A stretch of DNA of 64,000 nucleotides from the NCBI RefSeq assembly GCF_000935025.1, contig NZ_CP010836.1:3906001-3970000 (forward strand), given 5' to 3'. Shown in pieces: positions 1-64,000 of the stretch; position 1 is the first letter of the stretch; every line of letters begins with the position of its first letter. Below the pieces are notes generated by a model. The model was not told where the DNA came from. It saw only the letters and a program-made list of their open reading frames with translations, and ran no database searches. The translations under genes were made by a program, and so were the position numbers. Source of the stretch: Sphingomonas hengshuiensis. Lineage in GTDB: Bacteria > Pseudomonadota > Alphaproteobacteria > Sphingomonadales > Sphingomonadaceae.

Positions 1-41
1 TCAGGCTTTAAGCGGGCCGGGGCCCCCGCTGCAAGCGGTGG

Positions 42-1784
42 TTAGCGGATGCGCCACACGCGAACGGGGGAATTGGCGATTTCGACGGGCTCCAGCCAGT
101 CGAAACGCGCGCCATCCTCGAGCTGCGCCCAGAAACCGTGCGGACTTTCCTCGCGGTATAATTCGGGTTCGTTGAGCCCCGGGCACACCACCAGATAGCG
201 GGCGCCATAGCCGCGGAGGATGCGGTGCGCGTTATCGGGCGTGCCCGTGAAGGCGGCGATCACATCGTGCATCGCGGCATGGTTGCGGTGATGGCCGCTG
301 GCGATGCCCTGGTGCGGCGTGGCGACCAGGATATCGGGCGTCAGGTCGAGCGGCGCGAAGATCCGCGACGGCGGCAGCGCGGTGCCGATCACGCGCGCAT
401 CGAGTCCCCGTTCGCACTGCACCCCAGACGCGGGGCGCTGCTGCCCGGCGCGGACCGCCTCGGTCTGCGGAAAACCCGCCACGGCCAGCACGATCAGGCC
501 GGGGCATATCGTCACCAACGCGCCCGCCGTCGCCACCATGCGCACGCCGGCCCCCTCGATCCGGCGGGCGCGACGGAGCATATGATCCAATGCCCAGGCC
601 GCGCCGGGGATCGCGAAGGCATTGGCCGTCGCGCCCGCCCGCATGACCAATGCCGCAAGCACCAAGGCTGCAAGCAGCGCCGCCGCAACGAGCATCCAGC
701 GCATCCGCATCGCCGCCGGGCTGCTCCACAGCGCCAGTACGGTGCCGATCAGGCCCGTGACGGGCAGCCCGATGGTCAGCCCGGCCCAGACCAGCGAGGA
801 TTGTCGCCACAGCGGAAGGCCTTCGTCGGTGTTCTCATACCACATCCGCCGCGTGAGCGGATCGAGTTGCGCGAACGGCCCCCCGACGCATTCGGGCGCA
901 GTGTACAGCAACACCGCGACGGCAACCGCGCCCACAAATGCAAGCGCGGCCAGCCGAATCGCCAGAGGCCCCCGCCCCGTCAGGCTGGCCGCAGAGGCAC
1001 CGATCGCCCCGACGCCGAGCACCAGCAGCCAGTCCGGCGTCAGCGCGTCGCACATCGGTGCCGCATACTGGACCCCGCGCGTCGCAAGCTGGAGCAGCAA
1101 CGCCGACAGGAACAGCCCCCACACGGCGCCCAGCAGCATCGGCCTGCGCGCCGGGTCGAATGCCCAGGCCAGCGCGACGATGCCGGTCAGTGCCGCCGCG
1201 ATCGGCAGTCCTTCGAGCGAAATCGTGACCAGCGCCGCGAGGCACGCCCCCAGCAGCGCCCCGGCCCTGATGCTCGGTCGGCCGACCAGCAGGGTCAGCG
1301 CGGCAAGCGCCAGCACGACCTGCCACCCATGGTGATCGATCCGCAGCGGTCGCATCTGGTAGAGCAGCGGCACCGAAAGCGGCGCGATCAGCACCGCCAG
1401 CCGCGCGGGCTCCTCCCCCGCCACGCGCCGGGTAAGGACCGCGACGAGCGCGAACATCGCCGCCATCGTCAGCAGCGGCACGGCGATCAGCGCCGCCGTC
1501 TCGGCGCCTGCCTGCCCCAGCAACGGGCGCGTGAGCAGCAGGACGGCGGCCAGCGGCAAGTCCACCAGCCGCGACCAGTGCAGGTCCCCGCCTGCCAGCC
1601 GGTGCTGGCTGACATCCCACCAGCTCTGCCCGGCGGCCAGGTCACGCACCTCCATCAGCCGCATCGCGTCATCGGGGTCGGGGAACCGCCATTCGCCGAT
1701 CGCCCCCGCGCTCATCGCCAGCAGCAAAACCGCCGCCAGCGTCCAGCCGATCGTGATCGCCGGCCATAACGGACGCGGGGTCAT
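42..1784 (-). CDS. GT-C-like polytopic membrane protein
   Basis: A 580-residue protein made almost entirely of hydrophobic segments, with roughly ten or more membrane spans and a short soluble C-terminal domain. An acidic motif PDPDDAMRL follows the first span, in the place where GT-C-fold glycosyltransferases (STT3, PMT, ArnT type) carry their catalytic acidic loop. The C-terminal part has GYGARYLVVCPG, which resembles the soluble tail of such enzymes. I infer a lipid-linked-sugar glycosyltransferase or a related membrane enzyme; the substrate cannot be read from sequence. The start at 1784 is chosen because its ATG overlaps the TGA of the upstream gene (ATGA, 1781-1784), indicating translational coupling; upstream in-frame codons look like shadow of the preceding gene. 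Homologues are often carried in databases under misleading efflux-pump names, and nothing here resembles an RND pump. Confidence 0.75.
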   Translation of the reverse strand: MTPRPLWPAITIGWTLAAVLLLAMSAGAIGEWRFPDPDDAMRLMEVRDLAAGQSWWDVSQHRLAGGDLHWSRLVDLPLAAVLLLTRPLLGQAGAETAALIAVPLLTMAAMFALVAVLTRRVAGEEPARLAVLIAPLSVPLLYQMRPLRIDHHGWQVVLALAALTLLVGRPSIRAGALLGACLAALVTISLEGLPIAAALTGIVALAWAFDPARRPMLLGAVWGLFLSALLLQLATRGVQYAAPMCDALTPDWLLVLGVGAIGASAASLTGRGPLAIRLAALAFVGAVAVAVLLYTAPECVGGPFAQLDPLTRRMWYENTDEGLPLWRQSSLVWAGLTIGLPVTGLIGTVLALWSSPAAMRMRWMLVAAALLAALVLAALVMRAGATANAFAIPGAAWALDHMLRRARRIEGAGVRMVATAGALVTICPGLIVLAVAGFPQTEAVRAGQQRPASGVQCERGLDARVIGTALPPSRIFAPLDLTPDILVATPHQGIASGHHRNHAAMHDVIAAFTGTPDNAHRILRGYGARYLVVCPGLNEPELYREESPHGFWAQLEDGARFDWLEPVEIANSPVRVWRIR

Positions 1785-3295
1785 GCCGCCTTCAGGCGTT
1801 CCGGCACGAGCCGCTCGGACGCGAGCGCCGCCTTCTCGCCCTCGGTGCCGCTCTCGTGATATTCGGCGTCCTCGTTGACGTTCCACACGTCATAGACGCG
1901 GGCACCGGCGGCGATGTTCTTGACCGTCAGCATCGCGGTCATCATCGCATGGTCCTGGTTGTTATAGCGGTGCATGCCGTTGCGGCCGACCAGGTGCAAC
2001 GTCGGATAACGCGCCTCCAGCTCGCGGCGCAGCGCATCGACATTGTCGCGATAGCCCTCGTCATAGACCGGATACGCCTTTTCCTGCCGCACCACTGCGC
2101 CGCCGACGACGGTCGCCGGATCGGCGAGCCCGAGTTGCGCCAGCTCTTGCGTCGCCAGTGCGACCAGATCGTCGTCCGCCATGCGCCACAGCCCGTCGCC
2201 CTCGAAGCAGAAATACTCCAGGCCGACGCACGCGATCGATTCGTCGGGCACCATTTCGGGCGACCAGCTCCGGAAATTCTGGACGCGGCCCACCTTCACG
2301 CCCTGTTCGTGGATATAGATCCAGTTGTCGGGGAACAGATCCTCCGAACGGATCATCAGCGCGACCGTCAGGAAGTCGCGATACTGGAGGTCCAGCGCCG
2401 CCGGAATCGCAGCGGGCATCGGCTGGATACGCCCCGCCAGCTCGCGCATCGGCGCCGACGAGATCACATGCGCGGCGTTGATCGTCACCACCGCGCCGTC
2501 GCCGCGCGTCGCCTGGACGTTCCAGCGTTGGGTTGCGTCGTTATACGCCATCGCCTTCAGCGCATGGTCCATCAGGACATGATTGCCGCCCTCGACGACG
2601 CGGTCGCGCGCGGCGTCCCACATCATCCCCGGCCCCTTGCGCGGATAGCGGAAGGTCTCGAGCAGCGTCTTGGTCGCCATCCCGTCATTGGGGGTCCTGT
2701 TGAGCCCCAGCGAGCGCTTGAGCCCGTCGAGCACCGCCTTGCCCAGGCTCAGCCCCTTGATCCGCTGCGCCGCCCAGTCCGCCGACATCGTGTCGCACGG
2801 CATCCCCCACACTTTCTCGGTATAGGTCTTGAAGAAGATCGAATAGAGCTTGTGCCCGAACTGGTTGACGACCCAATCCTCGAAGCTTTTCACGTCCTTG
2901 CGCGGAAACAGCTTGGCCTTGGCATAGCTCGCCATGCACAGGCTCGACGTCCACAGCCCCAGATTGAACAGCGCCTCGAACGCGCGCAACGGATAGCTGT
3001 AGAATCTGCCGCCATAATAGATGCGGCTCATCCGGGGGCGTTCGATGAAATCATGCGGAAGGATCTCGTTCCAGAGATCGACCACTTCCTTCGATTTCGA
3101 GAAAAACCGGTGCCCGCCAATGTCGAAACGGAAACCGCCATGCTCGACGGTACGGCTGATCCCGCCGACATAGACGGGGTCCTTCTCGATCACGCTGACC
3201 GAATAGCCCGCTTTCGTAAGCAGATAGGCCGCGGTCAGGCCAGCCGGTCCCGCCCCGATGATCGCGACGTCGACGGCATTGCTGGTAGCGGGCAT
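1781..3295 (-). CDS. FAD-dependent amine oxidoreductase / UDP-galactopyranose mutase-like protein
   Basis: A 504-residue flavoprotein. The N-terminus has the Rossmann motif GAGPAGL at residues 14-20, followed about 20 residues later by an acidic residue ending beta-2 (VIEKD) and a GGISRT stretch typical of the amine oxidase/protoporphyrinogen oxidase/UDP-galactopyranose mutase superfamily. FDIGGHRFFSKS and a late GMHRYNNQDHAMMTA segment fit the FAD-binding ends of this group. The partner gene downstream overlaps by four bases and is a GT-C-like membrane protein, so I infer a role in modification of a sugar nucleotide or lipid-linked sugar rather than haem synthesis. The start is the first ATG, with GGAAG upstream. 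The gene follows palindromic element 1. Confidence 0.8.
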   Translation of the reverse strand: MPATSNAVDVAIIGAGPAGLTAAYLLTKAGYSVSVIEKDPVYVGGISRTVEHGGFRFDIGGHRFFSKSKEVVDLWNEILPHDFIERPRMSRIYYGGRFYSYPLRAFEALFNLGLWTSSLCMASYAKAKLFPRKDVKSFEDWVVNQFGHKLYSIFFKTYTEKVWGMPCDTMSADWAAQRIKGLSLGKAVLDGLKRSLGLNRTPNDGMATKTLLETFRYPRKGPGMMWDAARDRVVEGGNHVLMDHALKAMAYNDATQRWNVQATRGDGAVVTINAAHVISSAPMRELAGRIQPMPAAIPAALDLQYRDFLTVALMIRSEDLFPDNWIYIHEQGVKVGRVQNFRSWSPEMVPDESIACVGLEYFCFEGDGLWRMADDDLVALATQELAQLGLADPATVVGGAVVRQEKAYPVYDEGYRDNVDALRRELEARYPTLHLVGRNGMHRYNNQDHAMMTAMLTVKNIAAGARVYDVWNVNEDAEYHESGTEGEKAALASERLVPERLKAA

Positions 3296-3390
3296 TCTGG
3301 TGCTTCCCCCCGGTGGAGCATGGGATGCTCCGGCAATGCGGGGGGAAGCGATAAATTCTGGTTAATATCCGGGTAAACCCGGAGGGGCGG

Positions 3391-3536
3391 CTGTTTGAAA
3401 AATGCGCGGAAGAGCGCATTTTTGTTGCGGCCCCGGCCCGCTCCCCCACCCGGCCACCCATAGAATACACTGGCGTTGGGTGGCCGGGTGGGGGAGCGGG
3501 CCGGGGCCGCAATGCGCCGTCAGGCGCACAAAAACC
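3391..3536. repeat. Palindromic element 1 (long inverted repeat with flanking hairpins)
   Basis: Perfect 36-bp arms at 3425-3460 and 3477-3512 enclose a 16-base loop (3461-3476) that starts TAGAATA. To the left is a small hairpin with 10-bp arms AAAAATGCGC/GCGCATTTTT (3398-3423, loop GGAAGA), preceded by GGCTGTTTGAAA. To the right is a smaller one, TGCGCC/GGCGCA (3513-3528). The element starts a few bases beyond the argG stop codon (3542-3544) and ends upstream of the FAD oxidoreductase. Two related copies lie at 19761 and 24274. It could act as a bidirectional terminator or mRNA 3' stabiliser; read on the minus strand, the left hairpin ends in a T run. Confidence 0.9.
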
Positions 3537-3541
3537 CCGCT

Positions 3542-4762
3542 TTAGCGCCCGTCGCGGCGCCCCAGCAGGCGCAGGCGGAGCGCCTGGAGCTTGATGAAGC
3601 CCGCAGCATCGCGCTGGTCATACGCGCCCTGATCGTCCTCGAACGTCACCACCTTCTCGCTGTACAGCGTGTGCGGCGACTTCCGGCCCGTGACGATGAC
3701 ATTGCCCTTGTACAGCTTCAGCCGGACGGTGCCCGTCACCTTCTCCTGGCTATGGTCGATCGCGGCCTGGAGCATCTCGCGCTCGGGCGCGAACCAGAAG
3801 CCGTTATAGATCAGCTCGGCATAGCGCGGCGCCAATTCGTCCTTCAGGTGCGCGGCGCCGCGATCCAGCGTGATCTGCTCGATCCCGCGATGCGCGAGGT
3901 GGTAGATGGTCCCGCCCGGGGTCTCATACATGCCGCGCGACTTCATGCCGACGAAGCGGTTCTCGACCAGGTCGAGGCGACCAATGCCGTGCTTGCGGCC
4001 CAGTTCGTTGAGCGCGGCGAGCAGCGTCGCCGGGCTCATCGCCTCGCCGTTCAGCGCGACGCCGTCGCCGCGTTCGAAATCGATCGTGATCGTCTCGGGC
4101 GCGTCGGGCGCGTCCTCGGGGTTCACGGTGCGCGAATAGACATAATCGGGGACCTCGTCCCACGGGTCCTCCAGCACTTTGCCCTCGGACGAAGTGTGCA
4201 GCAGGTTCGCGTCGGTCGAGAAGGGCGCTTCGCCGCGCTTGTCCTTGCTCACCGGGATCTGGTGCTGCTCGGCGAATTCGATCAGCCGGGTACGGCTGGT
4301 CAGATCCCATTCGCGCCACGGCGCGATCACCTTGATATCGGGCGCGAGCGCATAATAGCCGAGCTCGAAGCGGACCTGGTCGTTGCCCTTGCCGGTCGCG
4401 CCATGGCTGACCGCGTCGGCGCCGACCATCTTCGCAATCTCGATCTGGCGCTTGGCGATCAGCGGCCGCGCGATCGACGTGCCGAGCAGGTACAGCCCCT
4501 CATACAGCGCATTGGCGCGCATCATCGGGAAGACGAAGTCGCGGACGAACTCCTCCTTCAAATCGTCGATGAAGATATGCTCGGGCTTCACCCCCGCCAT
4601 CTCGGCCTTGCGCCGCGCGGGTTCCAGCTCCTCGCCCTGCCCCAGATCGGCGGTGAAGGTCACGACTTCGCAGTTATACGTCTGCTGGAGCCACTTCAGG
4701 ATCACGCTGGTATCGAGCCCGCCCGAATAGGCGAGGACGACTCGGTTGATCTGATCGGACAT
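3542..4762 (-). CDS. argG: Argininosuccinate synthase
   Basis: A 406-residue enzyme that joins citrulline and aspartate with ATP to give argininosuccinate, the penultimate step of arginine synthesis, in the cytoplasm. The N-terminal [15 protein letters not shown] is the ATP pyrophosphatase loop. Downstream segments [15 protein letters not shown] and [12 protein letters not shown] match the citrulline and aspartate binding regions of the family. Length is that of the usual bacterial enzyme (about 400-445). A GGAG precedes the ATG. It is transcribed alone: 83 bases separate it from cfa upstream, and its 3' end runs directly into palindromic element 1, which may terminate it. No regulatory leader was recognised. 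Confidence 0.96.
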
Positions 4763-4845
4763 GAGGCAGCAAACTCCGGCAGGGCAGGGAACGCTGGCCC
4801 TCTAGGGTCGGGGGCCGGGATTCGCAAGCGACCCCGGCGCCGAGC

Positions 4846-6108
4846 TCAGGCGCAAACCCGCGCTCGGTCGCCATCCCCCGCGTCGCCGCCGTCGCGCAGG
4901 CGCTGCTCGGCTTCGAACATATAATCGCGCGTGATCGGCAATGCGTCGCGCGATCGCGCGAACTGGAGCTGATAATTGACCAGCCCGCCGTTCAGGAAGC
5001 TGACCGTGCAACCGGCGAGGTAGAAGGTCCACATCCGGTAGAAGCGCTCGTCATACAGCGCGACAATGTCGTCGCGCGCCGCGATGGTGCGGTCGTACCA
5101 ATGCTTGAGCGTATGCCCGTAATGCATCCGCAGCACTTCCACATCGGTCATGTAGAAGCGCAGCCCCTCATAACCCTTCGCGATCTCCGACAGCGCGGGG
5201 ATATAGCCGCCGGGAAAGATATATTTGAGCGTGAACTTGTCGGTCACCCCCGGCCCGCCGGCGCGACCGATCGTGTGGAGCAGCATCACGCCCTGCGGCG
5301 TCAGCAGCTCGCGGCATTTGCGGAAGAAGGTGCGGTAATGCGGCGTGCCGACATGCTCGAACATGCCGACCGAGACGATGCGGTCGAACTGGCCGGTGAC
5401 GTGGCGATAATCGATCAGCTCGAAACGGACCTTGTCGGCCACCCCGGCTTCGACTGCACGTCGCCGCGCGACCTTGAGCTGTTCCTCGGACAGCGTCACG
5501 CCCAGCACTTCGGCGCCGGTCCTGGCATGAAGATACAGCGCCATCCCGCCCCAGCCACAGCCGATGTCGAGCACGCGCATCCCAGGCTCGAGCGCCAGCT
5601 TGGCGGCGATATGCGCCTTCTTGTCGCTCTGCGCCTGCTCCAGGCTGTTCGCGGGGTCGGTGAAATAGGCGCAGCTATATTGGCGATCGATGTCGAGGAA
5701 GAGATCGTAGAGCCGGTCGGACAAGTCGTAATGATGCGCGACGTTGCGCTTCGATCGCTTCGCCATGTTGTAGCGCCCGATCCGGAACGCGGCGGCGCCG
5801 ACCAGCCGTCGCAACGCCGTCGGGTTCAGCGTCGCCGTACCCGCTTCCCAGCGATGATTGGCGGTGATGAGGTTGAGCAGGCCGAGGATGTCGCCCTGCT
5901 CGATCACCAGCCTGCCGTCCATAAACGCTTCGGCGGCGCCCAGGCTCGGATCGCGCAGAATCGCGCCCGCCGCGCCCTTTGCCAGCCGGATCGTTACCGG
6001 CGGCAGGTCGAGCGATGGCGTTCCAAATTCGCGTTGCGTTCCGTTCGAGTGAAGTACGGTGAGTGTGCCTCGCCTGACCGCGTGGGCGAAAAACCGGTCG
6101 ATCAACAT
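4846..6108 (-). CDS. cfa: Cyclopropane-fatty-acyl-phospholipid synthase family methyltransferase
   Basis: A 420-residue SAM-dependent enzyme expected to add a methylene bridge to unsaturated acyl chains of membrane phospholipids. The first ~110 residues are the family's N-terminal lipid-interacting region (EAFMDGRLVIEQGDILGLLN). The catalytic half begins with VAHHYDLSDRLYDLFLD and carries motif I VLDIGCGWGGMALYL, VSVGMFEHVG and the HTIG segment, all typical of CFAS/mycolic acid cyclopropane synthases. The length is a little above that of E. coli Cfa (382). It probably has its own promoter; the spacing to the molybdopterin gene upstream is 86 bases and contains a short palindrome. The closest alternative is a related lipid methyltransferase of the same family. 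Confidence 0.9.
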   Translation of the reverse strand: MLIDRFFAHAVRRGTLTVLHSNGTQREFGTPSLDLPPVTIRLAKGAAGAILRDPSLGAAEAFMDGRLVIEQGDILGLLNLITANHRWEAGTATLNPTALRRLVGAAAFRIGRYNMAKRSKRNVAHHYDLSDRLYDLFLDIDRQYSCAYFTDPANSLEQAQSDKKAHIAAKLALEPGMRVLDIGCGWGGMALYLHARTGAEVLGVTLSEEQLKVARRRAVEAGVADKVRFELIDYRHVTGQFDRIVSVGMFEHVGTPHYRTFFRKCRELLTPQGVMLLHTIGRAGGPGVTDKFTLKYIFPGGYIPALSEIAKGYEGLRFYMTDVEVLRMHYGHTLKHWYDRTIAARDDIVALYDERFYRMWTFYLAGCTVSFLNGGLVNYQLQFARSRDALPITRDYMFEAEQRLRDGGDAGDGDRARVCA

Positions 6109-6166
6109 CAGTAGACGTTCTCCAGGCTTCCCCGCCCCGTTGCGGCAAACCTAGGGATCGGGAAAG

Positions 6167-6183
6167 TTTCCGCAATGCGGAAA
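6167..6183. terminator. Short palindrome between the molybdopterin gene and cfa
   Basis: TTTCCGCA and TGCGGAAA form 8-bp arms around one base, with an A run on the right of the + strand. It lies between the stop of the molybdopterin oxidoreductase gene (6195) and the start of cfa (6108). It may be a weak terminator for the former or an operator for cfa; the sequence alone does not decide. Confidence 0.35.
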
Positions 6184-6194
6184 AAACGCGCCGG

Positions 6195-6926
6195 TCAGAT
6201 TCCGGCGTACCATTCATAGCCGTTATAATCCTCCCAGAACCCGCCCTTGCCCTTGCCGATGCCGTCGAGCGTCGCCACCGCCTCGACTCGCATGACGTAT
6301 TTCGCCTGCTTGTAACCAAGCTGGCGCTCGACCCGCAGCCGCACCGGCGCGCCGTGCCCGACCGTCAGCGGCGCGTCGTTCATCGCCCAGGCAAGGATGG
6401 TCTGGGGGTGGAAGGCATCGACCAGGTCGATCGATTCATAATAGGGCTGGCCGGCGATGCTGTCGCCGCAGTGCAGCACGATATAGCGCGCCTCGGGCCG
6501 GAGCCCTGCGAGCTGGAGCAAGGTCTCCAGCCGAGGCCCCTGCCACTTGCCGATCGCGCTCCAGCCCTCGACGCAATCGTGGCGGGTGATCTGCGCGCGC
6601 TGAGGCAGCGATCGCAGGTTGGCTAGGCTGAGCGACAGCGGGCGCGCGACCAGCCCGTCGACCGCCAGCCGCCAGTCGACAAAGCGATTGGCGGCCATCG
6701 CGGAATAGCTGGGGGTGTTGGGATTGGCGGTGCCGTTGACGCGGAAGCGCGGGCTCCTCTGGTCGGCGCGGAATTCGCGGGCCAGCGCCGCGCGCCCCAC
6801 GATCGATCGCTGGAGGAAATGATGCGCCTCGTCCGCCGACATCAGCACCGGGCTGTCGCTCAGCGAATCGCATCCGGCGAGCAAGGTCGCGCCGCCGGTG
6901 ACGAGCAGGTTGCGGCGTGTGATCAT
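6195..6926 (-). CDS. Exported molybdopterin-dependent oxidoreductase (sulfite oxidase fold)
   Basis: A 243-residue protein of the sulfite oxidase-like molybdopterin domain. The N-terminus TRRNLLVTGGATLLAGC combines a twin-arginine pair with a lipobox-like LLAGC, suggesting Tat export and possible lipid anchoring in the periplasm. RHDCVEGWSAIGKW supplies the cysteine that ligates molybdenum. YYESIDLVDAFHPQTILAWAMN and GAPVRLRVERQLGYK are the conserved cofactor-domain segments. The start at 6926 overlaps the TGA of the cytochrome b gene upstream (ATGA), so the pair is translationally coupled and the cytochrome is the likely electron partner. Unlike MsrP/MsrQ, the partner belongs to the cytochrome b561-like group. 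Substrate unknown. Confidence 0.85.
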   Translation of the reverse strand: MITRRNLLVTGGATLLAGCDSLSDSPVLMSADEAHHFLQRSIVGRAALAREFRADQRSPRFRVNGTANPNTPSYSAMAANRFVDWRLAVDGLVARPLSLSLANLRSLPQRAQITRHDCVEGWSAIGKWQGPRLETLLQLAGLRPEARYIVLHCGDSIAGQPYYESIDLVDAFHPQTILAWAMNDAPLTVGHGAPVRLRVERQLGYKQAKYVMRVEAVATLDGIGKGKGGFWEDYNGYEWYAGI

Positions 6927-7642
6927 TTGCGCTCCCCCGTCCCCGGTACACGCCACCAGCCGGTGATCATCGACCGCACTTCGTCCAGCGGCCCGGCGAG
7001 CATCACCAGCGTCAGATGCACCAGCACGAAGCCGGTGAGCAGCGCCATCGCGATGAAATGCACCGACCGCGCCGATTGCCGCCCGCCGAACAGGTCCGCG
7101 ATCCACGGCCACATCCCCGGCGCCAGCGCCAGCCCGCTGAGGATCAGCACCGGCAGCAGCACGAACAACACGCCGATGTACGACAGCTTCTGGAAGATAT
7201 TGTAATCGCGCGGGCTCTCCGGATCATGGAAGCGCAGCGCGAGATGCGCGCGGAAATCGGCCCATAAATGCCGGCCCGAAAGCTCGCGGCGACGGATGCG
7301 CAGGTCGCGCTGGACATGGCGGTTGGCCAGGCTCCCCAGCAGATAGACGAGCAGCCCGAACGCCAGCACCAGCGCGAAGAAAAGATGCCAGTGGCGCGCG
7401 CCCGACAGGCTGTAGTGGCTGGGGATCGTCACCCAGCCCGGAAAGCGCGGCAGCTCCAGCCAGGCGGGGTCGTAATTCGCGCCGAAATGCCCCCAATAGA
7501 GCCGTGGATGCGCGTTGAAGATCATCAGCCCGCTGCCGATCATCACGAACACCGCCAGCGCGTTGATCCAGTGCCACAGGCGCGTGATCAGCCGATGGCG
7601 ATATACCAAAGCATCCTTGCCCGAACCGGGATCGCTCGCCAT
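6923..7642 (-). CDS. Cytochrome b561-like membrane electron carrier
   Basis: A 239-residue integral membrane protein with four to five spans and histidines placed as haem ligands: RLWHWINAL in the first span, SGARHWHLFF in the next, and VHFIAMALLTGFVLVH near the C-terminus. This is the di-haem cytochrome b pattern of membrane anchors for periplasmic dehydrogenases. It overlaps the molybdopterin oxidoreductase by four bases and probably passes electrons between that enzyme and the quinone pool. I place the start at 7642 rather than the earlier in-frame ATG because AAGGGA lies at proper spacing before it. The gene is divergent from the flavin reductase gene at 7711. Confidence 0.85.
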   Translation of the reverse strand: MASDPGSGKDALVYRHRLITRLWHWINALAVFVMIGSGLMIFNAHPRLYWGHFGANYDPAWLELPRFPGWVTIPSHYSLSGARHWHLFFALVLAFGLLVYLLGSLANRHVQRDLRIRRRELSGRHLWADFRAHLALRFHDPESPRDYNIFQKLSYIGVLFVLLPVLILSGLALAPGMWPWIADLFGGRQSARSVHFIAMALLTGFVLVHLTLVMLAGPLDEVRSMITGWWRVPGTGERK

Positions 7643-7710
7643 GTCATCCCTTTCCCGTCCGCCTCGCCAATACGCCATTCGCGGTATCGGGCCAAAAGGT
7701 TTCACCGCTG

Positions 7711-8334
7711 ATGCCCGATGCCGATTTCCATTTCTACGAGCCCGGCAAGGGCCATGGCCTCCCCCATGACCCGCTCAACGCCATCGTCGCGCCGCGCCCG
7801 ATCGGCTGGGTCAGCACCGTCTCGCCGGACGGCGTCCGCAACCTCGCGCCGTACAGCTTCTTCATGCTGTTCAACTATCGCCCGCCGATCATCGGCTTTT
7901 CGTCGATGGGGTGGAAGGACAGCGTCGCCAATGTGCAGGCGACCGGCGAGTTCGTCTGGAACCTCGCCACCCGCGCGCAGGCGGAGGCGATGAATGCCAG
8001 CTCGGCGAGCGTCGCGCCCGAGATCGACGAATTCGCGCTGGCCGGGCTCGACGCGCTTCCCTCGACGCTGGTCCGCCCGAATCGCGTCGCGGGCAGCCCG
8101 GTGCAGTTCGAATGCAGGCTGACCCAGCTCGTCCGGCTGGAGACCAAGGAGGGCGCGGCGCTCGACCAATGGCTCGTGCTCGGCGAAGCCATTGGAGTGC
8201 ATATCGACCGCGCAATGCTGGAGGACGGCATCTACCAGACCGCACGCCCGCACCCGATCCTGCGCGGCGGCGGCCCGGCGGACTATTTCGAGATTGGCGA
8301 GGATGCGCTGTTCAAAATGCCGCGCCCGCGCTGA
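7711..8334 (+). CDS. Flavin reductase family protein (FMN-binding split barrel)
   Basis: A 207-residue protein of the DIM6/NTAB flavin reductase-like family. It opens with a short N-terminus (DFHFYEPGKGHGLPHDPLNA), then IVAPRPIGWVSTVSPDGVRNLAPYS, the characteristic FMN-binding strand-turn-strand. SSMGWKDSVANVQATGEFVWNLA and AGSPVQFECRL are also typical. Members bind FMN and either reduce flavin for monooxygenases or act as stand-alone flavoproteins. No monooxygenase partner is adjacent, so its physiological role is unknown. It is divergent from the cytochrome b gene and convergent with the TauE-type permease, whose stop lies three bases away. Confidence 0.85.
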   Translation: MPDADFHFYEPGKGHGLPHDPLNAIVAPRPIGWVSTVSPDGVRNLAPYSFFMLFNYRPPIIGFSSMGWKDSVANVQATGEFVWNLATRAQAEAMNASSASVAPEIDEFALAGLDALPSTLVRPNRVAGSPVQFECRLTQLVRLETKEGAALDQWLVLGEAIGVHIDRAMLEDGIYQTARPHPILRGGGPADYFEIGEDALFKMPRPR

Positions 8335-8336
8335 AT

Positions 8337-9095
8337 CTAGAAATAGGCGCGGCGGAAGAACACCAAAGTCGTCGCCGCCGTCACCAGCAGCGTCCAGATC
8401 CGCACCAGCCGGGGCGACAGCCGCTTGCCGAGCTTCGCCCCCAGCCAGCCGCCGACGATGCCGCCCGCGAGCATCGGCAGGCACGCCGACCACCGGATCA
8501 GCCCCGAAGCGACGAACACGAATGCCGCCGCCAGATTGGCCACCGCGAGCATCAGCGTGCGGATCGAGAAGAGCGAGCGCGGATCGGCCCCCGCGAGCAG
8601 CCCATAGGTCGCCGTGGTCATCAACCCCACGCCGCCGCCGAAATAGCCGCCATAGATCCCCAGCAGCGACTGCGCGACGACCAGCGTGCGCGGCCCGATC
8701 GCAACGCGCGCGCGCAGCCATTCCGACGCCACCCGCCCGAAGGCGATCGCCGCGAACGCGACAAGCAACAGCCACGGGATCAGCACGTCGAAGGTCCGGG
8801 TCGGCGTCACCACCAGCAGCATGCTCCCCGCCAGCCCGCCGGCAAAGGTGATCGCCGCCAGCGTCCGCACCCCGAGCCCGCCGACCGGCGCCAGTTCGTC
8901 GCGAAACGCCCATGCGCTCGCCCCCGCTCCCGGCAGCAGCGCGACGTTCGACGTGGCATTGGCGACATTGGCGGGCAGCCCCATCGCGATGAGCGCGGGC
9001 AATGTGGCAAAGGTCCCGCCCCCCGCCAGCGCATTCATCGCACCGCCGAGCATGCCCGCGGCGGCGGCGAGCGCCAGCCCGGCAAGGTCAACCAA
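8337..9095 (-). CDS. TauE/SafE-family permease
   Basis: A 252-residue polytopic membrane protein with about eight spans, in two repeats typical of the sulfite exporter TauE/SafE family. The N-terminal half has [21 protein letters not shown], the conserved glycine-rich turn, and the second half has [17 protein letters not shown], the matching repeat motif. Such proteins export small anions such as sulfite, sulfoacetate or other organosulfonates, but the substrate is not predictable here. The apparent start is TTG at 9095, which overlaps the end of rlmN by eight bases, so translation is probably coupled; a later start is possible. Confidence 0.85.
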
Positions 9096-10275
9096 GCGCG
9101 GCCATCTTCTCTTCGGCCTGGCGGTCCAGCTCGGCGCGGCTCTTCTTCTCGCTCGCGGTCTTCAACTGCCCGCATGCCGCATCGATGTCGCGCCCGCGCG
9201 GGGTGCGCGTCGGGGCGGAGATGCCCGCTTCGAACACGATGTTCGAAAACGCCTTGATCCGCTCCGGCGCGGAACATTCATAGGGCGCGCCGGGCCAGGG
9301 ATTGAACGGGATCAGATTGACCTTGGCGGGCAGCTTGTACTTCTTGATCAGCCGGACCAGCTCGCGCGCATCGGCGTCGCTGTCGTTCTTGTCCTTCAGC
9401 ATCACATATTCGAACGTGATCCGCCGCGCATTGTTCGCGCCGGGATAGTCGGCGCACGCCTGGAGCAGTTCCTCGATCCCGTATTTGCGGTTGAGCGGGA
9501 CGATCTCGTCGCGGACTTCCTTGGTCACGGCATGGAGCGACACCGCGAGGTTGACGCCGATCTCTTCCCCCGCGCGTGCCATCATCGGCACCACGCCTGA
9601 AGTCGACAGCGTGATCCGCCGCTTCGACAGCGCGATCCCGTCGCCGTCCATCACCAGCTTCAGCGCATCGCGGACATTGTCGAAATTATACAGCGGCTCG
9701 CCCATCCCCATCATCACGATGTTGGTGAGCATCCGCCCCTCGGGCTGGCTCGGCCATTCGCCCAGCGAATCGCGCGCGAGCATCACCTGGCCGACGATCT
9801 CGGCGGGGAGCAGGTTGCGGACCAGCCGCATCGTGCCGGTGTGGCAGAAGCGGCAATTGAGCGTGCAGCCGACCTGGCTCGACACGCACAAGGTCCCCCG
9901 ATCGGCGTCGGGGATGAACACCATCTCGTAATCCTGCGCATCGTCCGAGCGCAGCAGCCATTTGCGCGTGCCGTCGCTGGAGACCTGCGCCTCCACCACC
10001 TGCGGGCGGCTGATGACGAAACGCTGCGCCAGCCAGGGCTGCATCGTCTTGGCGATGTCGGTCATCAGCGCAAAGTCGGTGACCCCGCGATTATAGATCC
10101 AGTGCCAGAGCTGCTTGGCGCGCAATTTGGCCTGTTTGGGCTCGAGCTGCGACGTCTCCAGCGCCATGCGCAGGTCGAGCTTGGAAAGCCCGAGCAAGTC
10201 GATACGCCCATCGGCGCGCGGCACCAAGGCGCGCGGAACGGGCACGGGGTCGATGTGGCCGGGTATCTGCATCAT
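9088..10275 (-). CDS. rlmN: Dual-specificity 23S rRNA/tRNA adenine-C2 methyltransferase
   Basis: A 395-residue radical-SAM enzyme that methylates C2 of A2503 in 23S rRNA and A37 of some tRNAs. The cluster motif [12 protein letters not shown] (CxxxCxxC) is plain, preceded by [21 protein letters not shown] is the family's SAM-binding segment. [11 protein letters not shown] near the C-terminus holds the cysteine that carries the methyl intermediate. The ATG at 10275 is chosen because it overlaps the stop of the NYN gene and has AAGGAAG upstream. The TauE-type gene follows with overlap. Its overlap with a putative RNase gene upstream is unusual. Confidence 0.95.
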
Positions 10276-10994
10276 TCTTCCTTGGCGTTCCGGCGTGGCA
10301 AGAAGCAATCACGAATGCCATCGACATGCTCGATGAGGTCTTGCGCCGCTCTCTGGTCGCCCATGCGATCCAGGATAACATCTATTCCCTCTCGCCGAGC
10401 GAGCTTGGCGGCGGGGACGAAATCGGCATCTGCCGCGACGATCACGATCTGATCGACCTGATGCTTGAAGGCCAGCGACGCGACATCCAGGCCCAGGCGC
10501 ATATCGACGCCCTTCTGCTTGGTATCGACTTCGAAATCCTCGTCCATGGGCACGAAATCGGTCGGAGACTGGATCAACCGCGCGGTCGCGCTCTCGCTCA
10601 GGCGCCATCTGGACGTGTCGTTCAGGCGCCCCAGCCGCAGCGCAACTTTGCGAAGCTTGCGCACTTCGGCGTGAAGGTCGAGCCGAAACCGGGCCTCGAC
10701 GGTCTTTCCCCAATCCACCGATTTGCGGGAAAGCGGCCGGTGCATCCGCTTCGTTAGCGGCGTGCAATCGTAAAAGAAAATCCGGTAGAAGTCGCGGGAC
10801 TCGGAAAGCTGGAGTTCGTGCCCAGAAACCTGCTCGATCAGCAGAGGGTAGCCGATCCTGTGGCTCAAATGCCAATATGCCAGCAGGCCTAGGCCGTGCG
10901 CGACGCTTTTGGGATCGTTGCGATCATGGTCGGGGAAACAATGCTTGAAGCGACGCAAAAAGAACGCCCCATCAACCAGAATTGCCGTTGCCAT
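10272..10994 (-). CDS. NYN-domain (PIN-like) putative ribonuclease
   Basis: A 240-residue protein with the NYN/LabA-like acidic constellation: ILVDGAFF (Asp8), [10 protein letters not shown] (Asp164, Asp170) and AADADFVPA (Asp189, Asp191). NYN domains share the PIN/FLAP metal-dependent nuclease fold and are predicted to cut RNA. Between residues 20 and 150 is a long family-specific insertion. By eye the coding sequence is less GC-rich and less biased in codon choice than its neighbours, hinting at later acquisition. It ends in a four-base overlap with rlmN, so the two are co-expressed. A degenerate promoter (TTGACT near 11116-11121 on the minus strand) may precede it. Target unknown. Confidence 0.8.
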
Positions 10995-11277
10995 CGCAAT
11001 GTCCAGAAAACAAATTGTCCCCGGGAGCGGCCTTGAGCGGATACCTGCTCTTTCGAGCGCCTCAAGACGGCAAGCCGGGGACGGGATATGCTTTAAGTAG
11101 CAACATCCTCGGGAAAGTCAAGAATTCGCCTCCCACCGGGCCGCAGGGAGCCAATCCGCGCTTAGTGCGTATCTCCTATCCCGTGCAGGCAACGCACCGT
11201 CGCGGACAGACTTGCCATTTGCGTCCGCCGGAACCCAGCTTGACACGGGGGCGAACCGAATTTTGGAGAAAAACGTG

Positions 11278-11763
11278 ATGCTTATCCGATCTATCGCACT
11301 GGGTGCGGCGCTGATGACCACCCCGATTGCCTTCGCACAGACCGCTCCGCAGACGACGCCGGGCACGCCGACGACGCCTGGGACCCAGACCATGCCGGGC
11401 ACTCCCACGACGCCGGGAACCCAGACCATGCCGGGCACCCCGACCACGCCCACCACGCCAGGCACGCCCACGACCCCGGGCACGCCCATGACCCCGGACG
11501 CGACCGCCAGCGCGACCACGCCCGCCCCCGTCACCGACGCCGAAGTCACCCAGTTCGCCACCGCCGCGCTGGCCGTGACCAAGGTTCAGAGCGACGCGAC
11601 CGTCCCGGCTGCGGACAAGAACGCCAAGTCGATCGAGGCGATCACCGCCGCCGGGATCGAACCGACGCGCTTCAACGAGATTTCGGAGGCGATGCGCAAC
11701 GATCCGGCGCTCAACCAGCGGATTCAGACTGCTGCCGCGGCGATCACGACCCCGGCCCAGTAA
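11278..11763 (+). CDS. Exported DUF4168-like protein with a Thr-Pro repeat tract
   Basis: A 161-residue protein. Residues 1-20 form a signal peptide ending in AFAQ. Residues 26-73 are a low-complexity run of TTPGTP/TMPGTQ units. The C-terminal ~80 residues (VTDAEVTQFATAALAV, then GIEPTRFNEISEAM and DPALNQRIQ) resemble the DUF4168 domain of small exported bacterial proteins of unknown function. I infer a periplasmic or surface protein with a flexible spacer. The start at 11278 is preceded by TTTGGAG. It stands alone behind a 283-base intergenic region in which I see no other gene, and is followed by a hairpin. Confidence 0.75.
   Translation: MLIRSIALGAALMTTPIAFAQTAPQTTPGTPTTPGTQTMPGTPTTPGTQTMPGTPTTPTTPGTPTTPGTPMTPDATASATTPAPVTDAEVTQFATAALAVTKVQSDATVPAADKNAKSIEAITAAGIEPTRFNEISEAMRNDPALNQRIQTAAAAITTPAQ
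11353..11496 (+). repeat. In-frame Thr-Pro-Gly repeat region
   Basis: Tandem in-frame repeats encode TTPGTP, TTPGTQ and TMPGTP. The 36-base unit encoding TTPGTQTMPGTP occurs twice in a row with only a few base changes, followed by shorter degenerate units. Such tracts expand and contract by slippage, so length variation among strains is expected. Confidence 0.85.
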
Positions 11764-11769
11764 GAGAAC

Positions 11770-11792
11770 GGGGCGGTACGGCGTACCGCCCC
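11770..11792. terminator. Hairpin between convergent genes
   Basis: Perfect 10-bp arms GGGGCGGTAC/GTACCGCCCC around the loop GGC, seven bases after the DUF4168-like stop and 20 bases before the stop of the convergent NmrA-like gene. No T run follows on the + strand, so termination is inferred from position and stability only. Confidence 0.6.
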
Positions 11793-11812
11793 CCTGTTGC
11801 GCGCCGGTAGCT

Positions 11813-12760
11813 TCACGCAGTCGCCGGTGCGATGCATCCGAGCCCGGCCAGCGACGCGCGCATCGCATCGTCGAGCGGCGTGTGCGGCTCCGATCCCAGA
11901 AATTCGACCAGCGCGGCATTGTCGAGCCGAAGCGGGTGCTGCCAGAACGGTCGCATCTCGCGCAGCTCACGCATCGTGGTGTTGAACGGCGCGATCAGCG
12001 CCAGCAGCGCCCAGGGCATCGCTTTCACCGTCGGCGTCGTGCCCGCAGCCCGCGCGATAGCGCCGGTGAACGCGCTGCCATCGGCATCCCAGACTCCGGC
12101 GAAGTGGAACCGGGCGAAACGCGGCAACGCGGCGTCACGGTCAAGCAATAGGGCAAAGGTCTCCGCCAGATCGGGCAGATACGCCCAGGCATGCCCCGCA
12201 CCGGGCGCGCCCGGATATTGGATCGCGGCCACCGGCTGCCCCGGCTTGACCAGCCCCTGCGCCAGCCAGCCATTGCCGCACTTCGGCCCGAAGAAGTCCC
12301 CCGCCCGCACGATCAGCGCCGCGACGCCTGAGTCCTGAATGCGCCGCTCCATCGCAACCCGAATGCGCCCCTTGCGGGTCTGCGCCGATTGCGGCGAATC
12401 GGGCACAGCGACCGGGGTCACAGCGGGATCGTAATTGTAGATCGTGCCGGGCAGAACCAGCCGCGCATCGTTCGCCAGCGCGGCGGCGATGCTGTTCTCG
12501 ACCATCGGCAGCACCAGCCTGTCCCAGTCGCGATAGCCCGGCGGGTTCACCGCATGGAACACCGCCGACACCCCCTCCGCCGCGCGCAGCACCGCGGCGC
12601 GGTCCATCGCGTCGCCCTCGAACCAGGTGATTGCGGGGTCCAGGCCAGGCCGGATGCCGCGCACCAGCCCGCGCACGGCCCAGCCGTGGCGGAGCAGCGC
12701 GCTTGCGGTTTCGCCGCCGACGCCGCCGGTCGCCCCCAGGATCAATATCGTCTTCTGCAT
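11813..12760 (-). CDS. NAD(P)-binding NmrA/atypical SDR family protein
   Basis: A 315-residue protein beginning MQKTILILGATGGVGGETA, the GxxGxxG dinucleotide-binding turn of atypical short-chain dehydrogenases. AVFHAVNPPGYRDWDRLV and VLPGTIYNYDP are found in NAD-dependent epimerase/NmrA-like members that act as redox sensors or reductases. The catalytic YxxxK is not obvious, which favours the NmrA-like group. The start at 12760 has GGAGG six bases upstream. It is divergent from a LysR regulator only 92 bases away, which therefore probably controls it. Confidence 0.78.
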   Translation of the reverse strand: MQKTILILGATGGVGGETASALLRHGWAVRGLVRGIRPGLDPAITWFEGDAMDRAAVLRAAEGVSAVFHAVNPPGYRDWDRLVLPMVENSIAAALANDARLVLPGTIYNYDPAVTPVAVPDSPQSAQTRKGRIRVAMERRIQDSGVAALIVRAGDFFGPKCGNGWLAQGLVKPGQPVAAIQYPGAPGAGHAWAYLPDLAETFALLLDRDAALPRFARFHFAGVWDADGSAFTGAIARAAGTTPTVKAMPWALLALIAPFNTTMRELREMRPFWQHPLRLDNAALVEFLGSEPHTPLDDAMRASLAGLGCIAPATA

Positions 12761-12811
12761 GTCCGCCTCCATCGCTTCGATGCGTCCGGAGGTGGGCTCT
12801 TCGCGGCATGT

Positions 12812-12846
12812 TTGAAATTGTCGAACTTTGCCATCGCGCCTATATA
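12812..12846 (+). promoter_or_regulatory. LysR-gene promoter with overlapping dyad
   Basis: TTGTCG (12818-12823) and TATATA (12841-12846) are separated by 17 bases, a good sigma-70-type pair. Transcription would begin about seven bases later, at or next to the ATG of the LysR gene, implying a leaderless mRNA. TTGAAATTGTCGAA (12812-12825) is a partial dyad over the -35 and could be the regulator's own site. Confidence 0.55.
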
Positions 12847-12852
12847 TTTTTG

Positions 12853-13749
12853 ATGAGCCAGCGCGACCTCGCCACCGATTGGGAACGCCAGCGCGCCTTT
12901 CTCGCGGTCATCGACGAAGGCAGCCTGTCCGCCGCCGCGCGCCGGCTGGGCGTGGCGCAGCCCACCGTCCGGCGCCGGATCGCGGACTTGGAGGCGGTTG
13001 CCGGCGGCGCGCTGTTCACGCGATCACCCAACGGATTGCTCCCCACCGAGCGGGCGCTGCTGCTCGCCGACCATGCCCGCGCGATGGCGCTGGCGGCGGA
13101 CGCCTTTGCCCGCTCGGCATCCGCCGACGCGCACGAGATCGCAGGGACGGTGCGCATCTCCGCCAGCGACGTGATCGCAGTCGAGGTGCTGCCGCCGCTC
13201 CTCGCGCCGCTGCTGGCGACACACCCCGCGCTGACGATCGCGCTGAGCCCGACCAACCGCGCCGAGGATGTGTTGCGTCGCGAAGCCGATATCGCGATCC
13301 GGATGGTCGCGCCGCGGCAGGAGGCGCTGGTCGCGCAGCGCGTCGGGACGGTGGTGCTGGGGCTGCACGCCCATCCCGGCTATCTCGCGGTGCACGGGAC
13401 CCCCGCTTCGCTGGCCGAGGCGGGCGCGCACCGGTTCATCGGGATCGAGAATGATCAAGCCCTGTTGCGCGCGGTGCAGGCGCGGGGCCTGACGATTGCG
13501 CACAAGGATTTCGGCTTCCGCACCGACAGCGACCTCGCCCAGCTCGCCGCTATCCGCGCGGGCATCGGCATCGGCGTGTGCCAGGTCCCGCTCGCCCGCC
13601 GCGGCGGGCTGATCCGAGTCGCGCCCGATGCCTTCGCGTTCGACCTGGAAACCTGGGTGGTGTGCCACGAAGACATGCGCGGCATCGCGCGGGTGCGCGC
13701 GGTGTTCGACGCGCTGGTCGCCGGGCTGCGCGGCTATATGGCCAGCTAG
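12853..13749 (+). CDS. LysR-family transcriptional regulator
   Basis: A 298-residue regulator with the LysR N-terminal winged helix-turn-helix (RQRAFLAVIDEGSLSAAARR, then LGVAQPTVRRRIADLEA) and a C-terminal effector-binding domain with VRISASDVIAVEVLPPLLAP and GIGIGVCQVPLARRGGL. LysR proteins typically repress their own gene and activate a divergent target when an effector binds; here the target is the NmrA-like gene. I place the start at 12853 because the helix-turn-helix begins there and a -10 sequence lies seven bases upstream, leaving no room for a Shine-Dalgarno sequence. The 3' end overlaps the convergent gene at 13746 by four bases. Confidence 0.88.
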   Translation: MSQRDLATDWERQRAFLAVIDEGSLSAAARRLGVAQPTVRRRIADLEAVAGGALFTRSPNGLLPTERALLLADHARAMALAADAFARSASADAHEIAGTVRISASDVIAVEVLPPLLAPLLATHPALTIALSPTNRAEDVLRREADIAIRMVAPRQEALVAQRVGTVVLGLHAHPGYLAVHGTPASLAEAGAHRFIGIENDQALLRAVQARGLTIAHKDFGFRTDSDLAQLAAIRAGIGIGVCQVPLARRGGLIRVAPDAFAFDLETWVVCHEDMRGIARVRAVFDALVAGLRGYMAS

Positions 13750-14204
13750 CGCCCCGCGCAGCCCAGCGCCGCCGCGTCGATCGCCGTCGCCGCGCCCTTC
13801 AGCGCATAGGTGTCCGCGAATGGCGCGCCATTGGCGCCGACGCTCTCCACGCTCATGCTCCGCCCCGAACGGATCGCGGCGACCACCGCCGAATCGGTGC
13901 GCGAATCGGGCGCCCAGGCGTCGGCATCCCCCGCGGTCAGCTCGAACCGGCGCTCCCCGATCGACAGCGTCACGCGGGCGCTCGCCGCACGGGCGCGGCT
14001 CAGCCGGATATGGAGCTGGTTGCGCACACCGTCGCGCGGCCAGGTCGCGATGCTGGCAAAGGGGCGCGACGCCGCCTTGCGCCCCGCCGGCTCGGCGATC
14101 GCAAAGCAATGCAGCGGCGAGGGATCGCGAAACGCGCCCCAGCTGTCGAACACGCCCAGCGCATCGCGCGGCAGCATCACGAGCAGCAGCGCCAGCGCGA
14201 TCAT
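13746..14204 (-). CDS. Exported protein resembling the invasion-associated locus B family
   Basis: A 152-residue protein with an N-terminal hydrophobic signal (MIALALLLVMLPRDALG), then VFDSWGAFRDPSPLHCFAIAEP and a C-terminal ADTYALKGAATAIDAAALGC. The order (WGxF...C near the start, a late YxLxGxxxAI ending in Cys) resembles the IalB-like family of small alphaproteobacterial periplasmic proteins, with two cysteines that could form a disulfide. The similarity is my inference from pattern, not a search. The ATG overlaps the TGA of the upstream phosphatase gene (ATGA at 14201-14204). Confidence 0.6.
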   Translation of the reverse strand: MIALALLLVMLPRDALGVFDSWGAFRDPSPLHCFAIAEPAGRKAASRPFASIATWPRDGVRNQLHIRLSRARAASARVTLSIGERRFELTAGDADAWAPDSRTDSAVVAAIRSGRSMSVESVGANGAPFADTYALKGAATAIDAAALGCAGR

Positions 14205-14848
14205 GCCGGCGCCGCGCCGCGCCCCGTGCCGGTATGGACCACCGTCTCGATGCCGTTCTCGATCCGCACCACCGATCCCTGGGGCAAATCGGGTGCGACG
14301 GCCGCGTCGAATTGCGGCATCACGTCGCGCCCGGTCATCACCCCGCGTAGGATGCGGCTCGACATGCCGTGCATGATCACCAGCCGGTCGCCGGGATCGT
14401 CATCGGTATCCGCCAGCCACGACGAGACCCGCGCGGCGATCGAATCATACCATTCGCCGCCGGGCGGGGGCCGCGAATACAGGCCATGCTCGACATCGAG
14501 GAACCCCGGCGCCTCGGCATGGAGATCGGCATAATAGCGCCCGCTCCATTCGCCCATGCCGATTTCGACCAGTCGGTCGTCGGTGCGCGCCTGGTGCCAG
14601 TCGAGCTCGAGATGCTCGGCGATCACCGCCAGCGTCTGGAGCGCACGCCCCGCGCTCGACGACCACAAGGTGATCGGCGGACGCGGGCCCAGGACCGCAC
14701 GAAGCGCCACCCCCATCGCCTCGGCCTGCGCGAATCCGGCGCGGGTGAGCGGGGTGTGCGGGTGGTCGCCCTGCATCCGGCGGGCGATGTTGAACACGGT
14801 CTCGCCGTGCCGCGCGATGAAATCGCGTCCCTTGCGGTTGGTGGCCAT
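14201..14848 (-). CDS. Histidine phosphatase (phosphoglycerate mutase-like) family protein
   Basis: A 215-residue protein with the catalytic RHGETVFNIARRMQG at residues 12-26, whose His becomes phosphorylated. RLVIMHGMSSRIL in the second half supplies the second catalytic His, and VEIGMGEWSGR has the acidic proton donor region. These fit the phosphoglycerate mutase-like histidine phosphatases, which dephosphorylate small metabolites or proteins; the substrate is unknown. An AGGAG lies before the chosen ATG at 14848. It forms a two-gene unit with the IalB-like exported protein. Confidence 0.85.
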   Translation of the reverse strand: MATNRKGRDFIARHGETVFNIARRMQGDHPHTPLTRAGFAQAEAMGVALRAVLGPRPPITLWSSSAGRALQTLAVIAEHLELDWHQARTDDRLVEIGMGEWSGRYYADLHAEAPGFLDVEHGLYSRPPPGGEWYDSIAARVSSWLADTDDDPGDRLVIMHGMSSRILRGVMTGRDVMPQFDAAVAPDLPQGSVVRIENGIETVVHTGTGRGAAPA

Positions 14849-15168
14849 GGTGCTTCTCCTCACTGGTCCGGATGCGAAACGCAATGTTTCGGTCGAAGTT
14901 CGTTTCGTTCAGGCAGGGGCAAGCTGCGGTACTCCACTAGCACACCCAGCCCGGGCACACGGGCTCGGTAAAAGAAATCAAGGGAGTATTCATGCGTATC
15001 TCACCCACGCTCGCGCGCCGCTAGCCCGCGCATCGGCATTGCCCGCGCACCGCGCCACGCACGCCGAAACCTTTTGCATTTTCGTGTTTTTCCGGCCGGC
15101 GCGGCTGCGCCCGGTCCTGTCTTGTCCTGCCCCATTCTGGGCCAGTCTCGCTTAAAGGGAGTATCCAT
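14849..15168 (+). other. Intergenic region and leader of the outer-membrane protein gene
   Basis: This 320-base stretch holds a dyad CGAAAC-N5-GTTTCG (14875-14891) near the phosphatase gene, a small hairpin AGCCCG/CGGGCT (14948-14965), a ten-codon open frame at 14992 with a strong ribosome binding site, and then about 145 GC-rich bases leading to a second, nearly identical binding site before the porin-like gene. No clear -35/-10 pair was found and no other gene. Confidence 0.5.
14992..15024 (+). CDS. Possible ten-residue leader peptide
   Basis: ATG at 14992 opens a frame encoding MRISPTLARR and then TAG. It is preceded by AAGGGAGTATTC, nearly the same as the AAGGGAGTATCC before the outer-membrane protein gene at 15169. 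Both start with ATGCGTA. It may be a translated leader that influences the downstream gene, or the relic of a duplicated 5' end. No direct evidence of translation. Confidence 0.3.
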   Translation: MRISPTLARR

Positions 15169-15774
15169 ATGCGTACCAAGATTTTCATCGCCGCCCTCGT
15201 CGCCAGCACCGCCTTCGCCGCGCCGGCCTTTGCCCAGACCGCCGATTCGGGCTTCACCGGCCCGCGCGTCGAAGCGATTGTCGGCTGGGACCATGTCGGC
15301 GACGATTCGCTGAACAATGGCTCGCGCGACGGCGTCACCTATGGCGGCCAGATCGGCTATGACGTCCAGATGGGCAGCGCGATCCTCGGCTTCGAGGGTG
15401 AGGCCACCGGCTCGACCACGCGCGATACCGCCAATGGCGTGCTCGTGGTGGGCGATCGGCTCCGCGCCAAGGCGGGCCGCGACCTCTATGTCGGCGGTCG
15501 CGTCGGCTTCCTCGCCAGCCCCAATGCGATGATCTACGCCAAGGGCGGCTACACCAATGCCCGGTTCGACACGAGCTACAACTCGGCGGCGACCGGCCTG
15601 ATCGAGGACCATGACACGGTCGATGGCTGGCGCGTCGGCGCGGGCGCCGAGGTCAAGCTGAACCAGAAGGTCTATGTGAAGGCCGAATATCGCTATTCGA
15701 AGTATGACGAAGGCAATAACGGCATCGACGCGCATCGCCATCAGGTGCTCGGCGGCGTCGGCATCCGTTTCTGA
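15169..15774 (+). CDS. Outer-membrane beta-barrel protein (OmpA/Omp25-like)
   Basis: A 201-residue protein with a clear signal peptide (residues 1-22, ending AFAQ) and alternating hydrophobic strands typical of an eight-stranded barrel: GPRVEAIVGWDHV, GVTYGGQIGYDVQMG, DLYVGGRVGFLAS, GWRVGAGAEVKLN and a final HQVLGGVGIRF ending in phenylalanine, the BamA recognition residue. This is the small opacity/Omp25-type porin-like family common on alphaproteobacterial surfaces, with structural rather than transport roles. AAAGGGAG sits at proper spacing before the ATG. A strong intrinsic terminator follows. Confidence 0.88.
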   Translation: MRTKIFIAALVASTAFAAPAFAQTADSGFTGPRVEAIVGWDHVGDDSLNNGSRDGVTYGGQIGYDVQMGSAILGFEGEATGSTTRDTANGVLVVGDRLRAKAGRDLYVGGRVGFLASPNAMIYAKGGYTNARFDTSYNSAATGLIEDHDTVDGWRVGAGAEVKLNQKVYVKAEYRYSKYDEGNNGIDAHRHQVLGGVGIRF

Positions 15775-15805
15775 GACGCTTTCCGCGCCGAATTTGGTGT
15801 GGATC

Positions 15806-15837
15806 AAAGGGTCGGGGCGCTTGCCCCGGCCCTTTTT
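15806..15837 (+). terminator. Intrinsic terminator of the outer-membrane protein gene
   Basis: AAAGGGTCGGGGC pairs with GCCCCGGCCCTTT (one T-G wobble) around the loop GCTT and ends in a run of five T. It lies 31 bases after the porin-like stop and isolates that gene from dnaN. Confidence 0.9.
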
Positions 15838-15922
15838 GCCGTTAAGGGTAAGAATCGGCGAACTGCCACCGGCCGCACGGCTATTGGTGGAATAAGGGCG
15901 GCGGCCCGGGGGTTTGGAAGAC

Positions 15923-17035
15923 ATGAAGGCGACGATCGAACGCGCAACTCTGTTGAGGGGCCTCAGCCACGTCCAGTCGGTGGTCGAGCGGCGCAACACG
16001 ATCCCTATCCTCTCGAATGTGCTGATCGAAGCGCAGGAGGGCGGCAGGATGCGGCTGATGGCGACCGATCTCGATCTCCAGATCGACGAGACGATCCCGG
16101 CGGCGGTGGACCAGCCCGGCGCGATCACCGTGTCGGCGCACACGCTGTTCGACATCGTGCGCAAGCTGCCCGAGGGATCGCAGGTCGAATTGTCGGCGGC
16201 GGAGGGGCGGATCACCGTCAACGCCGGCCGCGCCAAGTTCACGCTGTCGACGCTGCCGCGCGACGATTTCCCGATGATCGCCGAGGGCGAATTGCCGGTG
16301 ACGTTCGAGCTGCCTGCGGAAACGCTCAAGCAGATCATCGACAAGACGCGATTCGCGATCTCGACCGAAGAGACACGCTATTATCTCAACGGCATCTTCC
16401 TGCACGTCACCGATGAGGCGACGCCGCTGCTGCGCGCCGCCGCGACCGACGGCCACCGCCTCGCGCGCGTCACCGTGGCGCGGCCCGACGGTGCCGAATC
16501 GATGCCCGACGTGATCGTGCCGCGCAAATGCATCGCGGAGCTGCGCAAGCTGCTCGACGAAGTCGACGGGTCGGTCGGCGTGTCGCTGTCCAATTCGAAG
16601 GTCCGCTTCGACCTGGGCCAGGCGATCCTGACGTCGAAGCTGATCGACGGCACCTTCCCCGATTATTCGCGCGTCATCCCGACTGCGAACGACAAGATCC
16701 TCAAGATCGACCCCAAGAGCTTCATGCAGGGCGTCGACCGCGTCTCGACGATCGCCACCGAAAAGACCCGCGCGGTCAAGATGGCGCTGGATCGCGACAA
16801 GGTGATCCTGTCGGTGACCAGCCCCGAAAACGGCGCTGCGGCGGAGGAAGTCCCCGGCGACTATACCTCGCTGCCGTTCGAGATCGGCTTCAACAGCCGC
16901 TATCTGATGGACATTCTCGGCCAGATCGAAGGCGATTTGGTCGAGGTCCACCTCGCCGACGCCGCTGCGCCGACGCTGATCCGCGAGAATGATTCGTCGC
17001 CCGCGCTGTACGTCCTCATGCCGATGCGGGTGTGA
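15923..17035 (+). CDS. dnaN: DNA polymerase III beta subunit (sliding clamp)
   Basis: A 370-residue clamp protein with three equivalent domains, the normal length. It begins MKATIERATLLRGLSHVQSVVERRNTIPIL and ends SPALYVLMPMRV, the conserved C-terminal MPMR(V/L) of the family that lies in the partner-binding groove. It tethers the polymerase to DNA. The start is the ATG at 15923, nine bases after an in-frame TTG; GGAAG precedes it closely. dnaA is not adjacent; Coq4-family and lipoprotein genes separate it from recF, so the ancestral dnaN-recF-gyrB order is kept but interrupted. Confidence 0.96.
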   Translation: MKATIERATLLRGLSHVQSVVERRNTIPILSNVLIEAQEGGRMRLMATDLDLQIDETIPAAVDQPGAITVSAHTLFDIVRKLPEGSQVELSAAEGRITVNAGRAKFTLSTLPRDDFPMIAEGELPVTFELPAETLKQIIDKTRFAISTEETRYYLNGIFLHVTDEATPLLRAAATDGHRLARVTVARPDGAESMPDVIVPRKCIAELRKLLDEVDGSVGVSLSNSKVRFDLGQAILTSKLIDGTFPDYSRVIPTANDKILKIDPKSFMQGVDRVSTIATEKTRAVKMALDRDKVILSVTSPENGAAAEEVPGDYTSLPFEIGFNSRYLMDILGQIEGDLVEVHLADAAAPTLIRENDSSPALYVLMPMRV

Positions 17036-17054
17036 CCTAAGCACCGTCCCTGAC

Positions 17055-17083
17055 TTGAAATCGCGCTCGGGTCCCGCTATTTA
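17055..17083 (+). promoter_or_regulatory. Sigma-70-type promoter of the Coq4-family gene
   Basis: TTGAAA (17055-17060), a 17-base spacer and TATTTA (17078-17083). Transcription would start near 17090, giving a short leader before the ATG at 17114. The operator-like palindrome at 17081 overlaps the -10. Confidence 0.65.
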
Positions 17084-17094
17084 CATTCGTGTAA
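17081..17094 (+). promoter_or_regulatory. Operator-like palindrome over the -10
   Basis: TTACA-TTCG-TGTAA, perfect 5-bp arms, overlaps the last three bases of the -10 and the predicted start site. Its size and form suit a TetR- or MarR-type repressor. No regulator gene is adjacent. Confidence 0.45.
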
Positions 17095-17113
17095 GTTAGC
17101 AGGATTCGAGACG

Positions 17114-17875
17114 ATGGCGACTCAGGCACCCACCGCACCCCAGCCCGGGCTTCCGATGAAGCGCGAATGGGGCACTGCGCTGTCGGCGCTGCGCAAGCTG
17201 CTCGCGAACGGCGACGATACCACGCAGGTGTTCTACATCATGCGCGCGCTGAACGGCGACGTTACCCAGCGCAATTATCGCCGGCTGCTCACCGTCCCCG
17301 GTGGCGGCAGGATCGCCTATCGGCGGCAGGAGCTGGCGCAGCGCCTGTCGGACCGCGGCTGGATCGACGGCTTTGCCGAGGGCACCGTCGGCGCCACCTA
17401 TCGCGCGTTCCTCGATGCGACCGGCTATTCGGCGCAGGGGCTGGCCGAGATCAGCATGGCCGAGGGCGCATTCCTGGGCGCCGATGTCGAGCATCCCTAT
17501 GCCTGGATGGGCCGGCGCGAGCGCGACATCCATGACCTGTGGCACACGCTCACCGGCTACAAGGCCGACGAGCATCTGGGCGAGGCGTGCCTCGTCGCCT
17601 TTTCCTATGCGCAGACCGGCGGGCTCGGCTGGGGGCTGATCGCGGTCGGCGCGGCGCTCAAGAGCATCCGCGTTACCGGCAGGCTCGATTTCCTCAAGGC
17701 CGTGGTCGAGGGCTATCGCCACGGCAAGCGCGCGGCGTGGCTGCACGGCGAGGATTATGAAACGCTGCTCGCCGAGCCGCTTGATTCGGCGCGACGCCGC
17801 CTGCGCATCGCCGTACCGCGCGCCTATCGCGTCGCGCAGGCCAGTCTGTCGGCAGCGGGGCTCAGCGGAATCTGA
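17114..17875 (+). CDS. coq4: Coq4-family ubiquinone biosynthesis protein
   Basis: A 253-residue protein with the Coq4 zinc motif in ERDIHDLWHTLTGY (HDxxH) near residues 138-150. GAFLGADVEHPYAWMGRRERD and GGLGWGLIAVGAA flank it as in Coq4 of mitochondria and alphaproteobacteria. Coq4 in eukaryotes organises the ubiquinone synthesis complex and has been implicated in C1 decarboxylation/hydroxylation of the ring precursor. The gene has its own promoter with an operator-like palindrome and stands convergent to a lipoprotein gene four bases away. It lies between dnaN and recF, a location with no obvious functional reason. Confidence 0.82.
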   Translation: MATQAPTAPQPGLPMKREWGTALSALRKLLANGDDTTQVFYIMRALNGDVTQRNYRRLLTVPGGGRIAYRRQELAQRLSDRGWIDGFAEGTVGATYRAFLDATGYSAQGLAEISMAEGAFLGADVEHPYAWMGRRERDIHDLWHTLTGYKADEHLGEACLVAFSYAQTGGLGWGLIAVGAALKSIRVTGRLDFLKAVVEGYRHGKRAAWLHGEDYETLLAEPLDSARRRLRIAVPRAYRVAQASLSAAGLSGI

Positions 17876-17879
17876 CGCG

Positions 17880-18617
17880 TCAGCGCGATGGCGGGGCACC
17901 CGACGCGGCGGCAGCCGCCTGGGTCCGCGCGCGTTCGGCGACGAGCCGCGCCTTGAGCGCTGGCACGGCCAGCACCGTCGGTGGCAGCGCGAAGATGTCG
18001 GTCGAGATCGGCGCCTTCTCGACGCTCGACAGCGTAAGCGCGGTCGCGAAGCGCAGCACCATGCCCTTGTCGAGCATCTCGGCGATCTTCTTCTCCAGGT
18101 TGCCCTGCCCGCCCTGGACCTGTGCCATGCCCGCCGCACCCAGCCGGGTCTGCATCGCCAGCGCGCTGCCGGCGTTCGCCAGCGCGGGGTCGCCGCTGAT
18201 CACGGCCTCGATCGTCTCCGCAGGCGGCGCCTTGGGCGCGCGGACCTTCCACACATCGCCCGTCTGTCCGGCGATCGTCTCGGTGCCTTCCTTGACCAGC
18301 GCATAGTCCGGCTGCGGCCCCAGCCCGGTGGGCTTCATCCCCCCTTCGCGGGCCAGCGCCCCCATCACCGACACGAAATCGGCGATCCGCGCGGCATATT
18401 GCCCCTGGCTGTCGGCGATCAGCAGATATTCGGTGCCGCCCTTGCGGATCAGCGTCTGCCCCTGGCTGTCAACCCGCGCATCGCCATTGGCCGCCGCCTT
18501 GACCGTGATCGTCCCCGCTCCGCCGGCCAGCGCATAGCGCGCCGTCACGTCCTGCGGCGCTTTCTCGCACCCGGCGAGCAGCAGCAGCGCGGCCCCGATC
18601 AATGCCTTGCGGATCAT
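17880..18617 (-). CDS. Lipoprotein of unknown function
   Basis: A 245-residue protein with a lipoprotein signal (MIRKALIGAALLLLAGCEK), so it should be acylated at Cys17. The mature part starts with APQDVTARYALAGGAGTITVKA and contains several beta-rich stretches (GGTEYLLIADSQGQYAARIADF); I recognise no known domain. AAAGGAG lies five bases before ATG 18617, which decides against the in-frame GTG six bases upstream. It is convergent with the Coq4-family gene and divergent from recF, with 71 bases between, so it may share a promoter region with recF. Confidence 0.75.
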   Translation of the reverse strand: MIRKALIGAALLLLAGCEKAPQDVTARYALAGGAGTITVKAAANGDARVDSQGQTLIRKGGTEYLLIADSQGQYAARIADFVSVMGALAREGGMKPTGLGPQPDYALVKEGTETIAGQTGDVWKVRAPKAPPAETIEAVISGDPALANAGSALAMQTRLGAAGMAQVQGGQGNLEKKIAEMLDKGMVLRFATALTLSSVEKAPISTDIFALPPTVLAVPALKARLVAERARTQAAAAASGAPPSR

Positions 18618-18688
18618 GTGCACTCCTTTCCCCCGTCATCGGCGAAGCGGTGTTCGACGGCAAGGGGTTGGGCTAAAGGAGCGGCAAT

Positions 18689-22520
<3,832 letters not shown>

Positions 22521-22529
22521 TATCGATTC

Positions 22530-22554
22530 CGCCGGCGCAACTGTTGCGCCGGCG
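22530..22554 (+). terminator. Stable hairpin after gyrB
   Basis: CGCCGGCGCAA and TTGCGCCGGCG form perfect 11-bp arms around the loop CTG, nine bases after the gyrB stop. There is no T run after it, so it may act as a Rho-assisted terminator or 3' stabiliser. Confidence 0.6.
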
Positions 22555-22592
22555 AGTCGTTACGGCTGGGTTCGCTCCGCTGGAGAATTCCC

Positions 22593-22913
22593 ATGCTCGT
22601 CGCCCTCGCCCTGCTCGCCGCCGCCCCGCTGGCGACTCCCGCTGTAGAGCCACAGGCGCGAAAGCATCGGGTGGTCCGCGCACGGCTGAGCCGGCGCACG
22701 GCGATTTCGGGGCTGACCCCCGCCGCATGCAGCGCCGATCCGAACTGCGCCAAGCGCCCCGACGAACGCTACCGGATCACGCCAGAGCCCGAGGCGAAGC
22801 TCGACCCGCAGCGTGAGGCCGCGGGCCAGAGTTGGAAGACGTGCGGCACCACGGGCATGCCGGTCTGCCCCAGCCGGGGCCGCACGCTGCTCAAGACCGG
22901 GCTGGACGATTAA
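22593..22913 (+). CDS. Small exported protein with four cysteines, unknown function
   Basis: A 106-residue protein with a short signal peptide (MLVALALLAAAPLATPA). The mature part is basic and has two cysteine pairs, AACSADPNC and TCGTTGMPVC, which would form disulfides in the periplasm. I recognise no domain. It is probably expressed from the region after gyrB; a GGAG lies before the ATG. Its last four bases overlap the stop of the convergent hom gene (22910-22913). Confidence 0.6.
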   Translation: MLVALALLAAAPLATPAVEPQARKHRVVRARLSRRTAISGLTPAACSADPNCAKRPDERYRITPEPEAKLDPQREAAGQSWKTCGTTGMPVCPSRGRTLLKTGLDD

Positions 22914-24202
22914 CCCGCGACGATGTGCATCCACATCGGCGCACCCGCCAGGCTGGGCGATCCGCGCAGCTTCTCCAGCGCATGCGTCACCGACCGCTCG
23001 GGCACTTCATGCGTGACGATCGCGACCAGAACGGCGCCGCCGGCCGTAGCGCCGCGCTGCATCAGGCTCTCGATCGAGACGCCCGCGTCGCGCATCGCGG
23101 CGGCGATTTCCGCCAGCACGCCGACCTTGTCCACCACTTCGAAGCGCAGATAATGCCGTCCGCGCCGCTCGCCAGTGTCGGCGGCGGGCTGGTCCGCCAG
23201 CGCGTCGGCGGGCATCGCATAGGGCGGACCGAATTCGCCGCGCGCAATGTCGATCAGGTCCGCGACTACGGCGCTGGCCGTGGGGCCATCGCCCGCGCCT
23301 GCGCCCTGGAACAACAGCCGCCCGACGAAATTGCCCTCGGCGACCACCGCGTTGGTGGACCCCACGACATGCGCGAGCGGGTGGCTGAGCGGGACCAGAT
23401 GCGGGTGGACGCGCTGGAACAGCCCATGCGGCCCCGCATCCGCAACACCCAGCAGCCGCACGCGATAGCCGAGCGCCGCCGCCTCGGCGATGTCTGCGGC
23501 CATGACGTGGCGGATGCCGGTCGCGGCGACGTCGCCGAACGCAGGCTGCGCGCCGAACGCGATGCTGGCCAGGATCGAGAGCTTGTGCGCGGCATCGACG
23601 CCATCGATGTCGAAGCTGGGATCGGCCTCGGCATAGCCCAGCGCCTGCGCCTCGCTCAGGATATCGGCGAAGTCGCGGCCCTCTGCCTCCATCTTGGACA
23701 GGATGAAATTGCAGGTGCCGTTGAGGATGCCGTACACGCTGCCGATCACATTGGCCGCAGCGCCCTCGCGCAGCCCCTTGATCACCGGCACGCCGCCCGC
23801 AACCGCCGCTTCGAACTTCAGCGCGACCTGCGCCGCCTCCGCCGCGCGCGCCAGTTCGAGCCCGTGATGGGCAATCATCGCCTTGTTCGCCGTGACCAGG
23901 CTCTTGCCCGCACCCAACGTCGCGCGCGCCAATGCCAGCGCCGGGCCGTCCGACCCGCCGACCAGCTCGACCACCACGTCGATATCGGGATGCCGCACCA
24001 GCTCCGCCGGATCGTCGATCCAGGCAAAGCGCGACAAGTCGAAGCCGCGATCCTTGCCGCGATCGCGCGCCGACACCGCGACGACTTCGATCGCCCGCCC
24101 CGCGCGCCGCGCGATCAGTTCGCCATTGGCGTCGAGCAGGCGCACGACGCCCCCGCCCACGGTTCCCAGGCCAGCCAGCGCAATCCGCAACGGTTTCGTC
24201 AT
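22910..24202 (-). CDS. hom: Homoserine dehydrogenase
   Basis: A 430-residue enzyme reducing aspartate semialdehyde to homoserine, at the branch to threonine and methionine. The N-terminal NAD(P) site is LAGLGTVGGGVVRLL. The catalytic domain has LVTANKAMIAHHG and GILNGTCNFILSKME, with the family's conserved Lys and Asp/Glu residues. Residues from about 350 are an ACT domain (HYLRFEVVDKVGVLAEIAAAM), expected to give threonine feedback control. Length fits the monofunctional form. GGAGGAG lies before the ATG. Palindromic element 3 is upstream, between this gene and the 2OG oxygenase gene. Confidence 0.96.
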   Translation of the reverse strand: MTKPLRIALAGLGTVGGGVVRLLDANGELIARRAGRAIEVVAVSARDRGKDRGFDLSRFAWIDDPAELVRHPDIDVVVELVGGSDGPALALARATLGAGKSLVTANKAMIAHHGLELARAAEAAQVALKFEAAVAGGVPVIKGLREGAAANVIGSVYGILNGTCNFILSKMEAEGRDFADILSEAQALGYAEADPSFDIDGVDAAHKLSILASIAFGAQPAFGDVAATGIRHVMAADIAEAAALGYRVRLLGVADAGPHGLFQRVHPHLVPLSHPLAHVVGSTNAVVAEGNFVGRLLFQGAGAGDGPTASAVVADLIDIARGEFGPPYAMPADALADQPAADTGERRGRHYLRFEVVDKVGVLAEIAAAMRDAGVSIESLMQRGATAGGAVLVAIVTHEVPERSVTHALEKLRGSPSLAGAPMWMHIVAG

Positions 24203-24273
24203 GCAATCTCCTCCGCGACGCCTGCCGCTAGAGGAAATCGCGCCCGCCTGACAACCACAAAGCCCTTAGCCTT

Positions 24274-24419
24274 TGTTTGGAAATGCGCCGTGGCGCATTT
24301 CGCGGCACCGGCCCGCTCCCCCGCCCGGCCACCCATAGAATACTGCCGTCGGGTGGCCGGGCGGGGGAGTGGGCTGGTGCCGCACTGAAATTCGCTCTTC
24401 CGCGAATTTCCAAACAGCC
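24274..24419. repeat. Palindromic element 3, flanks reversed relative to its loop
   Basis: Core arms 24302-24334 and 24351-24383 (33 bp, with two G-T wobbles) enclose a 16-base loop containing TAGAATACTGCCG. The left hairpin is GAAATGCGCC/GGCGCATTTC (24280-24301), and the right is GAAATTCGC/GCGAATTTC (24387-24410). Outer ends TGTTTGGAAA (24274-24283) and TTTCCAAACA (24407-24416) are inverted copies of each other. It ends two bases before the stop codon of the 2OG oxygenase gene. The order of the two small hairpins is opposite to that in element 2, although the loop reads in the same direction. Confidence 0.92.
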
Positions 24420-24420
24420 A

Positions 24421-25371
24421 TTACTTCTTGATCAGCCCGATTTCGACCAGCCGCTCGTGCAGATAGTCGTGCGCGGTGATCGGCGAGGGATAGCGGTTCG
24501 GACGCGCGCCATCGATGCAGCCGGGCAGCGTCTCGATCAGGAAATCGGGTGCCGGGTGCAGGAAAAACGGCATCGAATAGCGCGAATGCCCGCGTCGCTC
24601 GGGCGGCGGATTGACGACGCGGTGCGTGGTCGAGGGCAGGACATGGTTGGTCAGCCGTTGCAGCATGTCGCCGACATTGACGACCATCGCGCCCTCGGGC
24701 GGTTTGATCGACAGCCATTTGCCATCGGCGTCGAGAAGCTCGAGCCCCGCTTCCTCCGCCCCGAGCAGCAGCGTGATGAGGTTGATATCCTCATGCGCCC
24801 CGGCCCGAACCTCGGGCGCGTCCGCATCGACCGGCGGATAGTGGAGCAGCCGCAATACCGAATTGCCGTCCTTCACCGCCGGATCGAACCAGTCCGGAGC
24901 GAGCCCGAGATAGCGGGCGATCGCAGACAATAGCCGGTCGCCGGCATCGTCGAACGCCTGGAACAGTTCGAGGAAGGTCTCGCGAAACCCCTCGGGCCGG
25001 TCGGGCCAGACATTGGGCGCCATCTGCGCGGCAAACCGATGCCCCGCAGCCAGTTCGCGCCCGACGTGCCAGAATTCCTTGAGGTCGACATGCGTCGCGC
25101 CCTTGGCAATCTCGGTCTTGAACGGCGTATAGCCGCGCGCGCCGCCGGCCCCGTCGAGGTACAACGCGCGCTTTTCGGCCTCCGGAAGCGCGAAAAACGC
25201 CTTGGTCATCGCCCAGGCGCGCTCGATCAGCGGCTGGGGAATGCCATGGTCACGCACGACCGCGAAGCCAAACTGCTGGAACGACTGGCCGAAGCGCTGG
25301 GCGAAGCCGTCCGGATCGGATGCCTGGTCGGCCAGCGAGAGCGCCGGGATTTCGGCGAGAGTGTCAAACAT
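24421..25371 (-). CDS. 2-oxoglutarate/Fe(II)-dependent dioxygenase (isopenicillin N synthase family)
   Basis: A 316-residue protein of the non-haem iron oxygenase family. The N-terminal DIOX_N region reads IPALSLADQASDP, then QFGFAVVRDHGIPQPLIERAW. The iron ligands are in GAHEDINLITLLLG (HxD) and STTHRVVNPP (distal His), and RYSMPFFLHP supplies the RxS that binds 2-oxoglutarate. Such enzymes hydroxylate or desaturate diverse small molecules; the substrate is not predictable. The gene is monocistronic between hom and a lipoprotein gene, and its stop lies two bases from element 3. Confidence 0.88.
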   Translation of the reverse strand: MFDTLAEIPALSLADQASDPDGFAQRFGQSFQQFGFAVVRDHGIPQPLIERAWAMTKAFFALPEAEKRALYLDGAGGARGYTPFKTEIAKGATHVDLKEFWHVGRELAAGHRFAAQMAPNVWPDRPEGFRETFLELFQAFDDAGDRLLSAIARYLGLAPDWFDPAVKDGNSVLRLLHYPPVDADAPEVRAGAHEDINLITLLLGAEEAGLELLDADGKWLSIKPPEGAMVVNVGDMLQRLTNHVLPSTTHRVVNPPPERRGHSRYSMPFFLHPAPDFLIETLPGCIDGARPNRYPSPITAHDYLHERLVEIGLIKK

Positions 25372-25439
25372 GTGAGTCTCCGAGTGTTGTCACCTCGTTA
25401 GACCCGCACGCCGGGTTCGAACAAGCCGCGCGTCCCCGG

Positions 25440-25946
25440 CTACCCCTGGACTTCGAGTACGCCCTTCGTCTTCTGCTCGCCGTCGCCGGCCAATCCCAGC
25501 GTGAAGCGATCGCCTTCGTCGGTCGTGCCCTTCAACCCGGTGCCGTCGGCCTCGACCTTGAACCCGCGCTGGATCATCGCGTCGCGAAACCATTGCGCGA
25601 CGGTCGCCACCGATGCGGGGCTCTCGAAAGCGACCTTCACTGCGCCCTGGCTGCCGCCGGCGCCCGTGTCGCCGCCCGCGATGTGAAAATCGGTCACCGT
25701 CGATTTCGGATAGAGTTTGACGCCATTGAGGTCGAAATCCTCGGCGTTGATCGTGACCTTGGGGATCTTGAACGACCCCTGGAAGCCTTCGGCCTTGATC
25801 GCGACCTGGCCATTGCCGTCGGTGGTGATCGTCGCATTGTCTTCGCCGCTCGCGTCGATCGAAAAATTCGTGCCGGGCCCGGTCCCGTTGCACGCGGCAA
25901 GGGCTCCGGCGAACAGGACGGGCAGCAGCAGGGCGAATCGGCGCAT
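25440..25946 (-). CDS. Lipoprotein of unknown function
   Basis: A 168-residue protein with signal MRRFALLLPVLFAGALAAC, acylated at Cys19. The mature part begins NGTGPGTNFSIDASGEDNATI and is rich in beta-strand and Asp/Gly, with GVLEVQG at the end. I recognise no known domain. The chosen ATG at 25946 has GGAGAG upstream; an earlier in-frame ATG lacks one. It is divergent from the MFS pump gene, with a perfect 18-base dyad (25962-25979) in the shared promoter region. A short 68-base gap with nothing recognisable separates it from the oxygenase gene. Confidence 0.72.
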   Translation of the reverse strand: MRRFALLLPVLFAGALAACNGTGPGTNFSIDASGEDNATITTDGNGQVAIKAEGFQGSFKIPKVTINAEDFDLNGVKLYPKSTVTDFHIAGGDTGAGGSQGAVKVAFESPASVATVAQWFRDAMIQRGFKVEADGTGLKGTTDEGDRFTLGLAGDGEQKTKGVLEVQG

Positions 25947-25961
25947 CGGGCTCTCCACGGC

Positions 25962-25979
25962 GTATTATGACAATAATAC
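25962..25979. promoter_or_regulatory. Perfect dyad in a divergent promoter
   Basis: GTATTAT-GACA-ATAATAC has 7-bp arms. It is markedly AT-rich against its surroundings. On the minus strand, TTGCCG (25992-25997) and TATTGT, 16 bases apart, could form the lipoprotein gene promoter with the dyad on its -10. A repressor site for one or both divergent genes is likely. Confidence 0.5.
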
Positions 25980-26047
25980 ACTATTCCGCGACGGCAAAGC
26001 GGTCAAGCAGGGGTGACGCACGCGCGCCGATGCGCCATGGCGCCCGC

Positions 26048-27283
26048 ATGCAAACGCCGACTCTTCCCGCCGAAAGCAAGAACAACGCGCCGCTAGGGTT
26101 CGGCGAGTTCGTGAGCCTGATCGCCGCCATGATGGCGCTGACCGCATTGGGCATCGATTCGATGCTCCCGGCCCTCCCCGCGATCGGCGACAGCCTGGGC
26201 GTCACCGAAGCCAATCACCGCCAGTTCGTGATCACCGCGTACCTGATCGGGTTCGCGTTCGCCCAGCTCGCTTACGGTCCGCTTTCGGATCGCTATGGGC
26301 GGCGCCCGGTGCTCGGCATCGCGCTTGTATCCTATGTCGTCACCAGCGGCATCGCCGCCGTCTCGGGCAGTTTCGTACTGCTCCTCATCGCCCGCGCCGC
26401 GATGGGCAGCGCTGCGGCGGGAGCGCGGGTGATCACGATCGCGCTGGTCCGCGATTGCTATGCCGGGCGCGCGATGGCGCGGGTGATGAGCCTGGCGTTC
26501 ATGGTGTTCATGGCCGCGCCGGTGCTCGCCCCTGCGTTCGGCCAGGGCGTGATCTGGGCCGGGGGATCGTGGCGGATGATCTTCTGGGGCGTCTCGGCGG
26601 TCTCGGCGGTCGTCGCCTTGTGGTTCTGGCTGCGCATGCCCGAGACGCTCGACCCCGCCGCGCGCCAGTCGCTTCGCCCGGCGCGCATCCTGGGCGACTA
26701 TCTGATGGTGGTGCGCGATCGCGCCGCGGTCGGCTATACGCTGGCGATCGCGCTGCTCTCTGGCGGGCTGTTCGGGTTCATCGGCTCGATCCAGCAGATC
26801 ATGGCGCAGGTGTTCGGGCGTCCCGACCTGCTCGTCTTCGTATTCGCGGGCGTCGCGGGCACGATGGCGTTGGGCTCGTTCCTCAATTCGCGGCTGGTGA
26901 TGCAGCTCGGGACCCGCCGCATCTCGCATAGCGCACTGGCGATGGTGGTGCTGACCGCCGCCGTCCACCTTGGCGTCACGCTGGCGGGCCTGGAAAACCT
27001 GTGGACCTTCGCGGTCCTCCAGTCGCTGATGATGGGCTGTTTCGGGCTGGCGACGTCCAACTTCTCGGCGATGGCGATGGAGCGGATGGGGGCGATCGCC
27101 GGCACCGCCTCGAGCATCCAGGGCTTTGTCACGACGTTCGGTGGCGCATTGATCGGCGCCTATATCGGCCAGTTGTTCGACGGCACCACCATCCCGCTGT
27201 ACAGCGGGTTTCTACTCATGGGCGTGGCCGCTTTCGTGGTAGTAGCGGTCACCGAGCGCGGGCGAATGTTTCGACCCACCTGA
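26048..27283 (+). CDS. Bcr/CflA-type major facilitator drug-efflux protein
   Basis: A 411-residue transporter with about 12 spans. Motif A of the MFS drug/H+ antiporters is present after span two (YGPLSDRYGRRPVLGIAL), and AMGSAAAGARVITIALVRDCYAG is motif C-like. The early GIDSMLPALPAIGDSLGV is the Bcr/CflA hallmark. It probably exports drugs or metabolites in exchange for protons. The start is uncertain among two near ATGs (26030, 26048); I take the second. It is followed by an EcfG-type promoter for the next gene. The divergent dyad upstream may regulate it. Confidence 0.85.
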   Translation: MQTPTLPAESKNNAPLGFGEFVSLIAAMMALTALGIDSMLPALPAIGDSLGVTEANHRQFVITAYLIGFAFAQLAYGPLSDRYGRRPVLGIALVSYVVTSGIAAVSGSFVLLLIARAAMGSAAAGARVITIALVRDCYAGRAMARVMSLAFMVFMAAPVLAPAFGQGVIWAGGSWRMIFWGVSAVSAVVALWFWLRMPETLDPAARQSLRPARILGDYLMVVRDRAAVGYTLAIALLSGGLFGFIGSIQQIMAQVFGRPDLLVFVFAGVAGTMALGSFLNSRLVMQLGTRRISHSALAMVVLTAAVHLGVTLAGLENLWTFAVLQSLMMGCFGLATSNFSAMAMERMGAIAGTASSIQGFVTTFGGALIGAYIGQLFDGTTIPLYSGFLLMGVAAFVVVAVTERGRMFRPT

Positions 27284-27290
27284 AAGCCAG

Positions 27291-27315
27291 GGAACGTCGG
27301 CGGCGGTTCGCCGTT
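27291..27315 (+). promoter_or_regulatory. EcfG-type general stress promoter
   Basis: GGAAC (27291-27295), a 16-base spacer and CGTT (27312-27315) match the consensus known for the alphaproteobacterial EcfG sigma factor controlled by PhyR/NepR (GGAAC-N16/17-CGTT). The predicted start leaves a ~45-base leader before the acidic protein gene at 27369. Confidence 0.65.
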
Positions 27316-27368
27316 CGCGCTCAGCCAGGGGAGCAAAGACCGCTCCCGCGCGAATGAGAGGACAGGCA

Positions 27369-27707
27369 ATGGGCGGTTACCAGATTCCGGGCCAAGGCCC
27401 CGGCGATGACGGTTTCGACGAAGAAGGCTATGACGAGAGCCAGCGCGCCGAGATTCTCGAGGCGACCAATGACGGACCCACCGACGGGGCGATCCTGACC
27501 GACCTCGACCCCGATCTCGGCGACGATTCGGACGATGACGCCGACGACCTGCACATGGTCGACGACGAACTTGGCGAAGAAGATGACGACGTCGACGCCG
27601 ACGAAGACGAGCAGGACGAGGATGAGGTCCAGGCGGATTTCGACGAGGACACGCTCGACGAGGACGACGATCTGGACGACGCCGACGACGAAGCGCTGAA
27701 GCCGTAA
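27369..27707 (+). CDS. Highly acidic small protein, unknown function
   Basis: A 112-residue protein in which roughly 50 residues are Asp or Glu and only one Lys, one Arg and one His occur. The N-terminus (MGGYQIPGQGPGDDGFDEEG) is less extreme; from residue 45 it is nearly all D/E interrupted by single hydrophobics. It should be disordered at neutral pH and could be a nucleic-acid mimic, a cation buffer or a chaperone-like tether; none is shown. Similar acidic proteins of sphingomonads are sometimes labelled primase without any basis in sequence. An EcfG-type promoter precedes it, and a strong hairpin follows. Confidence 0.7.
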   Translation: MGGYQIPGQGPGDDGFDEEGYDESQRAEILEATNDGPTDGAILTDLDPDLGDDSDDDADDLHMVDDELGEEDDDVDADEDEQDEDEVQADFDEDTLDEDDDLDDADDEALKP

Positions 27708-27719
27708 ACCGATGGTGGA

Positions 27720-27745
27720 CGCCACGCACTTCGCAGTGCGTGGCG
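27720..27745 (+). terminator. Hairpin after the acidic protein gene
   Basis: CGCCACGCACT/AGTGCGTGGCG, perfect 11-bp arms with loop TCGC, 13 bases after the stop. No T run follows on the + strand. It separates the acidic gene from exbD. Confidence 0.6.
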
Positions 27746-27815
27746 GTCTGCATCTTCGCTTTCTCGGTGGCTCTTCGGGTGGTATGTTACACCATCGCAA
27801 GCAAGGAGAGGTGCC

Positions 27816-28223
27816 ATGGTACGAACTGCCCGCATTGCCGAGCCCGTTCCCTTCAGCACGATCAACGTGACGCCGTTCATCGACGTGATGCTGGTGCTGC
27901 TCATCGTGATGATCCTCAGCGTCCCCATCGCCACCCACAAGGTGCCGATCGACTTGCCAGTCGGCGGCGAGGCGTCCGACCTCGAAGTACCCCACCGGCT
28001 GAGCATCGATCAGGCGGGTGCGCTTGCCTGGGACGGTCGTGCGGTGTCCGACGCCGCGCTACCGGGATTGCTGGCGACGATCCGGCGCGAGCCGGCGGCG
28101 GTGCTCCACATGCAGACCGACCCGGAGGCGCGGTACGAGCGCTTCGATTCGATACTGGCAGTGGTCAAGCGCGCCGGTATCGACCGGCTAGGCTTCATCG
28201 GAAATCGCCCGCTCGACGACTGA
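27816..28223 (+). CDS. ExbD/TolR-family energy-transduction protein, without adjacent exbB
   Basis: A 135-residue protein with one membrane span (about residues 20-40) containing INVTPFIDVMLVLLIVMI; Asp23 corresponds to the proton-handling Asp of ExbD/TolR. The rest is a periplasmic domain (VHIDQ-type strands ending in IDRLGFIGN) typical of the family. It should work with an ExbB/TolQ motor and TonB or TolA, none of which is here. AAGGAGAGG lies before the ATG. It sits between two genes with EcfG-type promoters, an unusual neighbourhood. Confidence 0.85.
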   Translation: MVRTARIAEPVPFSTINVTPFIDVMLVLLIVMILSVPIATHKVPIDLPVGGEASDLEVPHRLSIDQAGALAWDGRAVSDAALPGLLATIRREPAAVLHMQTDPEARYERFDSILAVVKRAGIDRLGFIGNRPLDD

Positions 28224-28228
28224 TACCG

Positions 28229-28254
28229 GGAACAGGCGCATCCGGCCGGACGTT
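28229..28254 (+). promoter_or_regulatory. Second EcfG-type promoter
   Basis: GGAAC (28229-28233), a 17-base spacer and CGTT (28251-28254), 31 bases before the ATG of the lipoprotein gene at 28286. Same consensus as the site at 27291 but with the longer allowed spacer. Confidence 0.6.
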
Positions 28255-28285
28255 CGTTACGCATCCGATCGTCTATGAGGGATGG

Positions 28286-29170
28286 ATGCGCCTGATTTTC
28301 CCGCTCGCAGCCTGCGCGCTCGCCGCCTGCTCCGCCCCGCCACCCGCCAACGATGCGGCCTCGAACGACAGCGTCGCGGGCGCGCCGACGCGGCTCGACA
28401 TCGCCGAATCGCCCGCGGCGATGGCGAGCCCGGAGCCGCTCGATCCCCCCGCCCCCGGCGAACCCGGCGGGCTTCCCGACGATCGCACCCCGGTCAGCGA
28501 GGCGCCGTTTACCGAGGACAGCGCGCAGGGCGCGGCGAATGTCGTCCAGACCTATTATGCGCTGATCGGTGAGAAGAAATATCGCGACGCCTGGGCATTA
28601 TGGAGCGAGGCCGGGCGGGCGTCGGGCATGAGCGCACAGGCATTTGCGGCAAGCTTCGACAAATATAGCGAGTATCACGCCAATATCGGCGCACCGGGCG
28701 CAATCGATGCCGGGGCGGGCCAGCGTTATGTGACTGTCCCGGTGCAGGTCTATGGCCGGCTCAAACAGGGTGCGCAGCCATTCAACATGCTGGGCTCGAT
28801 CACGCTGCATCGAACCGCGAACATCGACGGCGCGACCGTCGAGCAACGCCGGTGGCGCATCCGTAGCGCCGACATCAAGCCTCGTCCTGGCGGCGCCGCG
28901 CCCGCCCCGTCGCCCGCGACTACGGTGGATAACCACTCGCGCGCCACCTATCGCTGCGTCGACGGGTCACGCCTCGTCGCGCGCTTCGACCCCGACAATC
29001 GCAGCGTGACGATCGAGGCGGGCGGCCAGCGCCGGACGCTCCGGCAGGAGCGCGTCGCATCAGGCATCCTCTATGCCCGGGACGGCTATGTGCTGGAGGG
29101 CAAGGGCGACCGCATGACCTTCTCCACGCCGCACATGCCGCCGCTCCCCTGCACGGTGAACCGCCGCTGA
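28286..29170 (+). CDS. Lipoprotein with a C-terminal MliC-like (lysozyme-inhibitor) domain
   Basis: A 294-residue protein with lipoprotein signal MRLIFPLAACALAACSAPP. A Pro/Ala-rich linker (residues ~20-75) leads to a middle domain (NVVQTYYALIGEKKYRDAW) that resembles NTF2-like or DUF4878 folds. The last ~75 residues (ATYRCVDGSRLVARFD, then YVLEGKGDRMTF and a final Cys) match the pattern of MliC, a membrane-bound C-type lysozyme inhibitor with a disulfide. I infer an envelope-protective role under stress, consistent with the EcfG-type promoter upstream. The start at 28286 was chosen by the signal peptide. Confidence 0.75.
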   Translation: MRLIFPLAACALAACSAPPPANDAASNDSVAGAPTRLDIAESPAAMASPEPLDPPAPGEPGGLPDDRTPVSEAPFTEDSAQGAANVVQTYYALIGEKKYRDAWALWSEAGRASGMSAQAFAASFDKYSEYHANIGAPGAIDAGAGQRYVTVPVQVYGRLKQGAQPFNMLGSITLHRTANIDGATVEQRRWRIRSADIKPRPGGAAPAPSPATTVDNHSRATYRCVDGSRLVARFDPDNRSVTIEAGGQRRTLRQERVASGILYARDGYVLEGKGDRMTFSTPHMPPLPCTVNRR

Positions 29171-29190
29171 GGCTGTGCTAGGCTGGCGCC

Positions 29191-29583
29191 ATGGCTCGCT
29201 TCACGACGCGTATCACCGCCTCCAATGCGGACATCGACATCCTTGGCCACGTCAACAACGCGGTCTGGGTGAAGTGGATTCAGGACGTGGCAGTCGCGCA
29301 TTGGGATGCGGTCGCGCCGCCTGCGCACCGTGACGCCTATATCTGGGTCGTGACGCGGCACGAGATCGACTATCGCGGCAATGTTTCCGCAGGCGAGACC
29401 GTCACCGCCGAAACCTGGGTCGCAGAGCCGCCGCGCGGGGCGCGCTTCGACCGTCACATGCGCTTTACCGGCGACGACGGCCGGGTGCGGGTCGAGGCGC
29501 GGACGACCTGGGCACTGCTCGACCGCGCCAGCGGGCGGCTGTGCCGCGTTCCCGCCGACGTCGCCGCGCCGTTCCTCGATTAG
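29191..29583 (+). CDS. Hotdog-fold acyl-CoA thioesterase (YbgC/4HBT type)
   Basis: A 130-residue protein with NADIDILGHVNNAVWVKWIQ, where the Asp/His/Asn cluster is the 4-hydroxybenzoyl-CoA thioesterase/YbgC active-site motif. HEIDYRGNVSAGETVTAETWV is the next family segment. Such enzymes hydrolyse short or aromatic acyl-CoA esters. It begins 20 bases after the lipoprotein gene and overlaps the stop of ppc (convergent) by four bases. It may be read from the lipoprotein gene promoter. Substrate unknown. Confidence 0.85.
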   Translation: MARFTTRITASNADIDILGHVNNAVWVKWIQDVAVAHWDAVAPPAHRDAYIWVVTRHEIDYRGNVSAGETVTAETWVAEPPRGARFDRHMRFTGDDGRVRVEARTTWALLDRASGRLCRVPADVAAPFLD

Positions 29584-32252
29584 CCGCTGTTGCGCAGTGC
29601 AGTGGCGATCGCGTTGATCGACAGCAAGATGCCCTCGCCGATCCGGGCATCCTCCTCGCCCGCACGATGGCGCTTGAGCAGCTCGATCTGGAGCAGGTTG
29701 AGCGGCTCGATATAGGGCAGCCGCAGCCGGATCGACGTTTCCAGCCCCGGATGCTTTTCCAGCAGCCGCGTCTGGCGCGTTACCGTCAGCAGCCCGTCAT
29801 GCGTCGCCTGCCACCCGTCGCGGATGCGACCGAAGATCGAGGTTCGCAGCGCATCGTCCTCGACCAGCGCGGCATAATATTCGGCGACGGCCATGTCCGA
29901 CTTGGCGAGCACCATCTCCATGTTCGCCAGCGCCGAGGCGAAGAAGGGCCAGCCCGCCGCCATCTCGCGCAGCAGCCCCTTGTCGGGGAACGCCTCCAGC
30001 GCGGCGCCGACGCCGTACCAGCCCGGCAGCATGATCCGCGCCTGCGCCCAGCTGAACACCCAGGGAATCGCGCGCAGATCCTCGATCGCGTCCGATTTCT
30101 TGCGGCTGGCGGGGCGCGACCCGATCTTGAGGCCGGCAATCTCGGCGATCGGCGTCGCCTGGCGGAAAAAGGTGCGGAACCCCTCGGTCTCGTACACCAG
30201 CCCGCGATAGGCGCGGAACGCCGTGTCCGACAGCGTGTCCATCGCCGCCGCGAAGCGCTCCGCATCGGCGGGGGCGAGCTTTTCGGGCTCCAGGCTGGCG
30301 ATCAGCGTGGCGGAGGCCATCGCCTCCAAATTGGTCATCGCGCTTTCGCGGGTGCCATATTTGGCGGCGATCACTTCGCCCTGTTCGGTGATGCGGATGC
30401 GGCCCTGCACGGTGCCGCGCGGCTGGGCCAGAATCGCGGCGAACGACGAACCGCCCCCGCGCCCCACCGCGCCGCCGCGCCCGTGGAAGAGCTGCATCGC
30501 GATGTCCGCCTTCTCGAACACGGGCTTTAGCGCGGTCGATCCGCGCGAAAGCTGCCAGGTCGAGGTGAGGTAGCCGCCGTCCTTGTTCGAATCGGAATAG
30601 CCGATCATCACTTCCTGATGCCCGCGCTCGCCGGCGATCGCGGCGACTTCGGGCAGCCCGAGCCACGCCTCCATGATCGCCGGCGCGCTTTCGAGGTCGC
30701 CGATCGTCTCGAACAGCGGGATCGCCATGACGGCGGCGCTGGGCTTGTCGCCAGGGACGTACAGCCCGGCTTCCTTCAGCAGGACATGGACCTCGAGCAG
30801 GTCCGACACCGATTGCGCCATCGACACGATATAATGGGTGATGCACTGCCGCCCATATAGCCGGTGCGCCTCTGCGGCGGCCTTGACGATCGCGAGTTCG
30901 GAGGCGGTTTCCTCCGAATATTCGGCATAGGGGCTGGTCAGCAGCCGCGGGCTCTCCAACTCGCGGCGGAGCAGTGCGACGCGGGCCTCCTCGTCCAGCG
31001 CCAGATAATCGTCGGCGACCCCGGCGGCCTTGAGCAGTTCGGCCACCACGCGCTCATGCACCGCGCTGTTCTGGCGCATGTCGAGCGTCGCGAGGTGGAA
31101 GCCGAACGTCTCGACCGCGCGGATCAGCCGCCCCAGCGCGCCGCCGGTTGCCAGTGGCCCCGGCCCCTCGGCGACGAGCCCGCGCGCGATCTCCGCCAGT
31201 TCCTCGCGGAACTCGCCCGGCGTCGCATAGGGTGCACCCGAGATCGGCGCGGGGCGCGGCGCGGGCTTGCCGGTCAGCGCCTGATGCGTCGCCGACAGTC
31301 GCGCATAGATGCCCGAAAGCGCCCGTCGATAGGGCTCGTCCTCGCGGCTCTTCGCGGTGTCGTGGCTCGCCTCGGCCAGCTTGAGCACCCCGGCGCTGAT
31401 GGGGGTATGCTCGGTCGAGATCGAGAGTTCCGCCCCCAGCGCATGGACCGACTCGAGATAATAGACGAGCACCGTCTCCGCCGAGCGCGCGAGCGCGAGC
31501 TGCATCGAATCGGCGGTGACGAAGGGATTGCCGTCGCGGTCGCCGCCGATCCAGCTTCCGGCCCGCAGGAAACTGGGTGCGCGCTCGCCCAGTGCCCGGT
31601 CCCATCGGGCATAGAGCGCCGGGAGCACGGGGAGGAACACGTCGCGCAGATAGGACAGCGCGGTCTCGACTTCGTCCGCCACGCCCAGCTTCTCGCGCCG
31701 CAGCACGCGCGTCTGCCACAACAGCGCGATCTGGCGCAGGATCGCTTCCTCGACCTTGTCGCCATCCTCGGTCTCGTCGCGGCCCAGATCCTTCAGCGCC
31801 ATTAGTTCGGCGATGCGGTTCTTGTGGTCGATCATCGACTTGCGGCGAACTTCGGTGGGATGCGCGGTCAGCACCGGCACGATCAGCGCGTTTTCGAGCA
31901 GCGCCATCACTGCGTCCTCGCCGATCCCCTGCGCCTTGAGCCGCTTGAGCGCGTGGGGCACATCGGCATCCTGCTCGGTGGCGACGCCCTGGCGATCCTC
32001 GGCAAGGTTCGCGAGCATCGAAAACAGCATGAAGCCGCGGACGAAATCGAGCGTGTCGTCGAGCGAGAGCCGGTCGAGCCCCGAATCGATCGCCCCGGCG
32101 CCGGCAACGCCGCGATGCCGGTCGACCGAGGTCGCGCGGATATATTCGATCCGCTTGAACAATTCCTCCCCGCCATAGGCGCGGATGACGTCGCCGAGCA
32201 GGCGCCCCAGGAAGCGGATGTCGGGATTGTTGGTGATCGCAAGACTGGCCAT
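29580..32252 (-). CDS. ppc: Phosphoenolpyruvate carboxylase
   Basis: An 890-residue enzyme making oxaloacetate from PEP and bicarbonate to refill the citric-acid cycle. Catalytic His131 is in VLTAHPTEVRRKS. GGDRDGNPFVTAD, GYSDSNKDGGYLTS and the glycine loop FHGRGGAVGRGGG are all present, and it ends LLSINAIATALRNSG with the conserved final -NxG. Length is usual for bacteria. I use the ATG at 32252; an in-frame GTG five codons earlier is possible. It is a single-gene unit convergent with the thioesterase gene. Confidence 0.96.
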   Translation of the reverse strand: MASLAITNNPDIRFLGRLLGDVIRAYGGEELFKRIEYIRATSVDRHRGVAGAGAIDSGLDRLSLDDTLDFVRGFMLFSMLANLAEDRQGVATEQDADVPHALKRLKAQGIGEDAVMALLENALIVPVLTAHPTEVRRKSMIDHKNRIAELMALKDLGRDETEDGDKVEEAILRQIALLWQTRVLRREKLGVADEVETALSYLRDVFLPVLPALYARWDRALGERAPSFLRAGSWIGGDRDGNPFVTADSMQLALARSAETVLVYYLESVHALGAELSISTEHTPISAGVLKLAEASHDTAKSREDEPYRRALSGIYARLSATHQALTGKPAPRPAPISGAPYATPGEFREELAEIARGLVAEGPGPLATGGALGRLIRAVETFGFHLATLDMRQNSAVHERVVAELLKAAGVADDYLALDEEARVALLRRELESPRLLTSPYAEYSEETASELAIVKAAAEAHRLYGRQCITHYIVSMAQSVSDLLEVHVLLKEAGLYVPGDKPSAAVMAIPLFETIGDLESAPAIMEAWLGLPEVAAIAGERGHQEVMIGYSDSNKDGGYLTSTWQLSRGSTALKPVFEKADIAMQLFHGRGGAVGRGGGSSFAAILAQPRGTVQGRIRITEQGEVIAAKYGTRESAMTNLEAMASATLIASLEPEKLAPADAERFAAAMDTLSDTAFRAYRGLVYETEGFRTFFRQATPIAEIAGLKIGSRPASRKKSDAIEDLRAIPWVFSWAQARIMLPGWYGVGAALEAFPDKGLLREMAAGWPFFASALANMEMVLAKSDMAVAEYYAALVEDDALRTSIFGRIRDGWQATHDGLLTVTRQTRLLEKHPGLETSIRLRLPYIEPLNLLQIELLKRHRAGEEDARIGEGILLSINAIATALRNSG

Positions 32253-32313
32253 GGCGAATTGCTGCACTGCGCAAGGCCGCGGGTCAACCGCGCGCTGCGG
32301 GGAAGCGCGCCGA

Positions 32314-32658
32314 TCAGGGGGCGAGCGGTCGCTCCACCCAGTGCGCGCCTCGTGAATCGACCGAAACGGTGACGCCGACCTTGCCGCAATGGACCAGGAA
32401 GGCGCCCTGGCCGCAGGGAGTCGCGGGCGGCGTGGTCAGCCGCGCCTCGCGCAGCCGGGCATCCTCGGCACCGGCGCCGCGCTGCACAAAAGGCACGCGA
32501 AACCGGTCGGCGTTTCGCAGCGCACAGACCACGATCTCGTCATCCTGATCGGTGACGCGACACGGCACGTCGGCGCGGGTTTTCTCGCGATAGGCCGCCA
32601 TGGCTGCCTCCAGCGTCATAGCGTCTTGTGCGAATATCAGCAGCATCGGCAACAACAT
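32314..32658 (-). CDS. Small exported protein of a sphingomonad family, unknown function
   Basis: A 114-residue protein with a short hydrophobic N-terminus (MLLPMLLIFAQ) that could be a signal. CRVTDQDDEIVVCALRNADRFRVPF is a pattern I associate with many uncharacterised Sphingomonadaceae proteins (C-x-V-x(6)-IVVC-x-R-x-A-D-R-x-R-V-P). A second pair of cysteines (TPCGQGAFLVHCGK) could give a second disulfide. GGGAGAG precedes the ATG with seven-base spacing. Function unknown. It lies 61 bases upstream of ppc, so the two may be co-transcribed. Confidence 0.62.
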   Translation of the reverse strand: MLLPMLLIFAQDAMTLEAAMAAYREKTRADVPCRVTDQDDEIVVCALRNADRFRVPFVQRGAGAEDARLREARLTTPPATPCGQGAFLVHCGKVGVTVSVDSRGAHWVERPLAP

Positions 32659-32804
32659 CGCGAGACTCTCCCCATCCCTGATCGCAGGATTGCGGAAAGA
32701 TATGGCAGAATTGCGGGACAAGCCGCGCCGACAACGTTAGCAGCCTCGACAGTCCATCCACCCGCACCTATCGCCGCCACACACATATGAGGGGTTCCCA
32801 CCAC

Positions 32805-33770
32805 ATGCAGACCGCCAGCCATGTCCTAGATCGCGTCCTAGTGCTCGAAATGGTGCGCGTCACCGAAGCCGCGGCGATCGCCGCATCGACTTTGGTCGGG
32901 CGCGGCGACGAGAAGGCGGCGGACCATGTCGCGGTCGAGGCGATGCGCGAGGCGCTCAACCAGCTCTATATGGACGGCACCGTCGTCATCGGCGAAGGCG
33001 AGCGCGACGAGGCGCCGATGCTGTTCATCGGCGAAAAGGTAGGGTCGGCGATCGGCAAGGGACCGAAGATCGACATCGCGCTCGATCCGCTGGAAGGCAC
33101 CACGATCACCGCCAAGGCCGGGCCGAACGCACTGGCCGTGCTGGCAGTCGCCGAGCAGGGCGGGCTGCTCAACGCCCCCGACGTGTATATGGACAAGATT
33201 GCGGTCGGCCCCGGCTATCCCGACGGCGTGATCGACCTGGCGAAGTCGCCGACCGAGAACATCAAGGCAGTCGCTGCGGCCAAGGGCGTGGCGCCCAACG
33301 AAATCATCGTGTGCGTGCTCGATCGTCCGCGCCACGAGGCGCTGATCGCCGAGCTGCGCGGGCTGGGCTGCGGCGTGATGCTGATCGGCGACGGCGACGT
33401 GGCGGGCGTGATCGCGACCACCGATCCCTCGACTACGATCGACGTCTATATGGGCTCGGGCGGCGCGCCCGAGGGCGTGCTGGCCTGCGCGGCGCTGCGC
33501 TGCGTCGGCGGGCAGTTCAAGGGGCGGCTGCTGTTCCGCAACGACGACGAACGCGCGCGTGCCCGCAAATGGGGCATCGAGGATCTCGACAAAATCTATG
33601 ACCTCACCGAACTGGCCAAGGGCGACTGCATCTTCGCCGCGACCGGCGTGACCGACGGATCGCTGCTCGAAGGCGTCAAGCGCGTCGGCGGCAAGATGAC
33701 CACCGAGAGCGTCGTGATGCGCGCCAGCTCGGGCACCGTCCGCTGGGTGAAGGGCGAGCACCGCATTTGA
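32805..33770 (+). CDS. glpX: Class II fructose-1,6-bisphosphatase
   Basis: A 321-residue gluconeogenic phosphatase. GTVVIGEGERDEAPMLFIGE and ALDPLEGTTITAKAGPNAL hold the metal and phosphate ligands of the GlpX-type, lithium-sensitive fold; ATGVTDGSLLEGVK is also conserved. Length is typical (about 320-335). The start at 32805 is preferred over an ATG at 32787, which has no ribosome site at proper distance; the choice is not certain. The stop overlaps the next start (TGATG at 33768-33772), giving coupled translation with the CPBP protease gene. Confidence 0.92.
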   Translation: MQTASHVLDRVLVLEMVRVTEAAAIAASTLVGRGDEKAADHVAVEAMREALNQLYMDGTVVIGEGERDEAPMLFIGEKVGSAIGKGPKIDIALDPLEGTTITAKAGPNALAVLAVAEQGGLLNAPDVYMDKIAVGPGYPDGVIDLAKSPTENIKAVAAAKGVAPNEIIVCVLDRPRHEALIAELRGLGCGVMLIGDGDVAGVIATTDPSTTIDVYMGSGGAPEGVLACAALRCVGGQFKGRLLFRNDDERARARKWGIEDLDKIYDLTELAKGDCIFAATGVTDGSLLEGVKRVGGKMTTESVVMRASSGTVRWVKGEHRI

Positions 33771-34501
33771 TGCTGCTGCCGGCGCTGCTGCTTGCGGCAG
33801 CGCTGGCCGCCTGTATGCGCTTCGTCCGCAATGACGTGCGGTCGTTCGCGCGGTTCAAGGCGGCGGGCGACACCGGGGCGCGGCAGCGGAGCTTCCTCCG
33901 CTGGACCCGGCGCGCGGCGGTGACGTTCCTGGGGATGCCGCTGCTCGGACTTGCGCTGCTCGGGAGGCTGGACGCGATCCTCGCCTTTCCACCGGAATTC
34001 GCGCCTGCCATGGCGGCGGTTCCCGCGATGCCGTCGCTGTCGGCGGGGTACGCCGCCGGGGTCCTGGCCGCCGTGGCGGTCGGCGGGATCGTCGGCGGGC
34101 TCCTGGCGGCGCGGCGCAGGCCGGGACGCCCGAAGCGCCTCGACATCGATGCGATGGTCCCGCGCAACCGGGCGGAGGCGCTGCGCGTCGCGCTGCTCGG
34201 CGCCAATGCTGCGGTTTCGGAGGAGCTGTTCTTCCGCCTCTATCTCCCGCTGCTGGCCGCGCTGGTCGGCGCGGCGCCGTGGCTGGCGTTCCTGCTCTCG
34301 ACGCTGCTCTTCGGGGCGATGCACCGGTATCAGGGCGCGCTGGGGGTGGTGTTGACGACGTTGCTCGGCGCGCTGTTCGCCTTTGCCGCGCTGGCCAGCG
34401 GGGGGCTGGCGGTGCCGATCCTGCTGCACCTGCTGGTCAACCTGAACGGGCTGATCCTGCGCCCCGCCGTCAAGGTGCTCGCCCGGCGCCGCGCCGATTG
34501 A
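33770..34501 (+). CDS. CPBP-family intramembrane metalloprotease
   Basis: A 243-residue polytopic membrane protein with the CPBP (Abi/CAAX protease-like) motifs: SEELFFRLYLP (EExxxR, near residue 147), FGAMHRYQG (second-motif His) and LLHLLVNLNGL (HxxxN). Members cleave prenylated proteins, peptides or anti-sigma factors within the membrane; the substrate is unknown. It starts within the stop of glpX, so it is co-translated with it, but no common pathway is evident. Neighbour downstream is an exported hydrolase. Confidence 0.8.
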   Translation: MLLPALLLAAALAACMRFVRNDVRSFARFKAAGDTGARQRSFLRWTRRAAVTFLGMPLLGLALLGRLDAILAFPPEFAPAMAAVPAMPSLSAGYAAGVLAAVAVGGIVGGLLAARRRPGRPKRLDIDAMVPRNRAEALRVALLGANAAVSEELFFRLYLPLLAALVGAAPWLAFLLSTLLFGAMHRYQGALGVVLTTLLGALFAFAALASGGLAVPILLHLLVNLNGLILRPAVKVLARRRAD

Positions 34502-34551
34502 CAGCGGCGCGCGCGCCCCGTCTATTTCGCGCAACGCGAAAGGGACGTCAT

Positions 34552-36402
34552 ATGCGCAGCTTGCTCCTCCTCCTGGCATCGGTCGCCATAGCAGCACCGC
34601 TGGCATCGGCCCCGGCGCGGCAGGCGGCACCCGCCGCGCAGGCCGAGGGCGCAGCGTTCGTCGTCGAGGAAGCGATGATCCCGATGCGCGACGGCGTGAA
34701 GCTCCACACCGTCATCCTGCGCCCCGCCAACCAGACCGGCCCGCTGCCCATCCTGCTGGGCCGCACCCCCTATGGCGCCAGCAACCGCGCGCCGCGCACC
34801 GTGCCCGCGCAATGGGCGGCGCTGGCCAAGGACGGCTATATCTTCGTGACGCAGGACATGCGTGGCCGCTTCGGCTCCGAAGGCAGCACGTTCACGCTTT
34901 CGACCGAGGTCAAGAAGGGCAAGGGCGCCGTCGACGAATCGACCGATGCCTATGACAGCGTCGACTGGCTGGTGAAGAATGTGAAGCCCAACAACGGCAA
35001 GGTCGGGATGTGGGGGGTATCCTATCCCGGCTTCGCCGCCGCGATCGCGCTCGCCAATCCGCACCCCGCGCTGAAAGCCGTCAGCCCGCAGGCGGCGTGG
35101 ATCGATTATTGGATCAACGACGATCTCCACCGCTATGGCGCAATGCGGCTGACCTATGCCACCGACTGGGTTTCCAGCCTTCAGATGAGCAAGGATAACT
35201 GGGAGTTCCCGTACGACCGGTTCGATACCTATCAATGGTTTCTGGAGGCCGGGTCGCCCGCCGATATCGAGGCCAAGTACTTCAAGGGCGGGTCGCCGCG
35301 CTATCAGGAGATGATCGATCATCCCGATTATGACGACCACTGGAAGAAGCAGCGCTGGTCCGACAGCCTGAAGCGCACCACCGTCCCGACGCTCAACGTC
35401 GCGGGCTATTGGGACCAGGAGGACCCATGGGGGAGCTGGCAGATCTTCTTCAAGCAGAAGCAGGACGATCCCAAGAACCTGTCGCTGATGGTCGCCGGTC
35501 CCTGGGCGCACGGCACCTGGCGCTCACCGGGCAATGCGCTGGGCCGCATCCCGTTCGGCGTGGACAGCGGGACGCAGTTCATGGCGCAGGTGGAGGCGCC
35601 CTTCTTCGCCTATTGGCTCCACGGCAAGGGGACCAAGCCCGATTACGCGATGAAGAGCTTCCAGAGCGGATCGTGGCAGTGGAAGACCTATGCCCAATAT
35701 CCGCTGGCCGCCGCCAAGCCGACCGGGCTGTACCTCCACGCCAATGGCAGCCTGAGCTTCGAGGCGCCCGCCGCGGGCGAGCAGTGCCGCGACTATGTCA
35801 GCGATCCGGCGCGCCCGGTGCCGTTCCGCCCGCATCCGATGTCGGCGACCTATGCCACCCCCGACTGGCGCTGGTGGGAGGCGGAGGACCAGCGCTTCGT
35901 CGACGACCGGCCCGATGTGCTCAGCTATGTCAGCGCGCCGCTGACCGAGGATCTGACGATCACCGGCAATGTCGCGGCGAAACTGATGGCGTCGACCAGC
36001 GGCACCGACAGCGATTTCGTGGTCAAGCTGATCGACGTATTCCCGGAGGATTACGAGACCCCGAAGCGCGAGCTGGGCGGCTATGCCAAATCGCTCAACG
36101 GCTATGAGCTGCCGATCGCAATGGAGGTCCGGCGGGGGCGCTATCTGAAGAGCTTCGAGACGGCGACGCCGCTGGTGCCCGGCCAGGTGATCGCATGGGA
36201 CGTGCCGCTGCGCGACCATGACCATGTGTTCAAGAAAGGGCACCGGCTGATGGTGCAGGTCCAGTCGAGCTGGTTCCCGGTGATCGACCGCAACCCGCAG
36301 CAATTCGTCCCCAATATCTACAAGGCCAAGCCGTCGGACTATGTGAAGGCGACGCAGAAAGTGTGCAGCGGGTCGGTGGTGACGCTGCCGGTGGTGCGCT
36401 GA
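34552..36402 (+). CDS. Exported CocE/NonD-family alpha/beta hydrolase
   Basis: A 616-residue protein with a signal peptide (residues 1-22) and the CocE/NonD X-Pro dipeptidyl-peptidase-like layout. MRDGVKLHTVILRP opens the fold; VGMWGVSYPGFAA holds the nucleophile Ser (near residue 157). The C-terminal jelly-roll begins near LTITGNVAAKLMAS and ends ESSW-like VQSSWFPVIDRNPQ. Family members cleave X-Pro dipeptides, cephalosporin-type esters or other acyl bonds; the substrate here is unknown. AAAGGGA precedes the ATG. It is monocistronic; a short tandem GAAGTTTAG repeat follows the stop (around 36414-36431). Confidence 0.85.
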   Translation: MRSLLLLLASVAIAAPLASAPARQAAPAAQAEGAAFVVEEAMIPMRDGVKLHTVILRPANQTGPLPILLGRTPYGASNRAPRTVPAQWAALAKDGYIFVTQDMRGRFGSEGSTFTLSTEVKKGKGAVDESTDAYDSVDWLVKNVKPNNGKVGMWGVSYPGFAAAIALANPHPALKAVSPQAAWIDYWINDDLHRYGAMRLTYATDWVSSLQMSKDNWEFPYDRFDTYQWFLEAGSPADIEAKYFKGGSPRYQEMIDHPDYDDHWKKQRWSDSLKRTTVPTLNVAGYWDQEDPWGSWQIFFKQKQDDPKNLSLMVAGPWAHGTWRSPGNALGRIPFGVDSGTQFMAQVEAPFFAYWLHGKGTKPDYAMKSFQSGSWQWKTYAQYPLAAAKPTGLYLHANGSLSFEAPAAGEQCRDYVSDPARPVPFRPHPMSATYATPDWRWWEAEDQRFVDDRPDVLSYVSAPLTEDLTITGNVAAKLMASTSGTDSDFVVKLIDVFPEDYETPKRELGGYAKSLNGYELPIAMEVRRGRYLKSFETATPLVPGQVIAWDVPLRDHDHVFKKGHRLMVQVQSSWFPVIDRNPQQFVPNIYKAKPSDYVKATQKVCSGSVVTLPVVR

Positions 36403-36472
36403 CCGGGCGACCCCGAAGTTTAGGAAGTTTAGGGTCCTCGCGGCTACCGGCGGTGTCCGGGCAAGAGGCGCG

Positions 36473-37675
36473 TCAGGCGCATACCGCCGGACGCGAGGGG
36501 GCCGACGCCTTGTAGGTCAGGATGAACTCGCAGTGCCCGAGCGCCTCCGACTTGGTCTGCGCGCCCTGCGCCACCGCCACGATGCGGTCGACGATCTCGG
36601 CGCCGACCTCGTCGAGGGTCCCGCGGCCTTCGAGGATGCGGCCCGCATCGACATCCATGTCGCCCACCATCCTTCGGTAAGTATCTGGATTTGCACTGAT
36701 TTTTATCACCGGCGAGATCGCCGACCCGACCACCGAGCCGCGCCCGGTGACGAACAGGTTGACATGCGCACCGCTGGCGATCAGCTCGCCGATCTCGGCA
36801 TTGTCGACGATATTGGGGAAGCCGAACTTCGGATCGCCCGGCGGCACCACGTCGAGCAGGTAGAGGCCGGGGCCGGGCACCGGCTCGGCGGGATCGATCA
36901 CGCCGTCGATCGGGCGGCTGCCCGATTTGGCATAGGCGCCCGCGGATTTTTCCTCCTGGCTCGACAGCCCGCCCTCGGCATTGCCCGGCGCGAAGCTGCC
37001 ATAGCCCATCGCGCGATAATAGACCTCGGCCTTGTGGACCGAGGCGATCAGCGCTTGGGCGACCTCGGGAGTCGCGGCGCGGCTGGCCATATGGCCCTCG
37101 CAGCCGATCATCTCGCCGGTTTCCTCGAACACGCAGGCTGCGCCCGCATCGATCAGCGTGTCGAACGCGCGGCCCACCGCCGGATTGCCGGTGATCCCGC
37201 TGGTCCCGTCGGACCCGCCGCAGATCGTGCCGATCACGAGTTCGGACAGCGCCATCGGCACGCGCGTCGCGCGCGCATCGGCGTCGGCGCGGACACGCTC
37301 GACTGCGGCGATCCCCACTGCGATCGCCGGCCCGGTGCCGCCCGCGTGCTGAATCACCACGGTCTCGACCGGGCGCTGGTGCGCGCGGGCATTGGCGGCC
37401 AGCGCCTCGCGGTTGAAACTCTCGCACCCCAGCGACATCAGCACGACGCCGCCGACATTGGGATGCGTGGTGAGCGCCTTCATCATCGCCAGCGCATAGT
37501 CATTGGGATAGCAGCCGGGAAAGCCGATCAGCTGGACGCGCGGATCGTCGATCTTGTCGACGATGCGCCGCGCGACATGATGCGCGCATTCGACCAGATA
37601 GACGACGACGATGGCATCGCGAATGCCCTTGCGCCCGTCGCTGCGCAGCCAGCCCGTCATTGCCGCGTGGTTCAT
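36473..37675 (-). CDS. UxaA-family sugar-acid dehydratase, large subunit
   Basis: A 400-residue protein of the altronate/galactarate dehydratase family, corresponding to the large C-terminal part of UxaA. QLIGFPGCYPNDYA, VGGVVLMSLGCESFN and GTICGGSDGTSGITGNPAVG hold the cysteines and glycines that bind the catalytic metal. It removes water from a sugar acid to give a 2-keto-3-deoxy acid. Its N-terminal partner is encoded just upstream with a four-base overlap, so the enzyme is split in two. In this operon the likely substrate is L-fuconate or a similar six-carbon deoxy acid (inference). Confidence 0.82.
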   Translation of the reverse strand: MNHAAMTGWLRSDGRKGIRDAIVVVYLVECAHHVARRIVDKIDDPRVQLIGFPGCYPNDYALAMMKALTTHPNVGGVVLMSLGCESFNREALAANARAHQRPVETVVIQHAGGTGPAIAVGIAAVERVRADADARATRVPMALSELVIGTICGGSDGTSGITGNPAVGRAFDTLIDAGAACVFEETGEMIGCEGHMASRAATPEVAQALIASVHKAEVYYRAMGYGSFAPGNAEGGLSSQEEKSAGAYAKSGSRPIDGVIDPAEPVPGPGLYLLDVVPPGDPKFGFPNIVDNAEIGELIASGAHVNLFVTGRGSVVGSAISPVIKISANPDTYRRMVGDMDVDAGRILEGRGTLDEVGAEIVDRIVAVAQGAQTKSEALGHCEFILTYKASAPSRPAVCA

Positions 37676-37971
37676 GAATGGTCTCCTGCCGCGTCACGCA
37701 GGTGCGCGGGGATATAGTCGCTTTGCATATTGTGGATATGCACCCAGCCACCCGCCGGCACCGCCGCGGTCGCCGATCCGATCGGCATGCCATATTTGAT
37801 GATCTTGTCGCCCGCTTCCAGGTGCGAAAGAGAAATCTTATGCCCGAGAGCGACAGGCTCGGTGATCGGAAGCGCCATGCCTTCGACCCGGATGGTTTCG
37901 CCGGGCACCAGATCGCGGCACGCGACCGCGACATTGTCGCTAGGCGAGATGCGGATCGCAGCGGCGGTCAT
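37672..37971 (-). CDS. UxaA-family dehydratase, small SAF-domain subunit
   Basis: A 99-residue protein matching the N-terminal SAF domain of altronate dehydratase (RISPSDNVAVACRDLVPGETI). It ends with VPAGGWVHIHNMQSDY, the conserved HxHN/Y end of this domain that helps bind the substrate. In classical UxaA the domain is fused to the large domain; here it is separate and overlaps it by four bases at 37672-37675. It also overlaps the aldose dehydrogenase gene upstream by four bases. Confidence 0.82.
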   Translation of the reverse strand: MTAAAIRISPSDNVAVACRDLVPGETIRVEGMALPITEPVALGHKISLSHLEAGDKIIKYGMPIGSATAAVPAGGWVHIHNMQSDYIPAHLRDAAGDHS

Positions 37972-39002
37972 CGCGGCGGCGCCGGCAGGGGTGCGTCGGC
38001 GCGGACGAGGCCGGTGCTGCGGAGTTCTTCCCAGAAGGCGAGCGGGATCGCCTCGCGATACAGGTCGACGGTCTGCGCCACGCGCGCGGCGCTGCCGATG
38101 CCGGGGATGACGCTCGCGACCAGCGGATGCGCGAGGACGAAGGCGAGCGCGGCGGCGGGGAGGCGGACCTTGTGCCGATCGGCCACCGCCTCGATCGCGC
38201 GGACGCGGGCCAGCACGGGTTCGGGCGCCGGGCCGTAATCATAATGGATCGTGTCTGCGCGCCGCGTGCCGGTGGCGAGGATGCCGCTGTTATACGGGCC
38301 GCCGATCACGATCGACGTGCCCGCCGCTGCGCAGGCCGGGAACAGCGCATCCAGCGCATCCTGTTCGAGCAGCGTATAGCGCCCGGCGAGCAGGATCGCG
38401 TCGAGCCGCGCTTCCTGCATCACCTCCAGGCACACCGCGATCTCGTTCACGCCGATACCGAAGCCCGCGATGCTGCCCTCGTCGCGCAGCCGCGCAAGCG
38501 CTTTCAGCCCGCCGCCGGTGGTGAGCTGCTGCCAATAGCCGTCCGCCGCCTCGCCATGCACGTACCCGCCGATGTCATGGACATAGAGCAAGTCGATCTT
38601 CGCCACCCCGAGCCGCTGGAGGCTGTGCTCGTGGCTGCGCAGGATGCCGTCATGGCTATAGTCGTAGCGCATCCGGAACGGCATCGGCGAGCGGAAGCCG
38701 TCGCGTTCGGAATCGTCAGTGACGGAGGGATCGGGGTCCATCAGCCGCCCGACCTTGGTGGAGATCACGGCATCGGGCTGAAGCCGCAGCGCGTCGCCGA
38801 CGCGGCGTTCGGACAGCCCGCGCCCGTAATGCGGCGCGGTGTCGACATAGCGCAGTCCCGCGGCCAGCGCCGCATCGATCGCCGCGCGCGCGTCCGCGTC
38901 CGACACGGGATGATAGAGGTTGCCGAGCGACGCCGCGCCGAAGCCTAGTTCGGGAACGGTGAGGCCGGTGCGGCCGATCGGACGATGGGGAATGACGGTC
39001 AC
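37968..39002 (-). CDS. Aldo/keto reductase, likely L-fucose (D-threo-aldose) dehydrogenase
   Basis: A 344-residue aldo/keto reductase with the catalytic tetrad visible in YVDTAPHYGRGLSERRVG (Asp, Tyr), VISTKVGRLMDP (Lys) and LYVHDIGG (His). The overall sequence, including GFGAASLGNLYHPVSD, fits the D-threo-aldose 1-dehydrogenase/L-fucose dehydrogenase subgroup, which oxidises the sugar to its lactone with NAD(P)+. It starts at a GTG (39002) that overlaps the TGA of the lactonase gene, and it is the first oxidation step inferred for this operon. Confidence 0.82.
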   Translation of the reverse strand: MTVIPHRPIGRTGLTVPELGFGAASLGNLYHPVSDADARAAIDAALAAGLRYVDTAPHYGRGLSERRVGDALRLQPDAVISTKVGRLMDPDPSVTDDSERDGFRSPMPFRMRYDYSHDGILRSHEHSLQRLGVAKIDLLYVHDIGGYVHGEAADGYWQQLTTGGGLKALARLRDEGSIAGFGIGVNEIAVCLEVMQEARLDAILLAGRYTLLEQDALDALFPACAAAGTSIVIGGPYNSGILATGTRRADTIHYDYGPAPEPVLARVRAIEAVADRHKVRLPAAALAFVLAHPLVASVIPGIGSAARVAQTVDLYREAIPLAFWEELRSTGLVRADAPLPAPPR

Positions 39003-39877
39003 AGGTCGAGGTCCAATCGATAGAGGCGGTTGGCGTTACGCCCCCAAAGCGCGGCGCGTTCGTCGTCGGACAGCCCGGTGAGCAGCGCCTCATAGGCCGT
39101 AAGCGTCACGTCGAGCGGCGCGAACAGCCGGTCGGTGGGGAAGTTGCTGGCGATCATCACGCGGCGGGTGCCGAAGCGGTCGATCACTTCGTCGACGATC
39201 GGCGCAAAGGCGGCGACGTCGAACGGGGCATGGACGAAGCCCGCGCCCGAGAGCTTGATCGACACCTGCGGCATCGCCGCCAGCGCAGCGAGCCCGGCGC
39301 GCCACTGCTCCAGCCCGTCCGCCGGGATCGGCAGGCCGAGATGGTTGACGATCACCGGTACGTCGGGGTGCAGCGCGGCGGCCTCCGCCAGCCCGGCGAG
39401 CTGCGGCGGGAAGCCGTGAAAATCGTAGCGGAGGCCATGCCGCGCGAGCAGCCCGAAGCCGCGCCGCCACGCCGGATCGACCGTGAGATCGCGCGGGTAG
39501 GCCTGGCGGCTGGCATCGGGATGCCAGTTGACCAGATGGCGGACGCCGCGCACCCGAGGCCGCGCCGCCTGGCGTTCGAGCAGCCCCTCGACATCGGGCG
39601 CGTCGAGTTCGACGCGGGCGACGATCGCGGTCGGCAGGCCCGTGGCATCGGCGACGTCGTTCAGCCAGTCGGTCTCGCGCTCGCCATCGTCCGGGTGGGC
39701 GCCGGCATCGACATGCACGGCGCCCACCAGATTCCACTCGGCCGCCGCCGCGCGGTGATCCGCCACGGTGTAGGTGCCGGCGATCGACGCCTTGTCGGGC
39801 TCGTCGAGCCAGGGATAGCGCAGCCGATCCCGGTCCCACAGGTGCAGATGCGCGTCGACGAACGGAGGCCGCGCCAT
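38999..39877 (-). CDS. Amidohydrolase-family sugar lactonase (L-fuconolactonase type)
   Basis: A 292-residue protein of the COG3618 amidohydrolases. DAHLHLWDRDRLRYPWL gives the HxH metal motif, PVIVNHLGLPI a further His, and the C-terminal RVMIASNFPTDRL sits where many homologues carry SDxP with the catalytic Asp. It should hydrolyse the fuconolactone made by the dehydrogenase to L-fuconate. One base separates it from the FAH-type gene upstream and it overlaps the next gene downstream by four. The Asn in place of Asp is shared by some relatives, so activity is not excluded. Confidence 0.8.
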   Translation of the reverse strand: MARPPFVDAHLHLWDRDRLRYPWLDEPDKASIAGTYTVADHRAAAAEWNLVGAVHVDAGAHPDDGERETDWLNDVADATGLPTAIVARVELDAPDVEGLLERQAARPRVRGVRHLVNWHPDASRQAYPRDLTVDPAWRRGFGLLARHGLRYDFHGFPPQLAGLAEAAALHPDVPVIVNHLGLPIPADGLEQWRAGLAALAAMPQVSIKLSGAGFVHAPFDVAAFAPIVDEVIDRFGTRRVMIASNFPTDRLFAPLDVTLTAYEALLTGLSDDERAALWGRNANRLYRLDLDL

Positions 39878-39878
39878 G

Positions 39879-40733
39879 TCAGCCGCGCGGTGCCCAGGCG
39901 ATAAATTCCTGGCGCTGCTCGCCCAGTTTCTCGATGCCCAGGGTCACGACGTCGCCGGGCTTGAGATACCAGGGTTCGGGCTTTTGCCCCAGCCCGACGC
40001 CCGGCGGGGTGCCGGTGGTGATGATGTCGCCGGGCTCCAGCGTCATGAACTGCGAGCAATAGGCAATGATCTCGGCGACCGGGAAGATCATCGTCCGGGT
40101 GCTGCCGTCCTGCAGCCGCTTGCCATTGACGTCGAGCCACATCGACAGGTTCTGCGGATCGCCCACTTCGTCGGCGGTGACCAGCCAGGGGCCGACGGGT
40201 CCGAAGGTCGGGAAGCCCTTGCCCTTGTCCCAGGTCGCGCCGCGCTCGGCCTGCCAATGGCGCTCTGACACGTCGTTGATGACGCAATAGCCGGCGACAT
40301 GCGCGAGCGCGTCCGCCGCCTCGACATATTCGGCGCGGGTGCCGATGACGACGCCCAGCTCGACTTCCCAGTCGGTCTTCTTCGAATCGCGCGGGATCAC
40401 CACGGGGTCGTTGGGCCCTTGCAGGCAGCTCACCCATTTGTTGAACACCACCGGCTCTTCGGGGATCGGCAGGTTCGATTCGGCGGCGTGATCGGCATAG
40501 TTGAGCCCGATCGCGATGAACTTGCGCGTGCCCGCCACCGGCACGCCGTAGCGCGGCGCGTCCTCGACCAGCGGCAGGCTGGCCGCGTCGATCGCCGCGA
40601 GCGTTGCCAGCGCATCGGGGGCCAGCGCATCGGGCGAGAGATCGGTATGGCCAGCGAGCGACCGCAGCCGGCCCTCGGCATCGATCAGGCCGGGCTGTTC
40701 GTGCCCGGGGGCGCCATAGCGGCAGAGTTTCAT
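39879..40733 (-). CDS. FAH-family hydrolase, likely 2,4-diketo-3-deoxy-L-fuconate hydrolase
   Basis: A 284-residue fumarylacetoacetate-hydrolase-fold protein. FIAIGLNYADHAAESNLPIP, DWEVELGVVIGTRA and ITTGTPPGVGLGQKPEPWYL carry the acidic metal ligands of the family. In oxidative L-fucose or L-rhamnose pathways such enzymes split the 2,4-diketo-3-deoxy acid to pyruvate and lactate. The gene is first in its operon; AAGGA precedes the ATG. The expected 4-dehydrogenase (an SDR) is not in the window. Confidence 0.82.
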   Translation of the reverse strand: MKLCRYGAPGHEQPGLIDAEGRLRSLAGHTDLSPDALAPDALATLAAIDAASLPLVEDAPRYGVPVAGTRKFIAIGLNYADHAAESNLPIPEEPVVFNKWVSCLQGPNDPVVIPRDSKKTDWEVELGVVIGTRAEYVEAADALAHVAGYCVINDVSERHWQAERGATWDKGKGFPTFGPVGPWLVTADEVGDPQNLSMWLDVNGKRLQDGSTRTMIFPVAEIIAYCSQFMTLEPGDIITTGTPPGVGLGQKPEPWYLKPGDVVTLGIEKLGEQRQEFIAWAPRG

Positions 40734-40864
40734 CGCATATCCTTCGTAGCGGCCAGAATGGAACGGTCGATCTTCGGCGCGGCAACAACGCCGGCCAGCG
40801 CCAGTGCGACGCGCATTTTAGGGTCGACCCGAGCGCCGCGCGACGCCCAATAGTCATCGCATAT

Positions 40865-40892
40865 GTGATAACTTGATATCATCGATCGTCAA
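40865..40892 (-). promoter_or_regulatory. Promoter of the sugar-acid operon
   Basis: On the minus strand TTGACG (40892-40887) is 16 bases from TATCAC (40870-40865). Transcription would start near 40858, giving a leader of about 125 bases to the FAH-type gene. The palindrome at 40866 covers the -10 and spacer. Confidence 0.5.
40866..40881. promoter_or_regulatory. Candidate IclR operator
   Basis: TGATA-ACTTGA-TATCA, perfect 5-bp arms, lies over the -10 and spacer of the operon promoter and 95 bases before the divergent IclR gene. The AT-rich stretch is unlike its surroundings. Repression released by the pathway substrate or intermediate is the natural model. Confidence 0.5.
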
Positions 40893-40976
40893 GGACGCCG
40901 TCGCGGGGGCGGCGGCTTGCCAGCATCGGACCGATGTCGCTACCCATGTCGATTCAGTGCAAGGTGAAAGACTCCG

Positions 40977-41789
40977 ATGGCCCAGCGGGACGAGACGACG
41001 ACGCAACGCAAGGGCAGCTACAGCGCCCCCGCGCTCGACAAGGCGTTCCTGATCATCGAGCTGCTCGCGAACAATCCCCAGGGGCTGCTCGCCAGCGAAA
41101 TGGCCACCGCGCTCGGGCGGTCGCTCGGCGAATTGTTCCGCATCGTCGTGGTGATGGAAGAGGCGGGTTATCTCCAGAAATCGCGAGTCACCGATCGCTA
41201 CACGGTGACGTATAAATTCCTCGACGTCGCCTATCGCGCCACCCCGGCGCGCAAGCTGGTGGTGACGGCGCAGCCCGAGATGCAGGCACTGGCGGCGGCG
41301 ATCGGCCAGTCGTGCCATCTGGTCGTGCTCCAGGGCGGCGAAGGGCTGATCATCGCGCGCGAGGAAAATCCGGGGGTGCGCGGTTTTGCGCTGCGCGTGG
41401 GGGCGTCGATCGACCTGGTGCGCAGCTGTTCGGGGAGCATCCTCCTCGCCTTCTCGTCGGAGGAAGTCGCCGAGCGGTTGCTGGCGCGCGCGGCGGCGCT
41501 GCGCAAGGAGCCGGTCGGCCATGGCGCGCTCTCGACGCGGCTGCAAAAGGTCCGGGCCGACGGCTATGTGCTGCGCGAGAGCGCCGTCACGCGCGGCGTG
41601 ACCGATATCAGCTGCCCGATCTTTGGCTTCGACGGCGAATTGCTCGCCGCGCTCACCGTGCCGTTCATGGACCTGATCGACGGGTCGCAGCTCGTGTCGA
41701 TCGAAGACGCCTGTGTCGAACTGCGCGCGACCGCACAGCGCATCTCCGTCGCGCTCGGCTGGCAGCCCCCGGGCGCGCAGGCGGACTGA
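40977..41789 (+). CDS. IclR-family transcriptional regulator
   Basis: A 270-residue regulator: winged helix-turn-helix at about residues 20-80 (LDKAFLIIELLANNPQGLLAS, EMATALGRSLGELFRIV) and an IclR effector domain (QSCHLVVLQGGEGLIIAREE, VTDISCPIFGFDGELLAAL). It is divergent from the fucose-type operon across a 243-base region with a palindrome and so is its probable regulator. The start lies at a codon with GATGGCCC context and no strong ribosome site; alternative starts are not excluded. It is convergent with the ABC permease gene. Confidence 0.88.
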   Translation: MAQRDETTTQRKGSYSAPALDKAFLIIELLANNPQGLLASEMATALGRSLGELFRIVVVMEEAGYLQKSRVTDRYTVTYKFLDVAYRATPARKLVVTAQPEMQALAAAIGQSCHLVVLQGGEGLIIAREENPGVRGFALRVGASIDLVRSCSGSILLAFSSEEVAERLLARAAALRKEPVGHGALSTRLQKVRADGYVLRESAVTRGVTDISCPIFGFDGELLAALTVPFMDLIDGSQLVSIEDACVELRATAQRISVALGWQPPGAQAD

Positions 41790-41805
41790 CGCGGCCGCCC
41801 GCCCC

Positions 41806-42576
41806 TCAGCTTTTCAGCCGATACCCCGTCCGGAAGATCGCGACGATCAGCCCCAGGCACAGCGCCAGGAACACGCCGGTGAACCCCAGGCTCCACGCGA
41901 TGTCGACATCGCCCTTGCCGAAGAACGCCCAGCGGAAACCGCTGATCAGGTATACGACCGGGTTGAACAGGCTGACGGTGCGCCACGGCTGGGGCAGCAT
42001 GTCGATCGAGTAGAAGGCGCCGCCGAGAAAGGTCAGCGGCGTCACCAGCAGCGCCGGCACGATGTTGAGCTGTTCGAACCCCTTTGCCCAGATGCCGATG
42101 ATGAAGCCGAACATGCTGAACGTCACCGAGGTGAGCACCAGAAAGGCGAGCATCGCCGCCGGATGATCGATTCGCAGCGGCACGAACAGCGCCGACGTCG
42201 CGAGGATGATCAGCCCGATCACGATCGACTTGGTCGCCGCCGCGCCGACATAGCCGACCACCAGTTCCAGCGCCGAGATCGGGGCCGAAAGCAGTTCGAA
42301 GATCGTGCCGGTGAATTTGGGGAAATAGATGCCGATCGACGCATTGGCGATGCTCTGCGTCAGCAGCGAGAGCATGATCAGCCCGGGGACCAGGAAGCTG
42401 CCATAATTGACGCTGCCGATCGAATCGATCCGGCTGCCGATCGCGCCGCCGAACACGATGAAATAGAGCGACGTGGTGATGACCGGGGTGACGATGCTCT
42501 GCCACAAGGTGCGCAGCGTGCGCGCCATTTCGAAGCGGTAGATCGCCCAGATGCCATGGAAATTGATGCCGGTCAT
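41806..42576 (-). CDS. ABC-2-type exporter permease
   Basis: A 256-residue membrane protein with six spans of the ABC-2 family (YadH-like). [39 protein letters not shown] and [19 protein letters not shown] are characteristic. It overlaps its ATPase partner gene by four bases. Substrates of this branch include lipids, polysaccharides or drugs and cannot be told from sequence. Confidence 0.88.
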
Positions 42577-43523
42577 GCCGCTGCCTCCGCGCTGGCCGGT
42601 TCCTTGCGCTCGACAAGGTCGACGAAAATATCCTCGAGGCTCGATTTCGACGTGTCGAGATCGGTGAACCCGATGCCGTGATCGGCCAGCGCGCGGAGCA
42701 GCGAGGGGATGCCGGTGCGCTCCGCCTGCGCGTCGAAACTGTAGCGCAGCTTATGCCCCTCATCCTCGAGGCTGAGCTGCCATTCGGCCAGCGCGGGGGG
42801 AATCGCCGCCATCGGCTCGACCAGCGATATGTCCATCTGGCGCTTGCCCAGCTTCTGCATCAGCGCGGCCTTGTCCTCGACCAGCAGCAGCCGCCCCTTG
42901 TCGATCACGCCGACACGGTCGGCCATCTCCTCGGCTTCCTCGATATAATGCGTCGTCAGGATGATCGTGACGCCGCGTTCGCGCAGCGTGCCGATCAGCC
43001 GCCACATGTCGCGCCGCAGCGACACGTCGACGCCCGCCGTGGGCTCGTCGAGGAACAGGATGTCGGGTTCGTGGGACAGCGCCTTGGCGATCATCACGCG
43101 GCGCTTCATGCCGCCCGACAGCTCCATGATCTTGGCATCGCGCTTGTCCCACAGCGACAGATCCTTGAGGAGCTGATCGAGATGCGGCTGGTTGGGCGCG
43201 CGCCCGAACAGCCCGCGCGAGAAGCGCAGCGTCGAGGCGACCGAGGAGAACATGTCGACGGCAATCTCCTGCGGCACCAGCCCGATCCGCGAGCGCGCCT
43301 CGCGGGGCGCGCGGATCGCGTCATGGCCGTCGACCAGGATCGTCCCCGAACTGGGGGTGACGATGCCGCAAACGATGCTGATCAGCGTCGTCTTGCCCGC
43401 GCCATTGGGGCCGAGCAGCGCGAAAATCTCGCCGCGACGAATGTCGAGGTCGACATGCGAGAGCGCGACATGGCCCGAGCCATAGGTCTTGCTCACGCCC
43501 GAAAGCGATAGAATAGAATGCAT
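42573..43523 (-). CDS. ABC exporter ATPase
   Basis: A 316-residue ATP-binding subunit (YadG/DrrA-like). Walker A is [14 protein letters not shown], the signature is [17 protein letters not shown], Walker B is [12 protein letters not shown] and the H-loop [13 protein letters not shown]. Residues after 220 form a C-terminal extension of this subfamily. It drives the ABC-2 permease. The ATG is at 43523. Upstream lies a short region with a TTACGTAA palindrome, and a DsbA-like gene read in the same direction ends 89 bases further on. Confidence 0.92.
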
Positions 43524-43547
43524 GGCCGGGGGGAATCCGTAAAAGGA

Positions 43548-43564
43548 ACGTAGCCGTTACGTAA
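43548..43564. promoter_or_regulatory. Operator-like palindromes upstream of the ABC genes
   Basis: ACGTA-GCCGT-TACGT (43548-43562) overlaps a perfect eight-base palindrome TTACGTAA (43557-43564). Location 25-40 bases before the exporter ATG suits a TetR-type repressor site. Confidence 0.4.
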
Positions 43565-43612
43565 GGAGCCCCCGGTCGGCGGGCAACCCGCGCCCCGCGC
43601 AATTACGCAGGG

Positions 43613-44380
43613 TTATTTGCCCGCGCGGGCCAGCGCGACGGCGTCTGCCAGCCCCTGATAATCGCGTGCGCCGTACAGCAGCTTGCCGCCGATCACCCAG
43701 CTGGGGGTGCCGGTCATCGCCAGCTGCTCGCCGAGCTTGTGGTTGGCGACGATCTCGCCCTCCACCGCGCGCGACCCAACCGCCTTTTGCGCAAGCGTGG
43801 TATCGAGCCCGGCCTTGGCCGCAGCGGCAACGATCGCCTCGTTGCTCGGCGATCCCGCGGCGTAGAGCGCCTCGTGGAACGCGCGGAACTTGCCCTGTTC
43901 GGCGGCGGCGAGCGCCCAGCGCGCGGCGACGACGCTTTCGGGGCCGAGCACCGGATATTCGCGATAGACGATCCGCACGCCGGGGTCCTTCGCGATCAGT
44001 TCGGCAATGCCGGGCAGGCTGGCGCGGCAATAGCCACAGGCATAATCGAGGAACGCGACGACAGTGACGTCGCCCTTGGGGTTGCCGGCAAACGCGCCGG
44101 CATAGGGTTTCTCGACGGCGGCGCGGTGCTGGCCGACGCCCTTCTGCGCGTCCGCCTGCGCCTTTTGCGCCCGCTCGTTCTCGCGCGCCTGAAGCCGCTC
44201 CATCGCCTCGGGAAGCACTTCGGGATGCTCGAGCAGATAGGCGCGGATCGTCTCGCCGGGGAGCGCGGGGCTGCGCTGCGCCAGCAGCTGCGTCGCCGCG
44301 AACAGCGCGGCACCGAGCAGCGCCGCGAGGAGGAGCGCCACGCCGAGCGCGAGGCGGCTTTGTGCGAGCCGATCGATCAT
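43613..44380 (-). CDS. DsbA-family thiol oxidoreductase, membrane-anchored
   Basis: A 255-residue protein: an N-terminal membrane anchor (about residues 10-33), a coiled-coil-like linker (MERLQARENERAQKAQADAQ), then a thioredoxin-fold domain with CGYC at 115-118 and cis-Pro in MTGTPSWVIGG. It matches DsbA/Com1-like proteins of alphaproteobacteria that form or shuffle disulfides in the periplasm. It overlaps the upstream M48 protease gene by four bases, so both are co-expressed, in line with BepA needing correct disulfides in its substrates. A second DsbA-like gene lies at 63478. Confidence 0.88.
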   Translation of the reverse strand: MIDRLAQSRLALGVALLLAALLGAALFAATQLLAQRSPALPGETIRAYLLEHPEVLPEAMERLQARENERAQKAQADAQKGVGQHRAAVEKPYAGAFAGNPKGDVTVVAFLDYACGYCRASLPGIAELIAKDPGVRIVYREYPVLGPESVVAARWALAAAEQGKFRAFHEALYAAGSPSNEAIVAAAAKAGLDTTLAQKAVGSRAVEGEIVANHKLGEQLAMTGTPSWVIGGKLLYGARDYQGLADAVALARAGK

Positions 44381-45756
44381 TGCAGTCTCCGCCGCTTCTT
44401 CTTGTCGTTTTCCATCGCGGTTTGCGACACCATCATGATGTCCTGCGCGCGTATCCAGTCGACCGAGCCCTGCGGCAGCGCCGCCATCGCCGCGCGCGCG
44501 CTGAACAGAGCGGTGCGCGCGTCGCCCGTCAGGTCCGCGCGCTCGGCGGTGGCCAGCGCGGTGCGCGGCTCATCGCCCTTGCGCTCATAGACGGTGCCGA
44601 GCTGATACCAGGCAAAGGGGTTCTCGCGATCGCGCGCCACCGCCTGGCGCAGCACCTTTTCGGCTTCGGGCAGGTTGGCGGGATCGTCGGTCGCGAGCAG
44701 CGCATGGCCGAAGGTCGCGGCGATCAGCGGCTGATACCCCGTCTCCTCGGTCGCCTGGCGCAGCGGCGCCAGCGCGTCGGCGGGGCGCCCCGATTCGAGC
44801 AGGATCTGCCCCTCCAGCTCGAGGAAATAGGGGTCGGCGGGGGCGAGCTTGACCAGCGCCTCGGTCTCGGCACGCGCCTGATCGGGATAGCCCGATTTGT
44901 GATAGGCATAGGCACGGGCATAATGGGCAGGGGCCGACTGGTCGCTCTTGGGATAGAGCCGCAACGTCGTCTGCGGATCGTTGACATAGCCGCGCAGCTT
45001 GGCCTGGACGCGCTTGAAACGGCGTTCGAGATCGGCGTTGAGCGGCGTGTTCCACCCCGGCGCGGCCTGGAGATCGGCCTTGAGCGTCTCGACACGGTCG
45101 GCGGACATCGGGTGGGTCTGCGCGAACGGATCGACTTCGGGATCGGTGCTGTAAAAGCCATAGCGATGCTGAAGCGCGGTCAGCTTGTTGAAGAAGGACA
45201 GCATCCCCTTGCCGGTTATCCCGGCCTTGGTCAGATATTGCGCGCCCGCGGCGTCAGCGGAGCTTTCCTGGACGCGGCTGAACGCCAGATATTTGCCGAT
45301 CGCGGCGCGCTGGCCCATCATCAGCAGCCCGGTGCCCGCTTCGGGCGACCCCGCCGCCATCGCGGCGGCGCCGAGCAACAGGCTGAGGATCGAGATGTTG
45401 GTATAGCCGCCGTCATTCTGCATGACCGCATGGCCGCCGACGATATGGCCGATTTCGTGCGCGATCACGCCCTGGACTTCGTTCGCGGTGTCCGCGGCGT
45501 CGATCAGCCCGGAATGGATATAGACGATCTGCCCGCCCGCGACGAAGGCGTTGATCGAGCCATCCTGGATCAGCACGACCCGCGCATTGGCGGGGGACAG
45601 CCCGGCGGCGGTGAACAGCGGCCGGGCCATGTCCATCAGCAGCGCCTCGGTCTCGGCATCGCGCAGCACCGACTGGGCGGCGGCGGGGCGCACGGCGAGG
45701 CTGGTCAGGCAGAGCAGCGCCAGCAGCGTGGCAAGGCGCCTGAAGGCCACGATCAT
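44377..45756 (-). CDS. BepA-like M48 metalloprotease with TPR domain
   Basis: A 459-residue periplasmic protease with a signal peptide (ending AAAQ at about residue 28), zinc motif HEIGHIVGGHA near residue 100, and a C-terminal region of TPR repeats (SGYPDQARAETEALVKLAPA, and others). This is the BepA/YfgC layout; E. coli BepA promotes assembly of outer-membrane proteins and degrades those that stall. The ATG at 45756 is taken because the signal begins there and AGGGAG is eight bases upstream. It overlaps the DsbA-like gene. Confidence 0.88.
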   Translation of the reverse strand: MIVAFRRLATLLALLCLTSLAVRPAAAQSVLRDAETEALLMDMARPLFTAAGLSPANARVVLIQDGSINAFVAGGQIVYIHSGLIDAADTANEVQGVIAHEIGHIVGGHAVMQNDGGYTNISILSLLLGAAAMAAGSPEAGTGLLMMGQRAAIGKYLAFSRVQESSADAAGAQYLTKAGITGKGMLSFFNKLTALQHRYGFYSTDPEVDPFAQTHPMSADRVETLKADLQAAPGWNTPLNADLERRFKRVQAKLRGYVNDPQTTLRLYPKSDQSAPAHYARAYAYHKSGYPDQARAETEALVKLAPADPYFLELEGQILLESGRPADALAPLRQATEETGYQPLIAATFGHALLATDDPANLPEAEKVLRQAVARDRENPFAWYQLGTVYERKGDEPRTALATAERADLTGDARTALFSARAAMAALPQGSVDWIRAQDIMMVSQTAMENDKKKRRRLQ

Positions 45757-45825
45757 CGTCCGAACTCCCTGTGCGGCACCCGCCCTCGCGCCTGCGCCCT
45801 GAACATGGGGTGAAGCGCGACCGCA

Positions 45826-45857
45826 GGAAAGGGGCGGCAACGGCGCCGCCCCTTTCC
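45826..45857 (-). terminator. Hairpin downstream of rne
   Basis: GGAAAGGGGCGGC/GCCGCCCCTTTCC, perfect 13-bp arms with a six-base loop, nine bases after the rne stop (minus strand). The T run is weak, so efficiency is uncertain. Confidence 0.65.
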
Positions 45858-45865
45858 CACAGGCA

Positions 45866-48628
45866 TTATGCGCCGAACGTCCGCTGCCACCAGCCGCGGC
45901 GCGGCGACCCACCCTCCGCCGAACCGGCGGAATCGGCGTCGTTCGCCTCGGCAGGAGTCAGGTCCTGCGCAACAGTCTCGGCCTGGGGCGAGGTAGTGGC
46001 GGAAGCAGCGGCCGGTGCTTCCGCCACCGCTTCTGCCACCGGATCCGCGCCGCCATCGGCAACCGCGTCGGCAGCGGCCGCCTTGCGACGCGGGGCGCGG
46101 CGCTTGGGCGCGGGCGCGGGGTCGGGCGCGGGCTCGGGCGCGGCTTCGACGACCGGGGCTTCGGCCTCGACCTTCTTCTTGCGCGTGCGCTTCGGCTTGA
46201 CCGCAGGCTCGGCGACCGGCTCGGGCGCGGGCTCGGCTTCTACCGGGGCGGCTTCGACCGGAGCAGCTTCGGGCTCGGCGACCGGCGCGTCGGCATCGGC
46301 CTTTTTGCGGCGCGCGCGCTTCGGCTTGGGCGCAGGCTCGACTGCGACCTCTGCGGCCTCGACCTCGGGGGCCTCGACTTCGACCGGCTCGCCAACCTCG
46401 GCTTCGGGTGCGGCGTCGTCTTCGCTCGCCTCATCCGATCCGGTGTCGGCGCTGCTGCCGTCCTCGTTCAGGCCCGAAGCGCGACGTCCGCCACGGCGAC
46501 CGCGACGGCGGCGCTTGCGCCCGCCTTCGGCCTCGCTTGCTTCGGCTCGCTCGACGACCGTCGCTTCGGTCTCGGCCACCTCAGCCTCGACCGACTCGCC
46601 GTCCTCGGGCTCGTCGCCCTCGGCATCGCCCTCGACGCGCTCGCCGCCTTCGCCGGCCTCGCCCTCACGGCGACGCCCGCGACCGCGACGGCGGCGACGA
46701 CGCTTGCCGCGGCCCTCATCCTCGCCTTCGTCGCGGCGCTCGCGCGGCGGACGCGCGGCACGCGGCGCTTCGGCTTCCGCCTCGGTCTCGGCCTCTTCGA
46801 CTTCCTCTTCCTCCTCGTCGATCTCCTCGACGAAATCCTCCTCGGGCTCCTCGATCAGGCGCTCGATCCGCGGGGCGTGCGTCGGCGGCGGGCCGGCGGC
46901 CTCGACCGACATGCGCGCGCCCTCCAGCTCGCCGTCCGACGCGACTTCGATCATGACGCCGTAGCGGTCCTCGATCTCGGCCAGCTCGGCGCGCTTGCGG
47001 TTGAGGACGTAGAGCGCAGCCTCCTGGCTGGCGCGGAGCAGCAGCTGCGAGCCGCGACCGCGCGCGGCCTCGTCCTCGATCATGCGCAGCGCCGACAGCC
47101 CCGCCGACGATGCGGTGCGGACAAGCCCGGTGCCTTCGCAATGCGGGCACTGGCGCGTCGAAGCCTCGAGCACGCCGGTACGCAGCCGCTGGCGGCTCAT
47201 CTCCATCAGCCCGAAGGCAGAGATGCGGCCAACCTGGATGCGCGCGCGATCGTTCTTGAGCGCCTCCTTCATCGCCTTCTCGACCTTACGGACGTTCGAT
47301 CCGTGGTCCATGTCGATAAAGTCGATGACGACGAGGCCCGCCATGTCGCGCAGCCGCAACTGGCGCGCGATTTCCTGCGCGGCCTCGAGATTGGTCTGAG
47401 TCGCGGTCTGCTCGATCGAATGCTCGCGGGTCGAGCGGCCCGAGTTGATGTCGATCGAGACCAAAGCCTCGGTCGGGTTGATCACCAGATAGCCGCCCGA
47501 TTTGAGCTGCACCACCGGATGGTACATCGCCGACAGCTGTTCCTCGACGCCCGCGCGCTGGAACAGCGGCACGGCATCGGCATATTGCTTCACCTTGCGG
47601 GCATGGCTGGGCATCAGGAGCCGCATGAACTCCTTGGCCTGGCGATAGCCGTCCTCGCCCTCGACGATCACTTCGTCGATATCCTTGTTATAGATGTCGC
47701 GGATCGCGCGCTTCATCAGGTCGCTGTCGCCATAGACCAGCGCCGGCGCCGACGACTGGAGCGTCGTCTCGCGGATGCCGTCCCACAGCCGGGCGAGATA
47801 GTCGAAGTCGCGCTTGATCTCGACCTTGGTGCGCTGGAGCCCCGCGGTGCGGACGATGCAGCCCATCGTCGGCGGCAGCTTCAGGTCGGCCATGATCGTC
47901 TTGAGCCGCTTGCGGTCGGCGGCCGAGCTGATCTTGCGGCTGATCCCGCCGCCATGCGCGGTGTTGGGCATGAGCACGCAGTAGCGACCGGCGAGCGACA
48001 AATAGGTGGTCAGCGCCGCACCCTTGTTGCCGCGCTCCTCCTTGACGACCTGGACCAGCAGCACCTGGCGGCGGCGGATCACGTCCTGGATCTTGTACCG
48101 GCGGCGCAGGTTCATGCGGCGCTGGCGCAGCGCCTCCGCCTCGTCGCCGTTGCCGCCGCGCTTGCCGCGACCGCGACCACGACCGCCTTCGGACGCGGGC
48201 TCTTCGCCTTCCTCGGCGTCGGCGTCGTGCTCGCCCTCGTCATCCTCGGGACGCTCGAGCACTTCGACGTCGTCGTCGCCGTCATGGTCGTGATCGTCGT
48301 CGTCGCCATCCTCGTCGCGCAGCGCCGCTTCCTGCGCGGCATGCTCGGCCTCTTCGGCGAGCAGCGCGTCGCGGTCTTCCTTCGGGATCTGGTAGTAATC
48401 GGGGTGGATTTCGGAAAAGGCGAGGAAGCCGTGGCGGTTGCCGCCATAATCGACGAACGCCGCCTGGAGCGACGGCTCTACGCGGGTAACCTTGGCCAGA
48501 TAGATATTGCCCTTGAGCTGCTTGCGCTCGGCGGACTCGAAATCAAACTCCTCGATCCGGTTCCCTTTGACGACGGCCACGCGGGTTTCCTCCCGGTGGC
48601 GTGCGTCGATCAGCATACGCATGGTCAT
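45866..48628 (-). CDS. rne: Ribonuclease E
   Basis: A 920-residue endoribonuclease and degradosome scaffold. The S1 domain (residues ~35-195) is interrupted at about 83-178 by an acidic and Arg/Gly-rich insertion. The DNase I-like catalytic core has VSIDINSGRS near 389 and VVIDFIDMDHG near 432 (metal-binding Asp residues). The zinc-link CPHCEGTG near 492 joins subunits into a tetramer. The last ~330 residues are a disordered tail of alternating Arg-rich (GKRRRRRRGRGRR) and acidic blocks that should bind RNA and partners. GGAG lies before the ATG. A long structured leader precedes it. Confidence 0.95.
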   Translation of the reverse strand: MTMRMLIDARHREETRVAVVKGNRIEEFDFESAERKQLKGNIYLAKVTRVEPSLQAAFVDYGGNRHGFLAFSEIHPDYYQIPKEDRDALLAEEAEHAAQEAALRDEDGDDDDHDHDGDDDVEVLERPEDDEGEHDADAEEGEEPASEGGRGRGRGKRGGNGDEAEALRQRRMNLRRRYKIQDVIRRRQVLLVQVVKEERGNKGAALTTYLSLAGRYCVLMPNTAHGGGISRKISSAADRKRLKTIMADLKLPPTMGCIVRTAGLQRTKVEIKRDFDYLARLWDGIRETTLQSSAPALVYGDSDLMKRAIRDIYNKDIDEVIVEGEDGYRQAKEFMRLLMPSHARKVKQYADAVPLFQRAGVEEQLSAMYHPVVQLKSGGYLVINPTEALVSIDINSGRSTREHSIEQTATQTNLEAAQEIARQLRLRDMAGLVVIDFIDMDHGSNVRKVEKAMKEALKNDRARIQVGRISAFGLMEMSRQRLRTGVLEASTRQCPHCEGTGLVRTASSAGLSALRMIEDEAARGRGSQLLLRASQEAALYVLNRKRAELAEIEDRYGVMIEVASDGELEGARMSVEAAGPPPTHAPRIERLIEEPEEDFVEEIDEEEEEVEEAETEAEAEAPRAARPPRERRDEGEDEGRGKRRRRRRGRGRRREGEAGEGGERVEGDAEGDEPEDGESVEAEVAETEATVVERAEASEAEGGRKRRRRGRRGGRRASGLNEDGSSADTGSDEASEDDAAPEAEVGEPVEVEAPEVEAAEVAVEPAPKPKRARRKKADADAPVAEPEAAPVEAAPVEAEPAPEPVAEPAVKPKRTRKKKVEAEAPVVEAAPEPAPDPAPAPKRRAPRRKAAAADAVADGGADPVAEAVAEAPAAASATTSPQAETVAQDLTPAEANDADSAGSAEGGSPRRGWWQRTFGA

Positions 48629-49116
48629 TTAATTTTCTCCGGGCGCGCCGGCCTTGTCCGTCAAGGAGCTGGGGCGCGAGCGCGCGATGTACAATGCGGC
48701 CAGGGCCGGCGACGCCGGCTGCGGTCCCGCAGGTTTCAAAAGATGCTGTTGTCGCATGCGCACGCCCGGACCTGCGGTCCGGAAGCTCCACCGCCGTCGC
48801 ATGGCCGGCCAGCATGGCCTGGGCGCGTGGACGGTGGGGAAATTGCCTCATGCAAACGTCAACCTGAACTGTCGCGACGAAGAAGTCGCGGATACGGCTC
48901 CCATATTATGACGGGAGCATCGACTGCGTAGCACCCCCCGCGCGGCGCGGCAACTCCGCGGAAACATCGGCAACTATCGCCGGCTGCGGCAACAAGCTGC
49001 AGGCTTGCCGGCAAAAACATGCCGAACGGCGGGTTAACCGCGCTGCTTCACCCCCGCTTGAGACGCCGACCCTAGCACGGTCCGGTCAGGGTAATTTCGG
49101 TGTCGAGTATCGTTGC
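48629..49116 (-). other. Structured leader of rne and divergent promoter region
   Basis: This 488-base gap has no gene. Near rne are hairpins GCCGGCG-A-CGCCGGC (48705-48719), CTGCGG-TC-CCGCAG (48719-48732) and CCGGACC-TGC-GGTCCGG (48766-48782), which would lie in the rne 5' untranslated RNA. A CATAAT on the minus strand (48910-48905) within a GCTCCC/GGGAGC hairpin could be a -10, but no good -35 was found. The right part holds the amidase promoter, not recognised. Confidence 0.5.
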
Positions 49117-50367
49117 ATGGATTTGGGCTGGACCCCCCTCCTCCCGAGGCGCCATATCGCCCGGGTGTTCTTCCTGCTCGCCTTTCTCGCCGGCTGGCTG
49201 GCCGGGGTGCCAAGCTGGGCAGGCGTCGTGCAGGACGTGCGCGTGCGCGGCGACCGCGTCGTCGTCCGGTTCGACGCGCCGGTCGCGCGCGCCAGCGCCT
49301 TCCTGCTCGGCGGGCCGCAGCGGATTGCAATCGACATTGCGGGCGCCGGGCCGGGCAGCAGCGCCAGCGCAGGCGGCGCCGTCGCGGCGATCCGCCAGGG
49401 TGCGCAGGGCGAAGGCGGCGCGCGGATCGTGTTCGACCTGGCGCGCCCCGCAATCGTCACCGAGGGCCGCTTCGGGGCCGATGGCCGTACGCTGACGCTC
49501 CAACTGCGCACTGTCGACGATGCGCGATTCGCGCGCGCCGCGGCCGAACGGCGAATGAGCTTCCTGCCGCCCTTCACCTATCTCCAGCCCGCCGGGCGCC
49601 ACAGCTACAGCGTGTCGATGCCGCTGCCGGTCCGCGCCCCCGCCGCCGCGCTGCCGCATGTCTATGGCGAGGCCGACCGCCCGCTGGTGGTGATCGATCC
49701 CGGCCATGGCGGGCATGATCCCGGCGCGATCTCTCCGTCGGGCGGGCTGCGCGAAAAGGACCTGACGCTCAAGGTCGCGCTGGCGATCCGCGACGCGCTG
49801 CTCGCATCGGGGCGCGTCCGGGTGGCGCTGACGCGCGAGGACGACCGGTTCCTGGTGCTCCAGGATCGCTATGGGCTGGCGCGCAAGCTCCATGCCGACC
49901 TGTTCATCTCGGTCCATTGCGACAGCGCGGGCAGCAGCGGCGCGTCGGGCGCGACGGTCTATACCCTGTCCGAAGTCGCGTCGGACAAGGAAGCGGCGCG
50001 GCTGGCGGCGCGCGAGAACAAGGCCGATATCCTCTCCGGCGTCGACCTCGGCGCGGCGAGCCCCGACATCTCGTCGATCCTGATCGACCTGACCCAGCGC
50101 GAGACGATGAACCTGTCCGCGAGCTTCGCGCGGCTGCTGGGCCGAGAGGCGCAGCCGCTGATCCCGATCAAGGAGAATTACCACCGCATGGCGTCGCTGG
50201 TGGTGCTCAAGGCCCCCGACATGCCGTCGGTGCTGTTCGAGACGGGCTATCTCTCCAACGACCGCGACGCCGAGTTCCTTGCCTCCGACGAGGGCCGGCG
50301 ACGCGTGGCGAAGAGCGTGCGCAACGCCGTCGAAGTCCATTTCGCTACTCGCATGGCATCCCGCTGA
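49117..50367 (+). CDS. amiC: N-acetylmuramoyl-L-alanine amidase (AmiC type)
   Basis: A 416-residue exported amidase that cuts the peptide from muramic acid during cell separation. After a signal segment (residues ~15-35, ending SWAG) comes an AMIN domain (VQDVRVRGDRVVVRFDAPVA) that targets the division site. The Amidase_3 domain has zinc ligands in VVIDPGHGGHDPGA (near 193) and LFISVHCDS (near 265), with the catalytic Glu in VLFETGYLSN. It is followed by a PBP1A gene and together they form a wall-remodelling pair. Start choice has weak ribosome-site support. Confidence 0.92.
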   Translation: MDLGWTPLLPRRHIARVFFLLAFLAGWLAGVPSWAGVVQDVRVRGDRVVVRFDAPVARASAFLLGGPQRIAIDIAGAGPGSSASAGGAVAAIRQGAQGEGGARIVFDLARPAIVTEGRFGADGRTLTLQLRTVDDARFARAAAERRMSFLPPFTYLQPAGRHSYSVSMPLPVRAPAAALPHVYGEADRPLVVIDPGHGGHDPGAISPSGGLREKDLTLKVALAIRDALLASGRVRVALTREDDRFLVLQDRYGLARKLHADLFISVHCDSAGSSGASGATVYTLSEVASDKEAARLAARENKADILSGVDLGAASPDISSILIDLTQRETMNLSASFARLLGREAQPLIPIKENYHRMASLVVLKAPDMPSVLFETGYLSNDRDAEFLASDEGRRRVAKSVRNAVEVHFATRMASR

Positions 50368-50481
50368 ACCCATCGCACCCTCCCCGCTCCCGCTCATTAT
50401 AGGGCGTTCGGCGCAAAGGTGGTTACGGAGGTGTTTTGATCGGCTGGCATCCGCGGCGAAAGTTGCTACACCGCGCGTCCG

Positions 50482-53004
50482 ATGGCCGACGAGACAGCTT
50501 CCCGTGTCAACTTCCGGATAAAGCGCGAGATCGGCGGGCTTCGCGGCGCTTATGCGCGCGTCCGCCACCGCTGGTGGTTCCGTGTCCTGGCTGTATTGGC
50601 GTTGCTCGCCGGATTGCTGATGTTCCTGCTGTGGCTGTTCGTCGCGCGCAATTTGCCGTCGGTCGACACGCTGCGCTCTTATGAGCCGCCGCTGCCGACC
50701 AATGTCCGCTCCGCCGAGGGGCTTCCGATCCACAGCTATGCGCGCGAGCGCCGCGTCCAGCTGAGCTTCGCCGAATATCCCAAGCCGATGGTCGATGCGA
50801 TCCTGTCGGCCGAGGACAAGACGTTCTTCAGCCATCACGGCGTCGATTTCCCGGGGCTGGTCCGCGCGGTGGTGCAGGGCATGATGAGCGGATCGACGCC
50901 GCGCGGCACCTCGACGATCACCCAGCAGGTCGCCAAGAACCTGCTGGTCGGCAGCGAGCAAAGCTATTTGCGCAAGGCCAAGGAAGCGATCCTGGCGTGG
51001 CGGATCGAGGATACGCTGACCAAGCCGCAGATCCTCGAACTGTACCTCAATTCGATCGAGCTGGGCCGCAATGCCGGCGGCGTCGAGGCGGCGAGCCAGG
51101 CCTATTTCGGCAAGGAGCTGGCGCAGCTCACGCTGCCGCAATTCGCCTATCTCGCGATCCTGCCCAAGGGGCCGGCGAACTACGCCCCCGAACGCTATAC
51201 CGAGCGCGCGCTGGAGCGGCGCAACTGGGTGCTGGGGCAGATGCTGTCCAACGGCTTCATCACCCCCGCGCAACATGCCGCGGCCGTCGCCGCGCCGCTG
51301 GGCACCGTCCCGCGCCAGACGCCCAAGTTCGAGCGGGTCGGCGGCTATTTCATCGAGGAAGTCCGCCGCCAGTTGATGGACAAGTTCGGCGAGAAGGCCG
51401 ATTCGGGGCCGTACAGCGTCTATTCGGGCGGGCTGTGGGTGCGCACCTCGCTCGACCCGAAGCTCCAGCAATATGCCCAGAAGGCGCTGCGCGACGGGCT
51501 GTTGCGCTTCGATCGCGGGCGCGGGTGGAACGGGCCGCTGAACCCCGAACCGCTGGACCTGTCCAATGGCTGGCTCCAGCCGTTTCTCAACACCAATATC
51601 GGCGTGGATTACGAGAATTGGCGCGCCGCCGTGGCGATCGCGAAAGAAGGCGATTCATGGCAGATCGGGTTTGACGACGGCGCGACGGGCACGCTCCCAA
51701 AATGGGCGGCGGCGATGCCGGTGCGCAACAAGGGCGGCCAGGCGTTCAACGCGATCCGCGCGGGCGACATATTGGTCGTGGCACCCGAAAGCGCGGGCGT
51801 GTTCGCGCTGCGCAGCGTGCCCAAGATTTCGGGCGGCATGGTCGTCGAGGACCCGCGCACCGGCCGCGTGCTGGCGATGCAGGGCGGGTTCGATTCGCGC
51901 ATCCAGAGCTTCAACCGCGCGACCCAGGCGCTGCGCCAGCCGGGCTCGACGATCAAGCCGTTGGTCTATGCCGCGGCGATGGAACAGGGGATGACCCCGG
52001 CATCGATCGTCGTCGATGGCCCGTTCTGCGTGTGGCAGGGCGCGGGGCTGGGCGAGAAATGCTTCCGCAATTTCGGCAATTCGCGCGGCGCCGGGCCGCA
52101 CACGCTGCGCTGGGGCATCGAACAGTCGCGCAACCTGATGACCGTGCAGACGGCGAACCAGGCGGGGATGGACCATGTCGTCGACCTGATCCAGCGCGTC
52201 GGCGTGTCGCGGCAGAAGCTGCCCCCCTATCTCAGCTATGCGCTGGGCGCGGGCGAGACGACCGTGCTGCGGATGGTCAATGCCTATTCGATCCTGGTCA
52301 ACCAGGGCCGCGCGCTCAATCCGACGCTGATCGATTTCGTCCAGAACCGCCGCGGCGAGGTCATCCTGCCCGAGAATTGGCGCCCGTGCGACCATTGCAA
52401 CGCCCCCGATTGGGACGGCGGCGCGATGCCGCGCCCGGCGACGCGTGCGCGCCAGGTGGTCGATCCGATGAGCGCCTACCAGATCGTGCATATCACCGAA
52501 GGCGTCATCCAGCGCGGCACCGCGACCGTGCTGCGCGACCTGAACCGCCCGCTGATGGGCAAGACCGGCACCACCACCGGCCCCACCGACGTATGGTTCG
52601 TCGGCGGCGCGCCGCAAATGCTCGCGGGGCTGTATCTCGGCTTCGACGCGCCGTCGAACCTGGGCGGCTATGCCCAGGGCGGGTCGATCGCCGCGCCGAT
52701 CTTCAAGGAATTCGCGATTCCCGCGTTCGAGGGGATGGACAAGCTGGCCTTCACTGCCCCCGCCGGCATCCGCATGGCGCGGATCGACCGCGCGAGCGGC
52801 AAGCGCGTGTTCGGCGCCTGGCCGACCAGCGACCCGCTGTCGCCGGTGATCTGGGAAGCCTTCAAGCCCGAAAGCGAGCCGCGCCGCGGCCGCCGCGGGG
52901 ACCAGGAAGCCGCCGAGGCCAAGGCCGCCGAGAAGAAGGCGGCGCCCAAGGCCGACCGCCAGAGCGACAGCGACTTCTTGCAACGCGAGGGCGGAATCTA
53001 CTAG
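50482..53004 (+). CDS. mrcA: Penicillin-binding protein 1A
   Basis: An 840-residue bifunctional peptidoglycan synthase. A cytoplasmic stub and one membrane span (about residues 30-57) precede the GT51 glycosyltransferase domain ([16 protein letters not shown] near 109, [15 protein letters not shown]). The transpeptidase has [15 protein letters not shown] (SxxK near 487) and [13 protein letters not shown] (KTG near 692). The C-terminus is a charged Lys/Ala tail. It polymerises glycan and crosslinks peptides in the periplasm. It follows the amidase gene by 114 bases; no ribosome binding site is obvious before the ATG. Confidence 0.94.
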
Positions 53005-53077
53005 CCGCGCCGTTTCGTCCCTATCTACCCCGTTCGGGCCGCCTTTGTGGCCGACAACATTGTTTGGAGAACACCCC

Positions 53078-54205
53078 ATGCGCGCCGAAGCGCAGGCTCA
53101 TGCCGACAAGATCAAGGCTGCGCTGGCATTGCTGCGCCGGTTCCTCGATTGGGATCGCGCGCTGCGGCGCCTCGACGAGCTGAATGCCCGCGTCGAGGAC
53201 CCGAGCCTTTGGAATGACGCCAAGGCCGCGCAGGACGTGATGCGCGAGCGCCGCCGCCTCGACGAGGCGATCGGCGCGACGCGCGCGATCGAGACCGAGC
53301 TGAGCGACACCGCCGAACTCATCGAGATGGCCGAGGCCGAGGACGACGAGGCGATGGCGAGCGAAGGCACCGCCGCGCTCGCCGCACTGGCCGCGCGCGC
53401 CGAGATCGACAAGGTCAAGGCGCTGCTGTCGGGCGAGGCCGACGTCAACGACACCTATGTCGAGATCAATTCGGGCGCCGGCGGCACCGAGAGCAACGAC
53501 TGGGCGGGCATGTTGCTGCGCATGTACACGCGCTGGGCCGAGCGGCGCGGCATGAAGGTCGAGCTGATCGACTATCACGCCGGCGAGCAGGCGGGGATCA
53601 AGTCCGCCACGCTGCTGATCAAGGGCGAGAACGCCTATGGCTATGCCAAGACCGAGAGCGGGGTCCACCGCCTCGTCCGCATTTCGCCCTATGACAGCGC
53701 GGCGCGGCGCCACACCAGCTTTTCGAGCGTGTGGGTCTATCCGGTGATCGACGACAATATCGACATCGAGATCAACGAAAGCGAGCTGCGCATCGACACC
53801 TATCGCGCATCGGGTGCGGGCGGACAGCATATCAACACCACCGATTCGGCGGTGCGGATCACCCATCTGCCCACCGGCATCGTCGTCCAGTGCCAGAACC
53901 AGCGCAGCCAGCACAAGAACAAGGCCGAGGCCTATAACCAGCTCCGCGCCCGGCTGTACGAGCGCGAACTGGCCGAGCGCGAGGCGGTGGCGGACGCGCA
54001 GAACGCGACCAAGACCGATATCGGCTGGGGCCACCAGATCCGCTCCTATGTCCTCCAGCCCTATCAGCTGGTGAAGGACCTGCGCACCGGGGTGACTTCC
54101 ACTGCGCCCGGCGATGTGCTGGATGGTGCGCTGGACCCGTTCATGGCGGCGGCGCTGTCGCAGCGCGTGACCGGCGAGACGGTCGAAGTGGAGGATGTCG
54201 ATTGA
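53078..54205 (+). CDS. prfB: Peptide chain release factor 2
   Basis: A 375-residue factor that ends translation at UGA/UAA. GGQ lies in [15 protein letters not shown] near residue 246. The anticodon-like tripeptide reads SPY in [16 protein letters not shown] instead of the E. coli SPF. It is in one continuous frame, so the programmed +1 frameshift of many bacterial prfB genes is absent. GGAGA precedes ATG 53078. The TTG start of the next gene overlaps its stop (TTGA at 54202-54205). Confidence 0.95.
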
Positions 54206-54969
54206 GGCTGGCCCTCGCCCTGGCGCCACTGGTTCTGCTCGTCGCATGCGACGGCGGCACCGTCGCGCCCAAGGACGAGCGCCGCGTCGAGGCGAAGACC
54301 GGCTTCCCCGCCGCCGATCGTCCGGTGGCGACGATCGTCTCCGCGCGCTGGTCGACCGAGGAAGCGCGCGACCGGCTGAACGAAGCGACCGAAGTGATGG
54401 ACCTGGCCGGGATCAAGCCGGGGATGACCGTGGCCGATATCGGCGCGGGCGAAGGCTATTACACGATCCGCATGGCGCAGCGCGTCGGCGCCAAGGGCCG
54501 CGTCGTCGCCGAGGACATCGTCCCCGACATCATCGAGGAATTGGCCAAGCGCGTGGTGCGCGAGCGGCTGAACAATGTCAGCGTCCGGCTGGGCCTGCCC
54601 GCCGATCCGCGGCTCCCCGAGGGCAGCTTCGATCGCGTGCTGCTGGTCCATATGTATCACGAGATCGAGAGCCCGTATGAATTCCTGTGGCGGCTGCGCC
54701 CGTCGCTGACCGCCAATGGCCAGGTCATCGTCGTCGACGCCAATCGCCCGACCGAACATCACGGCACCCCGCCCACGCTGCTCAAATGCGAATTCGCCGC
54801 GGTCGGCTATGCGCTGGTCTCGTTCCGGCCGATGCCGTCGGCGGGGGGCTATATGGCGACGTTCGGCGCGGCGGGCGAACGCCCCGAGCCGAGCGCGATC
54901 AAGGCGTGCCGCAGCGGCGCGACCGCCGCGCCGATCATCGTCGAGCACGCCGAGGAACCGGCGCACTGA
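54202..54969 (+). CDS. Lipoprotein with a class I methyltransferase fold
   Basis: A 255-residue protein. It starts with TTG ([15 protein letters not shown]), a lipoprotein signal with Cys16, and GGAGG lies at perfect spacing; the TTG overlaps the prfB stop. Residues ~65-200 have the SAM-methyltransferase motif [18 protein letters not shown] near 82 and later [17 protein letters not shown]. It is paradoxical for an exported lipoprotein to bind SAM, which is not available in the periplasm. Either it is a catalytic relic with another role, or the N-terminus acts as an uncleaved anchor. Such predicted exported methyltransferase-like proteins occur in other bacteria. Confidence 0.75.
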
Positions 54970-54990
54970 GCCGAGCGGCCCGCAGCCGGG

Positions 54991-55389
54991 CTACAGGAAC
55001 CCCAATGCGCGGAAGCTGCTGTTCCCCGTGCTCGCGATGACCAGATGATCGACCAGCCGCACCTCCAGCGCGGCCAGCGCGCGCAGCAATTGCCGCGTCG
55101 CGTCGCGATCGGCGGCGCTGGGCGTGGGATCCCCGCTGGGGTGGTTGTGCTCGAGCACCACACCGCGCGCATCGAACGCGATTGCATCGGCGGCGATCGC
55201 GCGGATCGGCAGCACCATCCGGTCGCGCGACTCGCTGCGGGTGTGGCGCAGCCCCAGCACCCGCCGGTCCTCGGTCAGATAGGCGATCGCGATCACTTCA
55301 TTGGGTTCGCTCGCCAATTGCGCGAACAGCGCGCCCGCGGCGGCGGAGCCGGTGATCCGGAGGGGCGGCGGTGCGAGCATCGCGGCCAC
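54991..55389 (-). CDS. Short RadC-like JAMM-domain protein
   Basis: A 132-residue protein with the full metal motif of the JAMM/MPN+ fold: Glu31, then HNHPSGDPTPSAAD giving His81-x-His83, seven residues, Ser91-x2-Asp94. RadC has this domain after an N-terminal helix-hairpin-helix; here only the JAMM half is present (RadC is about 225 residues). Members are possible metallopeptidases; RadC's function in repair is doubtful. It is convergent with the methyltransferase-like gene and divergent from thyA. No sign of a mobile element is near it. Confidence 0.78.
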   Translation of the reverse strand: MAAMLAPPPLRITGSAAAGALFAQLASEPNEVIAIAYLTEDRRVLGLRHTRSESRDRMVLPIRAIAADAIAFDARGVVLEHNHPSGDPTPSAADRDATRQLLRALAALEVRLVDHLVIASTGNSSFRALGFL

Positions 55390-55512
55390 GCTAGCGCAGT
55401 GGGGGCCTGGCCGGGCCGAATTCCCAATCCATTATGGCGGCCAGCTCGCTCCATTTCGGATGTCTGCCCCGCAACGCTTGGCGCGCGCCCGCCCCGCGGC
55501 TAGGCTGGGGCC

Positions 55513-56307
55513 ATGCGTCAGTATCTCGATCTCATGGCCCGCGCGCTCGACCAGGGCGCCGAAACGATGGACCGCACCGGCACCGGCACGCTGTCGGTAT
55601 TCGGGCACCAGATGCGCTTCGACCTGCGCGAAGGCTTCCCGCTGCTCACCACCAAGAAGCTCCATTTGCGCTCGATCCTGATCGAGCTGCTGTGGTTTCT
55701 GCGCGGCGACACCAATGTCCAGTGGCTGCGCGATCGCAAGGTGAGCATCTGGGACGAATGGGCCGATGCGGCGGGCGAGCTCGGCCCGGTCTATGGCAAG
55801 CAATGGCGCGACTGGGAGACCAGCGACGGGCGGCATATCGACCAGATCGCCGAATTGATCGAGACGCTGAAGACCAACCCCGCCTCGCGGCGGATGATCG
55901 TCTCCGCCTGGAACCCCGGCGACCTGCACGCGATGGCGCTGGCGCCGTGCCATTGCCTGTTCCAATGCCATGTCGCGAACGGGCGGCTGAGCCTCCAGCT
56001 CTATCAGCGCTCGGCCGATATCTTCCTGGGGGTGCCGTTCAACATCGCCAGCTACGCGCTGCTCACCCATCTGCTTGCGCAGCAGGCGGGGCTTGAGGTC
56101 GGCGAGTTCATCTGGACCGGCGGCGATTGCCACCTCTATTCGAACCATCTGGAACAGGCGCGCGAACAGCTTGGCCGCAAGCCCGGCCCGCTGCCCCGGC
56201 TCGAGATCCTCCGCCATGCGCCGTCGATCGACGCGTACGACTATGAGGATTTCGCGATCCATGATTATGTCGCGCAACCGCATATCAAGGCGGCGGTGGC
56301 GGTATGA
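55513..56307 (+). CDS. thyA: Thymidylate synthase
   Basis: A 264-residue enzyme, the same length as E. coli ThyA, making dTMP from dUMP with methylene-tetrahydrofolate. The catalytic Cys is in [12 protein letters not shown] near residue 146. [34 protein letters not shown] and [20 protein letters not shown] are all conserved. It overlaps folA by four bases (ATGA at 56304-56307), coupling methylene-folate use to dihydrofolate recycling. Confidence 0.97.
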
Positions 56308-56780
56308 TCGTGTTTCACCTCGCGCGTGCCGACAATGGCGTGATCGGGCGCGACGGGGGCTTGCCGTGGCGGCTGCCCGCCGATTTGAAGCGATTCAAGG
56401 CACAGACCATGGGCAAGCCGATGGTGATGGGGCGCAAGACGTTCGAGAGCTTTCCCAGCCCGCTGCCGGGGCGGCGGCACATCGTGCTGACCCGCGACGC
56501 CGCATGGGCCGCGCCCGGCGCCGAAGTCGCGCATTCGCCCGAGGCGGCGATCGCGCTGGCGGGTGCGGGCGAGGTTGCGGTGATCGGCGGGGCGGAGGTC
56601 TTCGCGCTGTTCCTCGACCGCGCCGACCGCATCGAACTGACCGAAGTCCATGTCGAGGCCGAGGGCGACGCAAAGGTCCCGCGCTTCGGCCCCGAATGGC
56701 AGGAGACCGCGCGCGAGGATTATCCTGCGGAAGGGACGCACCCAGCCTATAGCTTCGTGACGCTGGAACGGAGCGCGTAA
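56304..56780 (+). CDS. folA: Dihydrofolate reductase
   Basis: A 158-residue enzyme reducing dihydrofolate, the product of ThyA, back to tetrahydrofolate with [26 protein letters not shown] holds the conserved catalytic region, [15 protein letters not shown] the NADPH site, and [18 protein letters not shown] the late glycine motif. Length is typical. It is translated in a coupled manner with thyA. Confidence 0.96.
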
Positions 56781-56809
56781 CGACCAGCGACATCAAGGGG
56801 AGAGGCAAG

Positions 56810-57979
56810 ATGCGCAAAGTCCTGTGGAGCGTGGCGGTACTGATCATCCTCGCCGCGATCGGGTTCTTCGGGATCGCCCCCGCCTGGGTGGAAAGCAGCA
56901 TGAACAAGGTGGTGGCGACGCCGCTGCCGCCGGTCTCGCCCCAGACGCGGGCGCTGCATGCCGGGCTCCAGATCGCCGACATGCACGGCGATACGCTGAT
57001 GTGGCGACGCAGCCTGCTCGACCGCGCCGGGCGGGGGCAGATCGACCTGCCCCGGATGATCGACGGCAATGTCGCGCTCCAGATCTTCTCGTCGGTGACC
57101 AAGACGCCGAAGGGCCAGAATTACGAGGCGAATGGCGCCGACAGCGACAATATCACGCTGCTGACCGTGGCGCAGCTCCAGCCGCCGCGTACCTGGGGCT
57201 CGCTGCTCCAGCGCTCGCTATGGCATGCGCAGAAGCTGGAGCGCGCCGCCGCGGGTTCGGGCGGGCAGTTGCGCGTGATCCGCACGCCCGCCGAGCTGGA
57301 CCGACTGCTCGCCGATCGCGCGCGCGGGGCGAAGGTCGTCGGGGGCATGCTGTCGATCGAGGGGCTCCAGGACATGGAGGGCGACCTCGCCAATCTCGAC
57401 CGGCTCTATGCCGCGGGGTTTCGCATGGCGGGGCTCGCGCATTTCTTCGACAATGACGTCGCGGGGTCGATGCACGGGTTGCAGAAAGGCGGGCTGACGC
57501 CGCTGGGGGTGCAGACGGTGCGGCGGATGGAGGCGATCGGGATGGTCGTCGACATCGCGCATTCGAGCCACGCCAGCGTCGCGCAGATACTGGCGATGGC
57601 GCGGCGCCCCGTCGTCTCCAGCCATGGCGGGGTGCAGGCGACGTGCAAGGTCAACCGCAACCTGACCGATGCCGAGATTCGCGGCGTCGCGAAGACCGGC
57701 GGCGTCGTCGGGATCGGCTATTGGGATGCGGCGATCTGTTCGACCGCGCCCGCCGCCGTCGCGGCGGCGGTGGCGCATGTCCGCGACCTGGTGGGGATCG
57801 ACCATGTCGGGCTGGGATCGGATTTCGACGGCGCGGTGACGACCGGGTTCGACAGCGCCGGGCTCGTCGCAGTGACGCAGGCGCTGGTGAACCGCGGCTT
57901 CACGCGCGGCGAGATCGCCAAGGTTATGGGCGGCAACGTGCTGCGCGTCCTGCGCGCGGGGATGGTGCCCGCGCGATAG
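56810..57979 (+). CDS. Membrane dipeptidase (peptidase M19 family)
   Basis: A 389-residue protein with one N-terminal span (residues ~5-22) and the M19 renal-dipeptidase fold. Metal ligands are in IADMHGDTLMWRR (HxD) and later His residues in VDIAHSSHASVAQIL and VVSSHGGVQATC. GVVGIGYWDAAIC and HVGLGSDFDGAVTTGF are family motifs. It should cleave L-D or D-L dipeptides outside the membrane. A small RBS AGGGGAGAGG precedes the ATG. It stands 29 bases after folA, and a strong hairpin follows. Confidence 0.88.
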   Translation: MRKVLWSVAVLIILAAIGFFGIAPAWVESSMNKVVATPLPPVSPQTRALHAGLQIADMHGDTLMWRRSLLDRAGRGQIDLPRMIDGNVALQIFSSVTKTPKGQNYEANGADSDNITLLTVAQLQPPRTWGSLLQRSLWHAQKLERAAAGSGGQLRVIRTPAELDRLLADRARGAKVVGGMLSIEGLQDMEGDLANLDRLYAAGFRMAGLAHFFDNDVAGSMHGLQKGGLTPLGVQTVRRMEAIGMVVDIAHSSHASVAQILAMARRPVVSSHGGVQATCKVNRNLTDAEIRGVAKTGGVVGIGYWDAAICSTAPAAVAAAVAHVRDLVGIDHVGLGSDFDGAVTTGFDSAGLVAVTQALVNRGFTRGEIAKVMGGNVLRVLRAGMVPAR

Positions 57980-58002
57980 GCAGTCGGTGCAGCGAAGCAT
58001 CC

Positions 58003-58033
58003 GACGACCCGGCGCCACGCGCGCCGGGTCGTC
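58003..58033. terminator. Bidirectional hairpin between convergent genes
   Basis: GACGACCCGGCG/CGCCGGGTCGTC, perfect 12-bp arms with a seven-base loop, lies between the dipeptidase stop (57979) and the cytochrome c stop (58039). No T run on either side; it probably serves both genes. Confidence 0.65.
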
Positions 58034-58038
58034 CCGGA

Positions 58039-58731
58039 TTAGTTGTTGCTCTTGGGCAGCCCGGCCTTTTCCTCGGCCTGGATCGCGGCCTGCGGGTCCT
58101 TGCCCGGCGTGCCTTCGCCCGGCGCCGCCTGATTCGACAGCTCGGCGGGGCTGCCGCCCTCGGCGACGTTCGCCTCGGCTTCGGTGCCGGCGGCATCCGC
58201 TGCAGGGGCGGCGGGGAGCGGCAGGTTCGAGCCCTGGCTGTTCAGATAGGCGATGACATTGGCGCGCGCCTGCGGATCGGCGATGCCGGCGAAGGTCATC
58301 TTGGTGCCCGGCGCATATTTGCGCGGCGAGGTCAGCCAGGCATCGAGCGCGTCGAACGTCCAGTTGCCCGGAACCGACTTGAGCGCGTCCGAATAGGCGA
58401 AGCCCGCGACATGGCCATGGGCCTTGCCGACCGAGTCATACAGATTCGGGCCGATGCCCGAGGGTCCACCCTGGGCGATCGAGTGGCACGCCGTGCACTG
58501 CTTGAACACTTCGGCGCCCTTGGCCGGGTCCGCCGCGGCGAGGCGCGTCGCGATCGGCGCGACTGCTGCCGCACCGCCGCCTTCGCCTGCGCTCTCAACG
58601 CCTTCGATCGCATAGCCCATCTTTTCGGGGCGTTCCGAATGGAAGATCATGCCGCTCGCGATCGACAGCCCGAGCGCCGCTACGCCGCCAGCAAGTGCCC
58701 AACCTGCAATCGTATTGAACCGATCGTCCAT
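58039..58731 (-). CDS. Membrane-anchored cytochrome c (class I)
   Basis: A 230-residue protein: an N-terminal uncleaved anchor (residues ~9-30), a linker rich in Gly/Ala, haem motif QCTACHS (Cys79, Cys82, His83) and the Met ligand in YAPGTKMTFAGIADP. This is the CycM-like arrangement that carries electrons between the bc1 complex and terminal oxidase. The last ~55 residues are an Ala/Glu-rich tail absent from standard CycM. It is divergent from pheA and convergent with the dipeptidase gene. Confidence 0.9.
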   Translation of the reverse strand: MDDRFNTIAGWALAGGVAALGLSIASGMIFHSERPEKMGYAIEGVESAGEGGGAAAVAPIATRLAAADPAKGAEVFKQCTACHSIAQGGPSGIGPNLYDSVGKAHGHVAGFAYSDALKSVPGNWTFDALDAWLTSPRKYAPGTKMTFAGIADPQARANVIAYLNSQGSNLPLPAAPAADAAGTEAEANVAEGGSPAELSNQAAPGEGTPGKDPQAAIQAEEKAGLPKSNN

Positions 58732-58831
58732 CGCATGCCCCTGAGATAAGTCGTCGATCCTTTAGAACCGGCTTTAGCACACCGCAAGCCGGGGTTGCTC
58801 CGCAGCGCGCGCACGGCTAGCCCGCGCGGCG

Positions 58832-59722
58832 ATGGAGAATTTCGCCGCCCCCGCCCGCCCGATCGTTGCCGACATGATTGCCAAGGCCGCCGCCGAGCCC
58901 GGTCAGGCAGTCGCTTTCCAAGGCGCGCCGGGCGCCAATTCGCATATTGCCGCGCTCGAAGCCTTTCCCGACGGGCTGCCGCTTCCCTGCTTTTCGTTCG
59001 AGGACGCGATCGAGGCGGTGCGGCTGGGCACCGCCGATTGCGCGATGATCCCGATCGAGAATTCGCTCCACGGCCGCGTCGCGGACATGCATTTCCTGCT
59101 CCCCGAATCGGGGCTGGCGATCACCGGCGAGCATTTCCTGCCGATCCGCTACGGCCTGATGGGCACGGGCACCGTCGATCAGGTGCGCGAGGCGATGAGC
59201 CACCCACAGGCGCTGGGCCAGTGCCGCCAGTGGCTGAAGGCGCATGGCATCGCGCCGCGCGCCTATCCCGATACCGCCGGCGCCGCAGCCGTGGTCGCCG
59301 AATTGGCCGACCCGGCCGTCGCGGCGCTCGCCCCGCCGGGGGCCGCCGCGCTCTATGGCCTGACGGTCTTTGCCGGCGACCTTGCCGATGCCGCGCACAA
59401 TATGACGCGCTTCGTGGTGCTGGCGCGCGGCCCCAATCCGCTGGCCGGGCCGGGGCCGTTCATGACGACCTTCATCTTCGAAGTGAAGAACGTCCCCGCC
59501 GCCTTGTACAAGGCGCTGGGCGGGTTCGCGACCAACGGCGTCAACATGACCAAGCTGGAAAGCTATCAGCGCGGCGGCAGCTTCGCGGCGACCGAATTCT
59601 ATGCCGATATCGTCGGCGCGCCGGGCGATCCTGCGGTGGACCGTGCGCTGGAGGAGCTGAAATTCCACACCAAATGGGTGCGCGTGCTCGGCACCTATCC
59701 CCAGGCGCGGGCGCGGCCCTGA
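58832..59722 (+). CDS. pheA: Prephenate dehydratase
   Basis: A 296-residue enzyme making phenylpyruvate from prephenate for phenylalanine. The catalytic domain covers the first ~190 residues (AVAFQGAPGANSHIAALEAF, ADCAMIPIENSLHGRVAD, YPDTAGAAAVVAELA with the catalytic Thr). The ACT domain (FKT-like MTTFIFEVKNVPAALYKALG) should bind Phe for feedback inhibition; the usual ESRP stretch reads ESYQRGGSF here, as in other alphaproteobacteria. No chorismate mutase domain is fused. A single-gene unit; the nudC stop is two bases away. Confidence 0.94.
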   Translation: MENFAAPARPIVADMIAKAAAEPGQAVAFQGAPGANSHIAALEAFPDGLPLPCFSFEDAIEAVRLGTADCAMIPIENSLHGRVADMHFLLPESGLAITGEHFLPIRYGLMGTGTVDQVREAMSHPQALGQCRQWLKAHGIAPRAYPDTAGAAAVVAELADPAVAALAPPGAAALYGLTVFAGDLADAAHNMTRFVVLARGPNPLAGPGPFMTTFIFEVKNVPAALYKALGGFATNGVNMTKLESYQRGGSFAATEFYADIVGAPGDPAVDRALEELKFHTKWVRVLGTYPQARARP

Positions 59723-59723
59723 A

Positions 59724-60596
59724 CTAGGTCCCCTGCTCGTACCACGCCGTCAGCAGCGTATGGGCGATGGCATAGGTCGGGGGCGCAACGAACGGCGCGG
59801 CGGGATCGCAGGCGAGCGCCAGCCCGACTTCGTCGCGGGTGAACCAGCGGGCGTCCTCCAGCTCATGGACGTCGATCGTGATCGCATCGTCCAGCGCATC
59901 CGCGACGCAGGCGAGCATCAACGACGAGGGGAAGGGCCAGGGCTGGCTGGCGACATAGCGTACGGCGCCGGTGGGCACGCCCGATTCCTCGGCGATCTCG
60001 CGCCGCACTGCGTCCTCGATCGATTCGCCGACTTCCAGGAACCCCGCCAGCGCCGAATAGCGCCCCGGCGGCCAGGCGGGCTGGCGCCCCAGCAGCACCT
60101 GCCCGCGAAACTCGGCCAGCATGATCACCACCGGATCGACGCGCGGGAAATGCTCGGCGTGGCAATTGGGGCAGGTCCGGCCCCAGCCTGCGCGGAACAT
60201 TTCGGTGGGGGTCCCGCAGACGGCGCAATAGCCATGGCGCGCATGCCAGTCGACCAGGCTGCGCGCCGCGGCATAGAGCGCGGCGTCGGCGGGCTGAAAC
60301 CGGTCGAGCATCGCGAACAGCGCGGGCGATCGTCCGCCCGGCGCCGTCATCCCGCGTGGCAAGGCATTGGCGAACAGCGGCACCTCGCCATCGAAGCCGA
60401 GGAACAGCCGCTCGCCCTCGATCGTGTCGAGCCCGGTCCAGCCCAGCCGCCCCTCGCCGTCCAGCTCGGGATCGAGCCCGTGCAGGATCAGCAGCCGCGC
60501 ACGCGGATCGTCCAGCGCCGCCTGGAGCAGCGCAGGCTCGTGCCGCACGCGGTCCGCCCGGTCGATCGTGCCGCCGGTAAAGCCCGGTGCCCTCAT
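59724..60596 (-). CDS. nudC: NADH pyrophosphatase / RNA deNADding enzyme
   Basis: A 290-residue Nudix hydrolase. Four zinc-binding cysteines are in CAVCGTPTEMF and RTCPNCHAEHFP. The Nudix box is GFLEVGESIEDAVRREIAEES, and SQPWPFPSSLM is the NudC-specific motif that recognises NAD. It cuts NADH and removes NAD caps from RNA 5' ends. The N-terminal domain has a family-typical fold. It overlaps the start region of the beta-lactamase-fold gene downstream by four bases (ATGA at 60593-60596), so the set 62916-59724 on the minus strand is one run of genes, nudC being last. Confidence 0.93.
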   Translation of the reverse strand: MRAPGFTGGTIDRADRVRHEPALLQAALDDPRARLLILHGLDPELDGEGRLGWTGLDTIEGERLFLGFDGEVPLFANALPRGMTAPGGRSPALFAMLDRFQPADAALYAAARSLVDWHARHGYCAVCGTPTEMFRAGWGRTCPNCHAEHFPRVDPVVIMLAEFRGQVLLGRQPAWPPGRYSALAGFLEVGESIEDAVRREIAEESGVPTGAVRYVASQPWPFPSSLMLACVADALDDAITIDVHELEDARWFTRDEVGLALACDPAAPFVAPPTYAIAHTLLTAWYEQGT

Positions 60597-61864
60597 CGGG
60601 CGAGGTCGGCGTAGATCGCCCTGGTCAGGTCGGGCCGCAATTCGGTGTCCCCGAACAGGTTGATCATCGCAGTCACGCGCAGCTTGTGCACGGGATCGAC
60701 GAACGCGATCGTCCCCGCCGCGCCGCCCCAGCCATAGGTGCCCTTGCCCGGCCCGCCAGCGCGATCGGCAAGATACACCGAGCCGCCCGCGCCGAACCCC
60801 ATCGGAACCCCGCTCTTCGCCATTTCGTCGAGCAGCGTCTTGTCGACGCCCGCGGGCAGCAGGTCCGACATCGCCAGCCGCACCGTCTCGGGCTTCAGGA
60901 TGCGGACGCCGTCGAGCTGCCCCTCGTTCACCAGCATGTGGAGGAAGCGGTCATAGTCGCGCGCCGACATCACCAGCCCGGCGCCGCCATAGGGGAAGCT
61001 GGGCGGCTGGAGCCACAGCGAGGTCGCGCCGGGATCGGCGGGCAGCCGGTTCGCGCCGACGCGGGCATAGTTGGTGGCGAGGATGCCGGCCTTGTCGGCA
61101 GGGACCGTCCAATAGCTCGACTGCATCTTGAGCGGGGCGAAGATGCGCGTGTTCACGAACTGGTCGAGCGGCATCCCCGACGCGACTTCGATCACCCGGC
61201 CGAGCAAGTCGAGGCTGATCGAATAGCTCCATTTGGCGCCCGGCTCGGCGATCAGCGGCAGCGTCGCGAGCCGATTCGCAAATTCCTCGAGCGAGGCGGG
61301 GCGCAGCGGGCGCATGCTCGCCTCCATCTGGACGTTCACCGCGGCGGGATTGATCCCCAGCCGGTTATATTCGTCGAGCAACGGCCCCTTGGTGATGATG
61401 TTATAGCCCAGCCCCGCAGTATGGGTCAGCAGGTTGCGCACCGTGATCGGGCGCGTTGCGGGGCGGCTGGTCAAGTCCTTGGCCGGGTCGACCAGGACCT
61501 TCATGTCCTTGAACGCCGGGATGAAGTCGCTGATCGGCTGGTCGAGCTTGAGCTTGCCTTCCTCCACCAGGATCATCGCGGCGATGCCGGTGATCGGCTT
61601 GGTCATCGAATAGACGCGCCACAGGCTGTCGGCATCGGCGCGCGGCGCAGTCGGCTCGGCGGCGATCCGGCCTTCCGCCACGACCATCGGCGCGGCGTCA
61701 CCCACCCCGGTGACGACGACGATGCCGGGGACAGTGCCGTCGGCGACATAGCGCTGGGCGACGGCCTGTGCCCCGCTGGCGGGCGCCGGTGCGGTCTGGC
61801 TCCAGCCCGGCGATGCCGCCAGCAGCGCGATCCCCGCAACGCCCAACCCGAACCGATTCAGCAT
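60593..61864 (-). CDS. Exported serine hydrolase, beta-lactamase family (class C fold)
   Basis: A 423-residue protein with a signal peptide (residues 1-22, ending GWSQ). The nucleophile motif is VYSMTKPITG (SxxK), the second motif KWSYSISLDLLG (YxS), and a third GTYGWGGAAGT stands near the C-terminus. This is the beta-lactamase/DD-peptidase/esterase EstB family; true antibiotic hydrolysis cannot be inferred. It overlaps mutY upstream by seven bases (61858-61864), and its stop overlaps the nudC start. Confidence 0.85.
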   Translation of the reverse strand: MLNRFGLGVAGIALLAASPGWSQTAPAPASGAQAVAQRYVADGTVPGIVVVTGVGDAAPMVVAEGRIAAEPTAPRADADSLWRVYSMTKPITGIAAMILVEEGKLKLDQPISDFIPAFKDMKVLVDPAKDLTSRPATRPITVRNLLTHTAGLGYNIITKGPLLDEYNRLGINPAAVNVQMEASMRPLRPASLEEFANRLATLPLIAEPGAKWSYSISLDLLGRVIEVASGMPLDQFVNTRIFAPLKMQSSYWTVPADKAGILATNYARVGANRLPADPGATSLWLQPPSFPYGGAGLVMSARDYDRFLHMLVNEGQLDGVRILKPETVRLAMSDLLPAGVDKTLLDEMAKSGVPMGFGAGGSVYLADRAGGPGKGTYGWGGAAGTIAFVDPVHKLRVTAMINLFGDTELRPDLTRAIYADLAR

Positions 61865-62916
61865 GACACTCTCCCGAAAACGCGCGCCGCCTTGGCGAAA
61901 ACCGTCGGCAGCCCGGCGGACTCGATCGCATCGACCGGCCACCATTCGCCATCGGCGCCAAAATGCGCTGGGTCTGAATGCTCCGGGATCGTGACAGTCG
62001 CAAGCGTCACGTCGAGGGTGAAATGGGTGAAGCCGTGGCTGACCGTATCGGCCAGCAACTGCCAGTCGCCCGCGACGGGCGCGTCCGCCAGCCCCGGCGG
62101 CGCATCGCTCCACGGACCCGTAGGAAGCGCGCGCATGCCCCCCAGCAGCCCCTTGTCCGGACGACGGACGAGCAGCACCTCGACCCCGCGCCGAACCCAG
62201 AACATCGTGCCATAGCGCTGGGGCTTGGGCGCCTTCTTCGCCTTGACCGGAAACGCCTCGGGCGCGCCGGTGGCGAAGCCGTCGCAGTCGGGTCGCAGCG
62301 GGCAGAGCAGGCAACGCGGCGCGCGGGCGGTGCAGATGCCCGAACCGAGGTCCATCATCGCCTGCGCGAAATCGCCGGCGCGGGCATCCGGCGTGATCGT
62401 GTCGGTCAGCGCGCGGATGCGGGGCCGTGCGCCGGGCAGCGGCTCTGCGAGCGCGAACAGCCGCGTCACCACGCGCTCGACATTGGCATCGACCACCACG
62501 GCGCGCTGCCCGAACGCGATCGCCGCGATCGCGGCCCCTGTATACGCCCCGATCCCGCGCAGCTTGAGCAGTTCCGCCTCGGTCTCCGGCAGCCGGCCCA
62601 GCGCCGCGACTTCGCGGGCGCAGGCGAGCAGGTTGCGCGCGCGGGCATAATAGCCAAGCCCCGCCCAGGCGGCCATGACATCGGCATCGTCCGCCGCCGC
62701 CAGCGCCGCGAAACTGGGCCAGCGCGTCGTGAATGTCTCGAAATAGGGGATGACGCTCGCGACCTGGGTCTGCTGGAGCATCACCTCGGACAGCCAGACG
62801 CGATAGGGGTCGGGCGCATTGGCTCCGGGCGCCGCGCGCCAGGGCAGCACGCGCGCATGGGCATCATACCAATGGAGCAGCGGCGCAGCGATTGCGCGAG
62901 GGGCGTTGTCGGGCAC
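61858..62916 (-). CDS. mutY: A/G-specific adenine glycosylase
   Basis: A 352-residue repair enzyme removing A opposite 8-oxo-G. WLSEVMLQQTQVASVIPYF near residue 50, the helix-hairpin-helix LLKLRGIGAYTGAAIAAIAFG and VDANVERVVTR with the catalytic Asp are present. The iron-sulfur cluster cysteines CTARAPRCLLCPLRPDC (C-x6-C-x2-C-x5-C) are near 195-211. The C-terminal domain is Nudix-like and recognises 8-oxo-G. The GTG at 62916 is taken because upstream in-frame codons overlap the divergent gene's promoter; support is modest. It is divergent from the DciA-like gene. Confidence 0.93.
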   Translation of the reverse strand: MPDNAPRAIAAPLLHWYDAHARVLPWRAAPGANAPDPYRVWLSEVMLQQTQVASVIPYFETFTTRWPSFAALAAADDADVMAAWAGLGYYARARNLLACAREVAALGRLPETEAELLKLRGIGAYTGAAIAAIAFGQRAVVVDANVERVVTRLFALAEPLPGARPRIRALTDTITPDARAGDFAQAMMDLGSGICTARAPRCLLCPLRPDCDGFATGAPEAFPVKAKKAPKPQRYGTMFWVRRGVEVLLVRRPDKGLLGGMRALPTGPWSDAPPGLADAPVAGDWQLLADTVSHGFTHFTLDVTLATVTIPEHSDPAHFGADGEWWPVDAIESAGLPTVFAKAARVFGRVSC

Positions 62917-62944
62917 GCCCCGCCTATGGCATGGACTGCACGCA

Positions 62945-63478
62945 ATGACGAAGCCCCCCCGTGCCACCACGCGCCAGCCCAAGCCCGAAGCGCCGCGATC
63001 GAACCGTGCGCGCGCGGTGTCCGAGCTGTTGCCCGATGTCGGGCGGGCGGCGTTCCGCAAGTTCGGCTTCGTCCAGCACGCGATCGTCAGCCGCTGGAGC
63101 GAGATCGTCGGCGAACGCTATGCCCGCGTCTCGGTCCCCGAATCGATTCGCTTCCCCGTCGGCAAGCGCGCCGAGGGCGTGCTGAGCCTGATGGTGTCGG
63201 GCGCGCATGCCCCGATGATGCAGCATATCGCGCCCGAGATCGTCGAGCGCGTCAACCGCTTCTTCGGCTATACCGCCGTCGCCCGCCTCGCGATCCGCCA
63301 CGGCGAAGTGAAGCGCGTCGAGAAGCGCGCGGCGCCGCCCAGCCTCAAGCCGCTGAGCCCCGCAATGGGCGACAGCCTGCGCGGGATCGCCGACCCCGAG
63401 CTGAAGGCCGTGCTCGAGGCGCTGGCGGCGGGCGTAGCGGCGAGCGACGAGAAGCTTCCTTTGGGACGAATCGACTGA
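62945..63478 (+). CDS. DUF721/DciA-family protein
   Basis: A 177-residue protein with the DUF721 core (VQHAIVSRWSEIVGERYARV, then GVLSLMVSGAHAPMMQHIAP and EIVERVNRFFGY). DciA of this family loads or recruits the replicative helicase DnaB in many bacteria that lack DnaC. The N-terminus is a basic, probably disordered tail. Its stop overlaps the next start (TGATG at 63476-63480), so it is translationally coupled to the DsbA-like gene. mutY is divergent 28 bases away. Confidence 0.82.
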   Translation: MTKPPRATTRQPKPEAPRSNRARAVSELLPDVGRAAFRKFGFVQHAIVSRWSEIVGERYARVSVPESIRFPVGKRAEGVLSLMVSGAHAPMMQHIAPEIVERVNRFFGYTAVARLAIRHGEVKRVEKRAAPPSLKPLSPAMGDSLRGIADPELKAVLEALAAGVAASDEKLPLGRID

Positions 63479-64000
63479 TGCGCCATTTGCTTGCCGCCGC
63501 CGCCGCCCTGTTGCTCGCAACCGGCGCCACACCCGCGCCCGCCGTCCAGAAAAAGGCGGCACCCGCCAATTGGCTGACGGTGATCGTCAAGACCCCCGCG
63601 GGCGGCTTTCGCCAGGGTAATCCCGATGCGCCGGTGAAGCTGGTCGAATATGGCTCGCGCACCTGCCCCACCTGTGGCCGCTTCGCCGCCGAGGGCATGA
63701 AGCCGCTGCGCGACCAATATATCGCGACGGGCAAGGTCAGCTACGAATATCGCGATTATCTGGTCCATGGCGGGCCCGATCTGGCGCTGGCGATCCTCAA
63801 CCAGTGTGTTCCGACGGCGCGGTTCTTCGACACGCTCGACGCGATCTATGCCAGCCAGCCGATGTTCGCGGACCGCGTCGAGGCGCTGGTCCATGACACC
63901 CCTGCCGAAGCCGAGAAGATGCAGAACTTGCCCGCCCCGCAGGCGGCGTTGCGCTTTGCCGAATCGCTCGGCTTCCTCAAATTCATGGCGGCCCGCGGGC
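63478..64000 (+). CDS. DsbA-family thiol oxidoreductase, runs past the window end
   Basis: The first ~174 residues are visible. A signal peptide (about residues 1-20) is followed by a basic stretch and a thioredoxin-fold start, PVKLVEYGSRTCPTCGRFAA, with active-site CPTC at residues 63-66. It is a second DsbA-like protein besides that at 43613, with a different dipeptide between the cysteines (PT against GY), suggesting different redox potential and substrates. Its TGATG overlap with the DciA-like gene is plain. The C-terminal part, including the cis-Pro, lies outside the window. Confidence 0.85.
   Translation, partial: MRHLLAAAAALLLATGATPAPAVQKKAAPANWLTVIVKTPAGGFRQGNPDAPVKLVEYGSRTCPTCGRFAAEGMKPLRDQYIATGKVSYEYRDYLVHGGPDLALAILNQCVPTARFFDTLDAIYASQPMFADRVEALVHDTPAEAEKMQNLPAPQAALRFAESLGFLKFMAARG

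Follow-up and report, generated by a model that had tools for sequence, protein, structure and literature searches.

Introduction

REP/BIME sequences are palindromic, intergenic and placed at gene 3′ ends, with small hairpins in inverted pairs; those linked to a RAYT (Y1 tyrosine transposase) are described with a GTAG or CGTC tag at the foot of the stem (PMC3733652). E. coli REPs lying less than 16 nt from a stop codon are reported to reduce translation (PMC12306157). Caulobacter CcrM-associated intergenic repeats (CIR) are inverted-repeat elements of ~110 bp in Alphaproteobacteria, conserved between species, and the section of PMC2229807 that treats them lists them without TIRs and with GANTC in the hairpin loop. 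RUP and Correia/NEMIS repeats have TIRs and target duplications, and SPRITE is terminator-like (parts of PMC2229807 and PMC10969869). These are likewise small bacterial repeats, of other hosts and IS families, for which the cited sections mention no stop-codon target. In the IS1031 group, insertion sites of three nucleotides are frequent (PMC2516522).

We analysed three palindromes in a window of 64,000 nucleotides of Sphingomonas hengshuiensis (NZ_CP010836.1). They resemble IS5-family MITEs and IS1031-group IS (IS1031A, ISGdi1) in their ends (GAGNCYG...) and 3-bp TNA duplication, and are probably a short non-coding derivative moved in trans. In contrast to the IS1031 group, TIR identity to the resident IS is only partial (GAGCCTGATTCGAAA against GAGNCYGTTTGRAAA), and a conserved palindromic core and stop-codon placement are found here. 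The elements share palindromic form, inverted pairs of small hairpins and 3′-end placement with REP/BIME, but differ in that most carriers tested have no RAYT, in the TNA duplication, in the giant central palindrome and in a core kept across families. From CIR, also intergenic inverted-repeat elements of Alphaproteobacteria as described in that source, they are set apart by description: TIRs are present, GAGTC occurs only in some ends and the core loops are AGGATA/GGATAC-like.

Our main reading, with a probability of roughly 0.78, is that the palindromes are a non-autonomous MITE family put at TNA by an IS5-family (IS1031-group) transposase acting in trans, with a class-wide core as cargo. The MITE kind itself is known; new here is stop-codon insertion together with a class-wide palindromic core on IS5/IS1031-type MITEs. 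No published description of the family was noticed among open-licence PMC papers, and in these papers and Rfam it is so far without a name. In Rfam the window had no match above the gathering score, only sub-threshold look-alikes, the best being mir-3937 and mraW.

The three window elements

The first-pass annotation had reported three copies of a long palindrome, each behind a stop codon. All were found where it had placed them, and the limits of copies 2 and 3 were refined by their TIRs. The features are as follows.

About 3391..3536, no strand: copy 1, a compound element behind argG in which two hairpins enclose a giant palindrome; degenerate ends, TNA duplication not clear
3428..3509, plus strand: core palindrome of copy 1 (loop orientation plus)
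3542..4762, minus strand: argG (argininosuccinate synthase), whose stop codon (3542-3544) adjoins copy 1
19754..19756, plus strand: recF stop codon TGA, the left target-duplication copy of copy 2
19757..19962, no strand: copy 2, GAGACC...GGGCTC, in the recF/gyrB gap; variant whose left core arm holds an additional hairpin; limits set by TIRs
19963..19965, plus strand: TGA, the right target-duplication copy of copy 2
24266..24268, plus strand: TTA, the left target-duplication copy of copy 3, read from the sequence
24269..24420, no strand: copy 3, GCCTTTGTTTGG...CCAAACAGCCA, behind the 2OG-Fe(II) oxygenase gene; limits set by TIRs
24303..24382, plus strand: core palindrome of copy 3, flipped against the outer hairpins when compared with copy 2
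24421..24423, minus strand: the oxygenase stop TAA, TTA on the plus strand, the right target-duplication copy of copy 3; one base off the strict position used in the own-genome duplication count

The annotated placement behind stop codons thus holds for argG, recF and the oxygenase gene; copy 3 has the oxygenase and homoserine dehydrogenase genes as neighbours. Copies 1 and 3 folded into one giant stem and two small hairpins, with z-scores of -14.3 and -11.4, respectively, against dinucleotide shuffles, in agreement with the compound structure, unlike simple REPs, proposed before. In the folds of copy 3 and of locus L009 the terminal GTTTG/CAAAC also pair, giving a cloverleaf, and a U run closes the first hairpin of copy 1. 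The loop motif TAGAATA, described as shared by the window copies, is variable elsewhere, with AGGATA or GGATAC frequent across the class. Duplicated TNA at the ends, a flipped core in some copies and class-wide spread are features beyond those annotated.

Copies in the genome and their placement

BLAST of the own genome gave 61 matches in 31 places. Thirty of these hold a full core (three in the window and 27 more), besides decayed copies, which bears out the earlier view of a dispersed repeat family and goes against the outcome named as refuting it, a lack of further copies. TIRs with at most two mismatches were present at both ends of 21/30 copies, the other nine lacking one or both. Copies with both ends are 151-155 bp long, with two exceptions of 206-207 bp (n = 21), and no gene lies inside the elements. 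By inspection, six own copies, including window copy 3, have a core inverted with respect to the hairpins on either side. Seven further sites with the end motif and one weak BLAST place were read for decayed forms. L039, L040 and L041 retain one end and a piece of core arm, L042 one end and a piece of the arm-insert variant, and L043 both ends with the core missing; L035 has a collapsed core and L037 an end hairpin only. L038, inside a gene, looks like a chance match.

The copies favour gene 3′ ends. In the own genome 12 were convergent, 17 tandem, one divergent and none inside called genes; the remaining intergenic regions of these loci, counted from 60 bp upwards, divide 7/41/28. Genes were called with a home-made caller that put the gyrB start in the wrong place as long as the core had not been masked. 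The core-to-stop distance had a median of 45 (10th-90th percentile 36-58; 41 distances), and the core-to-start distance a median of 103 (19 distances). The GTDB matches listed split into 32 convergent, 50 tandem and 11 divergent copies, with 10 lying in a called gene and 18 at a contig edge (other regions 49/193/116). The IMG/VR set gave 3 convergent, 24 tandem, 0 divergent, 3 in-gene and 3 edge cases (other regions 3/75/13), a tandem share that operon layout alone may explain. Two RefSeq-annotated plasmid copies lie 34 and 23 bases behind annotated stops.

Spacing to the stop was tight. A same-strand stop was in range for 31/43 core-side TIR-type ends, 24 of the 31 lying 3-9 nt from GTTTG and 14 exactly 6 nt. 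Counted by copy, the stop lay at 5-7 nt in 17/30 and at exactly 6 nt in 12/30. Outside genes in the own loci, 97/555 TNA triplets are stop codons (17.5%); against this null, which takes no account of selection against promoter insertions, the enrichment has P = 1.5e-6 (≥17/30) or, strictly, P = 0.003 (≥12). The first hairpin of a typical copy starts about 12 nt past the stop. In G193, a one-contig genome of another family, four (L282-L285) of seven copies read with 1.5-kb flanks sit exactly on the called stop.

Ends, target duplications and empty sites

Family ends read TNA followed by the TIR GAGNCYGTTTGRAAAT (TNA|GAGNCYGTTTGRAAA in the own element). At end positions -9 and -7, T was found in 25/42 and A in 27/42, respectively, the base between them being even. 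The strict count of target duplications in the own genome was modest, 5/21 against 1.8 expected (p = 0.019), and other offsets or widths did no better; with one-base spacer slips allowed it was about 9/21 by eye. A clearer signal came from G193, where the end type GAGACCGTTTGAGAA is found on 17 elements, including two without a core. The triplets on the two sides (TGA, TCA or TAA) are identical in 11/17, against a mean of 4.7 on re-pairing (p = 0.0002); one record pair is identical including flanks, and 10/16 remain without it. TIRs stand at both ends in 17/18 of the G193 loci read, with element lengths of 140-178 bp. Two elements about 2.4 kb apart in congener G049 each have TCA on both sides (2/2 read). 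Among class-wide copies, the TIR pair score reached ≥11 in 11% of 136 versus 1.7% of re-paired ends, and most have no clear pair. TNAGAG ends as a universal trait of the class were rejected (23/270 ends versus 11 and 3 in two controls). In G193, the same element, with the same near flanks, lies close to both contig ends (C1 11382-11921 and 4604718-4605257; L297 and L309), perhaps an untrimmed circular overlap or a duplication.

Relatives provided empty sites. At the recF locus the core was absent from all 28 relatives read, ten of which have gyrB within 1.2 kb; L254, with no reading frame, was left out, and in a few other recF loci the frame end is unlike RecF. The G073 sequence runs TGA-AAGGGCC...CATTTTGCTTTCG where the window has TGA-element-TGA-...CATTTTGCTTTCG. 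The L010 locus was likewise without a core in 19/19 relatives, and the protein upstream ends GIDQSAA* in the own genome and 15/19 relatives, QTAA* in three and NAA* in one.

The core palindrome as proposed cargo

The core is ~80 bp long, with 32-bp arms (own consensus CGGYRCCGGCCCGCTCCCCCRCCCGGCCACCC and its complement) and a loop of ~16 nt. In a class-wide alignment (A2) of 74 cores, drawn from more than 139 available, 94.9% of pair cells were standard pairs, and 141 cells had changed on both sides versus a shuffled mean of 37.7; sliding by 1-3 columns gave 9-21. Another alignment, A1, left out copy 2 and L025, which carry the arm insert. A-T/T-A swaps exceed G-U in several core pairs, and we infer that whole-arm correction of a DNA palindrome fits this excess as well as RNA selection does. 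In 49 copies obtained with BLAST or with the model, mean variation in the right arm is 1.6% over the 14 G-run columns, versus 15.7% for the other nine columns of the 23-mer, and isolated G columns of this arm are invariant too. A G4 reading was not singled out: the motif occurs on both strands in 37/49 copies, 26% of shuffled single arms have it and the non-run G columns are equally invariant. Among 139 loops, AGGATA was found 44 times and GGATAC 35 times, the best shuffled 6-mer reaching at most 7; loop orientation was picked on related motifs, so these counts are inflated.

Families differ in their outer hairpins and TIRs but keep the inner palindrome, and the core resembles a conserved cargo whose vehicles change. 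Fast-changing ends around a slow-changing core are the reverse of what is expected of a MITE. In G362 the core has different flanks and ends, in one case CTAGATCGTTCCA...TGGAACGATCTAG. Elements without the core were also found: two of 46 bp in G193 (TIR-hairpin-TIR, one with TCA on both sides) and one of 46 bp in congener G112 with TTA on both sides. In all 14 G193 elements that carry the core and whose hairpin could be read, GAGAATG flanks the core module on both sides, exactly in six and with one mismatch in eight (L310, with no hairpin, and the duplicate L309 were left out). These observations fit core insertion into a core-less MITE or, equally, core loss between short repeats. With one arm's G positions nearly invariant and its loop conserved, the class-wide hairpin cassette might, as a tentative extension, be an independent mobile or selected unit carried on lineage-specific mini-transposons that land on stop codons.

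Distribution in Alphaproteobacteria

BLAST with the core of copy 1 matched 14/41 genomes, own included, comprising 11/24 congeners and 2/16 other members of the order. A model (R1) matched 15/240 class genomes, own included, each giving 2 to 19 matches. Copy numbers cannot be read from these figures, since both palindrome strands count and at most 19 candidates were scored per genome. The family had been taken as one of this lineage, a scope that proved too narrow: the core occurs in 13/202 class genera and 13 families. A pattern scan of GTDB contigs gave at least 119 stretches, among them Sphingomonadales, Kiloniellales, Minwuia, Kordiimonadales, Roseospira and Acetobacteraceae, and the core is also present on a contig of Sphingomonas sp. 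dw_22. A further record, L146 (RPSH01000012.1, 'Bacillus sp. 2B10'), has the core in a stretch of 70% G+C and is probably mislabelled or contaminated.

The core was also found in three plasmid records and 29 IMG/VR stretches; none was found in the phage records searched. A plasmid search with the TIR hairpin of copy 2 matched one record only, from Novosphingobium. Typing of three IMG/VR stretches identified L215 as a gene-transfer-agent cluster with terminase, portal, protease, capsid and Rcc01698-like genes; L188 has the same tail-sheath-like gene and L198 a phage sheath gene. Within L187-L215, core copies lie between structural genes of gene-transfer-agent-like clusters (e.g., L208, L210 and L215), in L215 directly behind the capsid gene.

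Candidate mover and alternative explanations

The earlier suggestion that a transposase moves the elements is probably right, with ends and target duplications pointing to an IS5/IS1031-type MITE. The own genome encodes three PF13340 transposases, and GAG-type TIRs with a TNA duplication were found in L231 only. This IS5-family (IS1031-group) element carries a 277-aa transposase frame that is open, and its ends read TCA|GAGCCTGATTCGAAAGTT...AACTTTCGGATCGGGCTC|TCA, with TCA duplicated; its TIR (TCA|GAGCCTGATTCGAAA) is similar, not identical, to that of the element. Plasmid relatives of L231 are annotated IS5, ISGdi1 or IS1031A. GAGCC-type ends and a duplicated TTA were present in 4/5 plasmid IS copies, the fifth (L266) having no TIR, and TNA was duplicated in 5/6 IS1031-group IS with GAGCC ends examined, L231 included. 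Searches for an IS with the element's own TIR gave no inverted pair at IS distance in the own genome or G193 (≤1 mismatch) and none among exact matches in 101 genus genomes, where a lone 2.6-kb pair (G049) consists of two distinct elements. The nearly identical IS copies in G193, compared at six loci, were rejected as mover, their ends (CTAG|GCCATAC...) having no match to the element. An IS1031-group transposase is put forward as candidate mover in trans; the mover is unproven because no IS with identical TIRs was found. A broken IS200-like Y1 frame lies in the IS-rich locus L036 (G000:C1 4565700-4568882), beside other transposase-like frames.

The lack of an IS with the element's own TIR in these searches counts against the MITE reading, as do the modest own-genome duplications, the 9/30 copies without one or both TIRs, the many class-wide copies without a clear TIR pair and the different ends in G362. 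Several convergent copies also have two different end stops, which is unexpected from plain target duplication. The core might instead be a hairpin cassette mobile in its own right, entering unrelated MITEs and other hairpins, with the TIR-bearing flanks as one vehicle only. Occurrence of the core in 13 families among flanks and TIRs that differ, the 46-bp core-less elements, the GAGAATG repeats and the flipped core of six own copies argue for this. It is nonetheless doubtful: a palindromic TIR would produce the GAGAATG repeat as well, so core-less elements may have arisen by deletion, and the 14 G193 copies probably derive from one event. We know of no enzyme for such an insertion.

Selection on a non-mobile host element, a bidirectional terminator or mRNA stabiliser whose copies are alike through functional constraint, would account for the 3′-end bias, the tight stop spacing, the strong covariation, the copies between genes of gene-transfer-agent operons and the U run at the end of the first hairpin of copy 1. 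Patchy occurrence in the genus, with 11/24 congeners positive, the empty sites in relatives and the target duplications make this unlikely, and by inspection U runs are not general among the listed copies. An even less probable origin is a REP/BIME-type one, in which two inverted REPs (the small hairpins) surround a palindromic linker and a RAYT is the mover. Two unlike, inverted, lineage-specific hairpins at intergenic 3′ ends are consistent with it, as are Y1_Tnp matches in core-bearing G030 and G036. Against it, the RAYT gene that the first-pass annotation had raised is represented in the own genome only by a truncated 84-aa Y1_Tnp frame broken by a stop, and 11/13 core-bearing relatives had no match (G001, G003, G004, G005, G007, G008, G011, G015, G017, G021 and G023). 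The 3-bp TNA duplication is, to our knowledge, not a RAYT trait.

Proposed insertion at stop codons

Under the preferred MITE reading, an IS5-family (IS1031-group) transposase would act in trans on the elements and insert them at TNA. Its targets would be TAA, TGA, TTA and TCA, the full set of TNA words, each of which reads as the stop TAA or TGA on one strand or the other. A hit on a stop codon would therefore duplicate it, leaving a stop on both sides and the protein unchanged. Other TNA sites would mostly lie within genes, where insertions would be purged. A TNA-preferring transposase would therefore have a built-in safe harbour, filling gene 3′ ends while genes stay unbroken, which offers a simple explanation for the close association of some bacterial palindromic repeats with stop codons.

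In mRNA the core would form a very stable 3′-end hairpin, and its likeliest effect there is on 3′-end stability or local termination; landing behind genes would thus be harmless or mildly useful. Lowered translation through a hairpin near the stop, as for E. coli REPs, is conceivable for these elements. The family would add such hairpins in many genomes, gene-transfer-agent operons and plasmids included.

Two minor observations concern the copies themselves. Own copies are mildly clustered around 3.49-4.38 Mb, window included, the densest 500 kb holding 10 (p = 0.022, for a single choice of interval length). The extra hairpin insert of ~50 bp in one core arm (GATGCTTCGCATC-type), at 19803-19858 in the window, recurs in L025, L110 and L159 and is found in several species.
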